From contig KK211275.1 of assembly GCA_000621425.1 (NCBI GenBank), positions 62,001 to 126,000 of the forward strand: a DNA stretch of 64,000 nt. Direction: 5' to 3'. Position numbers and translations under genes: made by a program. The notes under the pieces were generated by a model. The model worked only from the letters and a program-made list of their open reading frames with translations, ran no database searches and had not been told where the DNA came from. Position 1 is the stretch's first letter; every line of letters begins with the position of its first letter. This DNA comes from Lachnospiraceae bacterium AB2028. Its GTDB lineage: Bacteria; Bacillota; Clostridia; Lachnospirales; Lachnospiraceae. Positions 1-64,000 of the stretch are shown in pieces.

Positions 1-1197
1 AAAAGATTGCTGCTTGATTATGTAACAGACTGTTACTCAAAAGTGAAAGTCAAAAAAATGAAACCTGCTATCCGCAATATCATAAGGATGGGATGCGACC
101 AGATTCTTTTTATGGATTCCATTCCCGATGCGGCGGCATGTGACGAGGCTGTAAAGCTTGCGGAATCAAAAGGCTTTCGCGGGCTTAAGGGATTTGTAAA
201 CGGGGTGCTCAGAACCATATCAAGACAAAAGAATGACATACCCTGGCCTGATGAAAAGAGTGAACGTAAGCGTTTTCTTTCTGTGAAATATTCTGTTCCG
301 GAATGGATAGTAAAATACCTGTCAGAACGTTTCAGTGATGAGATGGCATCTCTTATTTGCGGATCCTGTGCCAGGACCCGTCCGGTGACTGTGAGATATT
401 GCGGCAATCTTTCTGATGAGTCTGAGATAATCAAAAAGATAGAAGAAAGTGGTGCTTCGGTATCGGTTAATCCTTATCAGGAGCATTCGTTTTTTCTGGA
501 AAACATTTCCGGTATGCGCAGTGTGCCGGGATTTTCGGAAGGTCAGCTTGCACTTCAGGATACGGCATCAATGCTTGCAGTGCGTTGTGCCGGAATAAAA
601 AACGGTGACACAGTTTTAGATCTATGCGCGGCCCCTGGCGGAAAGAGCTGCTATGCCGCAGATCTTTCCGGTGACGGTCATGTATATGCTTATGACATAT
701 CGGAAACAAGGGCAGAGCGTATAAAGGAAAATGCTGATAGGCTTAACCTTTCTAATATAACTGTAGGCGTAAGGGATGCGCTTATACCGGACGAAGAAAT
801 GTACGGAAAGTGTGATGTGGTACTCTGTGACCTTCCATGTTCAGGCCTGGGCGTCATAGGCCGCAAGCCTGACATCAAATACAGATTAAAGACGGAAGAT
901 ATAAAGGAACTGGCGGCACTTCAGAAAAAAATTCTTGATGTGGCAGCCGCGTATGTAAAGCCGGGAGGAACCCTTCTTTATTCCACCTGCACAGTCACTA
1001 AGGAAGAGAATGAAGATAACCGTACCTATTTCATTGGGAAACACATTGAATTTAAAGTCGACAGCATAGAATCTTACCTTCCGGAATGTCTTCAGACTGA
1101 TACCGCAGCCGATGGTTATACCACCTTACTTACAGGAATTCCCGAAGGAATGCCACTGATGGATGGTTTCTTTATTGCAAGGTTTGTACGAATGTAA
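1..1197 (+). CDS. rsmB: 16S rRNA m5C967 methyltransferase RsmB (5'-truncated by window edge)
   Basis: The product methylates C967 of 16S rRNA using S-adenosylmethionine. The reading frame is open from base 1 with no convincing start, and the N-terminal NusB-like RNA-binding domain lacks roughly its first 40-60 residues, so the gene begins upstream of the window. Visible family signatures are the SAM-binding loop DLCAAPGGKS (about nt 618-647), the motif IV cysteine in DLPCSGLG (about nt 829-852), and the motif VI cysteine in STCT (about nt 982-993). These are the two cysteines used by RsmB-type RNA m5C methyltransferases. It is the first visible gene of an operon with rlmN, 10 bases downstream. 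The assignment to RsmB rather than another Nol1/Nop2/Sun protein rests on the NusB-like domain and the neighbours. Confidence 0.93.
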   Translation, partial: KRLLLDYVTDCYSKVKVKKMKPAIRNIIRMGCDQILFMDSIPDAAACDEAVKLAESKGFRGLKGFVNGVLRTISRQKNDIPWPDEKSERKRFLSVKYSVPEWIVKYLSERFSDEMASLICGSCARTRPVTVRYCGNLSDESEIIKKIEESGASVSVNPYQEHSFFLENISGMRSVPGFSEGQLALQDTASMLAVRCAGIKNGDTVLDLCAAPGGKSCYAADLSGDGHVYAYDISETRAERIKENADRLNLSNITVGVRDALIPDEEMYGKCDVVLCDLPCSGLGVIGRKPDIKYRLKTEDIKELAALQKKILDVAAAYVKPGGTLLYSTCTVTKEENEDNRTYFIGKHIEFKVDSIESYLPECLQTDTAADGYTTLLTGIPEGMPLMDGFFIARFVRM

Positions 1198-1207
1198 TAA
1201 ATAATTT

Positions 1208-2239
1208 ATGAAAAAAGACCTAAAAGAATTAACATTTGAAGAACTGAAATCCGAACTGGCGCAGATGGGAGAGAAAACTTTCCGTGCTACGCAGATTTTT
1301 TCGTGGATGCACAAAAGCCTTGTATGTTCAGTTGATGAGATGACAAACATATCCTTAAATCTCCGTGAAAAGCTTAAGGAGGACTATTCCTACACCGTTC
1401 TTGAACAGGAAGAAAAGCAGGTTTCAAAGCTGGACGACACTTCCAAATATCTGTTCAGGCTGCCGGACGGCAACTGCGTGGAGTCTGTCCGCATGGTGTA
1501 TAAGCATGGTGTGAGCGTGTGCATTTCATCCCAGGTGGGATGCCGCATGGGATGTAAATTCTGTGCATCTACACTGGGGGGACTGGTGCGGGGCTTATAT
1601 TCTTCCGAAATGCTGGAGCAGATATATTCGATTGAAAGGGATACCGGCAGCAGGGTAGATAACATTGTCATAATGGGCATTGGCGAGCCTATGGATAACT
1701 ATGATGAAGTGGTAAAGTTTATCCGGATGATCACTGACGAGAGAGGGCTTAATATAAGCGGCAGGAATATAACTGTTTCAAGCTGTGGCCTGGTTCCGGA
1801 GATAAAAAGATTTGCAGCGGAAAAGCTGCAGGTGACCCTTGCCATATCCCTGCATGCTACCACGGATGAAAAAAGAAAAGAGATAATGCCCGTTGCAAAT
1901 AAGTATTCAATAGAAGAACTTATGGAGTCGGTGGATGTTTTTTTTGAAACAACCGGACGCAGGGTTAGCTTTGAGTATGCGCTTATTGCGGGAGTAAATG
2001 ACACCGAGGAGGATGCAAAGGCTTTAGCAGGCCTTGCTTTTTCCCATAAATGCCATGTAAATTTAATTCCGGTAAACCCTGTTACGGAGCGTGGATTGTC
2101 GGCACCTGATAGAACGCATGTTCTAAAATTTCAAAATATGCTTGAAAAAAAAGGAATAAATGCTACTATTAGAAGGGAAATGGGCAGGGATATCGACGGT
2201 GCCTGTGGTCAGCTACGGCGAAAAAGAAATGCAGACTGA
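1208..2239 (+). CDS. rlmN: dual-specificity 23S rRNA/tRNA adenine-C2 methyltransferase RlmN (radical SAM)
   Basis: RlmN methylates C2 of A2503 in 23S rRNA and of A37 in some tRNAs by radical SAM chemistry. The 343-residue protein has the usual family length. The [4Fe-4S] triad is C112-x3-C116-x2-C119 (CRMGCKFC). The second catalytic cysteine, which forms the mRNA-methyl intermediate in this family, is C333 in the C-terminal GACGQL motif. The VIMGIGEPMDNYDEV segment near residue 155 is typical. The Shine-Dalgarno site before ATG 1208 is weak. The gene lies between rsmB and the PP2C/PrkC pair, the usual Firmicute order. Confidence 0.96.
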   Translation: MKKDLKELTFEELKSELAQMGEKTFRATQIFSWMHKSLVCSVDEMTNISLNLREKLKEDYSYTVLEQEEKQVSKLDDTSKYLFRLPDGNCVESVRMVYKHGVSVCISSQVGCRMGCKFCASTLGGLVRGLYSSEMLEQIYSIERDTGSRVDNIVIMGIGEPMDNYDEVVKFIRMITDERGLNISGRNITVSSCGLVPEIKRFAAEKLQVTLAISLHATTDEKRKEIMPVANKYSIEELMESVDVFFETTGRRVSFEYALIAGVNDTEEDAKALAGLAFSHKCHVNLIPVNPVTERGLSAPDRTHVLKFQNMLEKKGINATIRREMGRDIDGACGQLRRKRNAD

Positions 2240-2298
2240 AATGCAGATAGAAATGTCGAGGCTTGAACTTTGCCCTATTGAGGAGTAACCGCAGTATT

Positions 2299-3042
2299 AT
2301 GAAATTAACTTCGTACGCAGTTACGGATGTCGGAAGACAGCGGAATCAGAATCAGGACTATGTATTTTCGTCAGAGGTTCCTATAGGACCGTTGCCGAAT
2401 CTTTTTATCGTGGCAGACGGAATGGGTGGTCATAAGGCCGGAGAGTTTGCTTCAAAGTGTGCAGTGGAGACTGTGGTCAATTCTGTGAACTTAGGGGGCT
2501 CTGCGCCTATGATAAAGGTGCTTACAAGGGCCATCAATGAGGCAAATAAAAGGGTAAGGCAGAAGTCGCTCTCAGATGATGAGTTTTCAGGAATGGGGAC
2601 GACGCTTGTTTTATGCTGTCTGGATGATGAAGGGCTTACTGTTGCCAATATAGGTGACAGCAGGCTTTATGTCATAGGGAGCGGAGGCATCAAGCAGGTC
2701 ACTACGGATCATTCCTATGTAGAAGAAATGGTTCGCATGGGAGAGCTTGAAAGGAGAAACGCAAGGCTCCATCCTGACAAGAATATAATCACAAGAGCTG
2801 TGGGCGTTATGGACAGCGTGGATGCAGACTTTTTCGAAGTCGAAGACATACATGCGGGGGATACGATACTTATGTGCTCGGACGGGTTGTCCAACATGCT
2901 TGAGGATACTGAAATGGAAGGTATAGTATCCGGGCAGGGAACTATTGAAGAAAAAGCACGAAGACTTGTTGCGGCAGCGAATATGAACGGCGGACGCGAC
3001 AATATAGCAGTTATCCTGGTGCAGATAGAGGTTGAGAAATAA
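2299..3042 (+). CDS. prpC: PP2C-family serine/threonine protein phosphatase (PrpC/Stp)
   Basis: This is a metal-dependent (Mn2+/Mg2+) cytoplasmic phosphatase that opposes the PASTA kinase encoded next to it. PP2C motifs appear in order: an N-terminal RxxNQD, DGMGGHKAGEFAS, GDSRLY, SDGLSNML and GGRDNIAVI. These supply the aspartates that bind the binuclear metal centre. I place the start at ATG 2299, giving MKLTSYAVTDVGRQRNQNQD. A TTG at 2263 would add 12 residues but has no well-placed ribosome site, whereas AGGAG at 2281-2285 serves 2299, with a slightly long spacer. The gene ends 3 bases before prkC, so the pair is probably co-translated. The length of 247 residues fits the family. Confidence 0.94.
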   Translation: MKLTSYAVTDVGRQRNQNQDYVFSSEVPIGPLPNLFIVADGMGGHKAGEFASKCAVETVVNSVNLGGSAPMIKVLTRAINEANKRVRQKSLSDDEFSGMGTTLVLCCLDDEGLTVANIGDSRLYVIGSGGIKQVTTDHSYVEEMVRMGELERRNARLHPDKNIITRAVGVMDSVDADFFEVEDIHAGDTILMCSDGLSNMLEDTEMEGIVSGQGTIEEKARRLVAAANMNGGRDNIAVILVQIEVEK

Positions 3043-3045
3043 GTT

Positions 3046-5301
3046 ATGGTAAAGATAGGAATGATGGTATCGGATCGTTATGAGGTCCTTGATAAGGTAG
3101 GCGCAGGCGGAATGAGCGATGTTTACCGTGCCAAGGATCACAAGCTTAATCGCTTTGTAGCGATAAAGGTACTTAAGCAGGAATTCGCCGAAAATACGGA
3201 GTTCCGTTCGAAATTCCGCATGGAGGCTCAGGCTGCTGCCGGGCTTATGCATCCGAATATTGTCAATGTCTATGACGTAGGTGAGGAAAGCGGTTTCAGT
3301 TATATTGTAATGGAGCTGGTGGAAGGCATTACGTTAAAGAAGTATATAGAAAAGAAGGCGAGACTTTCCGTTAAGGAAGCTGTCAGCATTGCCATACAGG
3401 TGGGCCGTGGAATAGAGGCGGCTCACAACAACCATATAATACACAGAGATATCAAGCCCCAGAATATAATCATAAGCAAGGAAGGTAAGGTAAAGGTGAC
3501 GGACTTTGGTATAGCAAAGGCGGCCACCAGCAATACCATAACTTCCAATGTCATGGGCAGTGTGCACTATACTTCTCCTGAGCAGGTTCGTGGCGGATTT
3601 TCTGATGAGAAGAGCGATATTTATTCTCTTGGTATCACCCTTTTTGAAATGCTTACCGGCAGGGTTCCTTATAACGGTGAGACCACGGTAGCTGTAGCTA
3701 TACAGCATATTCAGGAGGAGATGCCTTCACCCAGGGATTATGTTCCGGAGATACCTGTTTCGGTGGAACAGATAGTTCTTAAGTGTACCCAGAAGAGCCC
3801 GGACAGGCGTTATCAGTCTGCACCGGAGCTTATTGAGGATCTCAAGAAGTCACTTATCAGTCCTGATGAAAATTTCGTAAAGATGGATACCATGGATATG
3901 GTAGGTGTTACCAGGAATTTCACTTCTGAAGACAAGCGCAGGATGAAACAGGCTGCAAGGCGTGAGGAATATGAGCAGGAGCAGCGGGTTGATGCTGATT
4001 ATGACAGAAGGTATGAGGAGCGTTACGAGCCTGAAGAATATGAAGAGGATAATCCACGCAAGAGTTCAGGTCATAAAAAGGATCAGGGCCGTAAGTCTGA
4101 TAAAAAGGGCCCATCAAAAAATACAAAACCTAAAACAGGTTCTAAAAATACCAGGAGCAGCGTTTCTTCAAAGAAGAGTACCAAGTCTTCTTCAAAGAAG
4201 TCAAAGAAACAGGACGGCCAGAGCGGACTGGAGATGCTTACAACTGTTGTAGTTGTTATTGCAGCCGTAATAGTTGGTGTCATATTCATTTATATTGTGG
4301 GAAGTGCCATAGGACTGTTTGGTGCAAGGGATAATGATCCGGAAAATATAATAGGCATAGAGGCACAGAATTCGTCAGCAACTCAGATTTCCATGCCCAA
4401 TGTAATCGGCATGAGTGAAGCTAAGGCCAGGGAAACCCTGGAAGCGCTTAGTATAAAGGTTACTACTGATTACCAGAATTCTTCCGAGGCTGAAGGAACA
4501 GTATTCCAGACATCGGTGGCCGCTGGAACTAACTTAAACAGCGGTGATGCAGTTACCATAACGGTTTCATCAGGCACGGACGGAGTTGTGCTTCCAAATG
4601 TATGCGGTAAGACACAGGCTGAGGCGACAGTCCTGCTTGAGAATGAAGGTTTTGGTGTAAGGATTATTAAGGAAAACTCAACAGAGATTCCGAAGGGCGA
4701 GGTTATTTCCCAGGATCCCAAGGAGGGCAGCCGTCTGCGCAGGGGTACTGAAATCGTTCTTACAGTAAGCCTTGGTACGGAGACTCAGGATGTATCTATG
4801 CCGGATCTGCGTGGTATGGAAGAGGAAACTGCTATTGCTACTATGGTTGAACTGGGACTTGATTATAATACACCGGCCGAGCAGGTATTTAGTGATGATT
4901 ATGCAGAAGGTCAGGTATGCTACCAGAATTATTCTCCGGGAATTACAGTTGGTAGCGGCACCAAGGTAGTATATAAAGTCAGCAAGGGTCCTGAACCTGC
5001 AGTTTATAATTGTTCATATACCGTTCAGGCGCCTTCGGATTATGTATCCGGCACACCTGCTACGCTTACGCTTTTTGCAACGGATACATCTAACTCGATG
5101 TGGTCTGTTACTGCGGATTCTTTCCCGCAGCAGATAAATATAAGCGGCATAGACAGCATACCTTATGGAACGCTTTATATTACCTATACCGTAAGCACTA
5201 CTGAGTCGGTAACGGATGCTGACGGCAATGTTACCCAGCAGACAGTGACTTCGCAGAAGACATCTGATCCCCAGACTGTTACATTTACCAAGGTTCAGTA
5301 A
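3046..5301 (+). CDS. prkC: PASTA-domain serine/threonine protein kinase (PrkC/Stk1-type)
   Basis: This membrane kinase senses muropeptides or lipid II and controls growth, division and dormancy in Firmicutes. The Hanks-type kinase domain spans about residues 10-272. It has a glycine loop (GAGGMSDVY), catalytic Lys41 (VAIK), H133-R134-D135 with the following KPQN, and DFG. A lysine/serine-rich juxtamembrane linker (about 300-395) leads to one membrane segment near 398-425. Three PASTA repeats follow, starting near 450, 513 and 582, each opening with a (M/L)P(N/D) motif. A further C-terminal region of about 100 residues after the last PASTA (from about 649) is rich in Ser/Thr and looks beta-rich. 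I cannot name it. The gene follows the phosphatase at once and precedes rsgA by 2 bases. Confidence 0.96.
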   Translation: MVKIGMMVSDRYEVLDKVGAGGMSDVYRAKDHKLNRFVAIKVLKQEFAENTEFRSKFRMEAQAAAGLMHPNIVNVYDVGEESGFSYIVMELVEGITLKKYIEKKARLSVKEAVSIAIQVGRGIEAAHNNHIIHRDIKPQNIIISKEGKVKVTDFGIAKAATSNTITSNVMGSVHYTSPEQVRGGFSDEKSDIYSLGITLFEMLTGRVPYNGETTVAVAIQHIQEEMPSPRDYVPEIPVSVEQIVLKCTQKSPDRRYQSAPELIEDLKKSLISPDENFVKMDTMDMVGVTRNFTSEDKRRMKQAARREEYEQEQRVDADYDRRYEERYEPEEYEEDNPRKSSGHKKDQGRKSDKKGPSKNTKPKTGSKNTRSSVSSKKSTKSSSKKSKKQDGQSGLEMLTTVVVVIAAVIVGVIFIYIVGSAIGLFGARDNDPENIIGIEAQNSSATQISMPNVIGMSEAKARETLEALSIKVTTDYQNSSEAEGTVFQTSVAAGTNLNSGDAVTITVSSGTDGVVLPNVCGKTQAEATVLLENEGFGVRIIKENSTEIPKGEVISQDPKEGSRLRRGTEIVLTVSLGTETQDVSMPDLRGMEEETAIATMVELGLDYNTPAEQVFSDDYAEGQVCYQNYSPGITVGSGTKVVYKVSKGPEPAVYNCSYTVQAPSDYVSGTPATLTLFATDTSNSMWSVTADSFPQQINISGIDSIPYGTLYITYTVSTTESVTDADGNVTQQTVTSQKTSDPQTVTFTKVQ

Positions 5302-5303
5302 GT

Positions 5304-6227
5304 ATGACAGGAAGGATAATCAAAGGCATCGGCGGTTTCTACTATGTCCGGGTTGACCGGGACAATGAAGATGCCGGAAAGATTTACGAATGTCATGCCA
5401 GGGGGATTTTCAGGAAAGAAAAAAAGCGTCCCCTTGTCGGTGACAGGGTTAGGATAGAAAGAGTTACGGGAGAAGATGGCCTAATAGGAAGCATAGAGGA
5501 GATTTTTCCCAGGGAAAATGAACTCATCCGCCCGGAGGCTTCGAATGTAGACCAGGCTATAATAGTATTTGCCATTAGGTCGCCGGAACCGAATCTGGCT
5601 CTTACGGATAGTTTTATTATCCAGATGATGATGCAGGACATTCCGGTGATCTTGCTTTTTAATAAAAAGGATCTTGCGGATGATGATACTGTAAAAATGA
5701 TGCTTGAAGCCTACGAATCATCAGGGGTTAAGTGCCTGGCGGCATCCGCAAAGAATGAGGAAGATCTTAGGTACATGGCTGCGGATCTTGCAGGGAAGAT
5801 AAGTATACTTGCGGGACCCAGCGGCGTGGGGAAATCCACGATACTGAATGCCCTCTGTCCTGACGCGGGGATGGAAACCGGAGAGATAGGAAAGAAATCT
5901 AAGCGCGGGAAACATACCACCAGGCATTCTGAACTGTTTATGATAAGCGGCCTGTCAGATAGTGGTATGGTTGAAGAATCATATATCATGGACACGCCGG
6001 GATTTACTTCGTTTAATGTTCCGGATATGAATGAGGGCGTATTGAAGGCATATTATCCGGAATTCTTTCCCTATGAGGGAAAGTGCCGGTTTAATGAATG
6101 TTCCCATACCCATGAGCCGGACTGTGCAGTAAAGGCAGCAGTGGAGGATGGCAGCGTAAACAAGATTCGGTACATGAATTACACTTGCCTTTATAAAGAA
6201 CTTAGCGAAAGAAAAAAGTACAGATAA
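5304..6227 (+). CDS. rsgA: small-ribosomal-subunit assembly GTPase RsgA (YjeQ)
   Basis: RsgA is a circularly permuted GTPase that checks late maturation of the 30S subunit. The order of motifs shows the permutation: the G4 motif NKKD (from N120) comes before the P-loop GPSGVGKS (171-178), and the G3 motif DTPG comes later still. The N-terminal third is the OB-fold. The C-terminal zinc site is C261, C266, H268 and C274 in the CRFNECSHTHEPDC segment. The length of 307 residues is usual. The start ATG is 2 bases after the prkC stop, so translation is probably coupled. In many Firmicutes rsgA follows prkC and precedes rpe, as here. Confidence 0.96.
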   Translation: MTGRIIKGIGGFYYVRVDRDNEDAGKIYECHARGIFRKEKKRPLVGDRVRIERVTGEDGLIGSIEEIFPRENELIRPEASNVDQAIIVFAIRSPEPNLALTDSFIIQMMMQDIPVILLFNKKDLADDDTVKMMLEAYESSGVKCLAASAKNEEDLRYMAADLAGKISILAGPSGVGKSTILNALCPDAGMETGEIGKKSKRGKHTTRHSELFMISGLSDSGMVEESYIMDTPGFTSFNVPDMNEGVLKAYYPEFFPYEGKCRFNECSHTHEPDCAVKAAVEDGSVNKIRYMNYTCLYKELSERKKYR

Positions 6228-6251
6228 TAAACCTGTGTGAGAGGAAATATC

Positions 6252-6911
6252 ATGGTTCATTTTGCACCGTCAATATTAGCAGCGGATTTTACCAAGCTGG
6301 GAGATGATATAAGCAGAGTGGAGTCGGCGGGAGCTGACTGGCTGCATTTTGATGTTATGGACGGACTCTTTGTGCCGTCGATATCATTCGGCATCCCGGT
6401 ATTGGAAAGCGTGCGGCCTAAAACGAGGCTTTTCATTGATGCGCATCTTATGATAGAGGGACCGGAAAGATACATTGAAACATTTGCTAAAGCCGGCGCT
6501 GATCAGATAACCATACACTATGAAGCAACAGAAGACCCTATTGGGGCTCTTCTTCAGATAAGGGAGTGCGGGAAAAAATCAGGCATTGCCATAAGCCCTG
6601 AGACTAATCCTGCCATGATAAGGGATATGCTTCCCTATGCTGACCATGTGATAGTGATGACCGTTAAGCCGGGCTTTGGTGAGCAGAGCCTTATACCTGA
6701 ATGTGTGGATAAGCTGCCGGTTCTTCGCCAGTATGAAAAAGAGGATGGCCTGGAATTTAATATTGCTGTAGACGGCGGCGTAAAGCTTGGAAATGCTGCC
6801 AGCATAATTGAGGCCGGAGCAAATGTCCTTGTTGCAGGATCAGCGGTGTTTGCAGGCGATATAGAAGGCAATACAAAGGCTTTCCTGGAGATCATGAAAA
6901 AATACACCTGA
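6252..6911 (+). CDS. rpe: ribulose-phosphate 3-epimerase
   Basis: Rpe interconverts D-ribulose 5-phosphate and D-xylulose 5-phosphate in the pentose phosphate pathway, in the cytoplasm. The 219-residue TIM barrel shows the family signatures near the N-terminus (APSILAADF, DVMDG), VMTVKPGFGEQ in the middle and VDGGV near the phosphate-binding end. The chosen start is ATG 6252, served by GAGAGG at 6239-6244. An upstream in-frame GTG at 6237 overlaps this ribosome site and is unlikely. It is the last gene of the first operon. The thiamine diphosphokinase gene that often follows in related genomes is absent. A strong terminator lies 66 bases downstream. Confidence 0.95.
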   Translation: MVHFAPSILAADFTKLGDDISRVESAGADWLHFDVMDGLFVPSISFGIPVLESVRPKTRLFIDAHLMIEGPERYIETFAKAGADQITIHYEATEDPIGALLQIRECGKKSGIAISPETNPAMIRDMLPYADHVIVMTVKPGFGEQSLIPECVDKLPVLRQYEKEDGLEFNIAVDGGVKLGNAASIIEAGANVLVAGSAVFAGDIEGNTKAFLEIMKKYT

Positions 6912-6977
6912 TAATGCAGATTTCTGCGCTTTTGTTTATATGCGGCAGGGGCAGTCTGTTCATGATATAGGGTATGG

Positions 6978-7000
6978 GAAGGACTTTGTCCTTCTTTTTT
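6978..7000 (+). terminator. Rho-independent terminator after rpe
   Basis: A perfect 7-bp stem, GAAGGAC (6978-6984) with GTCCTTC (6988-6994), closes a 3-nt loop and runs straight into six T residues. It ends the rsmB-rpe operon and separates it from the cstA unit. Confidence 0.9.
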
Positions 7001-7012
7001 ATTTTATGGATT

Positions 7013-7040
7013 TTGATATAGTGTCGGGGCCGACTATGAT
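7013..7040 (+). promoter_or_regulatory. Predicted sigmaA promoter of the cstA unit
   Basis: TTGATA (7013-7018) and TATGAT (7035-7040) are 16 bp apart. An overlapping TATAAT at 7040-7045 is an alternative -10 box. Transcription would start near 7047, about 20 bases before the small ORF at 7070. The site lies just after the rpe terminator, as expected for a new transcription unit. Confidence 0.65.
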
Positions 7041-7069
7041 ATAATAATAAGGCTATGCAGGAAAAAGGC

Positions 7070-7213
7070 ATGATGGCACAGGCCATAGAAGTAGGCGGAT
7101 TCTTTTATATCAACTGGTATCAGGGTTTTCACGGTGAAATGTACGCAAAGGCTATGAGGGATCTTATGCGTGAGGCCGGTATGAATTCTGCTACACTGGA
7201 GCGGGTGGAATAA
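7070..7213 (+). CDS. small protein of unknown function upstream of cstA (47 aa)
   Basis: I do not recognise this short ORF. It is supported by a promoter upstream, an AGGA ribosome site at 7059-7062 correctly spaced from ATG 7070, and an end 4 bases before cstA. A longer version from ATG 7055 (52 residues) is possible, but that ATG has no usable ribosome site. The product is hydrophilic to amphipathic and aromatic-rich in the first half (GGFFYINWYQGFHGEMY), then helical and charged (MRDLMREAG), with no membrane segment or cysteine. Enterobacterial cstA-type transporter genes also neighbour a small-protein gene (ybdD/yjiX). The sequence here does not resemble it, so that parallel concerns position only. 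Confidence 0.55.
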   Translation: MMAQAIEVGGFFYINWYQGFHGEMYAKAMRDLMREAGMNSATLERVE

Positions 7214-7217
7214 GAAA

Positions 7218-8648
7218 ATGGTATCTTTAATTCTTTCATTTGCAGTACTTATATTGGGATATATATTTTATGGCAGTTTTGTTGAAAAGGTGTTTGCTCC
7301 TGACGACAGAAAAACACCTGCTTATACAAAACAGGATGGGGTAGACTTTATTCCCATGCCGACATGGAAGGCGTTTTTAGTACAGCTCCTTAATATTGCC
7401 GGCACAGGCCCTATCTTTGGTGCAATCATGGGAGCATGCTTTGGCCCGGTGGTTTTCCTTTGGATAATATTCGGATCCGTGCTTGGGGGCGGTGTTCATG
7501 ATTATATGTGCGGAATGATATCCGAGCGGCATGACGGAGCGTCTATTGCAGAACTGAGCGGCATATACCTGGGGAAGGCAGCAAAGTGGTTCATGAGAGG
7601 CTTTTCGGTACTGCTTCTGTTACTTACAGGAACTGTGTTTGTTAATTCTCCGGCTGCTCTTCTTGCAAGGCTTACTCCGGAAGCACTGGGAACAGGTTTC
7701 TGGATAGTAGTGATACTTTTGTACTACATCCTGGCTACCCTGCTTCCAATAGACAAGATAATAGGCAGGCTATATCCTGTCTTCGGCGTGATCCTTATCG
7801 TTATGGCAGTAGGCATACTCGGTGGAACTGTTGTCGGAGGCTATCATATTCCGGAGATAACTCTGCAGGATCTTCATCCTGACAATCTTCCCATCTGGCC
7901 ATTCATGTTCGTGACAGTGGCCTGCGGTGCGATATCAGGTTTCCATGCTACCCAGTCGCCGCTTATGAGTAAATGTATTACTTCAGAAAAGCAGGGACGA
8001 AAGGTCTTCTATGCGGCTATGCTGACGGAGTCTGTCATAGCCCTGATATGGGCAGCAGGGGGAGTTGCTTTTTACGGAGCTACAGGCGGTCTAAGTAATG
8101 CAATAGCTGAAATGGGACAGTCAGGGGTTGTCTATGATATTTCAACAGGCATGCTGGGATTAGTAGGCGGAGTCCTGGCAATTGTAGGCGTAATAGCATG
8201 TCCTATTACATCCGGAGATACGGCCTTCCGTTCAGCTAGGCTTATTCTGGCGGAAATGACAAAGCTTGATCAGAAACAGATACGTAACCGTCTCATCATA
8301 ACTATCCCTCTGCTGGGACTGGGAGCTGTTCTTACTCAGCTTGATTTCAATGTGCTCTGGAGATATTTCTCCTGGAGCAACCAGACCCTTGCTATGATCG
8401 CACTCTGGGTTGCAACGGTATATCTGCTGAAAAATGCGAAGAAGGCGTGGCTTAGCCTAATGACTGCACTGCCGGCATCTTTCATGTCAGCTGTCAGCTT
8501 GACATATATACTTATGGCTGATGAGGGGCTGGGACTGTCTTCTTCTGTCGGATATCCTGCGGGTATAGGTTTTGCCCTTGTGCTCTTTGGACTGTATTGC
8601 TGGAAGCTTGTGCGGACGCTGAATCATCCTGAAGGAAAAAAAGAGTAA
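7218..8648 (+). CDS. cstA: CstA-family transporter (carbon starvation protein A, short form)
   Basis: CstA-family proteins are inner-membrane permeases linked to peptide or pyruvate uptake during carbon limitation. The 476-residue protein is almost wholly hydrophobic, with about 12-14 predicted helices. It carries the conserved N-terminal segment FIPMPTWKAFLVQLLNIAGTGPIFG and GSVLGGGVHDY. It is the short form seen in Firmicutes and Bacteroidetes, not the roughly 700-residue enterobacterial type. The start at ATG 7218 follows the small ORF by 4 bases with GGTGG at 7204-7208 as a likely ribosome site. The substrate cannot be read from the sequence. The following gene is a secreted phosphatase. 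Confidence 0.88.
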   Translation: MVSLILSFAVLILGYIFYGSFVEKVFAPDDRKTPAYTKQDGVDFIPMPTWKAFLVQLLNIAGTGPIFGAIMGACFGPVVFLWIIFGSVLGGGVHDYMCGMISERHDGASIAELSGIYLGKAAKWFMRGFSVLLLLLTGTVFVNSPAALLARLTPEALGTGFWIVVILLYYILATLLPIDKIIGRLYPVFGVILIVMAVGILGGTVVGGYHIPEITLQDLHPDNLPIWPFMFVTVACGAISGFHATQSPLMSKCITSEKQGRKVFYAAMLTESVIALIWAAGGVAFYGATGGLSNAIAEMGQSGVVYDISTGMLGLVGGVLAIVGVIACPITSGDTAFRSARLILAEMTKLDQKQIRNRLIITIPLLGLGAVLTQLDFNVLWRYFSWSNQTLAMIALWVATVYLLKNAKKAWLSLMTALPASFMSAVSLTYILMADEGLGLSSSVGYPAGIGFALVLFGLYCWKLVRTLNHPEGKKE

Positions 8649-8705
8649 TAAGGTATTATGCTGCTGTCAGATCAGTGGCGGTATAAAAGAAAAGGGAACC
8701 AGAAA

Positions 8706-11117
8706 ATGAATAAGAAAAAGAATAAGACGAGCCAAGGTAAAGTTTTATTATCATTGATTCTCGTAATAGCTATGATGGCCGGATTTACCGGAATAGCCGG
8801 ATGTGGCAAAAATGAACCGGCACCGCTTTCAGAATACTGGACGGCTGATTCCGCAGCTGCGGACAGCCTAAGGAACTATGTGGCCAAAGTTACGGATGAA
8901 AAGGATACGGAAAACTTTATCCCTGTAGAGGACCGCATAGCAGTATTTGATATGGACGGTACTCTTACCTGTGAGACCTATTACACCTATTATGACACAA
9001 TGATGTTCATAAACTATTGCCTTGTTGATCATCCGGAAAGGGTATCGGATGACCTGAAGGCAGCGGCAGCAGAGATAAAGCCCGGATACACTGCAGGGGA
9101 GGAGCTGGCAAGGAATTTTGCTAAGGCTTACGCAGGCATGACCGTACAGGAGCTTTATGACTATGCCGTAGAATTCGGCCAGAAGGAGACTGATAGCTTT
9201 AATAATATGCGGTATATTGACGGCTTCTACCTGCCCATGGTAGAGGTAGTGAAGTATCTCTACGACAATGACTTTACGATATATGTAGTCAGCGGAACCG
9301 AGCGTACGACCACAAGGGCCATAGTTGCCAACTCACCCATCAGTGAATATGTTTCTCCTAGCCATGTGATAGGGACTGAATTCGAGGTGAAAGTAAGGGG
9401 CAATGAGGATATCCCTTCAAATATGGATTATAAATATGCTGATGGCGACGAACTGGTATTTACGGGCGAATTCATACAGAAGAATTTAAATGCCAACAAA
9501 ACCATCTGGATAGAGAGGGAAATCGGAAAGATGCCCGTGCTTGCTTTCGGTAACAGTGGCAGTGATACCAGCATGATGAACTATGCCCTTGATGATAGAA
9601 ACCCTTATCCTTCTGAGGCTTATATGGTTGTGGCTGATGATGATGTGAGGGAGTGGGGGACACAGGACTGGGAAGAAAAATCAGCAGCCTATATTGAGCA
9701 GGGATATGTGCCCATCTCAATGAAGAATGATTTCTTAAAGATTTATCCTGATGAGATAACCAAGGCTGATGAGCAGTACACGGAAATGGAACTTAATGAT
9801 GTTGCGGAAAACAATGTTGTCCAGTTCAGTGACTATACTGCAGACTCAGCTGAAAGTGAACAGGAATATGTTGAGGCAGAGGAAGAAAACTTAAGGGCAA
9901 CACTTTCACGTGACGGTTATTCACTTGAACAGGTTGTGGTCTTAAGTAGGCACAATATCCGTGCACCGCTGTCAGGTGAAGGCTCGACACTGGATACCAT
10001 CACTCCCCATGAGTGGTTTGCCTGGTCTGCGGAAGCAAGTCAGCTGTCCATAAGGGGAGGCAACCTTGAAAATGAGATGGGGCAGTATTTCAGGAAATGG
10101 CTTGAAGCTGAGGGGCTGTTTCCCCAAAACTACCAGCCTTCGGCGGAGAAAGTCCGCATATATGCAAATTCGAAGCAGCGGACCATTGCAACCGCCCGTT
10201 TTTTTGTGGCTGGCCTTCTGCCGGTTTCAAATATGGAAGTGGAATACCATTCAGAGTTTGATACGATGGATCCTGTGTTCAATCCGGTTTTTACATATAT
10301 GTCTGATGAATATATGGCAGACGCAGAGGGAGAAATCCATGAAAATTTCGATTCTGTGATTGCAGAGCTTAGCGACAATTATGCATTGCTTGAGGACGTA
10401 ATTGACGCGGAGGAGTCTGATGATTACAAAAACGGTGTTTTCACGGGGTTCTTAACGGGTGACTCAGAATTTACATTCGAAGAGGGAAAGGAGCCTGCTG
10501 TCAGCGGCTCATTAAAGTTAGCGTGTCAGGTAAGCGATGCCCTGGTTCTGCAGTATTATGAAGAGCCGGATGATGAAAAGGCGGCCTTTGGACATAACCT
10601 TTCGCAGTCAGAATGGGAGGCTATATCTGAGATAAAGGATGTGTACGGTGATGTGCTTTTTACCGCACCGTCAGTCGCTGTTAATGTGGCCCATCCCCTT
10701 CTTGAAGAGATTGATAATGAATTCAATACGAATGGCAGGAAATTCACTTTTTTATGCGGCCATGATTCCAACCTGGCAAGTGTCCTGTCAGCGTTGGAGG
10801 TAGAGGAATACAGCCTTCCGGGAACCATAGAGAAAAAAACACCCATCGGCGCAAAGCTTGTCATCTGCAGATGGAAAAATCCTGCAGGGGAGGACCTGAT
10901 GAGCCTGGATCTGGTGTATCAAAAGACGGATCAGCTCCGCAGCATGTCGCTTCTTGGTAATGATAATCCGCCGGCAATCTACAGCCTGAAACTGCAGGGG
11001 TTAGAGGCTGATGAAAACGGGATGTACAAAGCAGAGGATGTAATGCAGCGTTTCGATGATGCCATAGGCAGGTATGATGAAATGGTTGAAGAGTACGAAC
11101 TGGACGAAGCGGCGTAA
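8706..11117 (+). CDS. lipoprotein fusing a HAD-family phosphatase with a histidine acid phosphatase (phytase-like)
   Basis: This predicted surface lipoprotein of 803 residues carries two phosphatase domains. The start at ATG 8706 is chosen because AGGGA (8693-8697) is well placed and the product begins with a basic stretch, a hydrophobic core and a lipobox ending GIAGC. An upstream ATG at 8658 would bury the signal peptide. The first domain (about 65-350) has the HAD motif D82-M-D84-G-T, then SGTE and GNSGSD further on. The second (about 405-785) has R415-H416-N-I-R419-A-P and a distal H686-D687, the catalytic pair of clan-2 histidine phosphatases such as phytase and glucose-1-phosphatase. 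The usual RHG is RHN here. An acidic linker joins them. Substrate unknown; phosphate release from organic phosphates is inferred. Confidence 0.85.
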   Translation: MNKKKNKTSQGKVLLSLILVIAMMAGFTGIAGCGKNEPAPLSEYWTADSAAADSLRNYVAKVTDEKDTENFIPVEDRIAVFDMDGTLTCETYYTYYDTMMFINYCLVDHPERVSDDLKAAAAEIKPGYTAGEELARNFAKAYAGMTVQELYDYAVEFGQKETDSFNNMRYIDGFYLPMVEVVKYLYDNDFTIYVVSGTERTTTRAIVANSPISEYVSPSHVIGTEFEVKVRGNEDIPSNMDYKYADGDELVFTGEFIQKNLNANKTIWIEREIGKMPVLAFGNSGSDTSMMNYALDDRNPYPSEAYMVVADDDVREWGTQDWEEKSAAYIEQGYVPISMKNDFLKIYPDEITKADEQYTEMELNDVAENNVVQFSDYTADSAESEQEYVEAEEENLRATLSRDGYSLEQVVVLSRHNIRAPLSGEGSTLDTITPHEWFAWSAEASQLSIRGGNLENEMGQYFRKWLEAEGLFPQNYQPSAEKVRIYANSKQRTIATARFFVAGLLPVSNMEVEYHSEFDTMDPVFNPVFTYMSDEYMADAEGEIHENFDSVIAELSDNYALLEDVIDAEESDDYKNGVFTGFLTGDSEFTFEEGKEPAVSGSLKLACQVSDALVLQYYEEPDDEKAAFGHNLSQSEWEAISEIKDVYGDVLFTAPSVAVNVAHPLLEEIDNEFNTNGRKFTFLCGHDSNLASVLSALEVEEYSLPGTIEKKTPIGAKLVICRWKNPAGEDLMSLDLVYQKTDQLRSMSLLGNDNPPAIYSLKLQGLEADENGMYKAEDVMQRFDDAIGRYDEMVEEYELDEAA

Positions 11118-11166
11118 AAAAATCGTATTATGAATAAAAATAAGCTTTTAGCGGTATGGGATATGA

Positions 11167-11172
11167 TATAAT
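11167..11172 (+). promoter_or_regulatory. Possible -10 box upstream of the STAS gene
   Basis: A perfect TATAAT sits 43 bases before the STAS start codon. The -35 region (around 11144-11149, CTTTTA) is a poor match, so this may be an activator-dependent promoter or one for another sigma factor. Confidence 0.4.
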
Positions 11173-11214
11173 AAAATGTTGTATAAACAGTTACAAAAAA
11201 CGGAGGAGAAGGGT

Positions 11215-11511
11215 ATGACAGTAAACAAGGAACTTAATGGGAGCGAACTGGTTATCAGTGTATCTGGAAGGATCGATACCACAACGGCACCGACACTTGA
11301 GGGAGAGATAAAGGATAGCCTTGACGGTGTACAGAAGCTTGTGCTGGATATTGCGGAAGTTGAATATGTTTCCTCTGCCGGACTTCGTGTATTCCTTTCT
11401 ACACATAAGACCATGTCGAAGCAGGGCAGTATGGTAGTAAAGAATGTTTCCGAGAGCGTTAAGGAAATTTTTGAAGTTACCGGATTTGCAGATATACTCA
11501 CATTAGAATAA
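11215..11511 (+). CDS. STAS-domain anti-sigma-factor antagonist
   Basis: This 98-residue single-domain protein matches SpoIIAA/RsbV-type anti-anti-sigma factors, which bind and neutralise an anti-sigma kinase when unphosphorylated. The hallmark is VSSAGLRVFLS. Ser54, the second serine of S53-S54-A-G-L, aligns with the phosphorylated serine of SpoIIAA. The start is ATG 11215 with a strong GGAGGAG at 11202-11208. An earlier in-frame ATG at 11176 lacks a ribosome site. The gene is followed by a SpoIIE-like phosphatase that would dephosphorylate it. No anti-sigma kinase or sigma factor gene is adjacent. Confidence 0.9.
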   Translation: MTVNKELNGSELVISVSGRIDTTTAPTLEGEIKDSLDGVQKLVLDIAEVEYVSSAGLRVFLSTHKTMSKQGSMVVKNVSESVKEIFEVTGFADILTLE

Positions 11512-11526
11512 AAAAAGCAAAAGAAT

Positions 11527-11555
11527 GATCCCTTGGATATCATAAGCAAGGGGTC
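11527..11555 (+). repeat. Inverted repeat between STAS and phosphatase genes
   Basis: GATCCCTTG (11527-11535) pairs with CAAGGGGTC (11547-11555) through one G-U pair, closing an 11-nt loop. No T-run follows, so it is more likely an mRNA-processing or stability hairpin than a full terminator. It sits between the antagonist and phosphatase genes and could set their relative expression. Confidence 0.5.
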
Positions 11556-11587
11556 AATTTGACGTTAAAAAATACGAAGGCAAGTTT

Positions 11588-13624
11588 ATGTTTTTGATGG
11601 TCTTACAAATGACAGGTGTCACGTCACTGTATGTTTTGCTTACGGTGGCAGTGTGGTACCTGACGAAGGATAAAAAGCTTGGGCTGGTTGGAAAGGTGCT
11701 GATCGGTATTGTTTTTGGTATCAGTTCCATCCTGTCCACTCATTATGGCATATCTTTCGACAATATGGTCATTAATGTGAGGGATATCGGTCCCCTTGCA
11801 GCAGGTCTGTTCTTTTCACCTGTTTCAGGCATTATCGCCGGTCTTATGGGCGGAATTGAAAGATATATTGCGGGAACATATTTCGGGGTAGGTTCATATA
11901 CGAGGGTGGCCTGCAGTGTTTCGACCTGTCTGGCAGGTTTTGTGGCCATGGCTATGAACCGCAAGATGTTCAAGGGCCGGAAGCCGTCACCGTTCTATGC
12001 TTTTTTCATGGGCGCGGTAATGGAAGTGTTCCATATGTATGTGGTATTCATTACCCACCGTGATGACATGAAGATGGCATTCCTTGTGGTAAGTACCTGT
12101 GCTATACCTATGATCCTGTTTACGGGTTTAGGTATGGCGGTATCTTCCGGAGTGCTCCAGATTTTCACTGGTGAATGGCGCAATCCCTTCAGGAAGGTTG
12201 ATGAGGAAAGTGAATCTCTGTCACAGAAATTCCAGCGATATCTTTTCCTTGTGGTTTCGGTTGTAATTCTTGGGAGCTTTCTGTTCTCCTTTGTTCTCCA
12301 GACCCGTTCTGCTGACCAGGACTGCCGGCTGATGCTGACGGAAAACTTTGAAACAATCCGTGATAATTATTTGGCTGGTGAAAAGGATCTCAGGGCTGAC
12401 AGCACGGTATCGTACTGCATTATCGGCCCTAACAGGCGTATACTAAAGGGTGTGGACCAGGGAGAAGTAATTCCTGAAGATGAGTATGAGCAGATAGTAG
12501 GAAACCTGGGCTATGTTTGTAAAGAGGAGTTTAGGGGCGTAAGGTCAATGGTTTATGCAGACCGGCTGGATGTTAATACGCTCCTTGTCACTGCGATGAG
12601 CATCAGTGAAGTGTACTGGTACAGAAATGCGCAGGCATACGAGATGGCTCTTGCTGATGTGCTTTTGTTCGCAGTCATCTATGTGCTTATAGCATTCCTT
12701 GTAAATCAGATTGTTGTTAATAACATAAGGATGATCAATGAATCCCTTGGAAAGATAACCAACGGAAATTTGAACGAGGTGGTATCTGTAAGGAATTCTT
12801 CGGAATTTGCGTCGCTGTCTGATGACATCAACCAGACCGTTGTGGCGCTAAAGGGATATATAGATGCTGCGGAAAAGAGGATAGAGCAGGAGCTTATCCT
12901 TGCACAGACCATCCAGGCATCTGCGCTGCCGCAGGTATTTAAATTCCCGGACAGGGAGGATCTGGAACTGTTTGCAACTATGAAGCCTGCAAAAGAAGTA
13001 GGTGGGGATTTTTATGATTTCTTCTTCGTTGACAGGGACAATATCGCCCTTGTTATTGCGGATGTTTCAGGCAAAGGAATTCCTGCAGCGCTGTTCATGA
13101 TGCGTAGCAAGACTGCCATAAGAAGCTATGCGAAGTCGGGCTGTACCCCTGAAGAGGTCATATCAAAGGCAAATGATGCCCTGTGCGAAGGCAATGATGC
13201 GGAAATGTTTGTCACGGTGTGGATCGGAATCGTAGACATGGTGACCGGGCGGATGCGCTGTGCGAATGCAGGACATGAATATCCTGTGATAAAAAGGGCT
13301 GGCGGGGATTATGAATTGATAAAGGATAAGCATACCATGCCCCTTGCTGCTTTTCCCGGAATAAAGGCGGCACCGTATGAAATGCAGCTCCATCATGGAG
13401 ACCGTATATTCGTTTATACCGATGGTGTACCTGAAGCCATAAACAATTCAGAGGAACAGTATGGAACAGACAGGATGCTTGATGTGCTGAATAGCGTAAA
13501 GGATAAGAGCGTTACGGAAACACTGCCAGTTATTTCTGAAAGCATAAATGAGTTCAAGCAGGATGCGGACCAGTTCGATGACATAACCATGCTGGGATTT
13601 GAGTTCATAAATCCGAAGGTATAG
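11588..13624 (+). CDS. membrane SpoIIE/RsbU-type PP2C phosphatase with 5TM sensor and HAMP domain
   Basis: This 678-residue sensor phosphatase probably activates the STAS protein encoded upstream. The first roughly 210 residues are hydrophobic and resemble the 5TM-5TMR/LytS-type membrane sensor. A helix at about 215-235, an extracytoplasmic loop (about 240-350), another helix (about 355-378) and a HAMP-like segment follow. The C-terminal PP2C domain (about 440-675) has AKEVGGDFYDFF, VIADVSGKGIPAALFM and YTDGVPEA, the SpoIIE-type metal-binding motifs. The start at ATG 11588 has AAGG at 11577-11580. A partner-switching role is known for the family. The signal and the sigma factor it controls here are unknown. 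A strong terminator follows. Confidence 0.88.
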   Translation: MFLMVLQMTGVTSLYVLLTVAVWYLTKDKKLGLVGKVLIGIVFGISSILSTHYGISFDNMVINVRDIGPLAAGLFFSPVSGIIAGLMGGIERYIAGTYFGVGSYTRVACSVSTCLAGFVAMAMNRKMFKGRKPSPFYAFFMGAVMEVFHMYVVFITHRDDMKMAFLVVSTCAIPMILFTGLGMAVSSGVLQIFTGEWRNPFRKVDEESESLSQKFQRYLFLVVSVVILGSFLFSFVLQTRSADQDCRLMLTENFETIRDNYLAGEKDLRADSTVSYCIIGPNRRILKGVDQGEVIPEDEYEQIVGNLGYVCKEEFRGVRSMVYADRLDVNTLLVTAMSISEVYWYRNAQAYEMALADVLLFAVIYVLIAFLVNQIVVNNIRMINESLGKITNGNLNEVVSVRNSSEFASLSDDINQTVVALKGYIDAAEKRIEQELILAQTIQASALPQVFKFPDREDLELFATMKPAKEVGGDFYDFFFVDRDNIALVIADVSGKGIPAALFMMRSKTAIRSYAKSGCTPEEVISKANDALCEGNDAEMFVTVWIGIVDMVTGRMRCANAGHEYPVIKRAGGDYELIKDKHTMPLAAFPGIKAAPYEMQLHHGDRIFVYTDGVPEAINNSEEQYGTDRMLDVLNSVKDKSVTETLPVISESINEFKQDADQFDDITMLGFEFINPKV

Positions 13625-13665
13625 TAACACATTCAAAGTAAAATATAGTCCGGGTAATAGAGATC

Positions 13666-13699
13666 ACCGTTTTCCCTTAGGGGAGAACGGTTTTTTTTT
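13666..13699 (+). terminator. Rho-independent terminator after the SpoIIE-type gene
   Basis: An 11-bp stem (ACCGTTTTCCC with GGGAGAACGGT, one G-U pair) is followed by nine T residues at 13691-13699. It insulates the partner-switching pair from the dcw cluster. Confidence 0.92.
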
Positions 13700-13711
13700 A
13701 TTAATTTTGTC

Positions 13712-13740
13712 TTGAAAAAAAAACAAATGGGGATTAAAAT
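13712..13740 (+). promoter_or_regulatory. Predicted sigmaA promoter of the dcw cluster (PmraZ)
   Basis: TTGAAA (13712-13717) and TAAAAT (13735-13740) are separated by exactly 17 bp. Transcription would start near 13747, just before the first MraZ repeat, so repressor bound there would block initiation. Confidence 0.8.
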
Positions 13741-13748
13741 AGGAAATG

Positions 13749-13808
13749 TGGTGAAAAATGGTGAAAAATAGCAGATTGTGGCGAATTTTGGCGAAATATG
13801 GTGAAAAT
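13749..13808 (+). promoter_or_regulatory. MraZ operator: six 10-bp direct repeats
   Basis: Six units with an exact 10-bp period fill 13749-13808: TGGTGAAAAA, TGGTGAAAAA, TAGCAGATTG, TGGCGAATTT, TGGCGAAATA and TGGTGAAAAT. Only the third departs from TGGYGA. Known MraZ operators are short TGG-containing direct repeats with a 10-bp period just upstream of mraZ, matching both sequence type and position. The last unit also supplies GGTGA, the ribosome-binding site of mraZ. Confidence 0.85.
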
Positions 13809-13810
13809 CC

Positions 13811-14248
13811 GTGTATAAAAGCGATTTTGTCCATACAATTGATGAAAAAGGAAGACTTATAATCCCGGCTAAGTTTAGGGAACAGCTGGGGTGTGGTTTT
13901 GTCATTACTAAAGGACTGGATAGATGTCTTTGGGTACTGGATGCGGAAAGCTGGAATAAACTGGAATATAAATTGCGCGGCATGTCTGTTCTGAATCCTG
14001 TCACAAGAAAGCTGCAGAGACATTTCAGTGCCAGCGCGATAGACGGAGAAACGGATAAGCAGGGGCGCATTCTACTGCCGCCGTCATTAAGGGCTTATGC
14101 AGAGCTTGATAAAGAAGTGCTGATCTGTGGTACCACAAACAGGATTGAAATATGGAACAGCAGATTATTTGAAGAAAGCAATTCCGGACCTGAAGAAATT
14201 GCGGCATTTGCCGAGGAAACAGGACTTGTCACGGATCTCTCATTCTGA
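13811..14248 (+). CDS. mraZ: transcriptional regulator MraZ
   Basis: MraZ is a ring-forming AbrB-fold DNA-binding protein that represses the dcw operon. The 145-residue protein has two SpoVT/AbrB-like repeats. The first holds HTIDEKGRLIIPAKFREQLG, the second the related DKQGRILLPPSLRAYA; both carry the conserved GR-I/L-P signature. The start is GTG 13811, because the family N-terminus begins about ten residues before HTIDEKGR and GGTGA at 13800-13804 is well placed. Autoregulation is indicated by the repeats directly upstream. It heads the cluster running to ftsZ. Confidence 0.95.
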   Translation: MYKSDFVHTIDEKGRLIIPAKFREQLGCGFVITKGLDRCLWVLDAESWNKLEYKLRGMSVLNPVTRKLQRHFSASAIDGETDKQGRILLPPSLRAYAELDKEVLICGTTNRIEIWNSRLFEESNSGPEEIAAFAEETGLVTDLSF

Positions 14249-14310
14249 TACGGCAGCTGGTCGGCAGAACAGGGTAGTGTTCACTGCAATCTAAATAAAA
14301 TGGTGTATGG

Positions 14311-15258
14311 ATGTCTGAAGTGGATTTTTATCATATTCCGGTCCTTTTAAAAGAAGTGATCGACGGGCTGAATATAAAACCTGATGGAATATATGTTGAT
14401 GGTACTGTGGGCGGCGGAGGCCATTCATCGGAAATAGCAAAGCGGCTTAATGAAAAGGGCAGGTTATACTGTTTCGATCAGGACAGTGAAGCACTTGCGG
14501 CAGCTAAGGAGAGGCTTAAGGAATACGGAGACAGGGTTGTTTTCATCCATGACAATTATGTTAATGCGGTAAGCGTATTGCAGGGGATGGGGATAGAAGG
14601 AGTTGACGGCATACTGCTGGATATAGGAGTTTCTTCCTATCAGCTGGATAATCCGGAGAGAGGATTTTCGTATAATGCGGATGCTCCGCTGGATATGAGA
14701 ATGAATCGTGAAAATGCCCTCTCAGCATACGATATAGTAAATACTTACAGTAAAAACGAACTTTCCCGGATACTCAGGGAGTACGGTGAAGAAAGATTCG
14801 CTGACCGGATAGCATCGAATATTGTAAAGGCAAGGGAAAAGGAACCTTTAGGTACAACCTTTGAGCTTAACGAGATTATTAAAGCTTCGATACCGGCCAA
14901 GATGCTTTCGGAAAATGGACATCCGTCCAAACGGACTTTTCAGGCTCTGCGGATAGAGTGTAACAAAGAACTGGATGTGTTAAAGAGTTCAATAGACGGA
15001 ATGATAGATTTTTTAAGGCCTGAAGGCAGATTGTTGATAATCAGTTTTCAGTCACTTGAAGACAGAATTGTAAAAAACGCATTCAAGACAGCAGAAAATC
15101 CATGTACCTGCCCACCATCATTTCCTAAATGTGTATGCGGTAAGGTATCAAGAGGAAGAACGGTAACCAGACACCCTGTAACCGCAAGCGAAGAAGAACT
15201 GGAAAAGAATCGCAGGTCAAAGCCTGCAAAACTCAGGATATTTGAGAGGAAAGAGTAA
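14311..15258 (+). CDS. rsmH: 16S rRNA (cytosine1402-N4)-methyltransferase RsmH
   Basis: RsmH (MraW) methylates N4 of C1402 in the ribosomal P site. The 315-residue protein shows the SAM-binding motif VDGTVGGGGHS near residue 30, GILLDIGVSSYQLD, ERGFSY and the C-terminal PVTASEEELEKNRRSKPAKLRI segment, all strongly conserved. It sits in the canonical position after mraZ, 62 bases downstream, with only a weak ribosome site (GGTG). It ends directly against ftsL: the TAA stop is followed at once by ATG. Confidence 0.97.
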   Translation: MSEVDFYHIPVLLKEVIDGLNIKPDGIYVDGTVGGGGHSSEIAKRLNEKGRLYCFDQDSEALAAAKERLKEYGDRVVFIHDNYVNAVSVLQGMGIEGVDGILLDIGVSSYQLDNPERGFSYNADAPLDMRMNRENALSAYDIVNTYSKNELSRILREYGEERFADRIASNIVKAREKEPLGTTFELNEIIKASIPAKMLSENGHPSKRTFQALRIECNKELDVLKSSIDGMIDFLRPEGRLLIISFQSLEDRIVKNAFKTAENPCTCPPSFPKCVCGKVSRGRTVTRHPVTASEEELEKNRRSKPAKLRIFERKE

Positions 15259-15681
15259 ATGAGAAGAACTGATTATGTACATGGAAGTGCAGCAAGGGAA
15301 CTGGAAAGGGAAGTCCTGGAAAGAAATGTATGGGAAGGCGGCGCATCGGAAAAGCAGCCCGGTCTTTCTGTAACAAATTGGATGCTTCTTGTCCTGATGT
15401 TTGTTATACTTGTATCCGGATTTGTATATTCCATCCGTCTGATGTCGGAGATAGCAGTTGCCAGGAATAAATATACCCAGGCATATGCCGAATATGAGAA
15501 AATAAAAGATGATAATGATAATGTGGAAGAGGCTATCCAGAATGATATAAACATGGAGGAAGTCCGCAGGATAGCTACCGTTGAGCTTGGAATGAAACTT
15601 CCGGGAGAGGGTCAGATGGTTACTTATTCATCTGATATTAATGATTATGTTGAACAATATGCTGATGTGACCCCGCGTTAG
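15259..15681 (+). CDS. ftsL: cell-division protein FtsL-like
   Basis: This is a small bitopic division protein, probably FtsL, which with FtsB/DivIC and FtsQ/DivIB links septal wall synthesis to the divisome. Of 140 residues, the first 34 are charged and cytoplasmic. One membrane helix follows (about 36-58, WMLLVLMFVILVSGFVYSI), then a predicted coiled coil (about 62-100) and a short extracytoplasmic tail. FtsL is poorly conserved, so the call rests on topology and on its place between rsmH and the division transpeptidase. GAGAGG at 15244-15249 is its ribosome site. Confidence 0.8.
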   Translation: MRRTDYVHGSAARELEREVLERNVWEGGASEKQPGLSVTNWMLLVLMFVILVSGFVYSIRLMSEIAVARNKYTQAYAEYEKIKDDNDNVEEAIQNDINMEEVRRIATVELGMKLPGEGQMVTYSSDINDYVEQYADVTPR

Positions 15682-15734
15682 GATGGGAAAGCTATATATC
15701 AGTATTAATTTAGTATGCAAGAGTAAGAAAACAT

Positions 15735-17939
15735 ATGTCAGGACGTTCAGGGAACAAGAGAAGAAAAAAGAATAATGCAGGAAACAGCAGTGATTATTTG
15801 AAAAACCTGCTGATGTCATCAAGGATGCGCCGTGATGAGGCGGCCGCTTATAAAAGGAAAACAGACAGAAAAATGATAGCATTAACAGCAGTCAGCATGC
15901 TGTTTTTTGTTATTTTGGTGGTAAAGGTCGCCATGATCATGCAGGAAAAAGGCGACGAATATACCAGACAGGTTTTATCCCAGCAGCAGTATACTTCAAC
16001 GGATATCCCTTTTAAAAGGGGGGCAATAAAAGATCGGAACGGCCTGATATTGGCCCAGTCAGAAAAGGTTTATAAAGTTATATTCAACGCAAAACAGGCA
16101 CTTGAAGGTGAGGAAAAAAAGAAAAATCTTGATACCACACTGGATGCTATACACGACTGCTTTGGTGTCTCAGAGTCGGATCTGAAAGATTTTATGGAAG
16201 ATAATCCTACAGATCAGTATAAAGTTATAGTTCGAGAAGTTTCCTATACGGAAAAGACCAATTTCGAAGAATATATAAAGAATGAAAATAAAAATGCCCG
16301 TGCATCGGCTTCAATGAACGGTGTGAAGGTCAATTCTGCAGATCTTATCAATGAGGCAGTCATCAGCTTTGAACCATACTACAAGAGAAATTATCCTAAT
16401 GGCAGTTTGGCATCTGATGTGTTAGGCTACGTCAGTGATTCGGTGGGGCGTTATGGTCTGGAAGGATATTATGAAACTACCCTTTGCGGCAATAACGGCA
16501 GGGAATACGGTTATCTCACAGACGAGAATGCTTTGGAGAGAACTGTTATACCGGCTGAAAACGGAGCTACCCTTGTGACTACACTGGATGCATATGTTCA
16601 GCAGGTGTGTGAAAAAGTTATAAAAGATTATAACGAGGAACATGCCAACGAGTTCCGTGAAAATGAAATGGGTTCCGAGAATACGGGAGTTATCATAATG
16701 GATGTTCATACAGGCGAGGTGCTTGCAATGGCAAGTTATCCTTATTATGATCCTAATGATCCCAAGGATCTTTCGATGTATTCCGAGGAAACTGTAAGCA
16801 TGATGAAAGCTCATGCGTCAGAAAAATATTCGGTTTCGGAAGATGATGCCATATCTGATGCTGTATCGGCAGAACTCTGGAAGAATTTCTGTATCCAGGA
16901 GTCCTATGAGCCGGGTTCGGTCTGCAAGACCTTTACTGTGGCTACAGGACTTGATATCGGTGCTATTCATGATGGGGATACATATGACTGCGGCGGATAT
17001 CTTAAATTCGGTGACGGAAACAGCGCAGTAACCATAAGGTGCCATAACCGATATGGTGATGGAACCTTAACGGTAAAGCAGGCACTTGAGAAATCCTGCA
17101 ATGTTTCACTTATGAAGATGGGGCAGCTTATAGGCAAGGAAAAATTCCTGGAGTACAACAGGAACTTCGGTTTCGGTCTCAAGACCAATATAGACCTGGA
17201 AGGTGAGATGGTTACAAGTTCGCTGGTTTTCAATGAAAGAACCATGGGTGTAACGGAATTAATGACATCTACCTTCGGTCAGGGGTATAATGTTACAATG
17301 ATAGAGACAGTGACTGCGTTTGCAAGTTTGGTTAACGGTGGCTATCTTTATCAGCCTCATATGGTAAGGAGCGTACTTAATGATGACGGAAGTACCTTAA
17401 AGAATATTGAACCTGTAGTGGTGCGTCAGGTAGTTTCAAAGGAAGTATCGGATCTGATGATTGATTACTGCACCGGTGTTGTTGATGAGGGTACGGGTAC
17501 AGCGGCTCAGCCTGCAGGTTACCGCATCGGCGGAAAGACCGGTACTGCTGAACACTCTGGTAAGGGAAAGGTCGACTATACGGTTTCGTTTATGGGCTTT
17601 GCACCGGCTGCAGATCCGCAGATAGCGATATATGTTGTTATCGACAGGCCGAATACTTATTCTCAGGAACATGGTACCCACTATGCGTGCCTTATCTGCA
17701 GGGATATACTTAACCAGGTGCTGCCTTATTTGAACATACCGCGCACTGAACTTGTGACTCAGGAAATGATAGATGAGCAGAATCTTCCGGATACTGCGAC
17801 TCTCTACCATACCGTATCGGATAATGAGGCAGATGCGGACAGTACATCTGAAAATGAAGCTGAAGAAGAATACTATGATGAGGATTCGTATATTGAGATA
17901 GAACCGCTTGACGAGGATGTCACGCTGGAAGGCGAATGA
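15735..17939 (+). CDS. class B penicillin-binding protein, septal transpeptidase (FtsI/PBP2B/SpoVD type)
   Basis: This is a membrane-anchored D,D-transpeptidase that crosslinks septal peptidoglycan. A basic N-terminus of about 45 residues precedes one helix (about 49-70), the dimerisation domain with RGAIKDRNGLILAQS, and the transpeptidase domain. The active-site motifs are S395-V-C-K398, S454-C-N456 and K601-T-G603-T. It has no C-terminal PASTA repeats, unlike many Firmicute PBP2B/SpoVD proteins. Instead it ends in a long Glu/Asp-rich tail (from about 685). The position after ftsL fits the division enzyme. Vegetative versus sporulation use cannot be told from sequence alone. Confidence 0.92.
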   Translation: MSGRSGNKRRKKNNAGNSSDYLKNLLMSSRMRRDEAAAYKRKTDRKMIALTAVSMLFFVILVVKVAMIMQEKGDEYTRQVLSQQQYTSTDIPFKRGAIKDRNGLILAQSEKVYKVIFNAKQALEGEEKKKNLDTTLDAIHDCFGVSESDLKDFMEDNPTDQYKVIVREVSYTEKTNFEEYIKNENKNARASASMNGVKVNSADLINEAVISFEPYYKRNYPNGSLASDVLGYVSDSVGRYGLEGYYETTLCGNNGREYGYLTDENALERTVIPAENGATLVTTLDAYVQQVCEKVIKDYNEEHANEFRENEMGSENTGVIIMDVHTGEVLAMASYPYYDPNDPKDLSMYSEETVSMMKAHASEKYSVSEDDAISDAVSAELWKNFCIQESYEPGSVCKTFTVATGLDIGAIHDGDTYDCGGYLKFGDGNSAVTIRCHNRYGDGTLTVKQALEKSCNVSLMKMGQLIGKEKFLEYNRNFGFGLKTNIDLEGEMVTSSLVFNERTMGVTELMTSTFGQGYNVTMIETVTAFASLVNGGYLYQPHMVRSVLNDDGSTLKNIEPVVVRQVVSKEVSDLMIDYCTGVVDEGTGTAAQPAGYRIGGKTGTAEHSGKGKVDYTVSFMGFAPAADPQIAIYVVIDRPNTYSQEHGTHYACLICRDILNQVLPYLNIPRTELVTQEMIDEQNLPDTATLYHTVSDNEADADSTSENEAEEEYYDEDSYIEIEPLDEDVTLEGE

Positions 17940-18000
17940 AGACATAGAGCAACTGGAAAACCTGAGGGGGCTGAACAGTTACGATAAACGGAGGATTATC

Positions 18001-19464
18001 ATGGAATTAAAGGGGAAAAAGGTAATCGTAGTTGGAGCTGGTAAGAGCGGAATAGCGGCAGCAGCCATGCTTAAGGCTAATGGTGCTGATCCTGTGATAT
18101 TTGATGAAAACAGTTTCCTTGATGAGGAAAAAGTGCATGGCAAGCTCATATCTGCTATGACGAGATATGCGCTTTTAAACATCAAGCCGGGGCCTGATGC
18201 AAAATATGCCACCAGCAGGGATATAGCAAAGAAGAGTACTGCATATGCCATGAAGGCTGCAGGGGAAATTGCTATCAAAAAAGACAATCTGTCAGATATG
18301 GATTTAGAAGGTGCGGAAATGGTGGTAATGAGTCCGGGAGTACCTTTAGATACGCCCTTGGTTGACCGTTTCAGGAATAGGGGGATGTACATTTCCGGTG
18401 AGATAGAGCTGGCATACTCCTGCTCGAAGGGGCGGCTCATAGCCATAACCGGTACAAACGGCAAGACCACTACAACTGCCCTTACAGGCCAGATAGTAAA
18501 GGACTATTACGGCGGAGCTAAGATAGTAGGTAATATTGGTAATCCATACACTGATGCGGCGGTTTTTACCAGGGATAAGGATGTGACTGTGGCTGAGATC
18601 TCGAGTTTTCAGTTGGAGACTATCCATGAGTTCCATCCACAGGTTTCTGCAATTCTCAACATTACGCCCGACCACCTGAACAGGCACCATACCATGGAAA
18701 ATTATGTTGCATGCAAGGAACTTATTGCGAAGAACCAGACAGGAGAGGATTTCTGTGTACTGAATTACAGTGATCCTTATACTAAGGATTTTGGCAGCCG
18801 GTGTTCGGCAAGGGTTCTGTGGTTCTCTTCCGAGTGTGAAGTGGAGGAGGGGTGTTTTCTGCAGGATGGAGACATAATAAGAGTAAGCGGCGGACAGAAG
18901 AACAGACTCATGAATGTAAATGAGATGAAACTGTTAGGCAAGCACAATGCCGAGAATGTAATGGCTGCGATACTTATGTCAGAGGCTGCAGGGATTCCTA
19001 TGGACAGCATCATAGAGACCATAAAGAACTTCAAGGCTGTAGAGCATCGTATAGAGTATGTGCGTAGCTTTAAGGATGTGGTTTATTACAATGACTCAAA
19101 GGGAACAAATCCTGATGCTGCCATAAAGGCTATACAGGCTATGAACAGACGAACTGTCCTTATAGGTGGCGGCTATGATAAGCAGAATACCTATGATGAG
19201 TGGATAGAGGCTTTTGATGGAAAGGTTTCCAAGCTTATACTTCTGGGACAAACAAAGACTAAGATTGCCGAATGTGCAGCAAAGCACGGCTTTAATGACT
19301 ATATACTTGTTAACTCACTGGAGGAAGCGGTAAAGAAGGCTGCTGAGGTGGCTAATCCCGGTGAGGCGGTTCTTTTATCTCCTGCTTGTGCAAGCTGGGG
19401 GATGTTTAAGGATTATGAAGAACGTGGACGTATATTCAAGTCATTGGTAAATGATCTGAAATAA
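18001..19464 (+). CDS. murD: UDP-N-acetylmuramoylalanine--D-glutamate ligase MurD
   Basis: MurD adds D-glutamate to UDP-MurNAc-L-Ala in cytoplasmic peptidoglycan precursor synthesis, using ATP. The start is ATG 18001 with GGAGG at 17990-17994; the frame is open further upstream inside the previous gene but without a ribosome site. The ATP loop is G151-T-N-G-K-T-T (GTNGKTTTTALTG); ITPDHLNRH and FKAVEHRIE also match. The 487-residue product is about 35 longer than common MurD proteins. The extra length lies in the N-terminal domain (about residues 45-95), a lysine-rich stretch before MVVMSPGVP. Normally mraY separates the transpeptidase gene from murD; it is missing here. Confidence 0.95.
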   Translation: MELKGKKVIVVGAGKSGIAAAAMLKANGADPVIFDENSFLDEEKVHGKLISAMTRYALLNIKPGPDAKYATSRDIAKKSTAYAMKAAGEIAIKKDNLSDMDLEGAEMVVMSPGVPLDTPLVDRFRNRGMYISGEIELAYSCSKGRLIAITGTNGKTTTTALTGQIVKDYYGGAKIVGNIGNPYTDAAVFTRDKDVTVAEISSFQLETIHEFHPQVSAILNITPDHLNRHHTMENYVACKELIAKNQTGEDFCVLNYSDPYTKDFGSRCSARVLWFSSECEVEEGCFLQDGDIIRVSGGQKNRLMNVNEMKLLGKHNAENVMAAILMSEAAGIPMDSIIETIKNFKAVEHRIEYVRSFKDVVYYNDSKGTNPDAAIKAIQAMNRRTVLIGGGYDKQNTYDEWIEAFDGKVSKLILLGQTKTKIAECAAKHGFNDYILVNSLEEAVKKAAEVANPGEAVLLSPACASWGMFKDYEERGRIFKSLVNDLK

Positions 19465-19481
19465 ATTATAGATAGTGAATA

Positions 19482-20696
19482 ATGGGAAGAACAGCGACAG
19501 CAATCAGTAAAACAAAAAAGATGCCGACAAATCCGGAAAACGGCAGCAAGGGGAAAAAACGCAGAGGTTATTCCTTAGTGTTACCTCTTGCTCTTGTGAT
19601 GACGGGACTGTTGATATGGGGGCTGTTCATGATTTTTTCGTCCAGTGCATATAGCGGCGGTGTGGGAGATTCGGAGGATATCTATGAATTTCTGAAAAGA
19701 CAGATCCTTGCTGAAATAGTGGGAGCTGGTGTTATACTGTTGATTTGCAGTAGGCTGGGAGGATTTGCCATAGCTTTGGCAAGGAAAAAGCTGCCAAGGT
19801 TCATTATCGTTGCGGCTGCGGCATGTTCCGTAATAATGTTGTTATTCTTCGGTATCACCAGAAACGGTGCTACCAGGTGGTTCCAGATTGCTGGACTTTC
19901 CGTACAACCGGCAGAAATCGTAAAGATTGCGGTGATCATTTTTCTGGCAGCCCTTGTAGCGGATTATCCGAAAATATGTGATAGTTTTGCAGGTTACGTG
20001 GTTTTCATGGTTGTTCCTGTGATTCTTGCAGGACTGGTTTATGTAATAACAGATAATCTTTCCAGTGCTATCATAATAATGGGTATTGCTGCAGCTCTTG
20101 GGTTTGTAGCATCAAGCGATATTAAATTTCATCTGGTGGCAGTAGCTTTTGGGGCGGCCGGAGTATGGGCCGTGATAAGACATGCGGAGAATATGACATA
20201 CACTGATGATATGAGTTACCGCTGGAAGAGGGTGCTTGTGTGGCTCCATCCGGAGGAGCATCTTAGGGAAGGCGGCTACCAGCCACTGCAGGCGTTGTAT
20301 GCTATTGGCTCCGGTGGACTTACGGGAAAGGGAATAGGACGCAGCATACAGAAACTTGGTACTATCCCGGAGGTTCACAATGATATGATTTTTTCTGTTA
20401 TATGTGAGGAGACGGGGTTGGTGGGTGCAGCGCTTCTGCTCATGGCTTTTGCGGCACTCATAGTCATTATGGGGGCTATAGCCTGGAGAATAGATAATGT
20501 TTACGGTAAGATGCTGGTGATTGGGGTAATGGCACATATAGCCATACAGGTTATACTAAATGTAATGGTCGTTACTGCGATAATGCCTAATACCGGAGTG
20601 AGCCTGCCATTTATAAGCTACGGTGGATCATCAGTGCTTTTCCTCATGATGGAGATGGGAATGGTGTTCAGGGTAGCAAGGGATAATAATGCATAA
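19482..20696 (+). CDS. ftsW: SEDS-family peptidoglycan glycosyltransferase FtsW
   Basis: FtsW polymerises lipid II at the septum together with the class B PBP. The 404-residue protein has a basic N-terminal tail of about 30 residues and roughly ten membrane helices. Family features include the RNGATRW loop, QPAEIVKIAVI, the long extracytoplasmic loop containing GGYQPLQALYAIGSGG, and the C-terminal signature PFISYGGSS. It lies between murD and divIB, where murG is usually found as well, but murG is absent. The ribosome site is weak. Confidence 0.95.
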   Translation: MGRTATAISKTKKMPTNPENGSKGKKRRGYSLVLPLALVMTGLLIWGLFMIFSSSAYSGGVGDSEDIYEFLKRQILAEIVGAGVILLICSRLGGFAIALARKKLPRFIIVAAAACSVIMLLFFGITRNGATRWFQIAGLSVQPAEIVKIAVIIFLAALVADYPKICDSFAGYVVFMVVPVILAGLVYVITDNLSSAIIIMGIAAALGFVASSDIKFHLVAVAFGAAGVWAVIRHAENMTYTDDMSYRWKRVLVWLHPEEHLREGGYQPLQALYAIGSGGLTGKGIGRSIQKLGTIPEVHNDMIFSVICEETGLVGAALLLMAFAALIVIMGAIAWRIDNVYGKMLVIGVMAHIAIQVILNVMVVTAIMPNTGVSLPFISYGGSSVLFLMMEMGMVFRVARDNNA

Positions 20697-20722
20697 CTGC
20701 GGAATCGCTTGATTTACGGAAG

Positions 20723-21469
20723 ATGGATTTAGACGAAAAGATTGCTGTAAAAAAACGCATAGTGTTTGTGCTGCTCATACTGTTTCTGCTGCTGGCGGCA
20801 GCTTTATATGCGGCAAATAGGTATAAAGTCAGTGATGTGACAGTAGAAGGTAATGTACATTATACCGCTGCTGATATTCGCAATATGGTGGAACGAGGAT
20901 GGTTCGGCGACAACACACTGATGCTGTCATTAAAGTATCGTGATAAGAGTCTTACGGATGTTCCTTTTATTGAAACTGTTGACGTGAATGTTGTAAGCGT
21001 CAATGCAATAAAGATTACCGTCCATGAAAAGCAGATTGCCGGATATGTGAATTACATGGACAGCTACATGTATTTTGACAAAGATGGAATAGTGGTGGAG
21101 TCATCGGATATCCCTACTGATGGATTGCCGTTGGTGACCGGACTGGAGTTTGACAGCTTTAATATGTATGCGCCGCTTCCTGTGTCTAACGAAAGTGTTT
21201 TTCAGACTATACTTGATCTTACTCATGCACTGGAAGTAAATGGTATGAATACCGATGAGATTAATTTTGATTCTTCCTATCATATAACCGTTTCTGTGGG
21301 CAGAATAAAGTTGAGTCTGGGATCAGGGGATCAGTTGGCAGAGAAGATACAGATGGCATCAAAGCTGCTAAAAAAGAGGGAATTGGCCGGAAAGACCGGC
21401 GTCCTTCACCTTGAGAATTACAAGAATGGTAACGAAAAGTATTATTTTAAGGTTACGGAAACAGATTGA
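20723..21469 (+). CDS. divIB: cell-division protein DivIB/FtsQ
   Basis: This bitopic divisome protein binds FtsL and DivIC outside the membrane. The 248-residue product has a short cytoplasmic N-terminus (MDLDEKIAVKKR), one helix (about 13-31) and then a POTRA domain that starts YKVSDVTVEGNVHYTAADI, typical of FtsQ/DivIB. The beta domain follows. Placement between ftsW and ftsZ matches the dcw order. The ribosome site is poor, which suggests low expression or coupling to ftsW. Confidence 0.9.
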   Translation: MDLDEKIAVKKRIVFVLLILFLLLAAALYAANRYKVSDVTVEGNVHYTAADIRNMVERGWFGDNTLMLSLKYRDKSLTDVPFIETVDVNVVSVNAIKITVHEKQIAGYVNYMDSYMYFDKDGIVVESSDIPTDGLPLVTGLEFDSFNMYAPLPVSNESVFQTILDLTHALEVNGMNTDEINFDSSYHITVSVGRIKLSLGSGDQLAEKIQMASKLLKKRELAGKTGVLHLENYKNGNEKYYFKVTETD

Positions 21470-21520
21470 CCGATTTAGTCAAAGTATGCTCAAATAGGGT
21501 GATTTTATGCCTTATATCGG

Positions 21521-21549
21521 TTGCGCAAAGTACTAAAAAAAGTTAATAT
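21521..21549 (+). promoter_or_regulatory. Possible separate promoter for ftsZ
   Basis: TTGCGC (21521-21526) and TAATAT (21544-21549) are 17 bp apart in the 135-bp gap before ftsZ. Extra ftsZ promoters are common, but this one is only a moderate match. A near-palindrome, GTTAATATTTAAC, overlaps the -10 box and could be an operator. Confidence 0.45.
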
Positions 21550-21604
21550 TTAACTTGTTCGGGTGTTCGGACTAAAGAATTCACGTGAAGCGGAGGGAAA
21601 TATA

Positions 21605-22978
21605 GTGGGAAACATTATCGAAATTTCTGATCCTGATACAGACAGGCTGGCAAAAATAATTGTTGTCGGTGTTGGCGGTGCAGGTAATAATGCGGTTAAC
21701 CGTATGATCGAAGACGGAGTCCGCGATGTGGATTTCATAGGAGCAAATACAGATAAGCAGGCACTTGTGCTCTGTAAGGCTGATAAGCATATACAGCTCG
21801 GTGAGAAAGAAACCAGGGGCCTTGGTGCAGGAGCTAAGCCTGAGGTTGGAGAGGCTGCTGCAGAGGAGAGTGCTGAAGAGATAGAAGAGGCACTGAAGGG
21901 CGCTGACATGGTATTCGTTACTGCAGGTATGGGCGGCGGAACCGGAAGCGGTGCGGCACCTGTAGTTGCACGTATCGCAAAGCAGAATATTGGCGCACTT
22001 ACGGTTGCCGTTGTTACAAAGCCATTCCTTTTCGAGCAGAAGAAACGTATGCAGAATGCTTTGGCAGGTATAGATAAGCTCCGCGAGAACGTAGATACAA
22101 TGATCGTAATTCCTAACGAAAAGCTTCTGCAGATAGTTGCTGCAGATACCAGCATAAGGGATGCGTTCCATAAGGCTGACGAAGTTCTGACACAGTCAGT
22201 AAGAAGTATCACAGATCTTATTAATAAAGTTTCACTGGTAAATCTTGACTTTGCAGATGTTACCACAGTCATGAAGGATAAGGGCGTAGCTCACATTGGT
22301 ATCGGCGCAGGAAGTGGTGAGGATGGCATGATCAAGGCTGTTAAGGCTGCAGTTGAAAGCCCCTTGCTTGAAACCAGTTTGGAGCATGCAACTGATATCA
22401 TCCTTTGCATGTTCGGTAATGTATCACTGCTTAATGCACGTGATGCGTCAGAGTATATTGAGAGTATTACCGGAAATGACTGCAACTTCATCTGGGGTGT
22501 TAATGATGATGATGCGGATCTTGAAAATGGAAACTGCTTTGCAATCCTTATTGCAACTGGTATAGATGAGCCTAATGATACACATAGTACAGTACTTAGG
22601 AGTTCAGATACATATCGTTCCAATAGGGGGGCATTCCGCAGTAGCGGTATAAGGCCTGCTACAGCACCTGTCGGACAGGACAGGGATCCTGGGGTACAGA
22701 GACCTGTACAGAATCAGGGCGCGGTTCGTCCTGTACAGCCTTCAGCACCTGCTGATGCTAATCCTGCACCTGCATATAACCGTGATGCAGTAAGAAGTGC
22801 TTTTGCACCTCAGGAAGGTGCACCTGCCGGTGATGTTGCAGCCGATCGACAGAACATCGGTACCACAAATATTCCGCGTGTGACCAACACTGTAAGACCT
22901 AAGCGTAGGTCAGAGCAGCCTGTGATACCTGATTTCTTAAAGAGTGGCGGTAGAAGAAGAGGCAATGACGAAGAATAG
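21605..22978 (+). CDS. ftsZ: cell-division GTPase FtsZ
   Basis: FtsZ is the tubulin-like GTPase that forms the Z-ring. The tubulin signature is G110-G-G-T-G-S-G116. The N-terminal nucleotide-binding loop [15 protein letters not shown] is present. A long Pro/Ala/Gln-rich linker (about 325-435) leads to the C-terminal peptide VIPDFLK that binds FtsA or SepF. I place the start at GTG 21605, because GGAGGG at 21592-21597 is ideally spaced. A GTG at 21563 would add 14 residues without a good site. The 457-residue length is long because of the linker. It is the last gene of the dcw block. Confidence 0.97.
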
Positions 22979-23006
22979 GTTACAGAATAGATATTAGAGG
23001 AAAAAC

Positions 23007-23038
23007 TAAAGGGGGTTCCTGAGCGGGTGCCCCCTTTA
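23007..23038 (+). terminator. Inverted repeat after ftsZ, probable terminator
   Basis: TAAAGGGGG (23007-23015) and CCCCCTTTA (23030-23038) form a 9-bp stem with a 14-nt loop. There is no T-run beyond the stem, so termination efficiency is uncertain. It could instead protect the 3' end of the ftsZ message. Confidence 0.55.
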
Positions 23039-23106
23039 AATGTGCGCGATACAGCAGTCAAGCGGCTGCCATACTGATATAAACCGTTAAGTGGTTGGAG
23101 GAAAAA

Positions 23107-24708
23107 ATGGCAACATTAAAGGATGAAATAAACAGAAGACGGACTTTTGCGATAATATCGCACCCGGATGCAGGTAAGACTACACTTACGGAGAAACTGC
23201 TCTTGTACGGAGGTGCTATAAACCTTGCAGGATCTGTAAAGGGAAAGGCGACTGCAAGACATGCGGTGTCAGACTGGATGGAGATAGAGAAGGAAAGAGG
23301 TATTTCCGTTACCAGTTCCGTTTTGCAGTTCGAGTATGACGGATACTGCATAAACATTCTTGATACGCCTGGACACCAGGATTTCTCGGAGGATACTTAC
23401 AGAACGCTCATGGCGGCAGATTCTGCAGTTATGGTCATTGATGCGTCAAAGGGCGTGGAGCCCCAGACCAGGAAACTTTTCAAGGTCTGCGGAATGCGCG
23501 GTATACCTATTTTTACATTTATCAACAAGCTGGACCGTGATGCCAGAGAGACCCTTGATCTTTTGGACGAGATAGAAAAGGAACTGGGGATAGAGACGGT
23601 ACCAATGAACTGGCCCATCGGTTCAGGTAAAAATTTCAAGGGTATATACGAAAGGGAAGAACGGGATATAGTAACCTATTCCGATACCCAGAAGGGAACC
23701 AAGGAAGGCGAAGAAAGGCATATCCCCTGGGATGGAAATGATGACAGTGTAAAGAATGAAATCGGTGAGGCCGCCTATGATAAACTTAATGAAGATATAG
23801 AGCTTATCGATATGGCCGGTGCTGCCTTCGAACTTGAGAAAGTAAGGGAAGGAAAGCTGACTCCGGTATTCTTTGGATCCGCACTGACTAATTTCGGTGT
23901 TGAGATATTTTTGAAACACTTCCTGGCTATGACGACTACTCCGCTCCCGAGAAAGAGCAACGGAGAACTCATCGATCCGGTTGATAATGATTTTTCTGCC
24001 TTTGTATTTAAGATACAGGCTAATATGAATAAGGCACACCGTGACCGAATAGCGTTTATGCGTATATGTTCCGGAAAATTTGAGGCGGACAGGGAAGTAA
24101 AGCATGTGCAGGGCGGACGTACTATGCGCCTGCTTCAGCCCCAGCAGTTGATGGCTGATGAGAGAAAGATACTTGATGAAGCTTATGGCGGTGACATAAT
24201 AGGCGTATTTGATCCGGGAATTTTTTCCATAGGAGATACGGTATGCGCGCCTTCCATGGATGTGAAATATGAGGGGATCCCTACCTTTGCACCGGAGCAT
24301 TTTGCAAGAGTGAGACAGGTGGATACCATGAAGAGAAAGCAGTTTGTAAAGGGTATTACCCAGATAGCCCAGGAAGGTGCTATACAGATATTCCAGGAGT
24401 TGCAGAGCGGCATGGAGGAGATAATCGTTGGCGTTGTTGGTGTGTTGCAGTTTGAAGTCCTTAAATACAGGCTTGAGAATGAGTACAACGTGGAAATCCG
24501 CATGGATCAGCTTCCTTACGAGTATATCAGATGGATTGAGAATAAGGATGAAGTTGATGTGGCAAAGCTTACGGGTACCTCGGATATGAAAAAGATTCAG
24601 GATCTTAAAGGCAATCCGCTGCTTATCTTTATCAATGAGTGGAGCATTGGTATGACACTTGACAGGAACGAAGGACTTAAGCTTACGGAATTCGGCAAAG
24701 ACTGGTAA
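23107..24708 (+). CDS. prfC: peptide chain release factor 3
   Basis: RF3 is a translational GTPase that recycles RF1 and RF2 after termination. The 533-residue protein has the G1 loop SHPDAGKTT near residue 19, G3 DTPGHQDFSEDTYR, G4 NKLDRD and the RF3-type insert. The start is ATG 23107, 5 bases after GGAGG (23097-23101). The gene stands alone between ftsZ and a transglutaminase-like gene, with no functional link to either visible. Confidence 0.96.
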   Translation: MATLKDEINRRRTFAIISHPDAGKTTLTEKLLLYGGAINLAGSVKGKATARHAVSDWMEIEKERGISVTSSVLQFEYDGYCINILDTPGHQDFSEDTYRTLMAADSAVMVIDASKGVEPQTRKLFKVCGMRGIPIFTFINKLDRDARETLDLLDEIEKELGIETVPMNWPIGSGKNFKGIYEREERDIVTYSDTQKGTKEGEERHIPWDGNDDSVKNEIGEAAYDKLNEDIELIDMAGAAFELEKVREGKLTPVFFGSALTNFGVEIFLKHFLAMTTTPLPRKSNGELIDPVDNDFSAFVFKIQANMNKAHRDRIAFMRICSGKFEADREVKHVQGGRTMRLLQPQQLMADERKILDEAYGGDIIGVFDPGIFSIGDTVCAPSMDVKYEGIPTFAPEHFARVRQVDTMKRKQFVKGITQIAQEGAIQIFQELQSGMEEIIVGVVGVLQFEVLKYRLENEYNVEIRMDQLPYEYIRWIENKDEVDVAKLTGTSDMKKIQDLKGNPLLIFINEWSIGMTLDRNEGLKLTEFGKDW

Positions 24709-24729
24709 TTCAAAACAGCTTTTGCCGGC

Positions 24730-25980
24730 ATGGATAATATGCATAGAGCGGGGAATGATAACAACTTCATAAGGTTAATGTCCGTGCTGGTTGCGGGCGT
24801 GCTGTTCTTTGCCATTGTTTATGGCTGTGGACGTATGAATGCTGCAAAGAGCCTGTCAGAGGCGGGGAAGGGTGTATCATCGTCCGGAGACTACAAGGCA
24901 CCGGAAATAGAGGAAACAACCGGTGAATATACGGATATGGAGGCACTGAAGGATGCCCGTATAGCCTTGGGAATAACTCCCGACACCATAAGCCAGAAGT
25001 GCAAGGACCAGGTCGGAAAATATTATTACGACCATATGGATGCGAGGTACCACGAACTATATGCTGAGATTCTTATGATCTTAGAAAAGCATGCTTCCGA
25101 GGTCCTGATAGATGCATCAAATACTGAGGAGATAAAATATACTTTTCTCTGCGTATTCGGTGACCATCCGGAGATATACTGGATTGAGGGGTATTCCTAT
25201 GGCCATTACAGCGGATTCCTTAAGGAAGTGTTTGTTTTTTCCGGCAAATACACATATACGGAAACTGAATGCGAATTAATGCAGCCTAAGATAGATGCAT
25301 ATGTGGAAAATGCTACCAGAGGGCTTTCTACTTATTCTTCCCAGTATGAAAAAGTAAAGCATGTATATGATTACGTAGTAAAAAATACGGAATATGACAA
25401 GAATGCAAGGGATAACCAGAATATACTTTCCGTTTTTGTGTATGGAAGATCCGTATGCCAGGGATATGCCAAGGCAATACAGTATCTTCTGAACTCAAAA
25501 AAAATACAGTGCTGTATGGTTACCGGTCGAACCTTTGACGGCACGGGACATGCATGGAATCTTGTCAGCATAGACGGAGAGTATTATTATCTGGATGCCA
25601 CCTGGGGGGAAGGCTCTGACATAAGAGACGTAAATTATGATTTTCTCAATGTTTCTGACGCGGAGATGGCGTCAACGCATTTTCCTGATAATCCGGTAGA
25701 AATGCCGGAGTGCACTGCAACTGATGCGAATTACTACGTAAGGGAGGGCTTGTATTATTCTGCATATAATGAGCAGAAACTAAAGACGGTATTCAAGCAG
25801 GCTAAAAATAGCGGTGATGGTTATGTCGCCATAAAGCTCGACGATAGGGCGACTTTTGACAATTTTTATGAAAGGCTGGTAAACCAGAGCGGAGTATTTG
25901 ACCTTCTTCCGGAGGGCGTGGGATCTGTCCAGTATACGTCCAACGAAAGCCAGAACATACTGATCTTTATTTTTCAATAA
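24730..25980 (+). CDS. membrane-anchored transglutaminase-like (cysteine protease fold) protein
   Basis: This 416-residue protein is probably exported and anchored. One helix (about 15-33) follows a short N-terminus, and the rest lies outside the membrane. The transglutaminase-core triad is visible: C243 in GRSVCQGYAK, H274 in GTGHAWN and D289 in YLDATWG. Bacterial proteins of this group are often cell-wall-associated peptidases or crosslinkers, but their substrates are mostly unknown. The hydrophobic segment ends in YGCG, so a lipoprotein is conceivable, although the lipobox is poor. It is 21 bases after prfC, with no clear promoter of its own. Confidence 0.85.
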   Translation: MDNMHRAGNDNNFIRLMSVLVAGVLFFAIVYGCGRMNAAKSLSEAGKGVSSSGDYKAPEIEETTGEYTDMEALKDARIALGITPDTISQKCKDQVGKYYYDHMDARYHELYAEILMILEKHASEVLIDASNTEEIKYTFLCVFGDHPEIYWIEGYSYGHYSGFLKEVFVFSGKYTYTETECELMQPKIDAYVENATRGLSTYSSQYEKVKHVYDYVVKNTEYDKNARDNQNILSVFVYGRSVCQGYAKAIQYLLNSKKIQCCMVTGRTFDGTGHAWNLVSIDGEYYYLDATWGEGSDIRDVNYDFLNVSDAEMASTHFPDNPVEMPECTATDANYYVREGLYYSAYNEQKLKTVFKQAKNSGDGYVAIKLDDRATFDNFYERLVNQSGVFDLLPEGVGSVQYTSNESQNILIFIFQ

Positions 25981-25999
25981 ATCATGTATTAGAAGATTC

Positions 26000-26028
26000 T
26001 TGACGATATGAACAGAATCTGATATAGT
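26000..26028 (+). promoter_or_regulatory. Predicted strong sigmaA promoter of the amino-acid ABC transporter
   Basis: TTGACG (26000-26005) and TATAGT (26023-26028) have the ideal 17-bp spacing. Transcription would start near 26035 and give a leader of about 80 nt that contains the two inverted repeats listed next. Confidence 0.8.
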
Positions 26029-26044
26029 TGCAATTGTTTTTGCG

Positions 26045-26079
26045 AGGGAGCAGACGGTATGTTTGGCTCCCTTATTTTT
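26045..26079 (+). terminator. Leader hairpin with T-rich tail, possible attenuator
   Basis: AGGGAGC (26045-26051) pairs with GCTCCCT (26066-26072), and TATTTTT follows. It lies inside the 5' leader, between the promoter and the start codon. That position suggests conditional termination rather than the end of a gene. Confidence 0.55.
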
Positions 26080-26085
26080 GGTTTT

Positions 26086-26102
26086 ATAGTTTGTCAAACT
26101 AT
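26086..26102 (+). promoter_or_regulatory. Perfect 17-nt palindrome touching the ribosome-binding site
   Basis: ATAGTTTG (26086-26093), one T, then CAAACTAT (26095-26102) is a perfect inverted repeat. It ends against the GGAGGAGG ribosome site (26103-26110). It could be a dimeric repressor operator. As RNA it would need a larger loop, and the repeat could then affect ribosome access. Confidence 0.55.
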
Positions 26103-26116
26103 GGAGGAGGAAAATT

Positions 26117-27037
26117 ATGAAAAAGAGATTTATGGCATTAATGTGCGCATCTATAGCAACACTTGGACTTGTTGCTTGCACATCAGAGACAGGTACAGGG
26201 AATGTTCCTGAGACAACAGAAATTGAGGCTACAGAGACAGACTCAACAGAAGTTACAGAAACAGAGGGTACAGAAACAGAAGAAACTGATACACAGGAAA
26301 CTCCTGCTTCAGCTATTGACCTTTCTGGTGTAACACTTATGAGTGACGGAGTGCTTTCCGTAGGCTGTGAAGTTGGATACCCACCCTTCGAGGATTTTGC
26401 AGATGACGGAACAACACCCATCGGATATGACATTGATATCATCACAGCAGTTGCTGACAAGCTTGGCCTTGAGGTCAACATCATCAATACAGCATGGGAT
26501 GGCATATTTGCAGGTATCGATGTTAACTATGATGTAGTATGCTCTGCTGTTACCATTACACCTGAGCGTCAGGAGACAATGCTTTTCTCCACACCTTATA
26601 TTAACAACTATCAGTCTGTAGTTCTTCTTGCAGGCGATGACAAGACAATCAGCTCTTTCAACGATCTCGACGGCATGACTGTTGCACTTCAGAAAGAGAC
26701 TACTTCAGACATACTTATGAGCGACTACAAGTCAACAGGAACTATCGACATTCAGATCGTTGCTAACGAGAAGGTTACAAGCTGTTTCACACAGCTCCAG
26801 AACGGTGAGGTTGACGCTGTAGTTGTTGACAGCACTGTTGCAGATGGATACATCAACAGCTCAGATGATTTCGTTATCGCATATAAGGATACAGCAGAGG
26901 CTGAGCAGTTCGGTATAGCAATGGGTAAAGAAAACGAGGCACTTCAGGCAGCAATCAACCAGGCACTTGCTGAGCTTGAGGAAGAGGGCTACATCCAGGA
27001 AACATATGATTACTGGTTCGGTGCTGCAGCAGAATAA
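26117..27037 (+). CDS. amino-acid ABC transporter substrate-binding lipoprotein
   Basis: This extracytoplasmic lipoprotein binds a polar amino acid or related solute for the ABC transporter encoded next. The signal peptide ends in LGLVAC with the lipid cysteine C21. A Thr/Glu-rich linker (about 22-60) precedes the SBP_bac_3 domain, which has VGCEVGYPPFEDF, GYDIDIITAVADKLG, GIFAGI, YDVVCSAVTITPER and a C-terminal GYIQETYDYWFG. The start is ATG 26117 behind GGAGGAGG. Codon choice here is noticeably more biased (repeated ACA, GAG, GCT) than in neighbouring genes, consistent with high expression. The precise ligand cannot be told. Confidence 0.93.
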   Translation: MKKRFMALMCASIATLGLVACTSETGTGNVPETTEIEATETDSTEVTETEGTETEETDTQETPASAIDLSGVTLMSDGVLSVGCEVGYPPFEDFADDGTTPIGYDIDIITAVADKLGLEVNIINTAWDGIFAGIDVNYDVVCSAVTITPERQETMLFSTPYINNYQSVVLLAGDDKTISSFNDLDGMTVALQKETTSDILMSDYKSTGTIDIQIVANEKVTSCFTQLQNGEVDAVVVDSTVADGYINSSDDFVIAYKDTAEAEQFGIAMGKENEALQAAINQALAELEEEGYIQETYDYWFGAAAE

Positions 27038-27070
27038 TATAAGCATTAATTTGGAGAAAGATCCTAAGCG

Positions 27071-28087
27071 ATGAAAACCGGGTTTTTAAAACAATATTCC
27101 AAGCAGCTGATCGCTGCGGCAGTTATACTGGTCATATGCATAGTGCTGGCAATACTTAAGCCTGCCAAGGATGAGCTTATGTCCCATACATCTCCTGAGA
27201 TGCAGAAGATGATAGAGGCAGACGAGTCCAGCAGCAGAAAGCGAGTTACTGTCACATACAATGACTTGTTCATCATCAATTATGCGTCGCTTTCTACATC
27301 CGGCGCAAATGTAATGAGCGAGAAATATGTGGGCTTTGTTGGCAAGGTATATCCTGCGGACGAGGGTGTGATGAAGGTCACCGGCCAGATGGTGAATTAT
27401 ACCTATCGTATGCTGGGCTGCGGCGAGAACCTAATGCATGGTGCAAAACTTACGATACTGCTTACGACACTTACCGTAATATTCGGTGTGGTCTTGGGTA
27501 CGATCCTTGCCCTTGCAAAGATAAGCAAGAAAAAATGGCTGTCGGGGTTGGCTAGCGCATATATCTTCTTTTTCAGGGGAACACCGCTGCTGATACAGCT
27601 CTTTGTGGTATATTTCACGGTTCCCGGAGTATGCGGTTTTGCATGGCGTGATATCTTCAGTGCCTCAGATGCAGAGGCTGTGTATAAAGGTGCTTTTACA
27701 GCCGCCTTAATAGCCTTCGGCCTGAATTCCGGCGCGTATTGTGCAGAGATAGTAAGAAGTGCCATCCAGTCAATAGACAAGGGGCAGTTTGAGGCTGCAA
27801 AGGCACTGGGAATGAATTATTTCCAGACCATGACCAGGATAATCATTCCCCAGTCCGTAAGGCGTATGATACCTAATGTTAGTAACGAGTTTATCATGGT
27901 CCTTAAGGATGCGTCGCTGGTATTTGCCATATCGCTGATGGATATCACCACGATATCGAAGAATATCATGACATCTGAAGGTTCATACCTGGTTTTCATT
28001 CCGGCACTTGTAATTTATCTTGTGATAACCGCATTTTTCGGATTTATCTTTGACAAGATCGAGAAGAAATTCTCGGTGTATGAGTAA
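27071..28087 (+). CDS. amino-acid ABC transporter permease with extended N-terminal domain
   Basis: This is the membrane subunit of the polar-amino-acid ABC transporter. The permease core (about 115-335) carries [67 protein letters not shown] (the EAA loop that contacts the ATPase) and [11 protein letters not shown]. Before it is an unusual extra helix (about 9-27) and some 85 residues likely to lie outside the membrane, absent from typical members of about 220 residues. The ribosome site is distant (GGAG at 27053), but no later ATG would retain the first helix. Its stop overlaps the region before the ATPase gene. Confidence 0.92.
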
Positions 28088-28100
28088 GGGGGCAGTTACC

Positions 28101-28880
28101 ATGAGTGACAATTACGAATACATACTTAAAACAGATCATGTAAGCAAAAGGTTCGGTACGCTTGAGGTTTTAAAGGACATAAATCTCCAGGTTAAGAAGG
28201 GCGAAGTTATATGCATAATCGGCCCCAGCGGAGCTGGTAAGTCTACTTTCCTTCGTTCCCTTAACCAGCTTGAAAAGATTACAAGCGGTAAGATCTTTAT
28301 AAAGGATGAGCTGTTTCTGCATAGGGAAAACGACCACACCGTGGATCGGCTTCCCCGTGAAAAGCAGCAGGAGCTCCTTCTGGAAATGGGAATGGTTTTC
28401 CAGAGATTCAATCTTTTCCCTCATAAGACGGTTCTGCAGAATGTCTGTGAGGCACCGGTCATCGTAAGAAAGGAAAAGAAGGATGAAGTGGAAAAAAGGG
28501 CCAGGGATCTTCTTGAAAAGGTTGGTCTTTCTGAGAAGGCTGACGAATATCCCAGCCGTCTGTCAGGCGGACAGCAGCAGAGAGTGGCCATAGCAAGGGC
28601 GCTTGCCATGAATCCGGAAATTATGCTTTTTGACGAGCCTACATCGGCGCTTGACCCGGAGCTGGTCGGTGATGTACTCCAGGTAATGAAGGAACTGGCT
28701 GAATCAGGAATGACCATGCTGTGTGTTACCCATGAGATGGGCTTTGCCAGGGAGGTTGCCGACAGGGTACTCTTTATGGCAGACGGAATAATTGCTGAAG
28801 AAGGTACTCCTGAAGAGATATTTACCAATCCGCAGGCAGAGAGGACCAAAAACTTCCTGAATGCGATACTCGAAGCGTAA
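28101..28880 (+). CDS. amino-acid ABC transporter ATP-binding protein
   Basis: This ATPase subunit powers uptake by the two preceding gene products. Walker A is G41-P-S-G-A-G-K-S48, the ABC signature starts at L154-S-G-G-Q, and Walker B has D178-E179 in [10 protein letters not shown]. The D-loop TSALDPE and switch histidine (VTHEMGFA) are the polar-amino-acid type. I chose ATG 28101 with AAGGGGG at 28086-28092. An ATG at 28080, overlapping the permease stop, would add seven residues. The length of 260 residues is close to the family norm. Confidence 0.95.
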
Positions 28881-28894
28881 GGACTAAAAAAATT

Positions 28895-29821
28895 ATGACA
28901 AAGAACCTTAAATATTCCCTCATGTTGCTGCTGACCGCAGCAATATGGGGTTTTGCTTTTGTAGCACAGACTACCGGCGGTGATGCTGTCGGGCCTTTTA
29001 GTTTTAATGCTATCCGCAACATTATAGGCGCTGCAGTACTGGTACCGGTGATAGCATTTCTTGACCGGCTGGGCTATGGTAAGAAACCGGAAAGCAAAGA
29101 AGAAAAAAAGAAACTTATCATTTCAGGCAGCCTTATAGGAATAGTTCTTTTCCTTGCAACGAATCTACAGCAATTAGGTATCACATACGGAAGGAGTGCA
29201 GGTAAGGCCGGTTTTCTTACAGCTTGCTATCTTATACTTGTTCCTGTCATAGGTTTATTCCTTGGGAAAAAGTGTGGGGCCCATATCTGGGCGGCTGTAG
29301 CAATGACCATGGGCGGCATATATCTGCTAAGCGTGACGGATGTGTCGGGGATTTCCTGGCAGGATATACTCTTGCTGCTCAGTGCACTTTCCTTTGCAAT
29401 ACAGATAATACTTATTGACAGGTTTGTGGCAGATGTTGACGGGGTAAGGATGGCGGCCATACAGTTTCTTGTGTGCGGGCTCCTCACCGCCATTCCTATG
29501 GCGATATTTGAGTGCGGTAAGGGATGGACAGAGTCATTTAGGGGATTTGATGCATGGGGATCCATACTTTACGCAGGACTTTTTTCTTGCGGTATTGCAT
29601 ATACTCTTCAGATTGTGGGACAGAAGAATGTGCATCCAACACTTGCATCGCTTTTAATGAGCTTTGAGTCGGTTTTCTGTGTGCTTGGCGGCTGGCTTTT
29701 GTTGGGGGAGAAAATGTCAGGGCGTCAGATTGCCGGCTGTGTGATTGTTTTTGCGGCTATACTGCTGGCACAGTTCGGGGAGATTTTTTTTGCCGGACGC
29801 ATTAAGTTGAAAAAAAAGTGA
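28895..29821 (+). CDS. EamA/DMT-superfamily transporter
   Basis: This is a ten-helix inner-membrane permease of the drug/metabolite transporter superfamily, 308 residues, made of two EamA repeats. Typical features are the N-terminal LLLTAAIWGFAFVAQ, the first-repeat end QQLGITYGRSAGKAGFLTACY, and the second-repeat end ASLLMSFESVFCVLGGWLLLGE. Substrates of such proteins vary and cannot be read here. It starts 14 bases after the ABC ATPase gene, so it may share that transcript. The promoter of the next operon overlaps its last codons. Confidence 0.9.
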   Translation: MTKNLKYSLMLLLTAAIWGFAFVAQTTGGDAVGPFSFNAIRNIIGAAVLVPVIAFLDRLGYGKKPESKEEKKKLIISGSLIGIVLFLATNLQQLGITYGRSAGKAGFLTACYLILVPVIGLFLGKKCGAHIWAAVAMTMGGIYLLSVTDVSGISWQDILLLLSALSFAIQIILIDRFVADVDGVRMAAIQFLVCGLLTAIPMAIFECGKGWTESFRGFDAWGSILYAGLFSCGIAYTLQIVGQKNVHPTLASLLMSFESVFCVLGGWLLLGEKMSGRQIAGCVIVFAAILLAQFGEIFFAGRIKLKKK

Positions 29822-29835
29822 TTATTTGGTATAAT
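29807..29835 (+). promoter_or_regulatory. Near-consensus sigmaA promoter of the asp23-recN operon
   Basis: TTGAAA (29807-29812) and TATAAT (29830-29835) are 17 bp apart. The -35 box lies within the last codons of the EamA gene. Transcription would start near 29842, about 40 bases before asp23, and could run through nusB, xseA, xseB, ispA, dxs and tlyA. Confidence 0.85.
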
Positions 29836-29883
29836 CCGTAAATGTTTGGTATAGGATTCTGTTAAGGCATCAGGGAGGTTTTT

Positions 29884-30300
29884 ATGGATGCAAATAACAT
29901 AAAACTGGGCGTGGATACAAAGTGTTCCGGCACTGTGGCAGTTGCCAATGATGTCGTTGCGATCATTGCGTCATTAGCAGCAGCAGAGGTTGAGGGTGTT
30001 TCCTCAATGTTCGGAAATATAACGAATGAACTCATGAGCATGGTGGGAATGAAGAATCTTACCAAGGGCGTGAGAGTCAGCGTGCTTAATCATACAGTTA
30101 CTGTGGATCTTTACATTGTTCTGGATTACGGCTATCCGATTCCGGATACCTGCAGGAAGGTTCAGGAGAAGGTTAAGAGTGCCATTGAGACAATGACGGG
30201 GCTTGATGTGGCTGATGTTAATATCAGGATAGCATCTGTTGAATTTCCCCAGTCTTCACAGTCTACAAATACAGCAAAGAGAAGAAAAAGAAAGAAATGA
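29884..30300 (+). CDS. Asp23/Gls24 family envelope-stress protein
   Basis: Asp23/Gls24 (DUF322) proteins are small and often sit at the cytoplasmic membrane face; deletion affects the cell-wall stress response in several Firmicutes. The 138-residue product has the conserved core VANDVVAIIASLAAAEVEGVSSM, then VDLYIVLDYGYPIPDTCRKVQEKVKSAIETMTGLDVADVNIRI. It ends in a very basic tail (AKRRKRKK). GGGAGG at 29873-29878 is its ribosome site. The stop overlaps the nusB start (ATGA), a common arrangement in Clostridia. Confidence 0.94.
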   Translation: MDANNIKLGVDTKCSGTVAVANDVVAIIASLAAAEVEGVSSMFGNITNELMSMVGMKNLTKGVRVSVLNHTVTVDLYIVLDYGYPIPDTCRKVQEKVKSAIETMTGLDVADVNIRIASVEFPQSSQSTNTAKRRKRKK

Positions 30301-30755
30301 GCAGACACGCCATAAGGAAGCGGCTCTTTATGCTGCTTTTCCGTTCGGAATTTCATAATGCTGAAGATATGCCGGAGCAGGAAGATCTTTTTTTCCAGCA
30401 GGAGGATATTGAGGACAAGGATATTGCACCGGATCTCTGGGATGAGGAGCCGGCTGAAGAGACTTCCGATCTTCTGAGTGAGGAAGACAGAAAAGAGGTA
30501 TCCGAAAAGTTCCATTCCATTATGGAACTTGTGCCGGAGCTGGACAGGCAGCTCAATGAGAAGATGACTGGTTGGAATACAGAGCGTATAGGCAAGGTTG
30601 AGCTTACGATACTTAGGTTAGCTTTATACGAGATAAAGGAAGATGATAACATATCCAGTGCTATTGCCATAAACGAAGCGGTGGAGCTTGCCAAGAGATA
30701 TGGACAGGAGAAATCACCAGAATTCATTAACGGCGTGCTGGCGAAGTTTGCATAA
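30297..30755 (+). CDS. nusB: transcription antitermination factor NusB
   Basis: NusB binds boxA RNA with NusE (S10) and supports rRNA antitermination. The 152-residue helical protein starts SRHAIRKRLFMLLFRSEF and ends with the strongly conserved INEAVELAKRYGQEKSPEFINGVLAKFA. An acidic insertion (about 25-65, many Glu/Asp) makes it slightly longer than usual. The start codon overlaps the asp23 stop. Confidence 0.95.
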   Translation: MSRHAIRKRLFMLLFRSEFHNAEDMPEQEDLFFQQEDIEDKDIAPDLWDEEPAEETSDLLSEEDRKEVSEKFHSIMELVPELDRQLNEKMTGWNTERIGKVELTILRLALYEIKEDDNISSAIAINEAVELAKRYGQEKSPEFINGVLAKFA

Positions 30756-30812
30756 CCTGCCCCGGTGCTGTGTTTTCCATAGGTGCAGGACAGTAAAGTG
30801 AGGCAGACAGGT

Positions 30813-32222
30813 ATGCCTGTTAATAAGTATACAGTTACCCAGGTAACAAATTATATCTTAAAGATGTTCAGAAGTGATCCGTTTCTCGGATCAGTGGCGG
30901 TGAGCGGTGAGGTCAGCAATCTCACTTATCACAGGTCAGGCCATATTTATTTCAGTCTCAAAGATGAGAATTCCATCATAGCGGCCGCAATGTTTAAGAA
31001 TAAGACTTCAGGCCTTAAATTCCGGCTGGAAGAAGGCATGAAGGTGGTGGCATACGGCAAGATAGATGTTTATGCTCCTTCCGGCAGGTACCAGCTTATT
31101 GCGGAAAAAATAGAGAATGCCGGAGCCGGTGACCTTGCAGAACAGTTTGAAAAGCTTAAGAAAGAACTTGCGGAACGTGGCTTATTTGCACCGGAATACA
31201 AGCAGCCTATCCCTAAGTATGTTAAGACTCTCGGAGTCGTGACTGCGCCCACAGGAGCTGCAGTAAGGGACATAATAAATGTTTCAAAAAGGCGATATCC
31301 GGGAATACAGATAGTCCTTTATCCTGCCCTTGTTCAGGGGGAGCAGGCCGCGGACAGCATTGTAAAGGGCATAAAGGCCCTTGAAAGACATGGCGTGGAC
31401 CTGATGATAGTAGGCAGGGGCGGCGGCTCCATAGAGGATCTCTGGGCTTTCAACGAGGAAAAGGTGGCACAGGCCATATTTGACTGTTCCATACCAATCA
31501 TATCAGCGGTAGGACATGAGACTGACACTACTATAGCGGACTATGTGGCAGACCTAAGGGCTCCGACTCCATCAGCGGCGGCAGAGATTGCAGTATTTGA
31601 CTATCATGCCCTTGTCCGTCAGTGGAGGGATATGCAGGGCAGGCTGGACTCGCAGATGGACATGCGCATAAAGGCCGAAAAAAGGAATTCAGAGCATTTG
31701 GAGGCAAGGCTCATACAGCAGATGTTTGCAGTGCTTAGGGACAAAAAGCACAAGTATGAAGAATTGTCTATCAAGAATGACAGCCAGTCTCCTGAAAACA
31801 TGCTGAAGAGTTTTAAAGAAAAGTCTGAAAGATACAGAAAAGAGCTGGACCGCAATATGGATGCTGTTCTGGCTGAAAAGAAACTACGGCACAGCGAAAT
31901 GCGGGATGATGTGGATTCTCTTATGGAAGAGCATCTTAAGGCAAGCCGTTTGAGATATGAGAGATATCCGGATAAGGTCGATACATTGATCATGAAACAG
32001 TTGCAGAATTCCAGGCACAGGTTTGATGTCACAAAGGAAAGACTAAAGGCAGTTTCACCCTTGGAGAAAATAAGCAGGGGTTATGGATATCTTACCAACG
32101 GAGAGAATAAGCCGGTGAAGAGCATAGAAGATACCGGCGCAGGGAAGAACCTGATAATAAGGGTCAGTGACGGTGAGATAAGTACGGAAGTTAAATCGAC
32201 AAAGAAAGTGCAGTTAGCATAA
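30813..32222 (+). CDS. xseA: exodeoxyribonuclease VII large subunit
   Basis: XseA is the catalytic subunit of exonuclease VII, which degrades single-stranded DNA from both ends. The protein has the N-terminal OB-fold (VAVSGEVSNLTYHRSGHIYFSLKDE), the catalytic region with TAPTGAAVRDIINV and GRGGGSIEDLWAFNEE, and a long coiled-coil C-terminus. I place the start at ATG 30813, giving 469 residues (MPVNKYTVTQVTNYI), with GTGAGG at 30798-30803. A GTG at 30783 would add ten non-conserved residues. It is paired with xseB. Confidence 0.95.
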   Translation: MPVNKYTVTQVTNYILKMFRSDPFLGSVAVSGEVSNLTYHRSGHIYFSLKDENSIIAAAMFKNKTSGLKFRLEEGMKVVAYGKIDVYAPSGRYQLIAEKIENAGAGDLAEQFEKLKKELAERGLFAPEYKQPIPKYVKTLGVVTAPTGAAVRDIINVSKRRYPGIQIVLYPALVQGEQAADSIVKGIKALERHGVDLMIVGRGGGSIEDLWAFNEEKVAQAIFDCSIPIISAVGHETDTTIADYVADLRAPTPSAAAEIAVFDYHALVRQWRDMQGRLDSQMDMRIKAEKRNSEHLEARLIQQMFAVLRDKKHKYEELSIKNDSQSPENMLKSFKEKSERYRKELDRNMDAVLAEKKLRHSEMRDDVDSLMEEHLKASRLRYERYPDKVDTLIMKQLQNSRHRFDVTKERLKAVSPLEKISRGYGYLTNGENKPVKSIEDTGAGKNLIIRVSDGEISTEVKSTKKVQLA

Positions 32223-32241
32223 TTTCTCGGAGGGAAAGACA

Positions 32242-32454
32242 ATGGCAGAGAAAAAGATCACATTAGAAGAGAATTTTGCAGCAGTTGAGGAAAGCCTGAA
32301 AAAGATGGAACAGACGGATCTTCCATTAGAAGAGGCGTTCAAGTTGTATGAGGACAGTGTGAAACGGTTGAAAGCCTGCGCCGATGAAATCGACGATGTG
32401 GAAAAGAAGGTAAAGGCACTTATGTCTGATGGCAGTACTGCTGATTTTGAATAA
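32242..32454 (+). CDS. xseB: exodeoxyribonuclease VII small subunit
   Basis: XseB is the small helical subunit of exonuclease VII. The 70-residue protein contains the family core FAAVEESLKKMEQTDLPLEE followed by LYEDSVKRLKACADEID, two helices that pack on the XseA coiled coil. GGAGGG at 32229-32234 is a strong ribosome site. It lies 19 bases after xseA and 17 before ispA. Confidence 0.95.
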   Translation: MAEKKITLEENFAAVEESLKKMEQTDLPLEEAFKLYEDSVKRLKACADEIDDVEKKVKALMSDGSTADFE

Positions 32455-32471
32455 ATAGGGTTGGAGTTTGT

Positions 32472-33398
32472 ATGGATTTTGAGGCTGAACTTAAAAAAAG
32501 AACAGAGCGGGCAGAAAATATCATAAGGAATTACCTGCCGGAAATTGCCGGTCCCCAGTCTACGGTAATAGAGGCTATGGACTATAGCGTGGGTGCCGGC
32601 GGAAAGAGGCTGCGTCCCGTAATCATGATGGCGGCATATGAGATGTGCGGCGGAGATGGCGAACTGGTTGAACCTTTCTGCGCGGCAATTGAAATGATAC
32701 ATAATTATTCCCTTGTACATGATGACCTGCCGGAAATGGATAACGACCTGATACGTCGGGGGATTGCGTCAACCCATGCTAAATACGGTGCGGGAATGGC
32801 GGTGCTTGCAGGGGATGGACTTTTAAACTATGCATTTGAAACAGCACTAAAGAGTACAGCTTTTGCCGGCTCAACTAATGATAATGCAAATATCCTTAAA
32901 GCACTTACAGTACTTGCTGCCAAGGCAGGAATCTATGGTATGATAGGCGGCCAGGCGGTTGATGTGGAGGCTGAGGAAAAGAATCTGGAACTGTCAGAAG
33001 AAGATATTCTGTTTGTCTATGAAAATAAGACATCTGCTTTGTTACAGGCATCTATGGTATGCGGTGCTGTATTGGCAGGCGCAGATGGACAGACTGCGGA
33101 TATTTTCGCCGAGGCAGCAAGGTGCCTTGGGGTTGCCTTTCAGATACAGGATGACATACTGGATGTCACCGGTACAACTGAAGAAATAGGCAAGCCTGCC
33201 GGAAGTGATGAGCGGAATGGCAAGAAAACCTATCTGGCGTACCTGGGAATGGAAGGTGCAGAAAATGAACAGAGACGGCTTTCTGCACAGGCACATAATC
33301 TGGTGGCCGGAATTGATTCTGCAGACAATGATGCGGCTGCATTAGCCAAGGAGTTTCTGACAGAGCTTATCGATGCGCTTGTGGACAGAAGAAAATAA
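32472..33398 (+). CDS. ispA: polyprenyl (farnesyl/geranyl) diphosphate synthase
   Basis: This trans-isoprenyl diphosphate synthase condenses isopentenyl diphosphate with allylic diphosphates, probably making farnesyl diphosphate for undecaprenyl phosphate and quinones. The first Asp-rich motif is D84-D85-L-P-E-M-D90, and the second is D227-D228-I-L-D. GKRLRP (near residue 43) and the glycine-rich GGQAVDVEAE segment match the short-chain IspA type. Length 308. It precedes dxs, giving two isoprenoid genes in a row. Confidence 0.94.
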   Translation: MDFEAELKKRTERAENIIRNYLPEIAGPQSTVIEAMDYSVGAGGKRLRPVIMMAAYEMCGGDGELVEPFCAAIEMIHNYSLVHDDLPEMDNDLIRRGIASTHAKYGAGMAVLAGDGLLNYAFETALKSTAFAGSTNDNANILKALTVLAAKAGIYGMIGGQAVDVEAEEKNLELSEEDILFVYENKTSALLQASMVCGAVLAGADGQTADIFAEAARCLGVAFQIQDDILDVTGTTEEIGKPAGSDERNGKKTYLAYLGMEGAENEQRRLSAQAHNLVAGIDSADNDAAALAKEFLTELIDALVDRRK

Positions 33399-33420
33399 TT
33401 GATCAAAGCAGGAATGTGTA

Positions 33421-35289
33421 ATGCCGATTTTAGATAAGATAAAAAAAGAAAATGATATAAAGAAGATCTCACCGGAGGACTATGAAAAGCTTGCGGCAGA
33501 GATAAGGTCATTTCTTATTGAACATATCAGTAATACAGGAGGTCATCTTGCATCCAACCTGGGGGCAGTGGAGCTTACCATGGCACTGCACCTGTCTGTT
33601 GACTTGCCGAAGGATAAGATAGTGTGGGATGTGGGACACCAGTCATATACCCATAAGCTCCTTACAGGCAGACGCGAAGGCTTTGATAACCTAAGGAAGT
33701 ATGGCGGAATGAGCGGATTCCCGAAGCGGAAGGAAAGCGACTGCGATGCTTTTAATACGGGACACTCATCTACCTCTATTTCTGCGGGATTGGGATTAGT
33801 GGCAGCTCGTGAACTGAATGGTGACGATTATACGGTTATATCTGTAATCGGTGATGGCTCCATGACGGGTGGAATGGCTTATGAAGGCCTTAACAATGCT
33901 TCAAACGAGCGCCTTAAGAAGAATTTTATTATCATTCTGAATGATAACAATATGTCTATAGCTGAGAACGTCGGTGGCATGTCCAACTATCTGACAAAGG
34001 TAAGGACCAGCTCCAATTACCTTGATCTGAAGGATAATGTGTACTACAAGCTTATGGATGCGAAAAGGTATGGCGCCGTAAGGTCTATCCGTACAGCAAA
34101 AAGCACCCTGAAGAACCTATTTGTGAAGAACATGCTTTTTGAGGATATGGGCATCACGTATCTGGGACCGGTGGACGGCCATGATGTGGACGCAATGGTC
34201 CGTCTGATAGAAGTAGCCAAGAAAGTCAGGGGAGCTGTAATTGTCCATGTAATCACTGAGAAGGGCAAGGGCTACCAGCCGGCTGAAAAGCATCCGTCAA
34301 GATTTCATGGTGCTGAACCTTTTGACATCGAGACCGGAATCCCTAAAAAGGTAAAGGAAAAGCCCGGTTATACTGATGTATTTTCTACGGTGATGTGCAA
34401 GATGGGACAGAAACGGGACGACGTGGTAGCCATCACTGCGGCCATGCCGGACGGCACGGGGCTTAAGCGTTTTCATAATATGTACCCTAACAGGTTCTTT
34501 GATGTGGGCATAGCGGAGGAGCATGCTGTGACATTTGCAGCTGCGCTTTCAACTGGAGGAAAAAAGCCTGTAGTTGCGATATACTCATCCTTCCTGCAGA
34601 GGGCATATGACCAGATACTGCATGATGTCTGTATACAGGATCTGCCTGTTACCTTTGCGGTAGACAGGGCAGGACTGGTAGGAAGCGATGGTGAGACCCA
34701 TCATGGGGCATTTGACCTGGCGTACCTTTCTACCGTTCCGAATATGACAGTCATGGCGCCCAAGAATAAATGGGAGCTTTCAGATATGCTTTATTTCTCG
34801 GTGGATTTCGGGCATCCCATAGCTTTTCGTTATCCAAGGGGAGAGGCCTATGATGGGCTTAGGGAATTCAGGGCCCCCATAGAGCTTGGCAAATGTGAAG
34901 TCATCTATGAAGAAGAGGAAATATGCCTTTTAGCAGTAGGCTCAATGGTTAAGACTGCTGTAGAGGTCAGGAATAAACTTTTAGAGAGCGGGCATAAGGC
35001 AAGCCTTGTCAATGTGAGGTTTGTAAAGCCCATAGATCCGGAGCTTGTGAATATAGCAAATAAAGGGCATAAGCTTATTGTCACGCTTGAAGAGAACGCG
35101 CTTTGCGGAGGCTTCGGTGAAAGGTTCGGATATCTGTATGACAGCAAAACGGATATTGGGGACAGAAAGCCGGTTATCAATATTGCCCTTCCTGATGCGT
35201 ATGTTTCCCATGGCGATGTGCCTTCACTGCAGAAGGAATGCGGGATAGATGCGGACTCTGTTTATGAGAAAATAGTGGAGGCCCTATGA
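33421..35289 (+). CDS. dxs: 1-deoxy-D-xylulose-5-phosphate synthase
   Basis: Dxs is the thiamine-diphosphate enzyme that joins pyruvate and glyceraldehyde 3-phosphate in the first step of the MEP isoprenoid pathway. The 622-residue protein shows HPSRFHG, the thiamine-diphosphate motif GDGSMTGGMAYEGLNN, DVGHQSYTHKLLTGR, GIAEEHAVTFAA and VDRAGLVGSDGETHHG. The start is ATG 33421 after AGGAA. The last bases overlap the start of tlyA (ATGA), so the two are translationally coupled. Confidence 0.97.
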   Translation: MPILDKIKKENDIKKISPEDYEKLAAEIRSFLIEHISNTGGHLASNLGAVELTMALHLSVDLPKDKIVWDVGHQSYTHKLLTGRREGFDNLRKYGGMSGFPKRKESDCDAFNTGHSSTSISAGLGLVAARELNGDDYTVISVIGDGSMTGGMAYEGLNNASNERLKKNFIIILNDNNMSIAENVGGMSNYLTKVRTSSNYLDLKDNVYYKLMDAKRYGAVRSIRTAKSTLKNLFVKNMLFEDMGITYLGPVDGHDVDAMVRLIEVAKKVRGAVIVHVITEKGKGYQPAEKHPSRFHGAEPFDIETGIPKKVKEKPGYTDVFSTVMCKMGQKRDDVVAITAAMPDGTGLKRFHNMYPNRFFDVGIAEEHAVTFAAALSTGGKKPVVAIYSSFLQRAYDQILHDVCIQDLPVTFAVDRAGLVGSDGETHHGAFDLAYLSTVPNMTVMAPKNKWELSDMLYFSVDFGHPIAFRYPRGEAYDGLREFRAPIELGKCEVIYEEEEICLLAVGSMVKTAVEVRNKLLESGHKASLVNVRFVKPIDPELVNIANKGHKLIVTLEENALCGGFGERFGYLYDSKTDIGDRKPVINIALPDAYVSHGDVPSLQKECGIDADSVYEKIVEAL

Positions 35290-36086
35290 AAGAAAGACTG
35301 GATGTTCTTCTTGTAAAAAACGGGCTTGCACCCTCGAGGGAAAAGGCGAAGATAATGATCATGGAAGGCAATGTCTTTGTGGCAGGGCAGCGCGAGGACA
35401 AGGCCGGCAGTACCTTCCCTGAGGATGCTGAGATAGAGGTAAGGGGCAGTAGCTTAAAGTACGTGAGCCGAGGTGGGCTTAAGCTGGAAAAGGCCCTTGC
35501 ATCATTTCCGATTGATTTGAATGATTGTATATGCATGGATATAGGCGCATCCACAGGCGGTTTTACCGACTGTATGCTGCAGAACGGTGCGTCAAAGGTC
35601 TATGCCATAGATGTGGGATACGGGCAGCTGGCATGGAAACTTCGTTCTGATGAACGGGTGGTCTGCATGGAGAAGACCAATTTCCGCTATGTTACGGATG
35701 AGCAGATAAAGGAGCCGGTGGATTTCGCATCCGTGGATGTTTCCTTTATCTCTCTTTCAAAGATCCTTCCGGTGGCATACCCGCTTCTGAAGGAAGACGG
35801 TGAGATGGCCTGCCTTATTAAACCGCAGTTTGAGGCCGGCCGTGAGAAGGTCGGTAAAAAGGGTGTGGTGCGGGATCCGAAGGTACATGAGGAAGTCATT
35901 AATAATGTCTTCGGTTTCGCAGCAGATGCAGGTTTCGCTGTGTGCGGTCTGGAATACTCGCCGGTGAGGGGACCGGAAGGGAATATAGAGTATTTGATGT
36001 ACCTGCGGAAGAATGCGGGTGAGAATGGTGGCTTTGACAAGGATATGATTAGCGCTATAGTCAGCAGGGCACATGAGAGCTTATAA
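35286..36086 (+). CDS. tlyA: TlyA-family S4/FtsJ rRNA methyltransferase (hemolysin A family)
   Basis: The protein has an N-terminal S4 RNA-binding domain (about 1-60, RLDVLLVKNGLAPSREKAK) and an FtsJ-type methyltransferase domain (about 80-250) with MDIGASTGGFTDCMLQNGA as the SAM loop. TlyA in mycobacteria 2'-O-methylates 16S and 23S rRNA; members in Clostridia are assigned by similarity only. Length 266. The start overlaps the dxs stop. After it comes a 304-bp gene-free stretch holding a repeat element, then nadK, which normally follows more closely. Confidence 0.93.
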   Translation: MKERLDVLLVKNGLAPSREKAKIMIMEGNVFVAGQREDKAGSTFPEDAEIEVRGSSLKYVSRGGLKLEKALASFPIDLNDCICMDIGASTGGFTDCMLQNGASKVYAIDVGYGQLAWKLRSDERVVCMEKTNFRYVTDEQIKEPVDFASVDVSFISLSKILPVAYPLLKEDGEMACLIKPQFEAGREKVGKKGVVRDPKVHEEVINNVFGFAADAGFAVCGLEYSPVRGPEGNIEYLMYLRKNAGENGGFDKDMISAIVSRAHESL

Positions 36087-36107
36087 TAATTCAGTGACAA
36101 ATGATGC

Positions 36108-36308
36108 GTTCTTTGCCACATCTGTATGCCGCAATAACACGAGGTTCTAACCGACGAGTCGGTTAGAACTCGCTACCTTCGTTTTGCTGCGTCCTATTCG
36201 GACTGTGCTTTGGCTCCTAATAAAGCGGGGCGCGTCGCACCGCCGACGGACTTGCAAAACTTCAGTCGCTTGCTACCGTTTTGCCTAGCATACAGACGGG
36301 CAAAGAAC
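36108..36308. repeat. 201-bp non-coding element with imperfect terminal inverted repeats (MITE-like or structured RNA)
   Basis: This fills the 304-bp gap between tlyA and nadK. The ends are inverted repeats of 22 and 21 bp: 36108-36129 reads GTTCTTTGCC, three bases, TCTGTATGC, and 36288-36308 is its reverse complement with two bases in the middle. Inside are a perfect 12-bp palindrome, GTTCTAACCGAC (36144-36155) and GTCGGTTAGAAC (36158-36169), and GTTTTGC/GCAAAAC segments near 36180, 36254 and 36278 that can pair. A GCTACC-TTTTGC module occurs twice. I see no plausible ORF, no transposase and no obvious target-site duplication. Either strand's RNA could fold into a branched structure closed by the end repeats. 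The element is richer in CG-containing words than the genes around it. Confidence 0.75.
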
Positions 36309-36390
36309 TTACACTGTGATGAATTTTGAAGACTAACACACTGCATAGTTTCAGCTGTCGTTGGGTGACGTACCAGATATGAGGTGAACT

Positions 36391-37236
36391 GTGAAGAATA
36401 TTTGTATACTGTCCAACAGCATAAAGGATGAGAATTTAGAGCTGGGCAAGAAGATCCGCGGGGATATTGCAAGGCTGGCAGGAGAGGCCGGCATAGAAGG
36501 CATCAATACGCCATTATTAGATCTTTGCGATGATGATGATATCGATACTGAGGGGATAGAGGCTATCATAGTGATCGGAGGCGATGGATCGGTTCTGTCG
36601 GCTGCGAAGCGCACCATAGGGAGCGGCGTGCCTATCATAGGCTTTAATCTGGGGGCTGTGGGCTTCCTTGCGGAGGTTGAGCCTGCGGATATGGAGAATG
36701 CTCTTAAGAGGCTGCTTGAGGATGATATAAAGATTGAAGAACGCATGATGCTGCAGGGGTCAGTATACAGGGAAGGGAAAATTGTGGAGAGCGGTATTGC
36801 CCTTAATGACGTGGTGATATCCAGGCGAGGGGATATGATGTTGTCAGGATACAGCATAAGCGTAAACGGATCATATCTTAGTGACTTCCTGGCTGACGGT
36901 ATCATAATCAGTACCCCTACAGGCTCGACTGCATATAATCTTTCTGCCGGAGGTGCCATAGTAAAGCCTGATGCAAGGCTCATACAGATGACTCCTGTGG
37001 CGGCACATCTTTTAAATAACAGAAGCGTCATTTTTTCCGGAGATGACGAGGTAGCTGTTTCCATACTGCCGAAAGGGCGGCATCCGGTGGCAACCGGTGT
37101 CAGCTTCGACGGCAATCAGCATGTGGTCCTGCAGGAAGGGGACATGGTCAAGGTGACCGCTTCCGGGCAGGTGACACGTATCATTCGTCTTTCTGACGAC
37201 GGATTCCTGCAGATACTTCACAAGAAGATGGTTTGA
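36391..37236 (+). CDS. nadK: NAD kinase
   Basis: NadK phosphorylates NAD to NADP. The 281-residue protein has the catalytic GGDGS motif (G63-G64-D65-G66-S67), GFNLGAVGFLAEVEP and DGIIISTPTGSTAYNLSAGG, all diagnostic. The start is GTG 36391 with GAGGTG at 36381-36386, a short spacing. An upstream promoter is not obvious, so expression may depend on read-through across the repeat element. argR, often found between nadK and recN, is absent. Confidence 0.95.
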   Translation: MKNICILSNSIKDENLELGKKIRGDIARLAGEAGIEGINTPLLDLCDDDDIDTEGIEAIIVIGGDGSVLSAAKRTIGSGVPIIGFNLGAVGFLAEVEPADMENALKRLLEDDIKIEERMMLQGSVYREGKIVESGIALNDVVISRRGDMMLSGYSISVNGSYLSDFLADGIIISTPTGSTAYNLSAGGAIVKPDARLIQMTPVAAHLLNNRSVIFSGDDEVAVSILPKGRHPVATGVSFDGNQHVVLQEGDMVKVTASGQVTRIIRLSDDGFLQILHKKMV

Positions 37237-37250
37237 CGGAGGAAAAATAA

Positions 37251-38933
37251 ATGCTTGAAAGCTTAACAGTAAAGAATTTTGCCCTGATTAAAGAAGCTAA
37301 TGTGGAGTTTACAAAGGGGCTTAATATACTTACGGGCGAAACCGGTGCAGGTAAGTCAGTGGTCATCGGTTCTATAGCGTTGACACTTGGGGAAAAGGCT
37401 GTCAGTGACATCATACGCGAGGGTGCAGAGTATGCTTTTTCGGAGCTTGTTTTCCATGTGGAGGATGAAAAGCTGATTTCAGCCATAAAGGCGCTGGATA
37501 TGCCCATAGAAGAGGATGGAACTATAATACTTAGCAGGAAGATACAGCCGGGCAGGTCTGTGATAAAGGTCTGCGGAGAGACTGTGACATTAAAGCAGAT
37601 GAGGGAACTTTCGTCACTGCTTATAGACATACATGGCCAGCATGAGCACCAGTCTTTGCTTAAAGAAAGCCGTCAGAAGGAGCTTTTAGACCTTTACTGT
37701 GGCGCAGACATGGAAAAGATCCTATCAGAGATAAAGACGGCGTATACGGCCTATAACAGCATCTGCAGCAGGATAGAGGAATTGTCTTTTGATGATGCAT
37801 CCAGACAGAGGGAGCTTAGCCTGGCTGAATATGAGATAAATGAGATAGAGGCTGCAAATATCGTTCCAGGAGAAGAGGAAGAGCTGGAGAAGAGATACAG
37901 GAAGATGAAGAATTCCGGGGCTGTGTTTGAAATCCTTTCCAGGGTAAGGGAGGCTCTTGCGCCGGACGGTGAGGGAGCAGTGGAATATGCCGGAAGGGCT
38001 GTCCATGATATAAATGCTGCACTTGCACTTGACGAGGGGCTTTCGGATATTGCCGGGGAACTTGCTGACTGTGAGGATATGCTTAGGACGGTGGCAAGGG
38101 AGCTGGATGACTATATGGAGGATTCGGAGTTTGACGAGGCCCTGTTCAAAGAGACTGAGGAACGTATGGATGTCCTTAATCATCTGATGTCCAAGTACGG
38201 CGGCTCTACCGAAAAGGTAGCCGAATACCTTGATAAGAGAAGGGCTGAGTATGAAGAATACAAAAATCTGGATGCTGTTCTGGAAAAACTGGGCAAGCAG
38301 AAGGATGAGGCTGAACAGGAACTTAGGAAACTTTGCAAAAATGCCCATGATATGCGTGTGAAACAGGGCACCGCATTGGAGAAGGAGATAACGGTAGTGC
38401 TTACGGACCTTAATTTCCTGAAGGTGTCATTTACGATTGATGTTACGGAGAAGGAAAACTACGGAAGTGACGGAAATGATGATGTCAGGTTCATGATATC
38501 CCTTAATCCCGGGGAGAAGAAAAGGCCTTTGTCTGAAGTGGCCAGCGGCGGCGAGTTGTCGCGTATCATGCTTGCCCTTAAAGCTGTGCTGGCTGACAAG
38601 GATGAGATAGGGACACTTATTTTTGATGAGATAGATACCGGTATATCCGGCAAAACAGCATGGATGGTATCCGAAAAGATGGCGGCCATTGCCAAATCGC
38701 ACCAGACCATATGCATTACGCATCTTCCACAGATTGCAGCCATGGCAGATACTCATTTCTGCATCGAAAAGTCTGAAGTGGATGGAAGGACAGAGACTAA
38801 CATAGGCAGGCTGGATGATGAACAGGCTCTTAATGAGCTTGCAAGGCTTTTGGGCGGAGGCAGCATTACGGATACCGTTATGGCAAACGCAAGGGAGCTT
38901 AAGGCAGAGGCGGTCAGGGTGAAGGCTGGGTGA
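37251..38933 (+). CDS. recN: DNA repair ATPase RecN
   Basis: RecN is an SMC-like ATPase that acts at double-strand breaks. The 560-residue protein has Walker A G29-E-T-G-A-G-K-S36, two long coiled-coil arms (about 140-230 and 270-390), the ABC-type signature VASGGELSRIMLALK and Walker B TLIFDEIDTGISG. GGAGG at 37238-37242 precedes ATG 37251. It ends the housekeeping operon; no clear terminator follows, and the next gene is an AT-rich membrane protein. Confidence 0.96.
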   Translation: MLESLTVKNFALIKEANVEFTKGLNILTGETGAGKSVVIGSIALTLGEKAVSDIIREGAEYAFSELVFHVEDEKLISAIKALDMPIEEDGTIILSRKIQPGRSVIKVCGETVTLKQMRELSSLLIDIHGQHEHQSLLKESRQKELLDLYCGADMEKILSEIKTAYTAYNSICSRIEELSFDDASRQRELSLAEYEINEIEAANIVPGEEEELEKRYRKMKNSGAVFEILSRVREALAPDGEGAVEYAGRAVHDINAALALDEGLSDIAGELADCEDMLRTVARELDDYMEDSEFDEALFKETEERMDVLNHLMSKYGGSTEKVAEYLDKRRAEYEEYKNLDAVLEKLGKQKDEAEQELRKLCKNAHDMRVKQGTALEKEITVVLTDLNFLKVSFTIDVTEKENYGSDGNDDVRFMISLNPGEKKRPLSEVASGGELSRIMLALKAVLADKDEIGTLIFDEIDTGISGKTAWMVSEKMAAIAKSHQTICITHLPQIAAMADTHFCIEKSEVDGRTETNIGRLDDEQALNELARLLGGGSITDTVMANARELKAEAVRVKAG

Positions 38934-39013
38934 ACACTTGCTTTTACTGATTTTTCTTTTGGATGTGCTAAAATTTAGTAGCTGTGAGTTTATAGAATTA
39001 AAGAGGAAATATA

Positions 39014-40651
39014 ATGGAGCTTGATAAGAATAGGTTATTTAAAATTTTATTTCCATGGGCAATAAGCCTAATTCCAGTGCTATTTGCTTTTTTTTGTTGT
39101 GTAATAAAGTCGGGTTATTTTGTCGACGAGTATTATTCCTATGGCTTTGCAAATAGTTCTAAGGGGTTTAGTCTGATAGAAGTTTTTGATGGGAATCTTG
39201 TTGATAAAATCATAACAACAGATGATCTTGTCAGCTATATTACAGTGGATAGGGGAGAGGCATTTTCATATGGCTTTATTTCAAGAAATTGTTCGGATGA
39301 CATGACCCCGCCGTTGTATTTTTTTATCTTGCATACAATATGTTCTTTTTTTCCGGGGATGTTCTCAAAATGGTTTGGATTAGGTATTAATCTGGTTTCG
39401 TATTATTTCATTATGTTGTTCCTATATAAAACAGCTGATATCATTTTTCAAAGCAAATGGGTATCAACAATAGTGGTGTTTTGCTATGGATTTAGCTTGG
39501 GGGGGTTAGATTGTGTTACATATATCAGAATGTATGCATTTGTAACAATGCTAACTGTTCTATTGACATATTTGGCGATGAAAAATATAGGTGAAGAAAA
39601 AAAATACTGTTCGATTTTAGTGGGTCTTGTAATCTATGTTGGATTTATGACTCAGTATAATTTTGGAATTTACGCTTTTTTTGTATGTGCAACTACATGT
39701 ATTGCGTTACTGTATCAAAGAAAATTTAAACAGTTATTAATTTGGGGCACAAGTTCAATAACGGGTGTGCTACTTTTCCTGGTTACATGGCCTTCTTTTT
39801 GGCTTCAGACAACCAATATTTTAGTTGGCGAAAATAATTACAAACCAGATTTGGGTTTTTGGGGAACACTATACCGTTGGGTAAGCATATTATCAAATCG
39901 AGTAAAAATAGAAATGATTATTTTATGTATTCTTATTTGCGTAATAATAATTTTTAGATGTGTTTTTAAAGTTAAGCCTGGTTTTATGAGTAATGGAGAG
40001 CATAAGCGGATAATGATTATAGAGTATTGTGTGCTGGCGGTTAGTTTTATTTTAGGGATAGCTGTTATTACACATTTTTCACTTTTTTACACCGAACGGT
40101 ATTGCTATATATTAATGCCGTTATTTGCTTTGTTGATGGGCTTGCCTTTAACTGTTTTTCATAAACAATACATCATATTTATGCAAATGAAGAAAAAGGT
40201 GATTAGCGTCAGTTATTTAGGTGCACTAATTGCTTTAGTAACGGTAATAGGCAGTGTAAGGTTTGATAAAATGTCTTTTTTGTATATGGAAAATCCAGAA
40301 AATCTTTCGGTTATAAAAAGTTTTGAATCATGCCCTTGCTTTTTTGTAAATACAAATTACGCAAAGGCAATAACAGGCGCCTTTGATTATCTTGCTTTGT
40401 TTAGGGAGTTTTATGTAACTGATGAGCTTAACGCTGAGGCTTATCGTTCGTATGTTGGAAATTATGCTGTTAATGACGCAATCATTGTATTTGTTGACTT
40501 TGATCCTATTTTTTCTAGCGGTTTAGATGGAGATAAAGTGATAGTTGATTTTATAGGTGAGGGACTGTTTGATAATGCTATTGGAATAGTCGAACTGGAT
40601 TCATCAAATGTCTACTTGTTATACAACGACGGCTATTTGAGCGATTTCTAA
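39014..40651 (+). CDS. polytopic membrane protein, probable GT-C (PMT/ArnT-like) glycosyltransferase
   Basis: This 545-residue protein has roughly ten or more membrane helices. The first extracytoplasmic loop carries V37-D38-E39-YYSYGFAN, and a later loop DMTPPLYFFILH resembles the HPPLYY motif of GT39-type enzymes. Those enzymes use polyprenyl-phosphate sugars and a loop-1 acidic residue. The last roughly 130 residues are mostly extracytoplasmic. The gene is far richer in A/T than recN and glgA on either side, with many TTT and ATT codons, suggesting acquisition or different selection. The start at ATG 39014 has AGAGGAA at 39002-39008. Function beyond a GT-C-like enzyme is not established. 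Confidence 0.7.
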   Translation: MELDKNRLFKILFPWAISLIPVLFAFFCCVIKSGYFVDEYYSYGFANSSKGFSLIEVFDGNLVDKIITTDDLVSYITVDRGEAFSYGFISRNCSDDMTPPLYFFILHTICSFFPGMFSKWFGLGINLVSYYFIMLFLYKTADIIFQSKWVSTIVVFCYGFSLGGLDCVTYIRMYAFVTMLTVLLTYLAMKNIGEEKKYCSILVGLVIYVGFMTQYNFGIYAFFVCATTCIALLYQRKFKQLLIWGTSSITGVLLFLVTWPSFWLQTTNILVGENNYKPDLGFWGTLYRWVSILSNRVKIEMIILCILICVIIIFRCVFKVKPGFMSNGEHKRIMIIEYCVLAVSFILGIAVITHFSLFYTERYCYILMPLFALLMGLPLTVFHKQYIIFMQMKKKVISVSYLGALIALVTVIGSVRFDKMSFLYMENPENLSVIKSFESCPCFFVNTNYAKAITGAFDYLALFREFYVTDELNAEAYRSYVGNYAVNDAIIVFVDFDPIFSSGLDGDKVIVDFIGEGLFDNAIGIVELDSSNVYLLYNDGYLSDF

Positions 40652-40740
40652 GCTATATTTAGATGCGTTTGCCGTTGACTTTTCTATAGCATGGAAAGAG
40701 ATATGCATATAAAATACTTTAATAAATCAAGTATATATTA

Positions 40741-40848
40741 TATAATTATTTTTAGACTATATCGGCAATGGGGGGATTGTCGGATGAAATTTGAGGGGAT
40801 GAGTCTTTTCCTAGACTCATTTCGGAAGATACGGAGGGTTACAGCAAA
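40741..40848 (+). promoter_or_regulatory. glgA promoter -10 box and structured leader
   Basis: TATAAT at 40741-40746 lies in a very AT-rich stretch with a poor -35 (TTTAAT, 40718-40723). The likely leader of about 95 nt has two hairpins. One is CGGCAAT (40763-40769) with ATTGTCG (40776-40782), closing a loop of six G residues. The other is ATGAGTCT (40799-40806) with AGACTCAT (40813-40820), ending 12 bases before GGAGGG (40832-40837). The rest of the 197-bp gap (40652-40740) holds nothing I can name. Confidence 0.5.
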
Positions 40849-42303
40849 ATGAAAAACATCTTATTTATCGCATCAGAGGGTGTTCCTTTTATCAAGACCG
40901 GAGGCCTTGCTGATGTAGTGGGTTCCCTGCCTAAGTGCGTTGACAAGCGCTACTTTGATGTAAGGGTGATAATGCCTAAATATACCTGTATGAAGCAGGA
41001 GATGAAGGACCTGATGAAGTATAAGACGCACTTCTATATGGACTTTCATTGGAATAACGAGTATGTAGGCATACTTGAGGCCGAGTATGACGGCGTGAAG
41101 TATTATTTCATAGATAATGAGATGATGTTCGGCGGATTTAAGCCTTACAGCGGAAATGTTTATGATGATATCGTAAAGTTCTCATTCTTTTCAAAGGCGG
41201 CTCTTTCCGCAATCCCGCTTCTTGATTTTGAACCTGATCTTATCCATTGCCATGACTGGCAGACAGGACTTGTTCCCGTTTACCTTAAGGAGAGATTTTC
41301 TGACAATCCCATGTTCTCAAGAATGAAGTCAGTAATGACCATCCATAACCTTAAGTTTCAGGGCAAGTGGGATGTAAAGGATGTGCGTGATATAACAGGT
41401 ATACCTGCAAGTTTCTTTACCCCGGATAAGCTGGAGGCGTATAAGGATGCAAACCTTTTAAAAGGCGGCCTGGTATATGCTGATGCTATAACCACTGTGA
41501 GTGATACTTATGCAGAGGAGATTAAGACTCCTTTCTATGGTGAAGGCCTTGACGGTCTGCTCAGAGCCCGTTCCGGCAGCTTAAGAGGTATCGTCAACGG
41601 TATCGATTATGAGGACTACGACCCTTCCAGGGATAAGTACATAGAGTATAAGTATGACGCAAAGAATTTCCGCAAGGAAAAGATAAAGAATAAGAGGGCT
41701 CTCCAGAAGCAGCTGGGATTAGACCAGGATGACAAGGTCATGATGATCGGTATCGTATCGAGACTTACCGACCAGAAGGGCTTTGACCTTATCGCATATA
41801 TCATGGATGAGCTCTGTCAGGACGCCGTACAGATAGTTGTTCTGGGAACGGGCGAGGAGCGTTATGAGAATATGTTCCGCCACTTTGACTGGAAGTATGG
41901 CAATAAGGTATCGGCAAATATCTACTATTCCGAGGAGCTTTCACATAGGATATATGCAGCCTGTGATGCTTTCCTTATGCCCAGCCTTTTTGAGCCCTGC
42001 GGACTTTCACAGCTTATGGCTCTCAGATATGGCACAGTGCCTATCGTAAGAGAGACCGGCGGACTTAAGGATACAGTTCAGCCCTACAATGAATTTGACA
42101 GCACCGGTACAGGATTCTCATTTATGAACTACAATGCTCATGAGATGTTAGCATCAATCAGGTATGCTGAGCGCATCTACTATGACAAGAGACGCGAGTG
42201 GAACAAGATGATAGACAGGGCTATGGCAGCAGATTTCTCATGGCATGTATCCGCTGAGAAGTACCAGGAGATGTACGACTGGCTGATAGGAGATAAGGCC
42301 TGA
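40849..42303 (+). CDS. glgA: glycogen synthase (ADP-glucose type)
   Basis: GlgA (GT5) extends alpha-1,4-glucan from ADP-glucose. The 484-residue protein opens ILFIASEGVPFIK16-TGGLADVVGSLP, the ADP-glucose-binding KTGGL motif, and has HDWQTGLVPVYLKE, GIVNGIDYEDYDP and the C-terminal EPCGLSQLMALRYGTVPIVRETGGLKDT. The gene stands alone: no glgB, glgC, glgD or glgP is nearby. A structured leader precedes it and a strong hairpin follows. Confidence 0.96.
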   Translation: MKNILFIASEGVPFIKTGGLADVVGSLPKCVDKRYFDVRVIMPKYTCMKQEMKDLMKYKTHFYMDFHWNNEYVGILEAEYDGVKYYFIDNEMMFGGFKPYSGNVYDDIVKFSFFSKAALSAIPLLDFEPDLIHCHDWQTGLVPVYLKERFSDNPMFSRMKSVMTIHNLKFQGKWDVKDVRDITGIPASFFTPDKLEAYKDANLLKGGLVYADAITTVSDTYAEEIKTPFYGEGLDGLLRARSGSLRGIVNGIDYEDYDPSRDKYIEYKYDAKNFRKEKIKNKRALQKQLGLDQDDKVMMIGIVSRLTDQKGFDLIAYIMDELCQDAVQIVVLGTGEERYENMFRHFDWKYGNKVSANIYYSEELSHRIYAACDAFLMPSLFEPCGLSQLMALRYGTVPIVRETGGLKDTVQPYNEFDSTGTGFSFMNYNAHEMLASIRYAERIYYDKRREWNKMIDRAMAADFSWHVSAEKYQEMYDWLIGDKA

Positions 42304-42401
42304 TACACAACTTCCGATAGCAGGTGACCTTTGAGCACAGGTTGGAGCAATTGCTGTTTCGGATGTGTGAAAGAATAGAACCTGCAACGAATAATGAAAA
42401 T

Positions 42402-42434
42402 ATGAGCCGGAAATCTATATGGTTTCCGGCTCAT
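42402..42434. terminator. Strong hairpin after glgA, possible terminator
   Basis: A perfect 12-bp stem, ATGAGCCGGAAA (42402-42413) with TTTCCGGCTCAT (42423-42434), closes a 9-nt loop. No run of Ts follows on the + strand, so termination may be partial. The gap 42304-42507 holds no other feature I can support apart from a small ATCG-A6-CGAT hairpin near 42459. Confidence 0.6.
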
Positions 42435-42507
42435 TATGTGTGATAATAAGGATTGTGTGCATCGAAAAAACGATCCGCAATAATAATTATTTTAAGTTGA
42501 TGATAGT

Positions 42508-44301
42508 ATGGCATACGACGGAATTACGGTAGCGGCCGTTACCGATGAACTGAATAAAAAGCTGACCGGAGGCAGAGTATACAGGATAGCCCAGCCTGAG
42601 AGTGATGCACTTGTTCTGACCATCAGGGCACAGAGCGGCCAGTACCGGCTGCTGCTTTCGGCTGATGCATCCCTCCCCTTGGTTTATCTTACGGAAGAGA
42701 ACAGGAAGAATCCACTTAACGCACCGGGATTCTGCATGCTGCTCAGGAAATATATCCAGAACGCAAAAATACTGGCGGTTACCCAGCCGGGGCTTGAACG
42801 CGTGATCCGCATTGAGATGGAACATATGGATGAAATGGGGGATATGCGCAAGCTCTGCCTCATTACGGAAATCATGGGGAAGCACAGCAATATCATACTT
42901 ACGGATGATAATGATGAGATAATCGACAGTATAAAGCGTATCTCAAATCTTGTGAGTTCTGTCAGGGAAGTGCTGCCCGGCAGAAAATATTTCATACCGG
43001 AGACCAGAGGAAGGCTGGATCCAATGCAAGTTAAAGCCGGCGCCTTTCTGGATATGCCGGAATTGATGAATATGCCTGTTCACAAGGCTCTGACATCATA
43101 TATAGGAATTTCCAACACTTCTGCAGCTGAATTTATAAGAATAGCAGGGGCCGATGGTGACAGGATAGTTAAGGACCTTAATGCTGATGAAAAGGAAAGT
43201 CTGGAAAGCGTTTTTTCATCGGCAATGGAAAAGATCCGTACCGGTGACTTTTCGCCGGTGGTCTATTATCAGGACAGTGTGCCTGCTGAGTATGCAGCTA
43301 TTGATACGGGGATGTATCCGGAGAAGAAAACAGGCTATGGCATGTCGGAAACGCTGGAACTTTTCTACAGGGAAAAGGAACTCCATGTCCGCATCAGACA
43401 GAGAAGTGCAGAGCTCAGGCGTGCGGTACAGACTGCCACGGAGCGCGTATCTAAGAAACTGGGGCTGCAGGAAAAGCAGTGCCGTGATACGGAAAAGAGG
43501 GAGAAAAACAGGCTTTACGGAGAGCTTATAAGGGCATATGCATATCAGATAGAGGAAGGTGCGAAAGTTTGCGTCTTGCAGGATTACAATACCGGTGAGA
43601 ATGTAAGCATAAGTCTTGATCCTGCATTATCTCCCCAGGATAATGCAAATAAGTATTTTGATAAATACAAGAAGCAGAAAAGGACTTATGAGGCACTTTC
43701 AGTATATATACAGCAGTCCATGAAGGCACTCGAGCATCTTGAGAGCATACAGGTGGCGCTGGACCTGGCACAGAATGAGGATGACCTGAAGGAAATCAGA
43801 CAAGAACTCAGTGAGGCCGGTTATATAAGTGCGGATAAGGGCGCACCAGGCAGGAACGGCAAGTGCGCTTCCGGAAAGAATAAAGGGAAAAATGGGGGAG
43901 CAAAATCCAAGGGGCTTTGCTCTGCACCGTTACATTATGTGACGGAAGACGGATATCATATTTATGTGGGCAAGAATAACCATCAGAATGAATATATAAC
44001 ATTTGAATTGGCAAACGGCGGAGATATGTGGTTCCATGCTAAGAAGATCCCCGGCTCCCATGTGGTCGTTAAGACTGACGGGACGGAACTTCCGGACAGT
44101 GTATATGAAACTGCGGCTGCGGTTGCGGCATATTATTCCAAAGCAGGAACCCAGGGCAAAGTGGATGTGGATTATACCATCAGAAAGAATCTGAAAAAGA
44201 CACCCGGGGGAGCTCCGGGATTTGTGATCTATCATACCAACTATTCAATGACGGTGAAGCCGTCGCTTGAAGGAGTAAGGGTGGCGGAAGGCGGGCAGTA
44301 A
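42508..44301 (+). CDS. rqcH: ribosome quality-control protein RqcH (NFACT family)
   Basis: RqcH (Rqc2/NEMF homologue) binds stalled 50S subunits and recruits tRNA-Ala to add C-terminal alanine tails. The 597-residue protein has the NFACT-N domain (YDGITVAAVTDEL onward), a central coiled coil (about 290-420) and the NFACT-R/DUF814 domain with YHIYVGKNNHQNEYITF, GDMWFHAKKIPGSHVV and KVDVDYTIRKNLKKTPGGAPG. At the position of the conserved Asp-Arg pair the sequence reads E97-R98. A lysine/glycine-rich stretch (about 450-470) lies between the coiled coil and NFACT-R. Older annotations call it fibronectin-binding protein. Confidence 0.93.
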   Translation: MAYDGITVAAVTDELNKKLTGGRVYRIAQPESDALVLTIRAQSGQYRLLLSADASLPLVYLTEENRKNPLNAPGFCMLLRKYIQNAKILAVTQPGLERVIRIEMEHMDEMGDMRKLCLITEIMGKHSNIILTDDNDEIIDSIKRISNLVSSVREVLPGRKYFIPETRGRLDPMQVKAGAFLDMPELMNMPVHKALTSYIGISNTSAAEFIRIAGADGDRIVKDLNADEKESLESVFSSAMEKIRTGDFSPVVYYQDSVPAEYAAIDTGMYPEKKTGYGMSETLELFYREKELHVRIRQRSAELRRAVQTATERVSKKLGLQEKQCRDTEKREKNRLYGELIRAYAYQIEEGAKVCVLQDYNTGENVSISLDPALSPQDNANKYFDKYKKQKRTYEALSVYIQQSMKALEHLESIQVALDLAQNEDDLKEIRQELSEAGYISADKGAPGRNGKCASGKNKGKNGGAKSKGLCSAPLHYVTEDGYHIYVGKNNHQNEYITFELANGGDMWFHAKKIPGSHVVVKTDGTELPDSVYETAAAVAAYYSKAGTQGKVDVDYTIRKNLKKTPGGAPGFVIYHTNYSMTVKPSLEGVRVAEGGQ

Positions 44302-44404
44302 AAAGAGTGATTCGTATTTTTTGATGGAAAAGCGTATAATAACGGAGTAAATAGATACTGTTTTATCTGGATGCCAAGGATATACGACAGGATGGGACAT
44401 TTTT

Positions 44405-45994
44405 ATGCAAGAAAAAAGGACTGGTCTGAAAATTCTCTTTTGTGTGTTATGGGGTACAATTTTGATCTGGAGGCTGTATATTTATCTTACTTATTCTGTA
44501 AACTATACAGATGATGATCAGGCCCTTGTATGGTATGCAACTGTGCTTTTTGCACATGGGCACTTTCCGGAGCCATGTTTTTTTGGACAGGATTACGGTG
44601 TTATGCTGGAGGCTTTATTGTCGGTGCCACTGTTTTGGCTAGGATGGCCACTAAATTATGCTTTACCATTTACAACACTTGTTTTTAGTGTCCTGCCGTA
44701 TTTGATTTGCAGTTTATGGCTGTGGATAAGAAAAAAGGAAAATCGGGCAGTTATAGTAATGATTATTCCGCTATGCCTTAGCTGGCAAATGGATGTTATC
44801 TGTACTATGCCACGTTTTTTTATATGTGGATATGCTTTTGCAACACTGGGCATGATTCTGTTTTGTGATGGTACTGCAGGACCTGGCAGATCGTTTTTGG
44901 GAGCATTATTGACCAGTGTTGGCTATGTGATTAACCCGTCTGTTATAGCCTTTTTGTGCATGATATCATTATATGTTTTATTATTTTTTAAGGAACAGAA
45001 GAAAAAAATCTTACCGATGACTGGCGGCTTTGCCATAGGTGCTTTTCTGCGCTTTCTCTGTTTGTTGTTTTATAAAATTCACCCGGAAAATAAATTATAT
45101 TGGAGCATAAGCCGAGAGCTTAGTCTAAATGCTTTTAAGCTTAATATAGGCAGGGGGCCGACTTTGCTTAATGATTTTTTTGCAATTCCGAAGTGTGGTG
45201 TTGTTTTTATTCCTGTAATCATAGCTGGTATTGTTGCATATTATGGATATAAAAAGTGCTATAAAGCAATGATAATGTGGTTAGCTCTTGTTCTCGGGGT
45301 ATTATTGCTTCTATTTATGAACAAGCTGGGTGAATTCATGCCGGATAGTTTGGTATATAGTCAATCAAGGTTTTTTGTTTTTGTGGGGTATTTGCTAGCA
45401 ACGGTTTTTGTGGTTGTCAGTTTTTTTGAGGAAAGTACCGAAAAGCTGGAACAAACAAGGTATTGGGTGATTGTATTTTGTTTTGTGTGCCTGTTTTTGA
45501 CAATTTGTAGGTTTATTTTATTCAATATAAGCCTGGCTGATGAGGATAGCTATCTTTATCACGATAGTGCTACTGATCACTCAGGTTTGAGTGTTGGATT
45601 GTTGCCAGTAAAGGATTTGATGGATCAGGCTGAAATTATTAATATGTTGGCTTTGCAGAATAATGTTGTGGCAGTAGCCCTGAGAAATGGGGTTACATGT
45701 GATCCTTATACCAAAGCCGTAAGATTGCCATATAAGAGTTTGGCATATGTATGCGATTCTGTTTATTATTCTGAGCCGTATGAATTTTGTTTGCCTGTAT
45801 ATGATAGAAGAACATGGGTTTATCAGGATATGGACAAGGTTAAGACTGGTAATATGCTTCTAATCAGGTATCCGGTAAAAACTGAAGATGATGTTATGCT
45901 CGTAGAATTGAATGAACAAAGTCCAATTGACTGGTTTGCAAGCAACTTTGGGATGCATAGAAGCTGGCTGGATTATCCGGTCGGGGAGTTTTGA
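44405..45994 (+). CDS. polytopic membrane protein, possible GT-C glycosyltransferase
   Basis: This AT-rich 529-residue protein has about ten to twelve membrane helices and a C-terminal extracytoplasmic tail. The loop after the first helix holds an acidic cluster YTDDDQALVWY, then FFGQDYGVMLEALLSVPLFWLG, the style of loop 1 in GT-C enzymes that act on lipid-linked sugars. I do not recognise a named family. A TATAAT at 44335-44340 (poor -35) may be its promoter, 65 bases before ATG 44405. It is flanked by rqcH and a zinc-ribbon gene, with no link visible to either. Confidence 0.65.
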   Translation: MQEKRTGLKILFCVLWGTILIWRLYIYLTYSVNYTDDDQALVWYATVLFAHGHFPEPCFFGQDYGVMLEALLSVPLFWLGWPLNYALPFTTLVFSVLPYLICSLWLWIRKKENRAVIVMIIPLCLSWQMDVICTMPRFFICGYAFATLGMILFCDGTAGPGRSFLGALLTSVGYVINPSVIAFLCMISLYVLLFFKEQKKKILPMTGGFAIGAFLRFLCLLFYKIHPENKLYWSISRELSLNAFKLNIGRGPTLLNDFFAIPKCGVVFIPVIIAGIVAYYGYKKCYKAMIMWLALVLGVLLLLFMNKLGEFMPDSLVYSQSRFFVFVGYLLATVFVVVSFFEESTEKLEQTRYWVIVFCFVCLFLTICRFILFNISLADEDSYLYHDSATDHSGLSVGLLPVKDLMDQAEIINMLALQNNVVAVALRNGVTCDPYTKAVRLPYKSLAYVCDSVYYSEPYEFCLPVYDRRTWVYQDMDKVKTGNMLLIRYPVKTEDDVMLVELNEQSPIDWFASNFGMHRSWLDYPVGEF

Positions 45995-46013
45995 TCATCC
46001 GTTTATTTTTTAT

Positions 46014-46043
46014 TTGCGTTTGATATTTCAAAAATGCTATAAT
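46014..46043 (+). promoter_or_regulatory. Predicted promoter with extended -10
   Basis: TTGCGT (46014-46019) and TATAAT (46038-46043) are 18 bp apart, with TGC just before the -10 (extended -10 type). Transcription would start near 46050, some 39 bases before the zinc-ribbon gene. Confidence 0.7.
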
Positions 46044-46088
46044 ACAGCCGTTGTGTAAAAGCACGCACTGAGTGTTCAGGGGGCAGAT

Positions 46089-46517
46089 ATGGGGTTTGAA
46101 GAGTCTTTTACAGCGTTTACGACCGGGGTTGGTGAGAAGTTTAAGGGCAATACCGAAGTCATGAAGCTTCGCAGTCAGATCAATTCTGAGCAGAAGCAGG
46201 TTGATGAGCTTTTCAAGAATCTGGGAAGAAAGTATTACGAGATGCATAAAGAGAGTGAGGTTTGCGATCCCAGCCTGCAGGAGACTGTCGATGCCATCCG
46301 TTTCCATGAGTCAAAGATTTTTGATATGGAAAAAAGGGCGAGCGAGATAAGACAGGCAACGGATGCAGTATCACTGACTCCACAGCCCGGAACTGAATAC
46401 GGTGGGACGCCAAAAAGTACGGTTACGACAGGGCCGAACAGCTTCTGTACGAAGTGTGGTGCTCCCATAAAGCCGGAACAGGTTTTTTGTATAAAGTGCG
46501 GCAGTAAGCTGACATGA
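46089..46517 (+). CDS. coiled-coil protein with C-terminal zinc ribbon
   Basis: I recognise the architecture but no defined function. The 142-residue soluble protein begins with a helical, charged region (about 1-90: SQINSEQKQVDELFKNLGRKYYEMHK and an EKRASEIRQ helix) and a short Thr/Gly/Pro-rich linker. It ends in a rubredoxin-like double-CxxC zinc ribbon, CTKCGAPIKPEQVFCIKCGSKL. Similar small proteins are widespread in Clostridia. It has its own promoter, GGGGG just upstream, and no partner gene. Confidence 0.8.
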   Translation: MGFEESFTAFTTGVGEKFKGNTEVMKLRSQINSEQKQVDELFKNLGRKYYEMHKESEVCDPSLQETVDAIRFHESKIFDMEKRASEIRQATDAVSLTPQPGTEYGGTPKSTVTTGPNSFCTKCGAPIKPEQVFCIKCGSKLT

Positions 46518-46552
46518 AATAAATTTTAAGTTACTAACGGAGGAAGAAAACA

Positions 46553-47749
46553 ATGGCATTGACATTATCAAAGAGATCAGAGCAGGTAAAGCCTTCATCT
46601 ACGCTGGCTATTACCGCAAAAGCCAAGGAGCTTAAGGCTCAGGGCAGGGATGTAGTGGGTTTCGGCGCAGGTGAGCCGGATTTTGCAACACCTAAAAATA
46701 TCTGTGATGCTGCCATTAAGGCCATTAATGATGGTTTTACAAAATATACTCCGGCTGCAGGAACAAATGAGCTTAAGGAAGCTATATGCAAAAAGTTTGA
46801 AACATTCAATCATCTGCATTATGAGCCGAATCAGATAATAATATCTAACGGCGGAAAGCACGCACTTACAAATATTTTTGATGCACTGCTTAATCCCGGC
46901 GATGAGGTTATCATTCCGGCTCCGTATTGGCTCAGTTACCCTGAGATGGTAAAGCTTTCGGATGGCGTTCCCGTAATTGTTTACAGCACAAAAGAGCAGG
47001 GCTATAAAGTGAGTGCGGAGCAGATTGCAGCAGCTGTTACGGATAAGACCAAGGCACTGGTACTCAATACGCCTAATAATCCTACCGGTATGGTATACAG
47101 CAAGGCTGATCTGGAGGCCATTGCAAAGATTGCTATTGAGAAAGATTTCTATATTGTTGCTGATGAGATGTATGAGGCTCTTATCTATACAGGTGAAGAG
47201 CATGTAAGTATTGCATCTCTTGGAAAAGATATCTATGACCGTACCATTACTTGTAGCGGACTTTCAAAGAGCTATGCCATGACAGGATGGAGAGTAGGTT
47301 ATGCAGGAGCTCCCTTGGAAATAACCAAGAGAATGAGCGCTATGCAGTCACATGCTACCAGCAATGTAAACTCAATTGCACAGAAGGCTGCAGTTGAGGC
47401 ACTTACAGGTCCTACTGATGAGATGGTAGCAATGAAGGCAGAGTTTGATCGCCGCAGGAAGTATATGTATGAGAGGCTTACAGCAATGCCTTTGTGTGAG
47501 TGCCTTGAGCCTGAGGGCGCTTTCTATGCATTCATAGACTTCAACGAGGCTTGTGAAAAGTCTTATAAGGGAGAAAAAATCGGCAGTGGTGCCAGGATGG
47601 CAGAGATACTGCTTAATGATTTCGATACAGCGGTAGTTCCTTGTGCAGATTTTGGATATCCTAATCACGTAAGGCTTTCTTATGCTATCAGCATGGAGCA
47701 GATAGAGAAGGGGCTGGATAGGATCGAGAAGTTTTTGAAGAGTCTGTGA
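46553..47749 (+). CDS. pyridoxal-phosphate aminotransferase, aspartate aminotransferase type
   Basis: This 398-residue class I aminotransferase transfers amino groups between aspartate (or aromatic amino acids) and 2-oxoglutarate. The PLP lysine is K239 in SGLSKSYAMTGWRVGY. GAGEPDFATP (near residue 38), NTPNNPTGMVYS and RLSYAISMEQIEKGLDRI are typical of the Igamma subgroup. GGAGGAAG before ATG 46553 is a strong ribosome site. It lies 35 bases after the zinc-ribbon gene and is closed by a clear terminator. Exact substrate preference is not decidable from sequence. Confidence 0.93.
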   Translation: MALTLSKRSEQVKPSSTLAITAKAKELKAQGRDVVGFGAGEPDFATPKNICDAAIKAINDGFTKYTPAAGTNELKEAICKKFETFNHLHYEPNQIIISNGGKHALTNIFDALLNPGDEVIIPAPYWLSYPEMVKLSDGVPVIVYSTKEQGYKVSAEQIAAAVTDKTKALVLNTPNNPTGMVYSKADLEAIAKIAIEKDFYIVADEMYEALIYTGEEHVSIASLGKDIYDRTITCSGLSKSYAMTGWRVGYAGAPLEITKRMSAMQSHATSNVNSIAQKAAVEALTGPTDEMVAMKAEFDRRRKYMYERLTAMPLCECLEPEGAFYAFIDFNEACEKSYKGEKIGSGARMAEILLNDFDTAVVPCADFGYPNHVRLSYAISMEQIEKGLDRIEKFLKSL

Positions 47750-47797
47750 TAAATAACTATGCGGACAGAGTAAATTGTCAGATAAATATGAAATTTT

Positions 47798-47829
47798 AAA
47801 ACACCCGACATTTGTATGTCGGGTGTTTT
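47798..47829 (+). terminator. Rho-independent terminator after the aminotransferase gene
   Basis: AAAACACCCGACA (47798-47810) and TGTCGGGTGTTTT (47817-47829) form a perfect 13-bp stem with a 6-nt loop. The A and T tracts at its ends make it potentially bidirectional. Confidence 0.92.
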
Positions 47830-47859
47830 GCAAAGTAAGTAAAATGAAGAGAGGTTTCT

Positions 47860-48438
47860 ATGGAACAAGGTCACGAGATATTCCATCAGGATGAACTGGA
47901 AAATATGCGTACAGAGCGGCTGGAAAGGGTGGAGATAGCTAAGGGGACTATAATCACATATTGCCACGATAAGATAAAAGTTCCAAATGGTCATATATGC
48001 GAGTATGATTTCATAAAGCATCAGGGAGCAGCTGCGATTCTTCCTGTGCTGGATGATGGGCGACTTCTGCTTGTAAGACAGTATAGGAACGCACTGGACC
48101 GGTTTACTCTGGAAATCCCCGCAGGAGGACTTGATGGTCCGGATGAGCCTACGATGGACGCTGCAGTCAGGGAGCTAGAGGAGGAGACCGGATACACCTC
48201 GGATAAGGTATCCTTTCTCATTTCGACCTATCCCACAGTGGCTTACGGAAATGAGAAGATAGATATTTATCTGGCAGAAGAGTTAAAAAAAGGCGAAAGA
48301 AGGCTTGATGAAGATGAATTTATCAATGTGGAAGCCTGGAGTATGGAGGATATTTCGGAGTTGATCTTCGCGGGAAAACTTCAGGATTCCAAAACTATAG
48401 CGGCGGTAATGGCATATAGTTACAAAAAAAGAACCTGA
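47860..48438 (+). CDS. Nudix hydrolase, ADP-ribose pyrophosphatase type
   Basis: The 192-residue protein probably hydrolyses ADP-ribose to AMP and ribose 5-phosphate. The Nudix box spans residues 90-112 (G, five residues, E, seven residues, REL-E-EE-TGY), a full match to the consensus. The segment before it, VRQYRNALDRFTLEIPAGGLD, is typical of the ADP-ribose branch, where EIPAG marks the box. GAGAGG precedes ATG 47860. It follows a terminator, so it must have its own promoter, though I see no clear one in the 30 bases before the start. Confidence 0.92.
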   Translation: MEQGHEIFHQDELENMRTERLERVEIAKGTIITYCHDKIKVPNGHICEYDFIKHQGAAAILPVLDDGRLLLVRQYRNALDRFTLEIPAGGLDGPDEPTMDAAVRELEEETGYTSDKVSFLISTYPTVAYGNEKIDIYLAEELKKGERRLDEDEFINVEAWSMEDISELIFAGKLQDSKTIAAVMAYSYKKRT

Positions 48439-48736
48439 GCACACTTGAAATTTGTGAAAAATGCCAAAGAAGGGGTGAAAAAACTGCTTTTTTGACCTTT
48501 TTGGTCAAAGGAAAATTTAATTTTTTTCAATATGTGGTGTACATAAAAATATTATTTCCGAGATATTGTGTTAACCGAAAAAATGCCTTTTTTTTGCTTA
48601 AAAAACCCTTGAAAAACGGTTTGATTTTGGAAAAAATCGTCTTTATAATGAACCATGAACGAAAAAATAATGCTTGAAAAATAAAGCCTAAACGGGTTTA
48701 CGAAAAGAGCAAAAAAAGACAGGACGGTAACATAAG
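48439..48736 (+). other. 298-bp AT-rich intergenic region upstream of xerD
   Basis: No ORF here looks real. The region is full of A and T runs. It includes a small hairpin TTTGACC/GGTCAAA near 48492-48510, which may end the Nudix transcript, and the xerD promoter listed separately. The 5' half (48439-48490) shows nothing I can name. Confidence 0.5.
48621..48649 (+). promoter_or_regulatory. Predicted sigmaA promoter of xerD
   Basis: TTGATT (48621-48626) and TATAAT (48644-48649) have the ideal 17-bp spacing. Transcription would start near 48656, giving a leader of about 80 nt before xerD. Confidence 0.8.
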
Positions 48737-49627
48737 ATGACAGTAGAAAGTATTTTGGATGAGTTCATAAGCTACATGGGGGAAGTAAAGAAGACCTCCA
48801 GCAACACAGAAATGTCGTACAAGAGAGATCTGCATAAGTTCAGTGCATATCTTTCCGCTCATGGCATTGATGATGTTACTGATGTAACGCTTACGACACT
48901 TCAGGGTTATGTGCTTGATATGGAAAAGAACCACTTTGCGGCTGCAACTGTTTCAAGGAACATTGCTTCCATTAAAGCATTCTACCATTTCCTTTTCCGT
49001 AATCATTATATTCAGGATGATCCTTCAGACGGACTGAAGGCACCTCATATTGAAAAGAAGATACCGGAAATACTTACTACAGATGAGGTAAACCGTCTTC
49101 TTGACCAGCCCAGAGGCAGTGCCCCCAAGGACCTTAGGGACAGAGCTATGCTGGAGCTTCTTTATGCTACCGGCATCAGGGTTTCCGAGCTGATTAATCT
49201 CAAGGTTACAGACGTAAACCTTCAGGTATGTTATATAATGTGCAGGGATGCAAGAAAGGAAAGGGTAATACCTTTCGGCGCTCCCGCAAAGCGTGCACTT
49301 ACGGATTATCTTAAGAATGCAAGGCCTGTAATGGTGGCTGATCAGGATTGTGATGTACTGTTCACTAACTGCTCGGGACAGCCTATGAGCCGTCAGGGAT
49401 TCTGGAAACTTGTGAAGTATTACGCAAAGAAGGCCGGCATTACATCTGACATAACACCGCATACACTGCGTCATTCATTTGCTGCGCATCTTGTTGAAAA
49501 CGGTGCAGATCTTCGCAGCGTACAGGAAATGCTTGGACATTCGGATATATCTACCACACAGGTATATGCAAATATGTCCCAGAACAAGCTCAGGGAGGTT
49601 TATGCCAAGAATTTTCCCAGGGGATGA
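48737..49627 (+). CDS. xerD: site-specific tyrosine recombinase XerD
   Basis: XerD works with XerC or alone at dif to resolve chromosome dimers. The 296-residue protein has the SAM-like N-terminal domain and the catalytic residues R148 (ATGIRVSEL), H242 and R245 (HTLRHSF), H268 (LGHSD) and the nucleophile Y277 (TQVYAN). Length and the VENGADLRSVQEMLGHSDISTTQVY segment fit a chromosomal XerD better than a phage or transposon integrase; no mobile-element genes adjoin it. The start is ATG 48737 with AGGA at 48721-48724, a long spacing. Confidence 0.93.
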   Translation: MTVESILDEFISYMGEVKKTSSNTEMSYKRDLHKFSAYLSAHGIDDVTDVTLTTLQGYVLDMEKNHFAAATVSRNIASIKAFYHFLFRNHYIQDDPSDGLKAPHIEKKIPEILTTDEVNRLLDQPRGSAPKDLRDRAMLELLYATGIRVSELINLKVTDVNLQVCYIMCRDARKERVIPFGAPAKRALTDYLKNARPVMVADQDCDVLFTNCSGQPMSRQGFWKLVKYYAKKAGITSDITPHTLRHSFAAHLVENGADLRSVQEMLGHSDISTTQVYANMSQNKLREVYAKNFPRG

Positions 49628-49652
49628 TTGGGATTGCTGAATATTAATAACT

Positions 49653-49678
49653 AAAGGCGGTGTACCCCGCCTTTTTTT
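49653..49678 (+). terminator. Rho-independent terminator after xerD
   Basis: AAAGGCGG (49653-49660) pairs with CCGCCTTT (49667-49674) around a 6-nt loop, and the T-run continues to 49678. Confidence 0.92.
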
Positions 49679-49703
49679 GTAGAAAGATGTACTCATATTT
49701 TGA

Positions 49704-49714
49704 TATAATATAAT
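49704..49714 (+). promoter_or_regulatory. Overlapping -10 boxes upstream of the barstar-like gene
   Basis: Two TATAAT hexamers overlap by one base (49704-49709 and 49709-49714). Neither has a good -35 box at the right distance. They lie 56 bases before the barstar-like gene and directly after the xerD terminator. Confidence 0.5.
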
Positions 49715-49769
49715 AGTTTACGGTGGGTTTTAATAGCCATATTTTGTAAAAAAAAAGAGGGACAGCTCT

Positions 49770-50036
49770 ATGAAACACACTATTTCGCTTGCTAAGATGT
49801 ACAATCCGGATGATTTTTATGACCAGTTGGAAAAATATGTTGAAATACCGCCTTATTTCGATAGAAATCTGGATGGACTACGTGATGTGTTTAAAATGAT
49901 AAATGAACATACGGAGATATTATTTACGGATACTGCAGAGGCGGAAGTGATGATGAGCAAGTATATGAAGAATCTAAGGAAAACATGTGCGGTAGCTTGC
50001 GCGGAAAATGATAAGTTGAGCATAGGTTTTGAGTAA
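49770..50036 (+). CDS. barstar-family protein (orphan RNase inhibitor)
   Basis: The 88-residue acidic protein resembles barstar, the tight inhibitor of barnase. The matching segment is IPPYFDRNLDGLRDVF, which aligns with the YYGxNLDALWD helix of the family, and the flanking order (short strand, helix, strand, helix, strand) fits. No barnase, colicin-type or polymorphic toxin gene is adjacent. The next gene, 15 bases away, is an AT-rich membrane protein, so this may be a lone immunity gene or a divergent regulator. GAGGGAC provides a ribosome site. Confidence 0.75.
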   Translation: MKHTISLAKMYNPDDFYDQLEKYVEIPPYFDRNLDGLRDVFKMINEHTEILFTDTAEAEVMMSKYMKNLRKTCAVACAENDKLSIGFE

Positions 50037-50051
50037 CGACACAACAATAAT

Positions 50052-51707
50052 ATGCAAAGAAGCGAGAAATATTTTGCTTGTTTGGAGGCTGCATTTTTGA
50101 ACAAGTTAGTGGGTACTATGTTGTATAGTGTTGATTTTAAGAGAAAAATTGTTTTCTCTTTGTTTTTATCTTTATTTTTGTCAGTGTTTTCCGTTTTAGG
50201 GTTCCAGCTCGAAGATAAACATATTCTTACATTTTGTTTTTCTGCTATTATTATATTTTGCAGTTATTATGTATTATATTTAATTCTTGTCTATTTTTTG
50301 TTCTGTATATTTGATCGTTATTCGGCTAAAGAGAAAGCTATAGGAATTAAAGAGTGGTATTTGATTTTGATTTCTTTTGTGATTTTTTTTGGGGGGTATT
50401 TTATCATCCTTTTGGGAGTTTTTCCGGGGATTTTTGCATTTGATTCACAAACACAATTTTTAATGTATGAGAATAAGATGATTTCTGCGCATCATCCCGT
50501 ATTACATACTTTGATTATGGGATATATCATTGATGGTTATTCAATTAGGAATAACTATAATTTGGGAGCATTCTTCTATTCTTTGTTTCAAATAGTGGTG
50601 ATGTCTTTGGGGTTTTCGGTGGTTTCTTTTTATGTATATAAAAAAACTAAGAATTATATAATATGGATTATTTCCGTCATTTTTTATGTTTTTTTTCCAC
50701 CAATACAGCTTCAAGTATTATCCGCAACTAAAGACAGTATCTTTTTAGCGTTCATGCTGGTTACTATGGTTCTATCATTAGTAATGATAGAGTATAGTAA
50801 ATTGTTCTATTCAAAAAAATATTTGCCTTTTTTTTGGATTATATCATTTGTTTTAATGACGATATTTAGAAATAATTGTATTTATGCAATTATTTTTCTT
50901 CTTGTAGGTTTAATATTGGCAGAAAAAGAGCATAAAAAAGAGAAGTTGATTATTTTTACGGTATCAGTCCTTGTAATACTATCGTATAATTCCATTTTTG
51001 TTCCTTTGGTTACATATAAAGGTGTTGATGATAGAGAAAAACTATCTGTCCCGGTTCAACAGCTGAATAGAATATATAATTCTTCAAATGCTAATATTAG
51101 TGAAGATGAAAGGATAATAATTGAAAATGTTCTTGGAGAGGGTATAAATCATTACTGTCCTAAAATCTCGGATTATTCTAAGAAGTATATGAATATTGAT
51201 TATTGTAATGAAAATAAAAAAGATGTTGTTAAAACTTATTTTAGCGTTATTATGAAGAATCCTAAAATTGCAGTGGAATCTTTTCTTGATAATACATATG
51301 GTTTTTGGTATCCGTATGCAACACTTGCTTTATATCCGGACGGACAGGAAGGTTATTGGCCTGTCAAATGCTGGGAACCATGGCATTTCGATTCGAAAAT
51401 CCCTCTCGTGCTTGAATATTATAAGATATTTGAAGATTCGGATTATCTTATGCATAACCCTATTTATAAGACTTTTTTTAATCCAGGGTCCTATTTTTAC
51501 TTGTTCCTGATTATGTTTGGTTATTCATTGTATAAAAAAAATAGAGCTTATAATGTTATTTATTTTTTTACGTTTATGCTGTTTGCCACATACTTATTGG
51601 GGCCTGTTGCTTTAGTCAGGTATGCTATTTATTTTTACGCTTTTGTACCACTATATTTCACGATGATAGAAAACAATCAGTTTAGAATGAAAGAGGTAAA
51701 CACATGA
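50052..51707 (+). CDS. polytopic membrane protein, possibly DUF6020-like
   Basis: This is a 551-residue, very AT-rich protein with about ten to twelve helices. The segment [36 protein letters not shown] recalls the DUF6020 pattern of a PG-x-x-x-x-DS motif followed by HHP, seen in membrane proteins linked to surface polysaccharides; I offer this from memory with moderate certainty. An alternative start is ATG 50118, which removes 22 hydrophilic residues. The stop codon overlaps the lepA start (ATGA), so this foreign-looking gene is translationally coupled to a universal housekeeping gene. Confidence 0.7.
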
Positions 51708-53518
51708 CAGATCAGTCACATATAAGAAATTTTTGCATAATAGCACATATTGATCACGGCAAGTCCACACTGGCTGACCGTATCATAGAGAAGACCGGGC
51801 TCCTTACAGAGCGCGAGATGCAGGATCAGGTCCTTGACAATATGGACCTGGAGCGTGAGCGTGGTATAACCATCAAGGCTCAGGCTGTGCGTACTGTTTA
51901 TAAGGCTAAAAACGGTGAGGAATACATTCTGAACCTTATAGATACCCCGGGACATGTGGATTTTAACTACGAAGTGAGCCGTGCTCTGGCAGCCTGTGAC
52001 GGTGCTGTGCTTGTGGTGGATGCGGCCCAGGGAATAGAAGCCCAGACGCTTGCAAATGTCTATATGGCACTTGAACATGACCTGGAGGTCTTTCCTGTGA
52101 TCAACAAGATCGACCTACCCAGTGCGGAACCTGAACGAGTGAAGCAGGAAATAGAGGATGTAATAGGTTTGGAAGCTATGGATGCTCCTGAGATATCAGC
52201 TAAGTCAGGTCTTAATGTAGAGGATGTACTGGAAGCTATCGTAGAAAAGATTCCAGCACCCCAGGGCGAGGCTTCGAAACCGCTGCAGGCGCTTATATTT
52301 GATTCAGTATATGATTCCTACAAGGGAGTCATAGTATTTATGCGCGTTTTTGAGGGCAGTATAAGAAAAGGCAGTAAAGTAAAGATGATGGCTACCGGAG
52401 CAACGGCAGAAGTAGTGGAAGTGGGAACTTTCGGTGCAGGTCGCTTTATCCCTTGCGATGAGCTTTCTGCAGGAATGGTTGGATATCTTACAGCCTCAAT
52501 AAAGAATGTCAGGGATACTGCAGTGGGTGATACCGTGACGGAAGCGGATAATCCCTGTGAAAAACCCCTGCCCGGATATAAGAAGGCGCAGTCAATGGTT
52601 TATTGCGGTCTGTATCCTGCGGATGGCGCCAAGTATCAGGAACTTAAGGATGCTTTGGAAAAGCTGCAGCTTAATGATGCTGCGCTTAACTATGAGCCGG
52701 AGACTTCCGTTGCTTTGGGCTTTGGTTTCAGATGCGGATTCTTAGGTCTGCTTCATCTTGATGTTATTCAGGAGAGACTTGAGCGTGAGTATGACCTGGA
52801 TTTAGTTACTACTGCACCCGGTGTTATATATAAGGTTTATAAGACAAACGGCGAAATGATAGAGCTGACCAATCCTTCCAATCTGCCTGATCCGTCAGAA
52901 ATCGACCACATGGAGGAACCTATCGTAAAAGCTGAGATAATCGTTACCAAGGATTTTATCGGTTCCATAATGGAGCTTTGTCAGGAACGGCGTGGCGTAT
53001 ATCAGTCAATTGAATATATCGAGGCTGACCGAGCTGTACTTAAGTATGACCTGCCCTTAAATGAGATCATTTATGATTTCTTTGATGCTTTGAAGAGCCG
53101 TTCGAGAGGGTATGCATCCTTCGATTACGAGCTGAAAGGGTATGAGAATTCCAAGCTTGTGAAACTGGATATCCTGATAAACAGGGAGGAAGTCGATGCA
53201 CTGTCCTTCATAGTCCATGCGGATTCTGCGTATGAACGGGGCAGGCGTATGTGCGAGAGACTTAAGGATGAGATACCCAGGCATCTTTTTGAGATTCCTA
53301 TACAGGCGGCGGTAGGCGGAAAAATAATAGCCAGAGAGACCGTGAAGGCCATGCGTAAGGATGTATTGGCCAAGTGCTACGGCGGTGATATTACCCGAAA
53401 GAAAAAACTCCTTGAAAAGCAGAAGGAAGGCAAGAAGCGCATGAGGCAGATTGGCAATGTGGAGATTCCACAGAGTGCATTTATGAGTGTGTTGAAGCTG
53501 GATGAGGATAAGAAGTAA
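51704..53518 (+). CDS. lepA: elongation factor 4 (LepA)
   Basis: LepA is a ribosome-bound translational GTPase thought to help initiation and 30S biogenesis. The 604-residue protein has G1 AHIDHGKST near residue 14, G3 [17 protein letters not shown]4 [13 protein letters not shown] and the LepA-specific C-terminal domain ([25 protein letters not shown]). AGAGGT at 51690-51695 is its ribosome site, lying within the last codons of the gene upstream. No hemN or hrcA, which often follow lepA, is present; large membrane proteins follow instead. Confidence 0.97.
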
Positions 53519-53572
53519 TAATGCTGAAAGCTGAGATTAATGATGATTTTTGCATTGATAGGTAAAAGATTA

Positions 53573-55837
53573 ATGGAAGAAAAAAAGAATATGATAAATG
53601 AATGTCTGAAAAAGTATATGCGGCCTGCAATTGTGATAGTTGTTATTGCACTGGCTCTTGAAATTTTTGTGTTTAATTTTCGTTCCGTTCAATCGTTGTT
53701 CTATAGGGAAACAGTTGTTCCGGTAGATGGATACAGAATGACAGGAATGAAATACTTCGGGGACGGAGTGTATAAAATGGTATCAGATGATGTGGTAGGT
53801 ATAGCTTTGTTGGCTGATGGACAGACACAGAGTGAACTAGAATATGGAACCGGTGTGGGTATAGATGGTGAGGGAAATGCTGTATCAGCTTTGTACCTGA
53901 CAGATCTTGATGGAGTGATTGAAGATGGCGTAATACATAGCATAAAATTGGATGTAGAAACCCCGGCTGCCATTGATTTGCCCTTTAAAGAATCGGGTGT
54001 ACTTTTTGTAAAAACCCATATAAAGGATGCTGGAAATGCGTATCTTGAGACTTTGGATAAACATCCGGTGCTGCAGAATATCGAAGGGTCTAAATACATA
54101 TATATGCAGCCGGCGGGGAAAGTGAGTGACATTGTTTTGGAATTTTCTGCATCAAATGGTGGTGTATTAATAATAAAGGGGATTACCTTAAATGCTCACA
54201 GACCACTCATGTTTTCTTTTTATAGGTTCCTGTTATTGCTGGTGGTTGGTGTGGCTGCCTATTCGTTGCGTCCGGCATCAGTTTTGTGGCGTAAGGATAG
54301 TTTAGAGAAGGCTGCCTGGAAGAAGTATGTTGTTATGGGGCTTTGCATACTGTATATTCTGCCGGCTTGGATTCTTATCCGTGATAATGTGTATCTGACA
54401 AATTATGTGGAGTTTAACCCATATCAGGATCTTGCAGAGGCGCTCGCGGAGGGGCATTGCTACATAGATGAAGAACCGGATCAGGCTCTGGTATCGTTGT
54501 CAAATCCCTATGATGATTCACTAAGAACGGCAAATGGCATAGAAACAAAATGGGATTATGCTTATTTTGACGGAAAGTACTATGTTTATTTTGGAATAGT
54601 TCCCTGCATTATTTTTTACTTGCCACTTTACATCCTTGTGGGAACAAGAATGCCTAATTCATTGCCTGTTCTTGGAGCGGCAGTTCTTTTGTTTTGGGGA
54701 ATTTATATGCTAATAAGGGCAATGGCGGCGGCGTATTATCCTAAACTAAAATATGCCGCACATCTGATTCTTACAATGGTTATATATATGGGTTGCCAGA
54801 TGCCATTCTTTCTGAATCAGCCTGATGGCTATGCGGTACCTGTGGCCTGTGCCGAAGCCATGCTGGTATGGGGACTTTATTTTTGGATATCATCACTTAA
54901 GGCAGAAGGGTGGCGAATGTATGGCAGGGTGGCACTGGGATCTTTTCTTATTGCACTTATTGCCGGAACCAGACCGAATATGGAGATTTATGCACTGATG
55001 AGCGTGCCTGTGTTTATGTGGTTTGTCAAAGTTAATTTAAAGCTGGGGAGAGGGGGAAATCCAATTGTTGCTTCTGAACCGACAACGAATAATATAAAGT
55101 CAAATATTACAGGATTTGCAGCTGCGTTTGTTTTGCCGTTTATACCGGTTGCTGCCGGCCTCATGTATTATAATGCTGTACGTTTTGGATCGGTATTTGA
55201 TTTTGGTAATAATTACAATCTTACGGTTTCGGATATGTCGCTGAATCCCTTTTCATTGGATAAGTTATTTATAGGTATATATGAGTATCTGTTGAAACTC
55301 CCTGAACTTAAATATAGGTTTCCTTTTATGTCTATACCTGGGGACGGGACAGAAACAAATGCATTTGGCCATTGTTTTGTACATATGGAATATATTTTTG
55401 CCGGACTTCTTCCTGTTAATGTATTGCTTTGGTCGATACCGGTTCTGCTAAAAAAGAAAGGTGAAAAGGAGGGGAGAGACTGGAAGCTTATGTCTCTTAG
55501 GTATTTGGGGCTACTGGCGGTGGTTCTTGCATTTTTCCTTGTGTTTTTTGACAGCGAGAGCGCGGGTATAGTATATAGGTATGAGGCGGATTTTTCGCTT
55601 GCTTTGTTTATAGGCGCGACGGCGGCTGTGATGCTTGTTATGGCTAAATTTGATAGGCTTAGTGATGAAGCTCGTTGGATTGGTGAAAGGGCAATGAGTG
55701 CATTCCTTATAACATCGCTTATTTGGTCACTTGTTTTCCATTTCAATTTCTATTTCCTCACAGGGCTAAAGTATCCTTTGCTCTGGGGGAATACGGAGCT
55801 GTATTATAGGATATTCTATGCCTTTAATTTTATGTGA
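53573..55837 (+). CDS. large membrane protein, YDGKYYVYFG family, paralogue 1 (GT-C-like)
   Basis: The 754-residue protein has a first helix (VIVVIALALEIFVFNF), a beta-rich extracytoplasmic domain of about 170 residues, and then some ten helices. Landmarks shared with two downstream genes are EIFVFN-x-R-xx-QS at the end of helix 1, NPYQDLAEALAEGHCYI, DYAYFDGKYYVYFGIVPCIIFYLP, MPNSLP, and YNAVRFGSVFDFGNNYN. The order of loops fits a GT-C-type membrane glycosyltransferase, but I cannot name the family or substrate. The start is uncertain: ATG 53573 has GGT nearby, 53591 would align best with the paralogues, and 53540 is the longest frame. Confidence 0.72.
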   Translation: MEEKKNMINECLKKYMRPAIVIVVIALALEIFVFNFRSVQSLFYRETVVPVDGYRMTGMKYFGDGVYKMVSDDVVGIALLADGQTQSELEYGTGVGIDGEGNAVSALYLTDLDGVIEDGVIHSIKLDVETPAAIDLPFKESGVLFVKTHIKDAGNAYLETLDKHPVLQNIEGSKYIYMQPAGKVSDIVLEFSASNGGVLIIKGITLNAHRPLMFSFYRFLLLLVVGVAAYSLRPASVLWRKDSLEKAAWKKYVVMGLCILYILPAWILIRDNVYLTNYVEFNPYQDLAEALAEGHCYIDEEPDQALVSLSNPYDDSLRTANGIETKWDYAYFDGKYYVYFGIVPCIIFYLPLYILVGTRMPNSLPVLGAAVLLFWGIYMLIRAMAAAYYPKLKYAAHLILTMVIYMGCQMPFFLNQPDGYAVPVACAEAMLVWGLYFWISSLKAEGWRMYGRVALGSFLIALIAGTRPNMEIYALMSVPVFMWFVKVNLKLGRGGNPIVASEPTTNNIKSNITGFAAAFVLPFIPVAAGLMYYNAVRFGSVFDFGNNYNLTVSDMSLNPFSLDKLFIGIYEYLLKLPELKYRFPFMSIPGDGTETNAFGHCFVHMEYIFAGLLPVNVLLWSIPVLLKKKGEKEGRDWKLMSLRYLGLLAVVLAFFLVFFDSESAGIVYRYEADFSLALFIGATAAVMLVMAKFDRLSDEARWIGERAMSAFLITSLIWSLVFHFNFYFLTGLKYPLLWGNTELYYRIFYAFNFM

Positions 55838-55887
55838 TTCAAAGGCAAATAACACATAAAGTGTAGGAAACGATAAATGGGGGAGAT

Positions 55888-57597
55888 ATGTCTTTTTTTT
55901 ACCAAAGGAATTTAAAAACATTTGTGGAAAAACAAAAAGTATTATTGCCTATTTTTATATCTGTTGTGGTGTTTTCATTGTTTTTAGCTTTTGGACCATA
56001 TGTTATGCCGGAAACTTATGATGACAGAATGTTTATGTTGCTTGCTGCTGGGGCATTTGGTGATACTACTTTTAATCTTATTCCCCCGAATATAATATAT
56101 GGAGGTTTTCTCCGCTTTTTCTATATCATAATTCCACAAGTGAACTGGTATCTTTTTTTTCAGTATGCATTCAATCTGTGTGCCATTTCGATGCTGTCTA
56201 TAGTTTTGACTAACAAATATAGGGATTTATTATGGCGGATAATTACACCGATTATTGTTGGGGTTTGTTTCGGAGAGAGTTTTTACCTGAACATACAATA
56301 CACTACAAATAGTTTTTTGTATTTTATTACTGGAGGAATAGTGTGCCTTTCTGTATGCCTTGCGGAAGACGAAACTAAACACAGAATAGCCTATTGTATA
56401 GGGAGTTTTTTTATTACTTTGTCTTTTATGCAACGATGGCATTGTTCCATTTTTTTGTGCCCGTTTTATTTTATTGTTTTATGTGTGTGTGCAATCAAAA
56501 ATAAAGTGGACATTTTCAAATTCAAAGGGGTAAAGTGGTTTCTCAGGCTGATTTTACCGTTGATTTTGGGTTTGCTTTTGTCTTTAATAAATATTTTTTC
56601 TGTTAAATATAATGCAGAATGGGCAGAGTATGAAAAATTTTTTGAAAAAGGCTCAAGACTTGTGGATTATATGCCGGCAGTATATCAGCTCCATCCAAAT
56701 GAGTATTTAGATGCAGGAATAACTGAAATGGATATAGTACTATTTAATAATCTTATTTCTATGGACACTGAAACTTTTACTACTGATCATTTAGCAGAAA
56801 TGGTAAGAATAAAATCACAGGATGAAGACTATCGACTCAAATTGAATGGTGATATTATTACGGAGATAGTAGGGTGTTTACATGATATGATAAAGCAAAT
56901 GCCCATACTTTTTTCATTATTATTTCTGTGCACTATATTTATTCTTTTTAAGGGAAATAAAATGGAACGCTTAGTGTTTGGAGTTTTATTTATTCTGTTT
57001 ATTTCTGAAATTTGGTTTATTGTATGTAGGGGGCGGGCTCCTATGCGAATCCTTTTGGGACCGGCATTGGCGCTAACTGTTTTCACTGTTTGGTTGATAA
57101 TGGATAAGCTTAGTGAATTGCCTATTTTTGAAGTTTCATGTGTGAAATATGGCAGTCTATTATTTGCGTGTACCTTAATGTGGGGTACCTTGAACAAAGA
57201 GAATGCTAATTGGTGGCAGGGGGAGGAAATCTATGTCATAGATGCACTTAGCAAGGATAAAAATCATAAATATGTTATGGATACATGGATTCTTTGCAAT
57301 GATGGCTTAGGAATAAGGAACCCAATGACAATCACTGCTACAAACTATAGTGGATATTTTAATAATATTGTATTAGCGGGGGGATTTATTCCTCGAATGC
57401 CCAATGTGACTGATGCGGGATTAAATAATCCTGTTCGTAGTTTGGTTAACAAGGATGTTTTTTGGGTGACTAAATCACAGTACGGGGATCAGTTGACTGG
57501 AGTAATTGATATTTATCTGGAAGAAAAACTTCAAAGAGAGATAGGCGAATATATGGTTATTGATACCGGCGATATTCAGATTTGGAAATTCTACTAA
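55888..57597 (+). CDS. polytopic membrane protein of unknown family
   Basis: This is an AT-rich 569-residue protein with roughly ten to twelve helices. After helix 1 the loop reads MPETYDDRMFMLLAAGAFGDT, an acidic loop-1 motif reminiscent of GT-C or Gtr-type glycosyltransferases acting on surface polymers. Its last 160 residues contain an extracytoplasmic domain. I do not recognise the family. The 3' end overlaps the convergent yfhO-like gene by 41 bp. GGGGGAG lies very close to ATG 55888. Confidence 0.65.
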   Translation: MSFFYQRNLKTFVEKQKVLLPIFISVVVFSLFLAFGPYVMPETYDDRMFMLLAAGAFGDTTFNLIPPNIIYGGFLRFFYIIIPQVNWYLFFQYAFNLCAISMLSIVLTNKYRDLLWRIITPIIVGVCFGESFYLNIQYTTNSFLYFITGGIVCLSVCLAEDETKHRIAYCIGSFFITLSFMQRWHCSIFLCPFYFIVLCVCAIKNKVDIFKFKGVKWFLRLILPLILGLLLSLINIFSVKYNAEWAEYEKFFEKGSRLVDYMPAVYQLHPNEYLDAGITEMDIVLFNNLISMDTETFTTDHLAEMVRIKSQDEDYRLKLNGDIITEIVGCLHDMIKQMPILFSLLFLCTIFILFKGNKMERLVFGVLFILFISEIWFIVCRGRAPMRILLGPALALTVFTVWLIMDKLSELPIFEVSCVKYGSLLFACTLMWGTLNKENANWWQGEEIYVIDALSKDKNHKYVMDTWILCNDGLGIRNPMTITATNYSGYFNNIVLAGGFIPRMPNVTDAGLNNPVRSLVNKDVFWVTKSQYGDQLTGVIDIYLEEKLQREIGEYMVIDTGDIQIWKFY

Positions 57598-60187
57598 TAC
57601 CGATTGAGAGCAGAAACAGTATGATTCCGGCAATGCCGATTGCTCGGCCTAGATAAACCCATTTGCTTTTGTATACAAAATGAATGTTGTGCGTCCCTTT
57701 TTCTAAAACGACACCGAGAAAAGCATCATCGAGTATTGGATATGTTTTTAATTCTGTGTTATCACAGTATACATGCCAACTTTTATCGTAGGGGATGGTG
57801 GTGAAAAGAAGTGGTTTATCTGACGTTGCTGTGACAGTGGCTTCGATTTGATCATCCAGGAAGGATGTTACCGTCATTGCGCCGGGGACAAGGTCTGAAT
57901 ATACTGCGGCTATTTCATCCGCATCTTCATATGCAAAATAAATAGATTCATAATCAAAAGCCGGAGTTTCTGCAGCGTTCATTTCAATATAGAGTCTGCA
58001 TAGTCCGTCATCGTCGGGAGACATCTCAATTATATGTGGAAGTGATATGTCAGACAATCTATCCATTCCGCCAATATCCGTATTTGAATGGATAATTGGG
58101 GAATTATTAACAAGTTCCGAAATACCCCACCTGTACATATAGGCGTATGTTTTGCCATCTTGATTGGCAGGAATTGAATATGTGATTTGACCATAATCAT
58201 CGGTAAGGCGTACTTTAGTTCCGGCATCATAAGTGATTAAATCAATGTTTTGGGGCTCCACATAGCATACCCCATCATAAATAGTATAAACACAATGTTT
58301 AGTTCCGCACATAGTGTTAACCAAGCTGTTTTGGGCTTCAAATGGATTTATATCAGGTATGTTGTAGTCGAGCATGTCAGAAGAAACCATATATCCGAGA
58401 GGAAGTGTATAGTCTTTTTTTTTGAATAAATAATATGGTGCACGATCGCTGTAAATATATCCACATTCCATGCTATATTTTTGGGCAAAAAGCATTTGCA
58501 TAAGTGGTGTGGATCCATAGTCATATGCGACTAGGTTTGTTGAGGCATAGCCAAATTTATTAAGTATATGTCGTATCTTTTCGTTTTCTATTGAACAGAA
58601 CCACCCGATGCCGTGAAAATCGTAGAGCATTGATATGTTGTCGGTTAGTGAGTTGAGATAATGGACCCGATAGAACATCCAAGGATCTGTTGCCTCGTGT
58701 TTTTTTATTTCATCAAGGCAATTTTCAGCCTGCATACAGGCAATAGTATAATCGTATCTGCTTGGGGGGGGGTTATAGAGTTTTTTCTGACCCTGTAGCA
58801 GATTGGTACTAAGCTCTGCAACCAGTAGCAAAATAAAAACGGCCTTATTCATGAATTTTCCCGTGCATCGTTTTAAGGTTATTACATATAGCGTAGTTAT
58901 GCAGAATAGTAAAAGAATAGTGGTTGGATTGATGTTTTGTGCTGCTGGATTCAGTTTTGTGGGAATGCAATATAATATGGCATAGATAAGGACATAGATT
59001 AATGCTATTATGGATATTGTTTTCGGCACAATCCCTTTTCTACAGATGGTTTCATATTCTTTGGCAGCGGTTAATATCATACAAAAACAAAAAAAACAGG
59101 AAAATCTGAAAGCGTATCCGTTAGGAGCATCGAAAGCATGCATAAAAAGGTAAAGTGGTTTTAAAAATGAACATAGGACTAGAAAAACCAATGGAATGCC
59201 GGCGAAATATTTCGTTCGTTTGCTTATATTGGTGTCAAAAAAGAAAACGCTTGATAATAGTAAAGCGGGGATGCCGGAGTAGATATACGGGATTGTATTA
59301 TTGATACTCTGGCATTGCGCGGGGTAGAGCCCGGCTAAGAATTCCCAAGGATAGAGAACAAATTTGTTTAATTTGTCAGCATCTGTTGCTCGCATTGAAA
59401 TGAGTTCATAACCGGCAGGAATGAGAAGAGGTGCAGCAATAAGTGTAGCGATAAAAACGCATTTAAAATATTCGGAGAGAGCTTTTTTCCATAAAATGGA
59501 TGTTCGGCCGTAAAGATACCAGGTATATGCAATGAAAATAACAAAAGAAAAGATACCTGTCATATAAGCAGTATAGAAATGGATTATGAAACTATAGGCA
59601 TAAATTATGCATAGCCATCCCCATTTTCCGTATTGAAGAAATCTGTTAATACCTAAGACTATTAGTGGCAGTATGTATAGCATATCTAATAATTCAAAGG
59701 AAATAGAAAAGAACGCGAAGAAGGAGCAGAGACTATATGCAGTGGAAAAGAAAACTGATGCATAGCTTGAAATTTTAAATATGCGTTTTAGTAATAAATA
59801 CATGCATAAAGAGGTAAACATTAGTTTCGCGATAACGACACAGAAACTGGCAATTTCTATGTCGTTGATCACAAGATAGAATATATTGAAAGGGCTTTGT
59901 GAGTAAAACGCATTTATAGCAACAGTGGGCATTCCCATTCCATTCTTAAAACTGTACACCAAGCTTTCATGGGAAAAGAGGCGGTTCATAAATTCTTTTG
60001 AAAAAATGGAAAATTGATGTAGCCCATCCCCAAAGATAAAAAGTTGTCCATATCCGGGCATAATGTCTGAACAAATGGTTGTGACTAAAAAAATCAAGGC
60101 AGGAAGAAACACAGCAATGAGTAAGGCAGGTAATTGCGGGATAAACTTATCAAATTTTTTTTTCTTTGTAGTATATGAATAACTCAT
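57557..60187 (-). CDS. YfhO-family membrane protein
   Basis: This is the only confident minus-strand gene. The 876-residue protein has about twelve N-terminal helices, a large extracytoplasmic domain (about 480-840) and a last helix (about 848-866). The first loop (FGDGLHQFSIFSKEFMNR, then YSFKNGMGM and AFYSQSPFNIFYL) and the C-terminal segment TTIPYDKSWHVY followed by FLGVVLEKGTHNIHFVYKS are hallmarks of YfhO. In Bacillus subtilis YfhO acts with CsbB and GtcA in glycosylating lipoteichoic acid, probably as the sugar-transferring GT-C enzyme. No csbB or gtcA is in the window. It is convergent with the gene before it and divergent from the one after. Confidence 0.88.
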   Translation of the reverse strand: MSYSYTTKKKKFDKFIPQLPALLIAVFLPALIFLVTTICSDIMPGYGQLFIFGDGLHQFSIFSKEFMNRLFSHESLVYSFKNGMGMPTVAINAFYSQSPFNIFYLVINDIEIASFCVVIAKLMFTSLCMYLLLKRIFKISSYASVFFSTAYSLCSFFAFFSISFELLDMLYILPLIVLGINRFLQYGKWGWLCIIYAYSFIIHFYTAYMTGIFSFVIFIAYTWYLYGRTSILWKKALSEYFKCVFIATLIAAPLLIPAGYELISMRATDADKLNKFVLYPWEFLAGLYPAQCQSINNTIPYIYSGIPALLLSSVFFFDTNISKRTKYFAGIPLVFLVLCSFLKPLYLFMHAFDAPNGYAFRFSCFFCFCMILTAAKEYETICRKGIVPKTISIIALIYVLIYAILYCIPTKLNPAAQNINPTTILLLFCITTLYVITLKRCTGKFMNKAVFILLLVAELSTNLLQGQKKLYNPPPSRYDYTIACMQAENCLDEIKKHEATDPWMFYRVHYLNSLTDNISMLYDFHGIGWFCSIENEKIRHILNKFGYASTNLVAYDYGSTPLMQMLFAQKYSMECGYIYSDRAPYYLFKKKDYTLPLGYMVSSDMLDYNIPDINPFEAQNSLVNTMCGTKHCVYTIYDGVCYVEPQNIDLITYDAGTKVRLTDDYGQITYSIPANQDGKTYAYMYRWGISELVNNSPIIHSNTDIGGMDRLSDISLPHIIEMSPDDDGLCRLYIEMNAAETPAFDYESIYFAYEDADEIAAVYSDLVPGAMTVTSFLDDQIEATVTATSDKPLLFTTIPYDKSWHVYCDNTELKTYPILDDAFLGVVLEKGTHNIHFVYKSKWVYLGRAIGIAGIILFLLSIGISRISKSEYRRYQ

Positions 60188-60306
60188 TTCTTTGTGGTCT
60201 ACATAAAAAGTATTATCAATTTGGTTGTAAGTAATATGATATATATTGTATCATAATGTGGTACTTGTAGGATAGTGTTTTATGAAAGTGGGATTGATTC
60301 ATCTGT
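60188..60306. promoter_or_regulatory. Divergent intergenic region between yfhO-like gene and paralogue 2
   Basis: This 119-bp AT-rich gap must hold promoters for both directions. On the + strand TTGTAA (60225-60230) and TATCAT (60249-60254) are 18 bp apart, a modest match. ATGATA (60236-60241) and TATCAT (60249-60254) form a 6-bp inverted repeat with a 7-nt spacer that could be a shared operator. I found no good minus-strand promoter by eye. Confidence 0.4.
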
Positions 60307-62427
60307 ATGAATGAACGGAAAAGTGTAAAAAAGAGTATTCTGGCAATGATAGTTTTGATTTTGTTAGCAATCCTTATCGAAATCTTTGCCTTTAATATTC
60401 GTGCTTTTCAAACTTGCGGTTATGAAGAGAAAAATTTGGATGATTTTTATGATGTGGAACTTGTAGGAGGCGTATTTGATTCTGACGGCGATATCGTTAT
60501 GAATAAAGATGCGGATTATGTTACACTTAACATAACCGGATTTGGATATCCGCTTAACAACATAAGACTGGATGCTGAATGCCTTAGTGAAGTAAAGGAT
60601 TCGGAATGTCAGGAAAAGGTGTGTGTTGTAGAATGTTCAGCCTTTGATGATGCGTTGTTTGAGATGATTGGAACAGATGGTAAATCTTATCTGCAAAATG
60701 GTGCGGTTATGACCGTAAGGGCAGATATAATCCATGATATAGAGAATTCACATTACTTGTTTCTTAATCCATTTGGAAATACCCACAAACTTCAGATTGT
60801 TCTCTACCCAAAATCAGGGGATTTAAGCATCATTAGGATACATGAACTAACTTTTAATGCTGTAAAACCTGTGCGGATTTATCCTGCCAGGACTATGGTC
60901 ATATTCCTGGTACTTCTTATCATTTATTATTCATTAGCCAATCTGGATTTATGGCAGACAGATTGCATAGGCAGGAAAAAGTGGAAAACCGTGCTTATTG
61001 CAGGGACATTTGTTGTATTTGCCGTTTTTACGTCATTTTGGATGATCTCTGACAAGGCTATTTGGACTGAGGGCTTTTCACCCTATAGTGCATTGGCTAA
61101 GGCTATTTCAGATGGAAGATTATATGTCGGGGAGGCAAGTGATACGGTCATATCAACAGAAGGTCGCCCTGTGTTCTGGCGGGGAGACAGTACCGAGGTT
61201 ATGTTTGATTATGCCTACTATGATGGAAAATATTATGTGTATTTTGGGCTTCTTCCTTGCTTGGTGTTCTACTTGCCATACCATCTGATTACAGGCGGTG
61301 ATATGCCCAATGCTTTGCCGGGACTCTTATTAAGACTTATGACGGTTGCCCTCGTAGGCAGGCTCATCTGGAACATTATACGGCGGTACTATAGAAAGAC
61401 TCCGTTGGCTTTATTTCTGCTGATGTGGTGGGGAACTGTATGTGGAATGTATATTCCGGTTCTTATGACTGAAATGATAATGTTCTATGATGTTCCCATT
61501 CTTTCGGGGCTTGTACTGACTTTAGCCGGGGCTTGTTTTTGGACGGGTATGGACAGTTTTGGCGGAAGAAACACTGTTATGAAAGCCACGTTTGGAAGTG
61601 TGTGTATGGCTGCTGTGTCCCTGTGCAGGCCAACTATGCTGCTGTATGGATTTGTCATCCTGGCATTCATTATTTGGTATCGAAGGGATGAGATAAAATG
61701 TCTTGCTCACAAAGAACTGGTTTCATATGGGGGGAGTGTTGTTATACCGTATGTTTTTTTTGCTATTATCTGTATGATTTATAATGCGCTGCGTTTTGGA
61801 TCTCCGCTTGATTTTGGTTCATCCTATAATTCGACAACGTATCCAATAGAAGGGGCGTCACTATTTATCCCTTATGTTGCCGTGAGGGCTGCCTATGAAT
61901 ATCTTCTAAAACCGCCGTACATTAATTTTGGATTTCCTTTTACTAAATTTACGGTATGGGAGAAGGTGCGTGTCGCCGGAAATATTATGGTTGTAGATAT
62001 GTTCGATGGTGGAATACTGTCAGCAAATCCATTTAGTTGGGGGCTGGCGTTAATCGCTCATTACAGAACTAAACTTAGACAGAAAAATCTGCTTTGGCCT
62101 ATGGTATCAAGTATTGCCATTTCTCTTTTTCTTATGGTATATGGTGTGGTATACACAAGTTCAGTATATACGAGGTATACGCTTGAGTTTTCTCCGGTAA
62201 TACTTGTATGTGGATGTATAATGATCATGGAGATTTACGAAGATATAGCAATGCTCGATAGTTGTTTGGTAAAGAAGGTGCTTAGGGTGGTAGTGACTTT
62301 GGCCTTAATGTTTTCCTTAGGTTGGGGCGGCATTCAGCTGTGTTGCGCTGAGACCGGAAGTGCGGGAATGGCTGTGGGAAATCCAGAACTATGGTATACA
62401 CTTAAATACGGATTTAGGATATTTTGA
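60307..62427 (+). CDS. large membrane protein, YDGKYYVYFG family, paralogue 2 (GT-C-like)
   Basis: This 706-residue protein has the same plan as the gene at 53573: helix 1 ending EIFAFNIRAFQTCGYEE, an extracytoplasmic beta-rich domain of about 160 residues, then about ten helices. Shared motifs are SPYSALAKAISDGRLYVG, FDYAYYDGKYYVYFGLLPCLVFYLP, MPNALPG, and YNALRFGSPLDFGSSYN. Its base composition is nearer to the chromosomal average than that of the AT-rich single genes. It ends 7 bases before the third paralogue, so the two form an operon. GT-C fold and surface glycosylation are inferences. Confidence 0.75.
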   Translation: MNERKSVKKSILAMIVLILLAILIEIFAFNIRAFQTCGYEEKNLDDFYDVELVGGVFDSDGDIVMNKDADYVTLNITGFGYPLNNIRLDAECLSEVKDSECQEKVCVVECSAFDDALFEMIGTDGKSYLQNGAVMTVRADIIHDIENSHYLFLNPFGNTHKLQIVLYPKSGDLSIIRIHELTFNAVKPVRIYPARTMVIFLVLLIIYYSLANLDLWQTDCIGRKKWKTVLIAGTFVVFAVFTSFWMISDKAIWTEGFSPYSALAKAISDGRLYVGEASDTVISTEGRPVFWRGDSTEVMFDYAYYDGKYYVYFGLLPCLVFYLPYHLITGGDMPNALPGLLLRLMTVALVGRLIWNIIRRYYRKTPLALFLLMWWGTVCGMYIPVLMTEMIMFYDVPILSGLVLTLAGACFWTGMDSFGGRNTVMKATFGSVCMAAVSLCRPTMLLYGFVILAFIIWYRRDEIKCLAHKELVSYGGSVVIPYVFFAIICMIYNALRFGSPLDFGSSYNSTTYPIEGASLFIPYVAVRAAYEYLLKPPYINFGFPFTKFTVWEKVRVAGNIMVVDMFDGGILSANPFSWGLALIAHYRTKLRQKNLLWPMVSSIAISLFLMVYGVVYTSSVYTRYTLEFSPVILVCGCIMIMEIYEDIAMLDSCLVKKVLRVVVTLALMFSLGWGGIQLCCAETGSAGMAVGNPELWYTLKYGFRIF

Positions 62428-62434
62428 TACTTAA

Positions 62435-64000
62435 ATGGTAAAAAACAGGATAATAAAAAAAATCATAATAATACTGTTGGTTTCGTTTTGCGTGGAAATC
62501 TTTGTATTCAACATACGCTTTTTTCAGTCAGCACTTTATGACCGGGTACTACTTAGTGAGTCAAATACGATAGCAATAGAAAATGCGCATCTTCTTAGCG
62601 ACGGTTGTATAGAGCTTGACGATGGATACAGTGATTTTACGGTTACCATTGGAAACTTAGATAAAAGAATACAGAATATCCATCTGGATATAGAGATTGT
62701 TGACGAAGACAATACGACGGAAAGCATCAATAATGTATGCAATGTGTCTGTGATGGTTTGGGATGACGCACTTCATGAGAAAAAAGGAGAAGACGGCAAT
62801 ACATATCTTGACAGTGGACTATATGATCTGACATCGAAGGAAATTATTTCGCTTGTGCCTGAATCAGAATACATCTGGATTGAAACCTTTGGAAATGTAA
62901 AGGAAATAAAGCTTACTATTTCTGCAGCATCCGGAGTTGGAAGGGTGTTCAGGATCAATGAGTTATCTTTTAATGCGACACAGGAACTACATGTCTCATT
63001 TGTTAGACTTGCTGTGATTTATATTTTTTTGCTAATCTGCGATGTGATCCTGCTTGAGAAGGGTGTCTGGAAAGCTGATTGTGTAACTCCGGCAAAGTGG
63101 AAACTGATAGTTCCGATGGTGCTTTATCTATTGGTTGCTGTAGCTGCGTTTATGTGGACAATGGCCAATCCGGCGGTTTTTGGCCCCGACCAGAATGAGT
63201 ATGCGCCTCTGGCAAGGGCTTTGCTCAGGGGTGAAACATTTGTCGGAACTGCAGGGGAGTTTGTGAAGGCGGCAGAGGGCAAGATTGTCTTTTGGAGCAC
63301 ATATTCCCCGGAAGTAAAGTTTGATTATGCGTATTATGATGGAAGATTTTATGTATATTTTGGGGTGTTGCCATGTATAGTGTTTTTTCTGCCGTATCTT
63401 ATTGCAACCGGGCGTGATTTGCCTAATTTCATCCCAGTAGTTATGCTTTGCTTGGCGTTGCTGGCAGAAGTATATATTTTTCTTGGAATGCTTATACGCA
63501 GATATTACAGAAATACCCCATTTGTGGCAAGGTTGCTGATGACGGCGGCGGCCGGTGGCGGTACATATCTGGTCTCTCTGATCAGTGTGCCTAATCATTA
63601 TACGGTAGCCATTGCGTTTGGGGTGTTCCTTTCATTGGCTGGCGTGATGTTCTGGATGAGGGCTTTCACCGAAACTATGCTGAGTGGAGGGATGAATGAA
63701 AAAAAATATACGGTAAGGACAGGTTATCTGGCTGGAGGTAGCGTATGTATGGCAGCGGTATCGTTATGCAGACCGACACTCCTGATACTGGGAGTATCCA
63801 TATTGTTAGTTATAATGGCAAGGGATAGAAAAGTAATAGCAGGAATGGATAGGAAAAATATGCGTAGTTGTGTATTGGCAGTGACCATACCATATACTGC
63901 CTTGGCGTTGATGTGCTTGTATTATAATTATGCACGGTTTGGTTCACCTTTTGATTTCGGAGCATCGAAGAACATGACAACTATTCCATTTAATGGTGGA
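62435..64000 (+). CDS. large membrane protein, YDGKYYVYFG family, paralogue 3 (3'-truncated by window edge)
   Basis: An uninterrupted frame of 522 codons runs from ATG 62435 to the last base; the 3' end lies outside the window. The product begins with helix 1 ending EIFVFNIRFFQSALYDR, then an extracytoplasmic domain (about 30-175). Motifs shared with the other two copies follow: NEYAPLARALLRGETFVG, FDYAYYDGRFYVYFGVLPCIVFFLP, LPNFIP, and YNYARFGSPFDFGASKN near the edge. It starts 7 bases after paralogue 2 and has no clear ribosome site, so it is probably coupled. It is the third tandem-type copy. Confidence 0.78.
   Translation, partial: MVKNRIIKKIIIILLVSFCVEIFVFNIRFFQSALYDRVLLSESNTIAIENAHLLSDGCIELDDGYSDFTVTIGNLDKRIQNIHLDIEIVDEDNTTESINNVCNVSVMVWDDALHEKKGEDGNTYLDSGLYDLTSKEIISLVPESEYIWIETFGNVKEIKLTISAASGVGRVFRINELSFNATQELHVSFVRLAVIYIFLLICDVILLEKGVWKADCVTPAKWKLIVPMVLYLLVAVAAFMWTMANPAVFGPDQNEYAPLARALLRGETFVGTAGEFVKAAEGKIVFWSTYSPEVKFDYAYYDGRFYVYFGVLPCIVFFLPYLIATGRDLPNFIPVVMLCLALLAEVYIFLGMLIRRYYRNTPFVARLLMTAAAGGGTYLVSLISVPNHYTVAIAFGVFLSLAGVMFWMRAFTETMLSGGMNEKKYTVRTGYLAGGSVCMAAVSLCRPTLLILGVSILLVIMARDRKVIAGMDRKNMRSCVLAVTIPYTALALMCLYYNYARFGSPFDFGASKNMTTIPFNGG

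Follow-up and report, generated by a model that had tools for sequence, protein, structure and literature searches.

Bacterial MITEs, such as Correia/NEMIS, RUP, ERIC/RU-1 and YPAL/RU-2, are small, non-coding, intergenic and multi-copy elements that carry terminal inverted repeats and can fold back on themselves (PMC2229807, PMC10969869). REPINs and REP doublets, which are associated with RAYT, are likewise non-autonomous and consist of palindromic extragenic DNA in which one strand folds (PMC3116915). Template switching has been documented to generate multi-base compensatory changes at hairpins and to homogenise the two arms (PMC8794818, PMC8604942), and the hairpins maintained in this way change on both arms together without wobble intermediates (PMC8794818). 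The element described here resembles each of these systems in part. It lies between the housekeeping genes tlyA and nadK in Lachnospiraceae bacterium AB2028, within a window of 64,000 nucleotides (the whole stretch of DNA analysed; contig KK211275.1, positions 62,001 to 126,000), and we consider it probable that it belongs to a MITE-like fold-back family of ~210–230 bp, as yet undescribed, that constitutes non-autonomous mobile DNA in Lachnospiraceae and whose arms pair at the DNA level.

The element between tlyA and nadK

The initial annotation recognised an inverted-repeat element at 36108–36308, lodged between tlyA and nadK and devoid of a plausible ORF. The tlyA stop at 36086 and the nadK start at 36391 do leave a gap of 304 nt, and the element has no coding capacity. 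Its end repeats are present at the positions described, with perfect matches of 10 bp (36108–36117/36299–36308) and 9 bp (36121–36129/36288–36296), as are the 12-bp palindrome with its 2-nt centre (36144–36155/36158–36169) and the GTTTTGC/GCAAAAC segments (36181–36187, 36254–36260, and 36278–36284). The imperfect palindrome as a whole covers 36102–36315, slightly past both ends originally given. Its folding energy is −89.1, compared with −64.7 ± 4.5 in dinucleotide shuffles (z = −5.4), and 0 of 200 shuffles were as low. The features of the locus are as follows.

35286–36086, + strand: tlyA, upstream host gene
36094–36101: candidate left target-site duplicate GTGACAAA, 6/8 identical to GTGATGAA at the right end; decayed, and not significant in the window's clade
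36102–36138, + strand: left arm of terminal stem P1 (TGATGCGTTCTTTGCC..TCTGTATGC..CGCAATAAC; inverted repeats I2/I3), the arms of which co-vary between copies
36144–36169, + strand: P2, an optional 12-bp hairpin that some copies lack and that has both arms altered in a sister species' orthologous copy
36169–36181, + strand: conserved basal motif CTCGCTACCTTCG, 5′ side, defined from alignments
36181–36194, + strand: 5′ strand of P3, GTTTTGC-TGC-GTCC, partner at 36248–36260
36198–36208, + strand: 5′ strand of P4, TCGGACTGTGC, partner at 36237–36246
36212–36233, + strand: conserved apical motif GGCTCCTAATAAAGCGGGGCGC (clade consensus GGCTCCTAATRRACCGGGTCGC; other genera GGCTCCTATAGAAGCGTGGTCGC)
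36237–36246, + strand: 3′ strand of P4, GCACCGCCGA
36248–36260, + strand: 3′ strand of P3, GGAC-TT-GCAAAAC
36260–36277, + strand: conserved basal motif CTTCAGTCGCTTGCTACC, 3′ side, in which CTTGCTACC repeats 36169–36177
36278–36315, + strand: right arm of terminal stem P1 (GTTTTGCCTAGCATACAGACGGGCAAAGAACTTACACT)
36316–36323: candidate right target-site duplicate GTGATGAA, decayed
36391–37236, + strand: nadK, downstream host gene

A role for the element as a terminator was considered and rejected, the + strand having no terminator-like site. A promoter-like sequence, TTGACA-16-TATAGT (11/12), is found at 36034–36061 within the 3′-end of tlyA and could serve nadK.

The three-part fold of the element is conserved. 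All full copies possess a long terminal stem P1, an optional P2, stems P3 and P4, and a conserved hairpin tip, together with the basal motifs ACCTTC(G) and (C)TTCAGTCG or CTCAGTCG. The TGC/TT-type internal loop of P3 is seen in most copies. The tip GGCTCCTA...GGTCGC can be recognised clearly in most genera, genome G175 having another sequence in its place. Genome G406 contains at least three subfamilies that have different stems and share the exact tip GGCTCCTATAGAAGCGTGGTCGC. The conserved tip and basal motifs probably form the binding site of a shared trans-acting factor. Four G406 copies (L130, L133, L134, and L180) carry another palindrome (GGTGCTAAACGAACGTCCACTGGACGTTC..) in place of the core hairpin, as if the interior were exchangeable. 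A first whole-element MAFFT alignment misplaced P1 and P2, and the analyses therefore relied only on alignments of the core and on arm alignments made copy by copy.

Dispersal of the family and its transposition footprint

The supposition that the element is repeated was borne out by a BLASTN search of the host genome, which located it in four places (the window copy and three partial copies). BLASTN also detected copies in three other genomes of the genus (G005, G020, and G031), so that 4 of the 35 genus genomes are carriers. Copies in the carrier clade adjoin unrelated genes: the L002 copy has an ORF on either side, judged by eye to be cytidylate kinase and IspH, and the L010 copy sits upstream of a HisC-like ORF. 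Covariance-model searches, which had been proposed at the outset, found relatives in five other Lachnospiraceae genera with the core model R1 (397 genomes), and the broader model R2 added two more genomes, one of them (G215) weakly. The family total is at least six other Lachnospiraceae genera besides that of the window, and the family is scattered over several gut and rumen Lachnospiraceae genomes, the carrier contigs with known names being unclassified Lachnospiraceae MAGs. A class-wide covariance-model search with strict filters yielded no copies outside Lachnospiraceae; absence in the many-genome searches is weak evidence because they score few candidates per genome. Searches of plasmids, phages and viral contigs returned no element copies, and literature searches returned no description of the family.

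The arrangement of copies varies among carriers. The copy-rich genome G406 holds ~24 copies in 2.5 Mb. A four-copy tandem array with a 212-bp period is found in G326 (L095:4780–5573), where it adjoins the apparent end of a 23S rRNA gene. G175 contains a two-module composite, with the modules in opposite orientation inside a larger element that has its own ends. In the window's genome, a second repeat family (TTTACACCGTCAGG..CTATACGGTG and GCATTTCCGAGA..) adjoins two of the partial copies (L003:1580–1700 and L004:1390–1480). A Clostridiales-1 RNA (RF01699, 133 bits) was observed near an element copy in G192, on the minus strand (L041:1148–1314).

Empty sites were found in relatives, in keeping with the earlier statement that tlyA and nadK normally adjoin. 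nadK was matched in 34 genus genomes, and 30 loci were inspected for the tlyA–nadK gap. In the 25 relatives that lack the element this gap measures −4 to 47 nt (one of these loci, L085, lies at a contig end), and in the four carriers 154–305 nt; one further relative has an N-filled gap of 178 nt, and another locus has no visible tlyA. The carriers form a single sub-clade, with nadK sequences 91–93% identical to that of the window and all others at ≤63%. Of the four orthologous copies, one has lost ~90 bp between CGTTTTGC direct repeats and another its right half, which shows that the core is not required at this location. Outside P2, the intergenic stretch 36090–36390 is 97–98% identical between G000 and G031 and the flanking coding sequence ~85%, even though two of the four copies are damaged; this high conservation may reflect either recombination or constraint.

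Full copies in G406 have the ends GTTACAGTTC...GAACTGTAAC and are flanked by 8-bp target duplications. The flanks belonging to one copy match at 5.1 of 8 positions versus 2.0 for other pairs, the match is eight positions wide (permutation p < 5e-5), and two duplications are perfect (TCCGCATT and ACTGCCTG). All 18 copies examined in this genome are intergenic, small overlapping ORFs aside. The duplications are significant only in G406; those in the window's clade are decayed and suggestive, and do not reach significance. An 8-bp target duplication is the footprint of a DDE-type transposase. We infer that such an enzyme, supplied in trans, would recognise the ends (GTTACAGTTC..GAACTGTAAC in G406; ..GTTC..GAAC.. 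in the window copy) and paste the element into intergenic DNA, thereby generating the duplication. A terminal-inverted-repeat search of G406 found no autonomous partner with the same ends. Single ends in G406 were considered as a potential partner and proved to be truncated, degraded element copies. An IS256/Mutator transposase was also rejected as the partner, the family being absent from G000, G031, and G406.

Several characteristics of a MITE are found in this family, namely small size, lack of coding capacity, multiple copies, terminal inverted repeats, empty sites, and a duplication of fixed length (8 bp in G406). Fold-back DNA with DNA-level pairing, conserved foot motifs and tip, and tandem and composite arrangements would also be expected if a Y1 (HUH) transposase mobilised single-stranded hairpins, as in REPIN/REP-like elements. 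Such elements make no target duplication, whereas G406 has duplications of 8 bp, which do not fit IS200/IS605-type chemistry, and the element, at ~210–230 bp, is far from a 20–40-bp REP or a short doublet. We regard a REPIN/REP-like origin as very unlikely.

Base pairing at the DNA or the RNA level

Compensatory changes commonly count as proof that an RNA is functional. The initial annotation had named a single-copy sequence, or homologues without compensatory base changes, as evidence against both a mobile repeat and a structured RNA; relatives are multi-copy, and compensatory changes in them are abundant. When 10 close copies were aligned without reference to structure, 97.9% of cells paired and 7 of 29 pairs had changed on both sides (0 of 500 shuffles), and the P3 columns 24–27/109–113 were compensated in all four pairs. 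Among 35 copies from several genera, in an alignment fitted to the model and biased in its favour, with many closely related copies within a genome, 94.3% of cells pair and 25 of 29 pairs have changed on both sides. Cells changed on both sides number 229 in this alignment versus 67 in shuffles, and sliding the partners by 1–3 columns leaves 14–27, which destroys the signal.

Compensatory base pairs alone do not distinguish RNA from folded DNA. A repeated structured non-coding RNA, in which selection keeps a folded transcript and the copies are RNA genes or cis-regulators, would explain the strong covariation across several genera, the conserved tip and internal loop, and the conservation of the intergenic stretch relative to its coding flanks (97–98% vs. 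~85%, G000 vs. G031). A functional RNA tolerates one-sided changes to G-U and not those to A-C. The element core contains 10 G-U and 17 A-C among 973 cells, whereas the 6S RNA of the same genus, used as a control, contains 45 and 4 among 441. The P1 arms have 35 G-U and 44 A-C, and copies within G406 have 52 G-T and 47 A-C. A structure predicted afresh from the same alignment gave 17 G-U and 7 A-C of 639, still far below 6S. Wobble preference is thus inconsistent, and neither strand shows a steady excess of G-U over A-C. Compensation is strictly Watson-Crick and lacks a 6S-like G-U excess, which places the maintenance of pairing at the DNA level.

Other observations also weigh against the RNA reading. 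The orientation of the element relative to co-directional genes in G406 is unbiased (6:7), Rfam at permissive thresholds gave nothing credible at the window copy or the distant copies, core-less or core-swapped copies are common, and the distribution is patchy. Taken with the wobble counts, these make a structured RNA improbable. The annotation had offered a mobile element or a structured RNA as alternatives: the former stands on the multiple copies, the empty sites, the 8-bp duplications in G406, and the non-coding sequence, while the latter is disfavoured by the missing G-U excess, in contrast to 6S, and by the occurrence of both orientations.

Target duplications serve as a built-in neutral clock for the arms. 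Copies with clear duplications show 9 arm mismatches in 220 positions, compared with 16 diverged positions of 88 in the duplicates (p = 1.3e-4), and 15 cells across all aligned copies carry an identical change on both arms. Comparison of G000 with G031 at their orthologous site gives 16 differences across 36090–36330, of which 10 fall in the palindrome P2, mostly as changes matched on both arms. Gene conversion from another copy could instead explain these P2 changes, and is conceivable because L011 has a similar hairpin. Under the MITE-like reading, an element that becomes single-stranded during replication or transposition may fold into a hairpin in which one arm serves as the template for correcting its partner, and/or the arms may be kept complementary because movement needs the folded strand.

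A variant of the same explanation holds that the arms are functionless and that their co-variation is a by-product of template switching at the old palindromes of an extinct transposon. Template switching is documented for multi-base compensatory changes and for arm homogenisation (PMC8794818, PMC8604942), and many copies are deletion derivatives. Against this variant, genera with entirely rewritten stems still share the internal loop, tip and basal motifs, and we view the variant as possible, though rather unlikely.

The same conserved parts sit uneasily with the MITE-like explanation itself. The unpaired TGC/TT internal loop persists across genera, and arm correction alone should erase it, while a near-invariant tip amid different stems suggests a specific function beyond the needs of a plain MITE. 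As the loop is retained and the tip is near-invariant, a folded or double-stranded core would also be recognised by something. The hairpin module could be a portable single-stranded signal, elements with different stems sharing tip and foot motifs because one putative enzyme reads the folded strand and yet produces 8-bp duplications; we consider this doubtful.

Comparison with known elements

The family adds an undescribed mobile element to rumen and gut Lachnospiraceae, and its recognition would help to keep copies from being annotated as RNA genes. It provides a case of mobile DNA in which compensation is abundant and wobble pairs are lacking, with 6S RNA for control and a neutral clock supplied by the duplications, and a comparison of G-U with A-C can therefore separate DNA-level from RNA-level pairing.

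Although the element shares its general features with Correia/NEMIS, RUP, ERIC/RU-1, and YPAL/RU-2 (PMC2229807, PMC10969869), it differs from them in its 8-bp duplication (G406), in arms that change in step, and in a nested conserved hairpin module that is common to elements with different ends in several genera; its parent insertion sequence was not found in the G406 end search or among IS256 in three carriers. Unlike REPINs and REP doublets (PMC3116915), it is several REP lengths long and has target duplications. Hairpins maintained by template switching have been described for RNA genes (PMC8794818), whereas here the same behaviour is seen in a mobile element, whose target duplications offer a neutral yardstick.

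Follow-up and report, generated by a model that had tools for sequence, protein, structure and literature searches.

A seven-gene array of predicted GT-C surface glycosyltransferases beside lepA in Lachnospiraceae bacterium AB2028

The array at the lepA site

The window analyzed here is a 64,000-nucleotide stretch of contig KK211275.1 of Lachnospiraceae bacterium AB2028. An array of seven paralogous genes (P1–P7) begins in its last 10 kb, and four of them start beyond base 64000 (Table 1). The original prediction, made from the window's sequence, placed three family genes at 53573, 60307, and 62435. These open reading frames are present as described, and the count of three becomes seven with P4–P7 located past the window's end. 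P1 starts 55 bases after the last base of lepA, an alternative longer start at 53540 being possible. The island contains three YfhO genes and is followed downstream by a type IV pilus operon (PilM-like, T2SSE ATPase). The 569-aa membrane protein encoded after P1 may belong to the glycan set, judging purely from its position.

Table 1. Features of the array and its surroundings; window coordinates unless a further locus (L009, L010) is named.
Feature	Position	Strand	Remarks
DUF6020 membrane protein	50052..51707	+	551 aa; 64.7 bits; upstream neighbor
lepA (elongation factor 4)	51704..53518	+	named by reading; landmark, chromosomal site of the family in the window's genus
P1	53573..55837	+	754 aa; canonical-type member; NPYD, W, D, E, D positions kept
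Codon of invariant Asp328 of P1	54554-54556
Membrane protein	55888..57597	+	569 aa; no Pfam or NCBIfam family matched
YfhO-family gene, putative GT-C glycosyltransferase	57557..60187	-	PF09586, 426.9 bits
P2	60307..62427	+	706 aa; remodeled-clade member; structure modeled
CBM-like β-sandwich of P2 (model)	60412..60876	+	residues 36-190, between TM1 and TM2
GT-C core of P2 (model)	60961..62421	+	residues 219-705; VIA-align rows 1-43
Codon of Asp301 of P2	61207..61209	+	end of the core's first extracytoplasmic loop
P3	62435..64000, continues beyond window	+	711 aa; remodeled-clade member; end at L009:12570 (window-equivalent 64570)
P4	L009:12581-14419
P5	L009:14416-16518
Lone prepilin gene	L009:16609-17148		between P5 and second YfhO gene
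P6	L010:2131-4173
P7	L010:4236-6287
PgfS/ArnC-like GT2 of the island	L010:7622		215.5 bits to PgfS (cut-off 500)

The motifs on which the family had been proposed are all found in the alignment of P1, P2, and P3. The first helix ends in EIFVFNFR, EIFAFNIR, and EIFVFNIR, respectively; DYAYFDGK, DYAYYDGK, and DYAYYDGR each continue into YVYFG; these are joined by MPNSLP, MPNALP, and LPNFIP, and by a motif of the YN-xx-RFGS-xx-DFG type that reads YNAVRFGSVFDFG, YNALRFGSPLDFG, and YNYARFGSPFDFG. The full-length identities of 24% (P1–P2) and 35% (P2–P3) exclude chance, and the three genes are therefore paralogues. The extracytoplasmic domains differ, as had been stated (19% for P1–P2, 30% for P2–P3), but not in contrast to the rest of the protein, the cores being nearly as divergent (25% and 37%). 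The identities of β-sandwich and core covary (r = 0.84; 378 pairs from 28 sequences), and separate trees of the two parts yield the same main groups, although the nearest neighbor is identical by both parts for only 17 of the 28 sequences. Because the trees agree in their main groups, modularity in the sense of exchanged domains is unsupported, and shuffling of the extracytoplasmic domain was rejected.

The family spans hundreds of Clostridia from gut and rumen, together with some Coriobacteriia, mostly as a single copy; one pattern gave 468 confirmed family stretches in the GTDB set. In a sample of the phylum that scored no more than three candidates in each genome, 2 of 299 genomes were positive, one of them being, among the matches listed, the window's own. 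The copy number varies between species, from one to five at other loci to seven here, and multiplication beside lepA among YfhO genes is seen only in the window's genus, of rumen Lachnospiraceae.

None of P1–P3 matches a Pfam (E ≤ 1) or NCBIfam family, no consistent Pfam family emerges over 30 and 44 further members scanned, and a profile search of the PDB gave nothing beyond one chance hit (E = 2). The model for PMT_2/GT39-like proteins (PF13231) is likewise unmatched, with an hhalign probability of 0.7% from a shallow set of seven neighbors. Some divergent members (3 of 44, best E 2.5e-07) match the putative glycosyltransferase family NF047440 (LA_3751/LA_3752), whereas P1, P2, and P3 do not (E ≤ 1). 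At the sequence level, a link to any characterized enzyme is thus absent.

Fold and conserved residues

The structural model of P2, built from 75 homologues, has a pLDDT of 91.8 and a pTM of 0.91; an earlier model, of P1, drew on seven sequences and was left out of the analysis for its low pLDDT of 57.9. All 43 best VIA-align rows for P2 are GT-C proteins, with Z scores of 10.3–20.0 and 269–384 residues aligned (Pmt2 20.0, ALG12 18.8, STT3 18.5, ArnT 17.3, AftB 17.2, and Emb 14.7), and the top five Foldseek matches are AglB, EmbB, EmbA-EmbB, EmbC, and ArnT (best E 3.9e-05). According to the model, P2 residues 202–706 have the core fold common to the GT-CA enzymes (PMT, ArnT, STT3/PglB/AglB, AftB, PimE), which places the family in the GT-C superfamily (GT-CA) despite no detectable sequence similarity to these enzymes. 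The original prediction had named lack of a GT-C core as evidence against it; the core is present in the predicted structure, and the idea of a glycosyltransferase family therefore stands at this point. Activity, however, does not follow from a fold common to GT-C enzymes.

The N-terminal β-sandwich gives further structural matches (VIA-align rows 44–50: Z 8.0–8.4, 2.7–3.4 Å, 110–121 residues) and also matches CBM6, CBM29, and CBM86 in Foldseek. The modeled order of TM helix, CBM-like β-sandwich, and TM helices with the GT-C core resembles the domain order of the Emb arabinosyltransferases. Differently from these, the P2 model has no C-terminal CBM, residues 622–706 being mostly helical with no β domain, and the identity in structural alignments is 7–12%.

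The alignment of the acidic residues of the first loop, which had been suggested earlier, finds Asp301 (P2 numbering) in all 75 rows; these were selected from the fetched loci, with P4, partial genes, and near-duplicates excluded. The RP pair, the YN and RF of YNxxRFGS, and Y624 are also invariant. Loci L041–L120 were gathered with the pattern [YF]xGxYY[VT]Y[FH]G and ordered by their ranking against P1, which overstates how conserved the pattern's positions and the P1-like residues are; the position of Asp301 lies outside that pattern. Its conservation makes Asp301 a candidate catalytic or metal-binding acid. The GT-CA enzymes, ArnT and PMT among them, likewise carry an acid in the core's first extracytoplasmic loop. 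In PimE-type enzymes (PMC12041525) the acid lies within a few residues before a juxtamembrane Tyr, whereas the invariant acid of the present family sits at the far end of the loop, with about 15 residues left until the following helix. Across the four sequence-alignment columns ahead of Y260, the conserved Tyr of the first juxtamembrane helix, acids sum to no more than 21 of 75 rows.

Active-site residues differ within the array. P1 keeps the canonical motifs, while P2, P3, and P5–P7 have a common remodeled set. P4 retains an open frame, but the loop that bears the invariant aspartate in the other members is missing from it. The P1-like residues N286, Y288, and D289, favored by the ranking mentioned above, occur in 62, 63, and 62 of the 63 other members and in none of the 12 sequences of the P2–P7 clade, where D513 is replaced by Pro and D627 by Glu in 12/12. 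This fits the earlier proposal of different specificities.

Neighboring genes

The usual neighbor of the family is an AglJ-like polyprenyl-phosphate GT2, which lies within 40 bases of a family gene in 12 of 80 loci, all outside L041–L055, while 4 further loci have it at a distance of up to about 2 kb; in the 15 loci L041–L055 none adjoins a family gene. Among 118 immediate neighbors, 13 match TIGR04182 (AglJ), 13 PF00535, and 9 PMT_2; the scan used naive ORF gene calls and excluded L066 as well as L057, where no family gene had been called. The AglJ-like GT2 of the window's genome sits on another contig. The GT2 of the island, a different one, turned up at no more than 3 of the 80 loci and was rejected as a general partner.

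The association with YfhO, noticed in the window, extends to its genus, where YfhO genes lie within 10 kb of the family at 24 of 57 places versus about 2.2 expected. This count excludes places in the window's own genome and short second pieces of genes already included; it was made with fragments of YfhO genes merged and without a single match below the cut-off, and contig ends depress it. The YfhO-type proteins (YfhO/PgfM1/PgfM2, as in CsbB-GtcA-YfhO systems) thus stand side by side with the family as a different sequence family: PF09586 matches neither P1–P3 (E ≤ 1) nor any of the 30 and 44 members, and with an hhalign probability of 6.3% sequence kinship was rejected. The two probably carry out the same kind of reaction. 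CsbB-GtcA-YfhO systems include a flippase, whereas no GtrA flippase gene is found in the island, three being present elsewhere in the genome. A review (PMC8035078) describes these transmembrane glycosylation systems as a GT2-type (GT-A) enzyme, a flippase, and a GT-C enzyme.

The family may correspond to component 27, a new glycosyltransferase family of Durairaj et al. 2023 (PMC10584680): these are uncharacterized bacterial GT-C-like proteins with a median length of 665 aa, set apart from YfhO. Component 27 members are annotated there as YfhO in InterPro, while P1–P3 match no Pfam YfhO model.

Proposed function and alternatives

Taken together, the results point, with a probability of roughly three in four, to polyprenyl-phosphate-sugar-dependent surface GT-C glycosyltransferases of diverged specificity, including one probable pseudoenzyme. 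We infer that a cytoplasmic GT2 would load undecaprenyl phosphate with a sugar, that the sugar-lipid would be flipped across the membrane, and that each family protein would then move the sugar onto a surface glycan outside it. The N-terminal CBM-like domain would probably grip the acceptor, with Asp301 probably acting in catalysis. The gene would have multiplied beside lepA in the window's genus, P1 being the conserved canonical enzyme, P2, P3, P5, P6, and P7 descendants that, because their active-site set is altered, probably have another donor or acceptor specificity, and P4 a kept copy lacking the catalytic loop that could possibly serve as a non-catalytic partner. What the computations themselves show is the homology, the fold and domain order, the invariant residues, the array with its co-location, and the loss in P4; the type of donor, the direction of transfer, the acceptor, the change of specificity, and the role of P4 are deduced from these. 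Speaking against the reading are the absent sequence link to characterized enzymes, the poorly conserved acid ahead of Y260 in the alignment, and the lack of a GtrA flippase gene in the island and of an adjoining AglJ-like GT2 in L041–L055.

We have also considered a protein acceptor, the array and the YfhO genes glycosylating surface proteins or type IV pilins in a pgf-like manner, which is possible but to be held only tentatively. The lone prepilin gene and the nearby pilus operon are consistent with it, as is the resemblance of the island GT2 to PgfS and of the YfhO protein at 57557..60187 (the one scanned among the island's three) to PgfM2 (164.9 bits, cut-off 1500) and PgfM1 (139.4 bits, cut-off 1400), all below the equivalog cut-offs of the Streptococcus mutans Pgf system; the pgf operon there modifies Cnm and WapA, as reported in PMC5856776. 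However, no genome but the window's own was seen to have such a lone prepilin, and the top families in the tally of single-copy loci are glycan genes rather than pilins. In genome NK4A179 (G002), moreover, a CDP-glycerol-polymerase-like gene precedes the P1 relative and a LicD-like gene stands close by, and no pilus gene was noticed by reading in 20 kb. As to wall teichoic acid as acceptor, PF04464 has one partial match in the window's genome, far from the island.

The seven genes could instead be redundant duplicates of one specificity, shaped by gene dosage and drift, with P4 a decaying pseudogene whose frame stays open through P3–P5 translational coupling. The tight spacing of P2–P5 (7 bases between P2 and P3, 10 between P3 and P4, and a 4-base overlap of P4 and P5) would agree with this, as would P4 itself, which has lost conserved residues beyond the loop (Y492F, F497I, T510N, R623G) and has the longest end branch of its clade (1.28 versus 0.22 for P2). 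We consider it unlikely, however, because drift alone would not easily fix the changes of the P2–P7 clade in all 12 sequences from several species, and P2 and P3 have orthologues in genomes G009, G003, and G002. The 612 codons of P4 are open, while simulated random mutation of the frame gave on average 12 stops (minimum 4) at 35% amino-acid change and 17 (minimum 7) at 50%, in 200 runs, and 7 (minimum 0) at 20%, which suggests that the frame is retained beyond random expectation. An assembly error in P4 was rejected on the assembled sequence: the region contains no N, and a search of L009/L010 for the missing loop gave, beyond the six other paralogues, a single chance match (E 0.4).

It is improbable that the proteins only bind or carry lipid-linked glycans, as thought for GPI transamidase subunit U, whose structures are among the matches of P2 (VIA-align rows 35, 36, 41, and 42): in the sequence alignment no conserved acid shows up just ahead of the juxtamembrane Tyr, where one is usual, but the residues listed above are invariant in 75/75 and polyprenyl-phosphate sugar synthases are repeatedly adjacent.

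A bolder and rather doubtful version is that the family forms a separate GT-C branch whose catalytic acid has shifted out of the first juxtamembrane helix and into the motif DxAxxxGxYYVYFG at the loop's other end, and that the species-variable array at the lepA site comprises differently tuned enzymes in one rumen genus, with P4 as a non-catalytic subunit.

Although hundreds of genomes from gut and rumen carry the family, it lacks consistent Pfam coverage. Repeatedly paired with a polyprenyl-phosphate sugar synthase, it offers a ready two-gene test system for the donor chemistry, and the array, with one canonical, five remodeled, and one loop-less copy, is a natural series for the study of specificity change and of the catalytic acid in GT-C enzymes.

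The array and its family

The three homologous membrane-protein genes of the original prediction lie where it placed them, and every motif that it quoted is found in the alignment, but with the sequence beyond base 64000 read, the family here has seven members rather than three (P1–P7, table). A search with a profile of the seven found only these in the 3.48 Mb genome, of whose contig 1 the window is bases 62001–126000, P4 being matched as two pieces. P2 to P5 sit so close together, with 7 and then 10 bases between neighbors and finally a 4-base overlap, that they probably form one operon.

Array members and other features of the region. Plain numbers are window positions; L009, L010 and L124 are stretches of the same genome that reach past the window, G000 is that genome, and L126 is a stretch of NK4A179.
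Feature	Position	Remark
P1	53573-55837	family member
P2	60307-62427	family member
P3	62435 to L009:12570	family member, crosses window end
P4	L009:12581-14419	612 aa
P5	L009:14416-16518	family member
P6	L010:2131-4173	family member
P7	L010:4236-6287	family member
Lone prepilin-like protein (by reading)	L009:16609-17148	179 aa, between P5 and second YfhO
FdtA/WxcM sugar isomerase-like (by reading)	L010:1615-2091	
FdtA/WxcM sugar isomerase-like (by reading)	L124:1242-1901	fused acetyltransferase-like part
Split transketolase pair	L010:9888-11698	adjoins SDR protein
AMP ligase	L010:12101	
Island end	L010:18075-19875 and L124:3-1085	thioesterase, LuxE, LuxC-like reductase (LuxC-like by reading)
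Type IV pilus-like operon	L124:2170-17241	PilM-like protein, T2SSE ATPase
YfhO tandem	G000 contig 4, 303648-311748	three genes, away from island
CDP-glycerol glycerophosphotransferase-like (by reading)	L126:10989-12230	413 aa, between lepA and P1 relative

No Pfam or NCBIfam family is matched by P1–P3, whose best hits, at E 0.014 and 0.022, are at chance level. Sequence profiles gave no link of the family to YfhO or PMT_2; the model for LA_3751/LA_3752 putative glycosyltransferases picks up 3 of 44 divergent members. By profile search, the family occurs in 21/24 genomes of the genus and 2/299 of a phylum-wide sample, own genome included in both, and in none of 16 genomes from other families of the same order. 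One degenerate pattern over the GTDB set gave 487 stretches, 468 of them encoding relatives, the best 80 of which (L041–L120) come from Lachnospiraceae, Oscillospiraceae, other Clostridia and some Coriobacteriia. The family may be the same as the dark "component 27", which Durairaj et al. 2023 (PMC10584680) present as a new transmembrane glycosyltransferase family.

The gene set varies among genomes, with 1 to 5 copies per locus elsewhere versus 7 here. At least two copies are present in 11 of the 15 loci L041–L055, which we infer to be mostly from the window's genus (L043 and L048 not placed), versus none of the 65 loci L056–L120, among which L066 does match a genus genome; lepA is present in 12/15 and 0/65, respectively. 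In the tree, P2 and P3 have orthologues in three further genomes, P5 stands beside P3, P6 groups with P7, and P4 is a neighbor of the P2 clade, with a branch length of 1.28.

Fold and active site

The P2 model, built from 75 homologues (pLDDT 91.8, pTM 0.91), has the GT-C core that was to be looked for: VIA-align rows 1–43, covering residues 202–706, are GT-C proteins without exception (Z 20.0 to 10.3), and Foldseek is concordant. Rows 44–50 match residues 30–190 to carbohydrate-binding and related beta-sandwiches at Z 8.0–8.4; because a Z near 8 can reflect merely a common arrangement, "CBM-like" is a label of shape, not of function. The modeled domain order appears similar to the known order of the Emb proteins, although these have a C-terminal module that the P2 model lacks.

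In GT-CA enzymes the first juxtamembrane helix bears the catalytic Asp at its apex, as described in the PimE paper (PMC12041525). Since acids total at most 21/75 in the four alignment columns preceding the invariant Y260, where GT-CA enzymes usually carry this residue, while Asp301 is present in 75/75 aligned members, Asp301 is the best candidate, judged from the alignment, for the catalytic acid. D114 of the beta-sandwich is conserved in 74/75 members, and all 75 have an acidic residue, Asp or Glu, at position 627.

Comparison of 12 members of the P2–P7 clade (P4 left out) with 63 other members shows a remodeled site, in which N286 (62/63 others), Y288 (63/63) and D289 (62/63) are each found in 0/12 of the clade, all 12 of which have F300, P513 and E627. 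The canonical residues are retained in P1.

In the alignment, P4 lacks P2 residues 254–312 and 321–341, Asp301 included, together with the conserved Y492, F497, T510 and R623. The missing stretch is well conserved in the other members, with 44–55% identity to P2 over residues 248–345 versus 24–35% over the full length. The P4 frame is open across 612 codons; a random-mutation null gives mean stops of 7, 12 and 17 at 20, 35 and 50% change. A precedent for P4 is GPI transamidase subunit U, which has a GT-C fold but probably no transferase activity; its chains occur among the structural matches of the P2 model.

No description of the array appears in the covered parts of the literature on Lachnospiraceae GT-C proteins that carry binding modules, on how GT-C enzymes are classified, on pseudoenzymes among them, on component 27 or on clostridial GT-C paralogues (including PMC11127046, PMC7801869 and PMC12041525).

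Partner genes and the island

The proposed association with YfhO holds across the genus, where YfhO lies within 10 kb of a family gene in 24/57 places, versus about 2.2 expected from gene density, spread over 16/20 genomes. The company differs in L056–L120, where 118 immediate neighbors, from 63 of the 65 loci, include PF00535 (13), TIGR04182 AglJ (13) and PMT_2 (9). AglJ-like GT2s, polyprenyl-phosphate sugar synthases for which a model was built from 12 of them, were found in 16 of the 80 loci, at most 40 bases from the family gene in 12. One such GT2, 65% identical, is encoded on contig 5 of the own genome, amid what reads like a glycan locus. DUF3048 proteins (8/118) and zinc carboxypeptidases (5/118) are also recurring company in L056–L120.

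Upstream of the array are a DUF6020 protein and lepA (named by reading). Three YfhO genes, of about eight in the genome, lie between and after its members, along with other membrane proteins, an acyltransferase, GNAT and SDR proteins, the split transketolase and the AMP ligase; the island further encodes DUF6311, thioesterase and LuxE proteins and a GT2 resembling PgfS and ArnC. The AMP ligase shares the island with the thioesterase/LuxE/LuxC-like set, and a fatty-aldehyde-like or acyl-sugar route within a glycan island is unusual. The split transketolase pair and the SDR protein perhaps serve an unusual sugar. The pilus-like operon comes after the island, distant from the lone prepilin-like protein, and encodes a 2323-aa prepilin-headed protein with masked bases and a low-complexity stretch at its end.

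Proposed role of the array

On the observed fold and gene context, a donor, an acceptor and a catalytic step can be inferred as follows. A GT2 would load polyprenyl phosphate with a sugar, a flippase would turn the lipid-linked sugar outward, and the GT-C family protein would pass it to a surface acceptor, which the beta-sandwich may hold. Such a scheme for P1–P7 would follow the logic of CsbB-GtcA-YfhO, as set out in a review of transmembrane glycosylation systems (PMC8035078).
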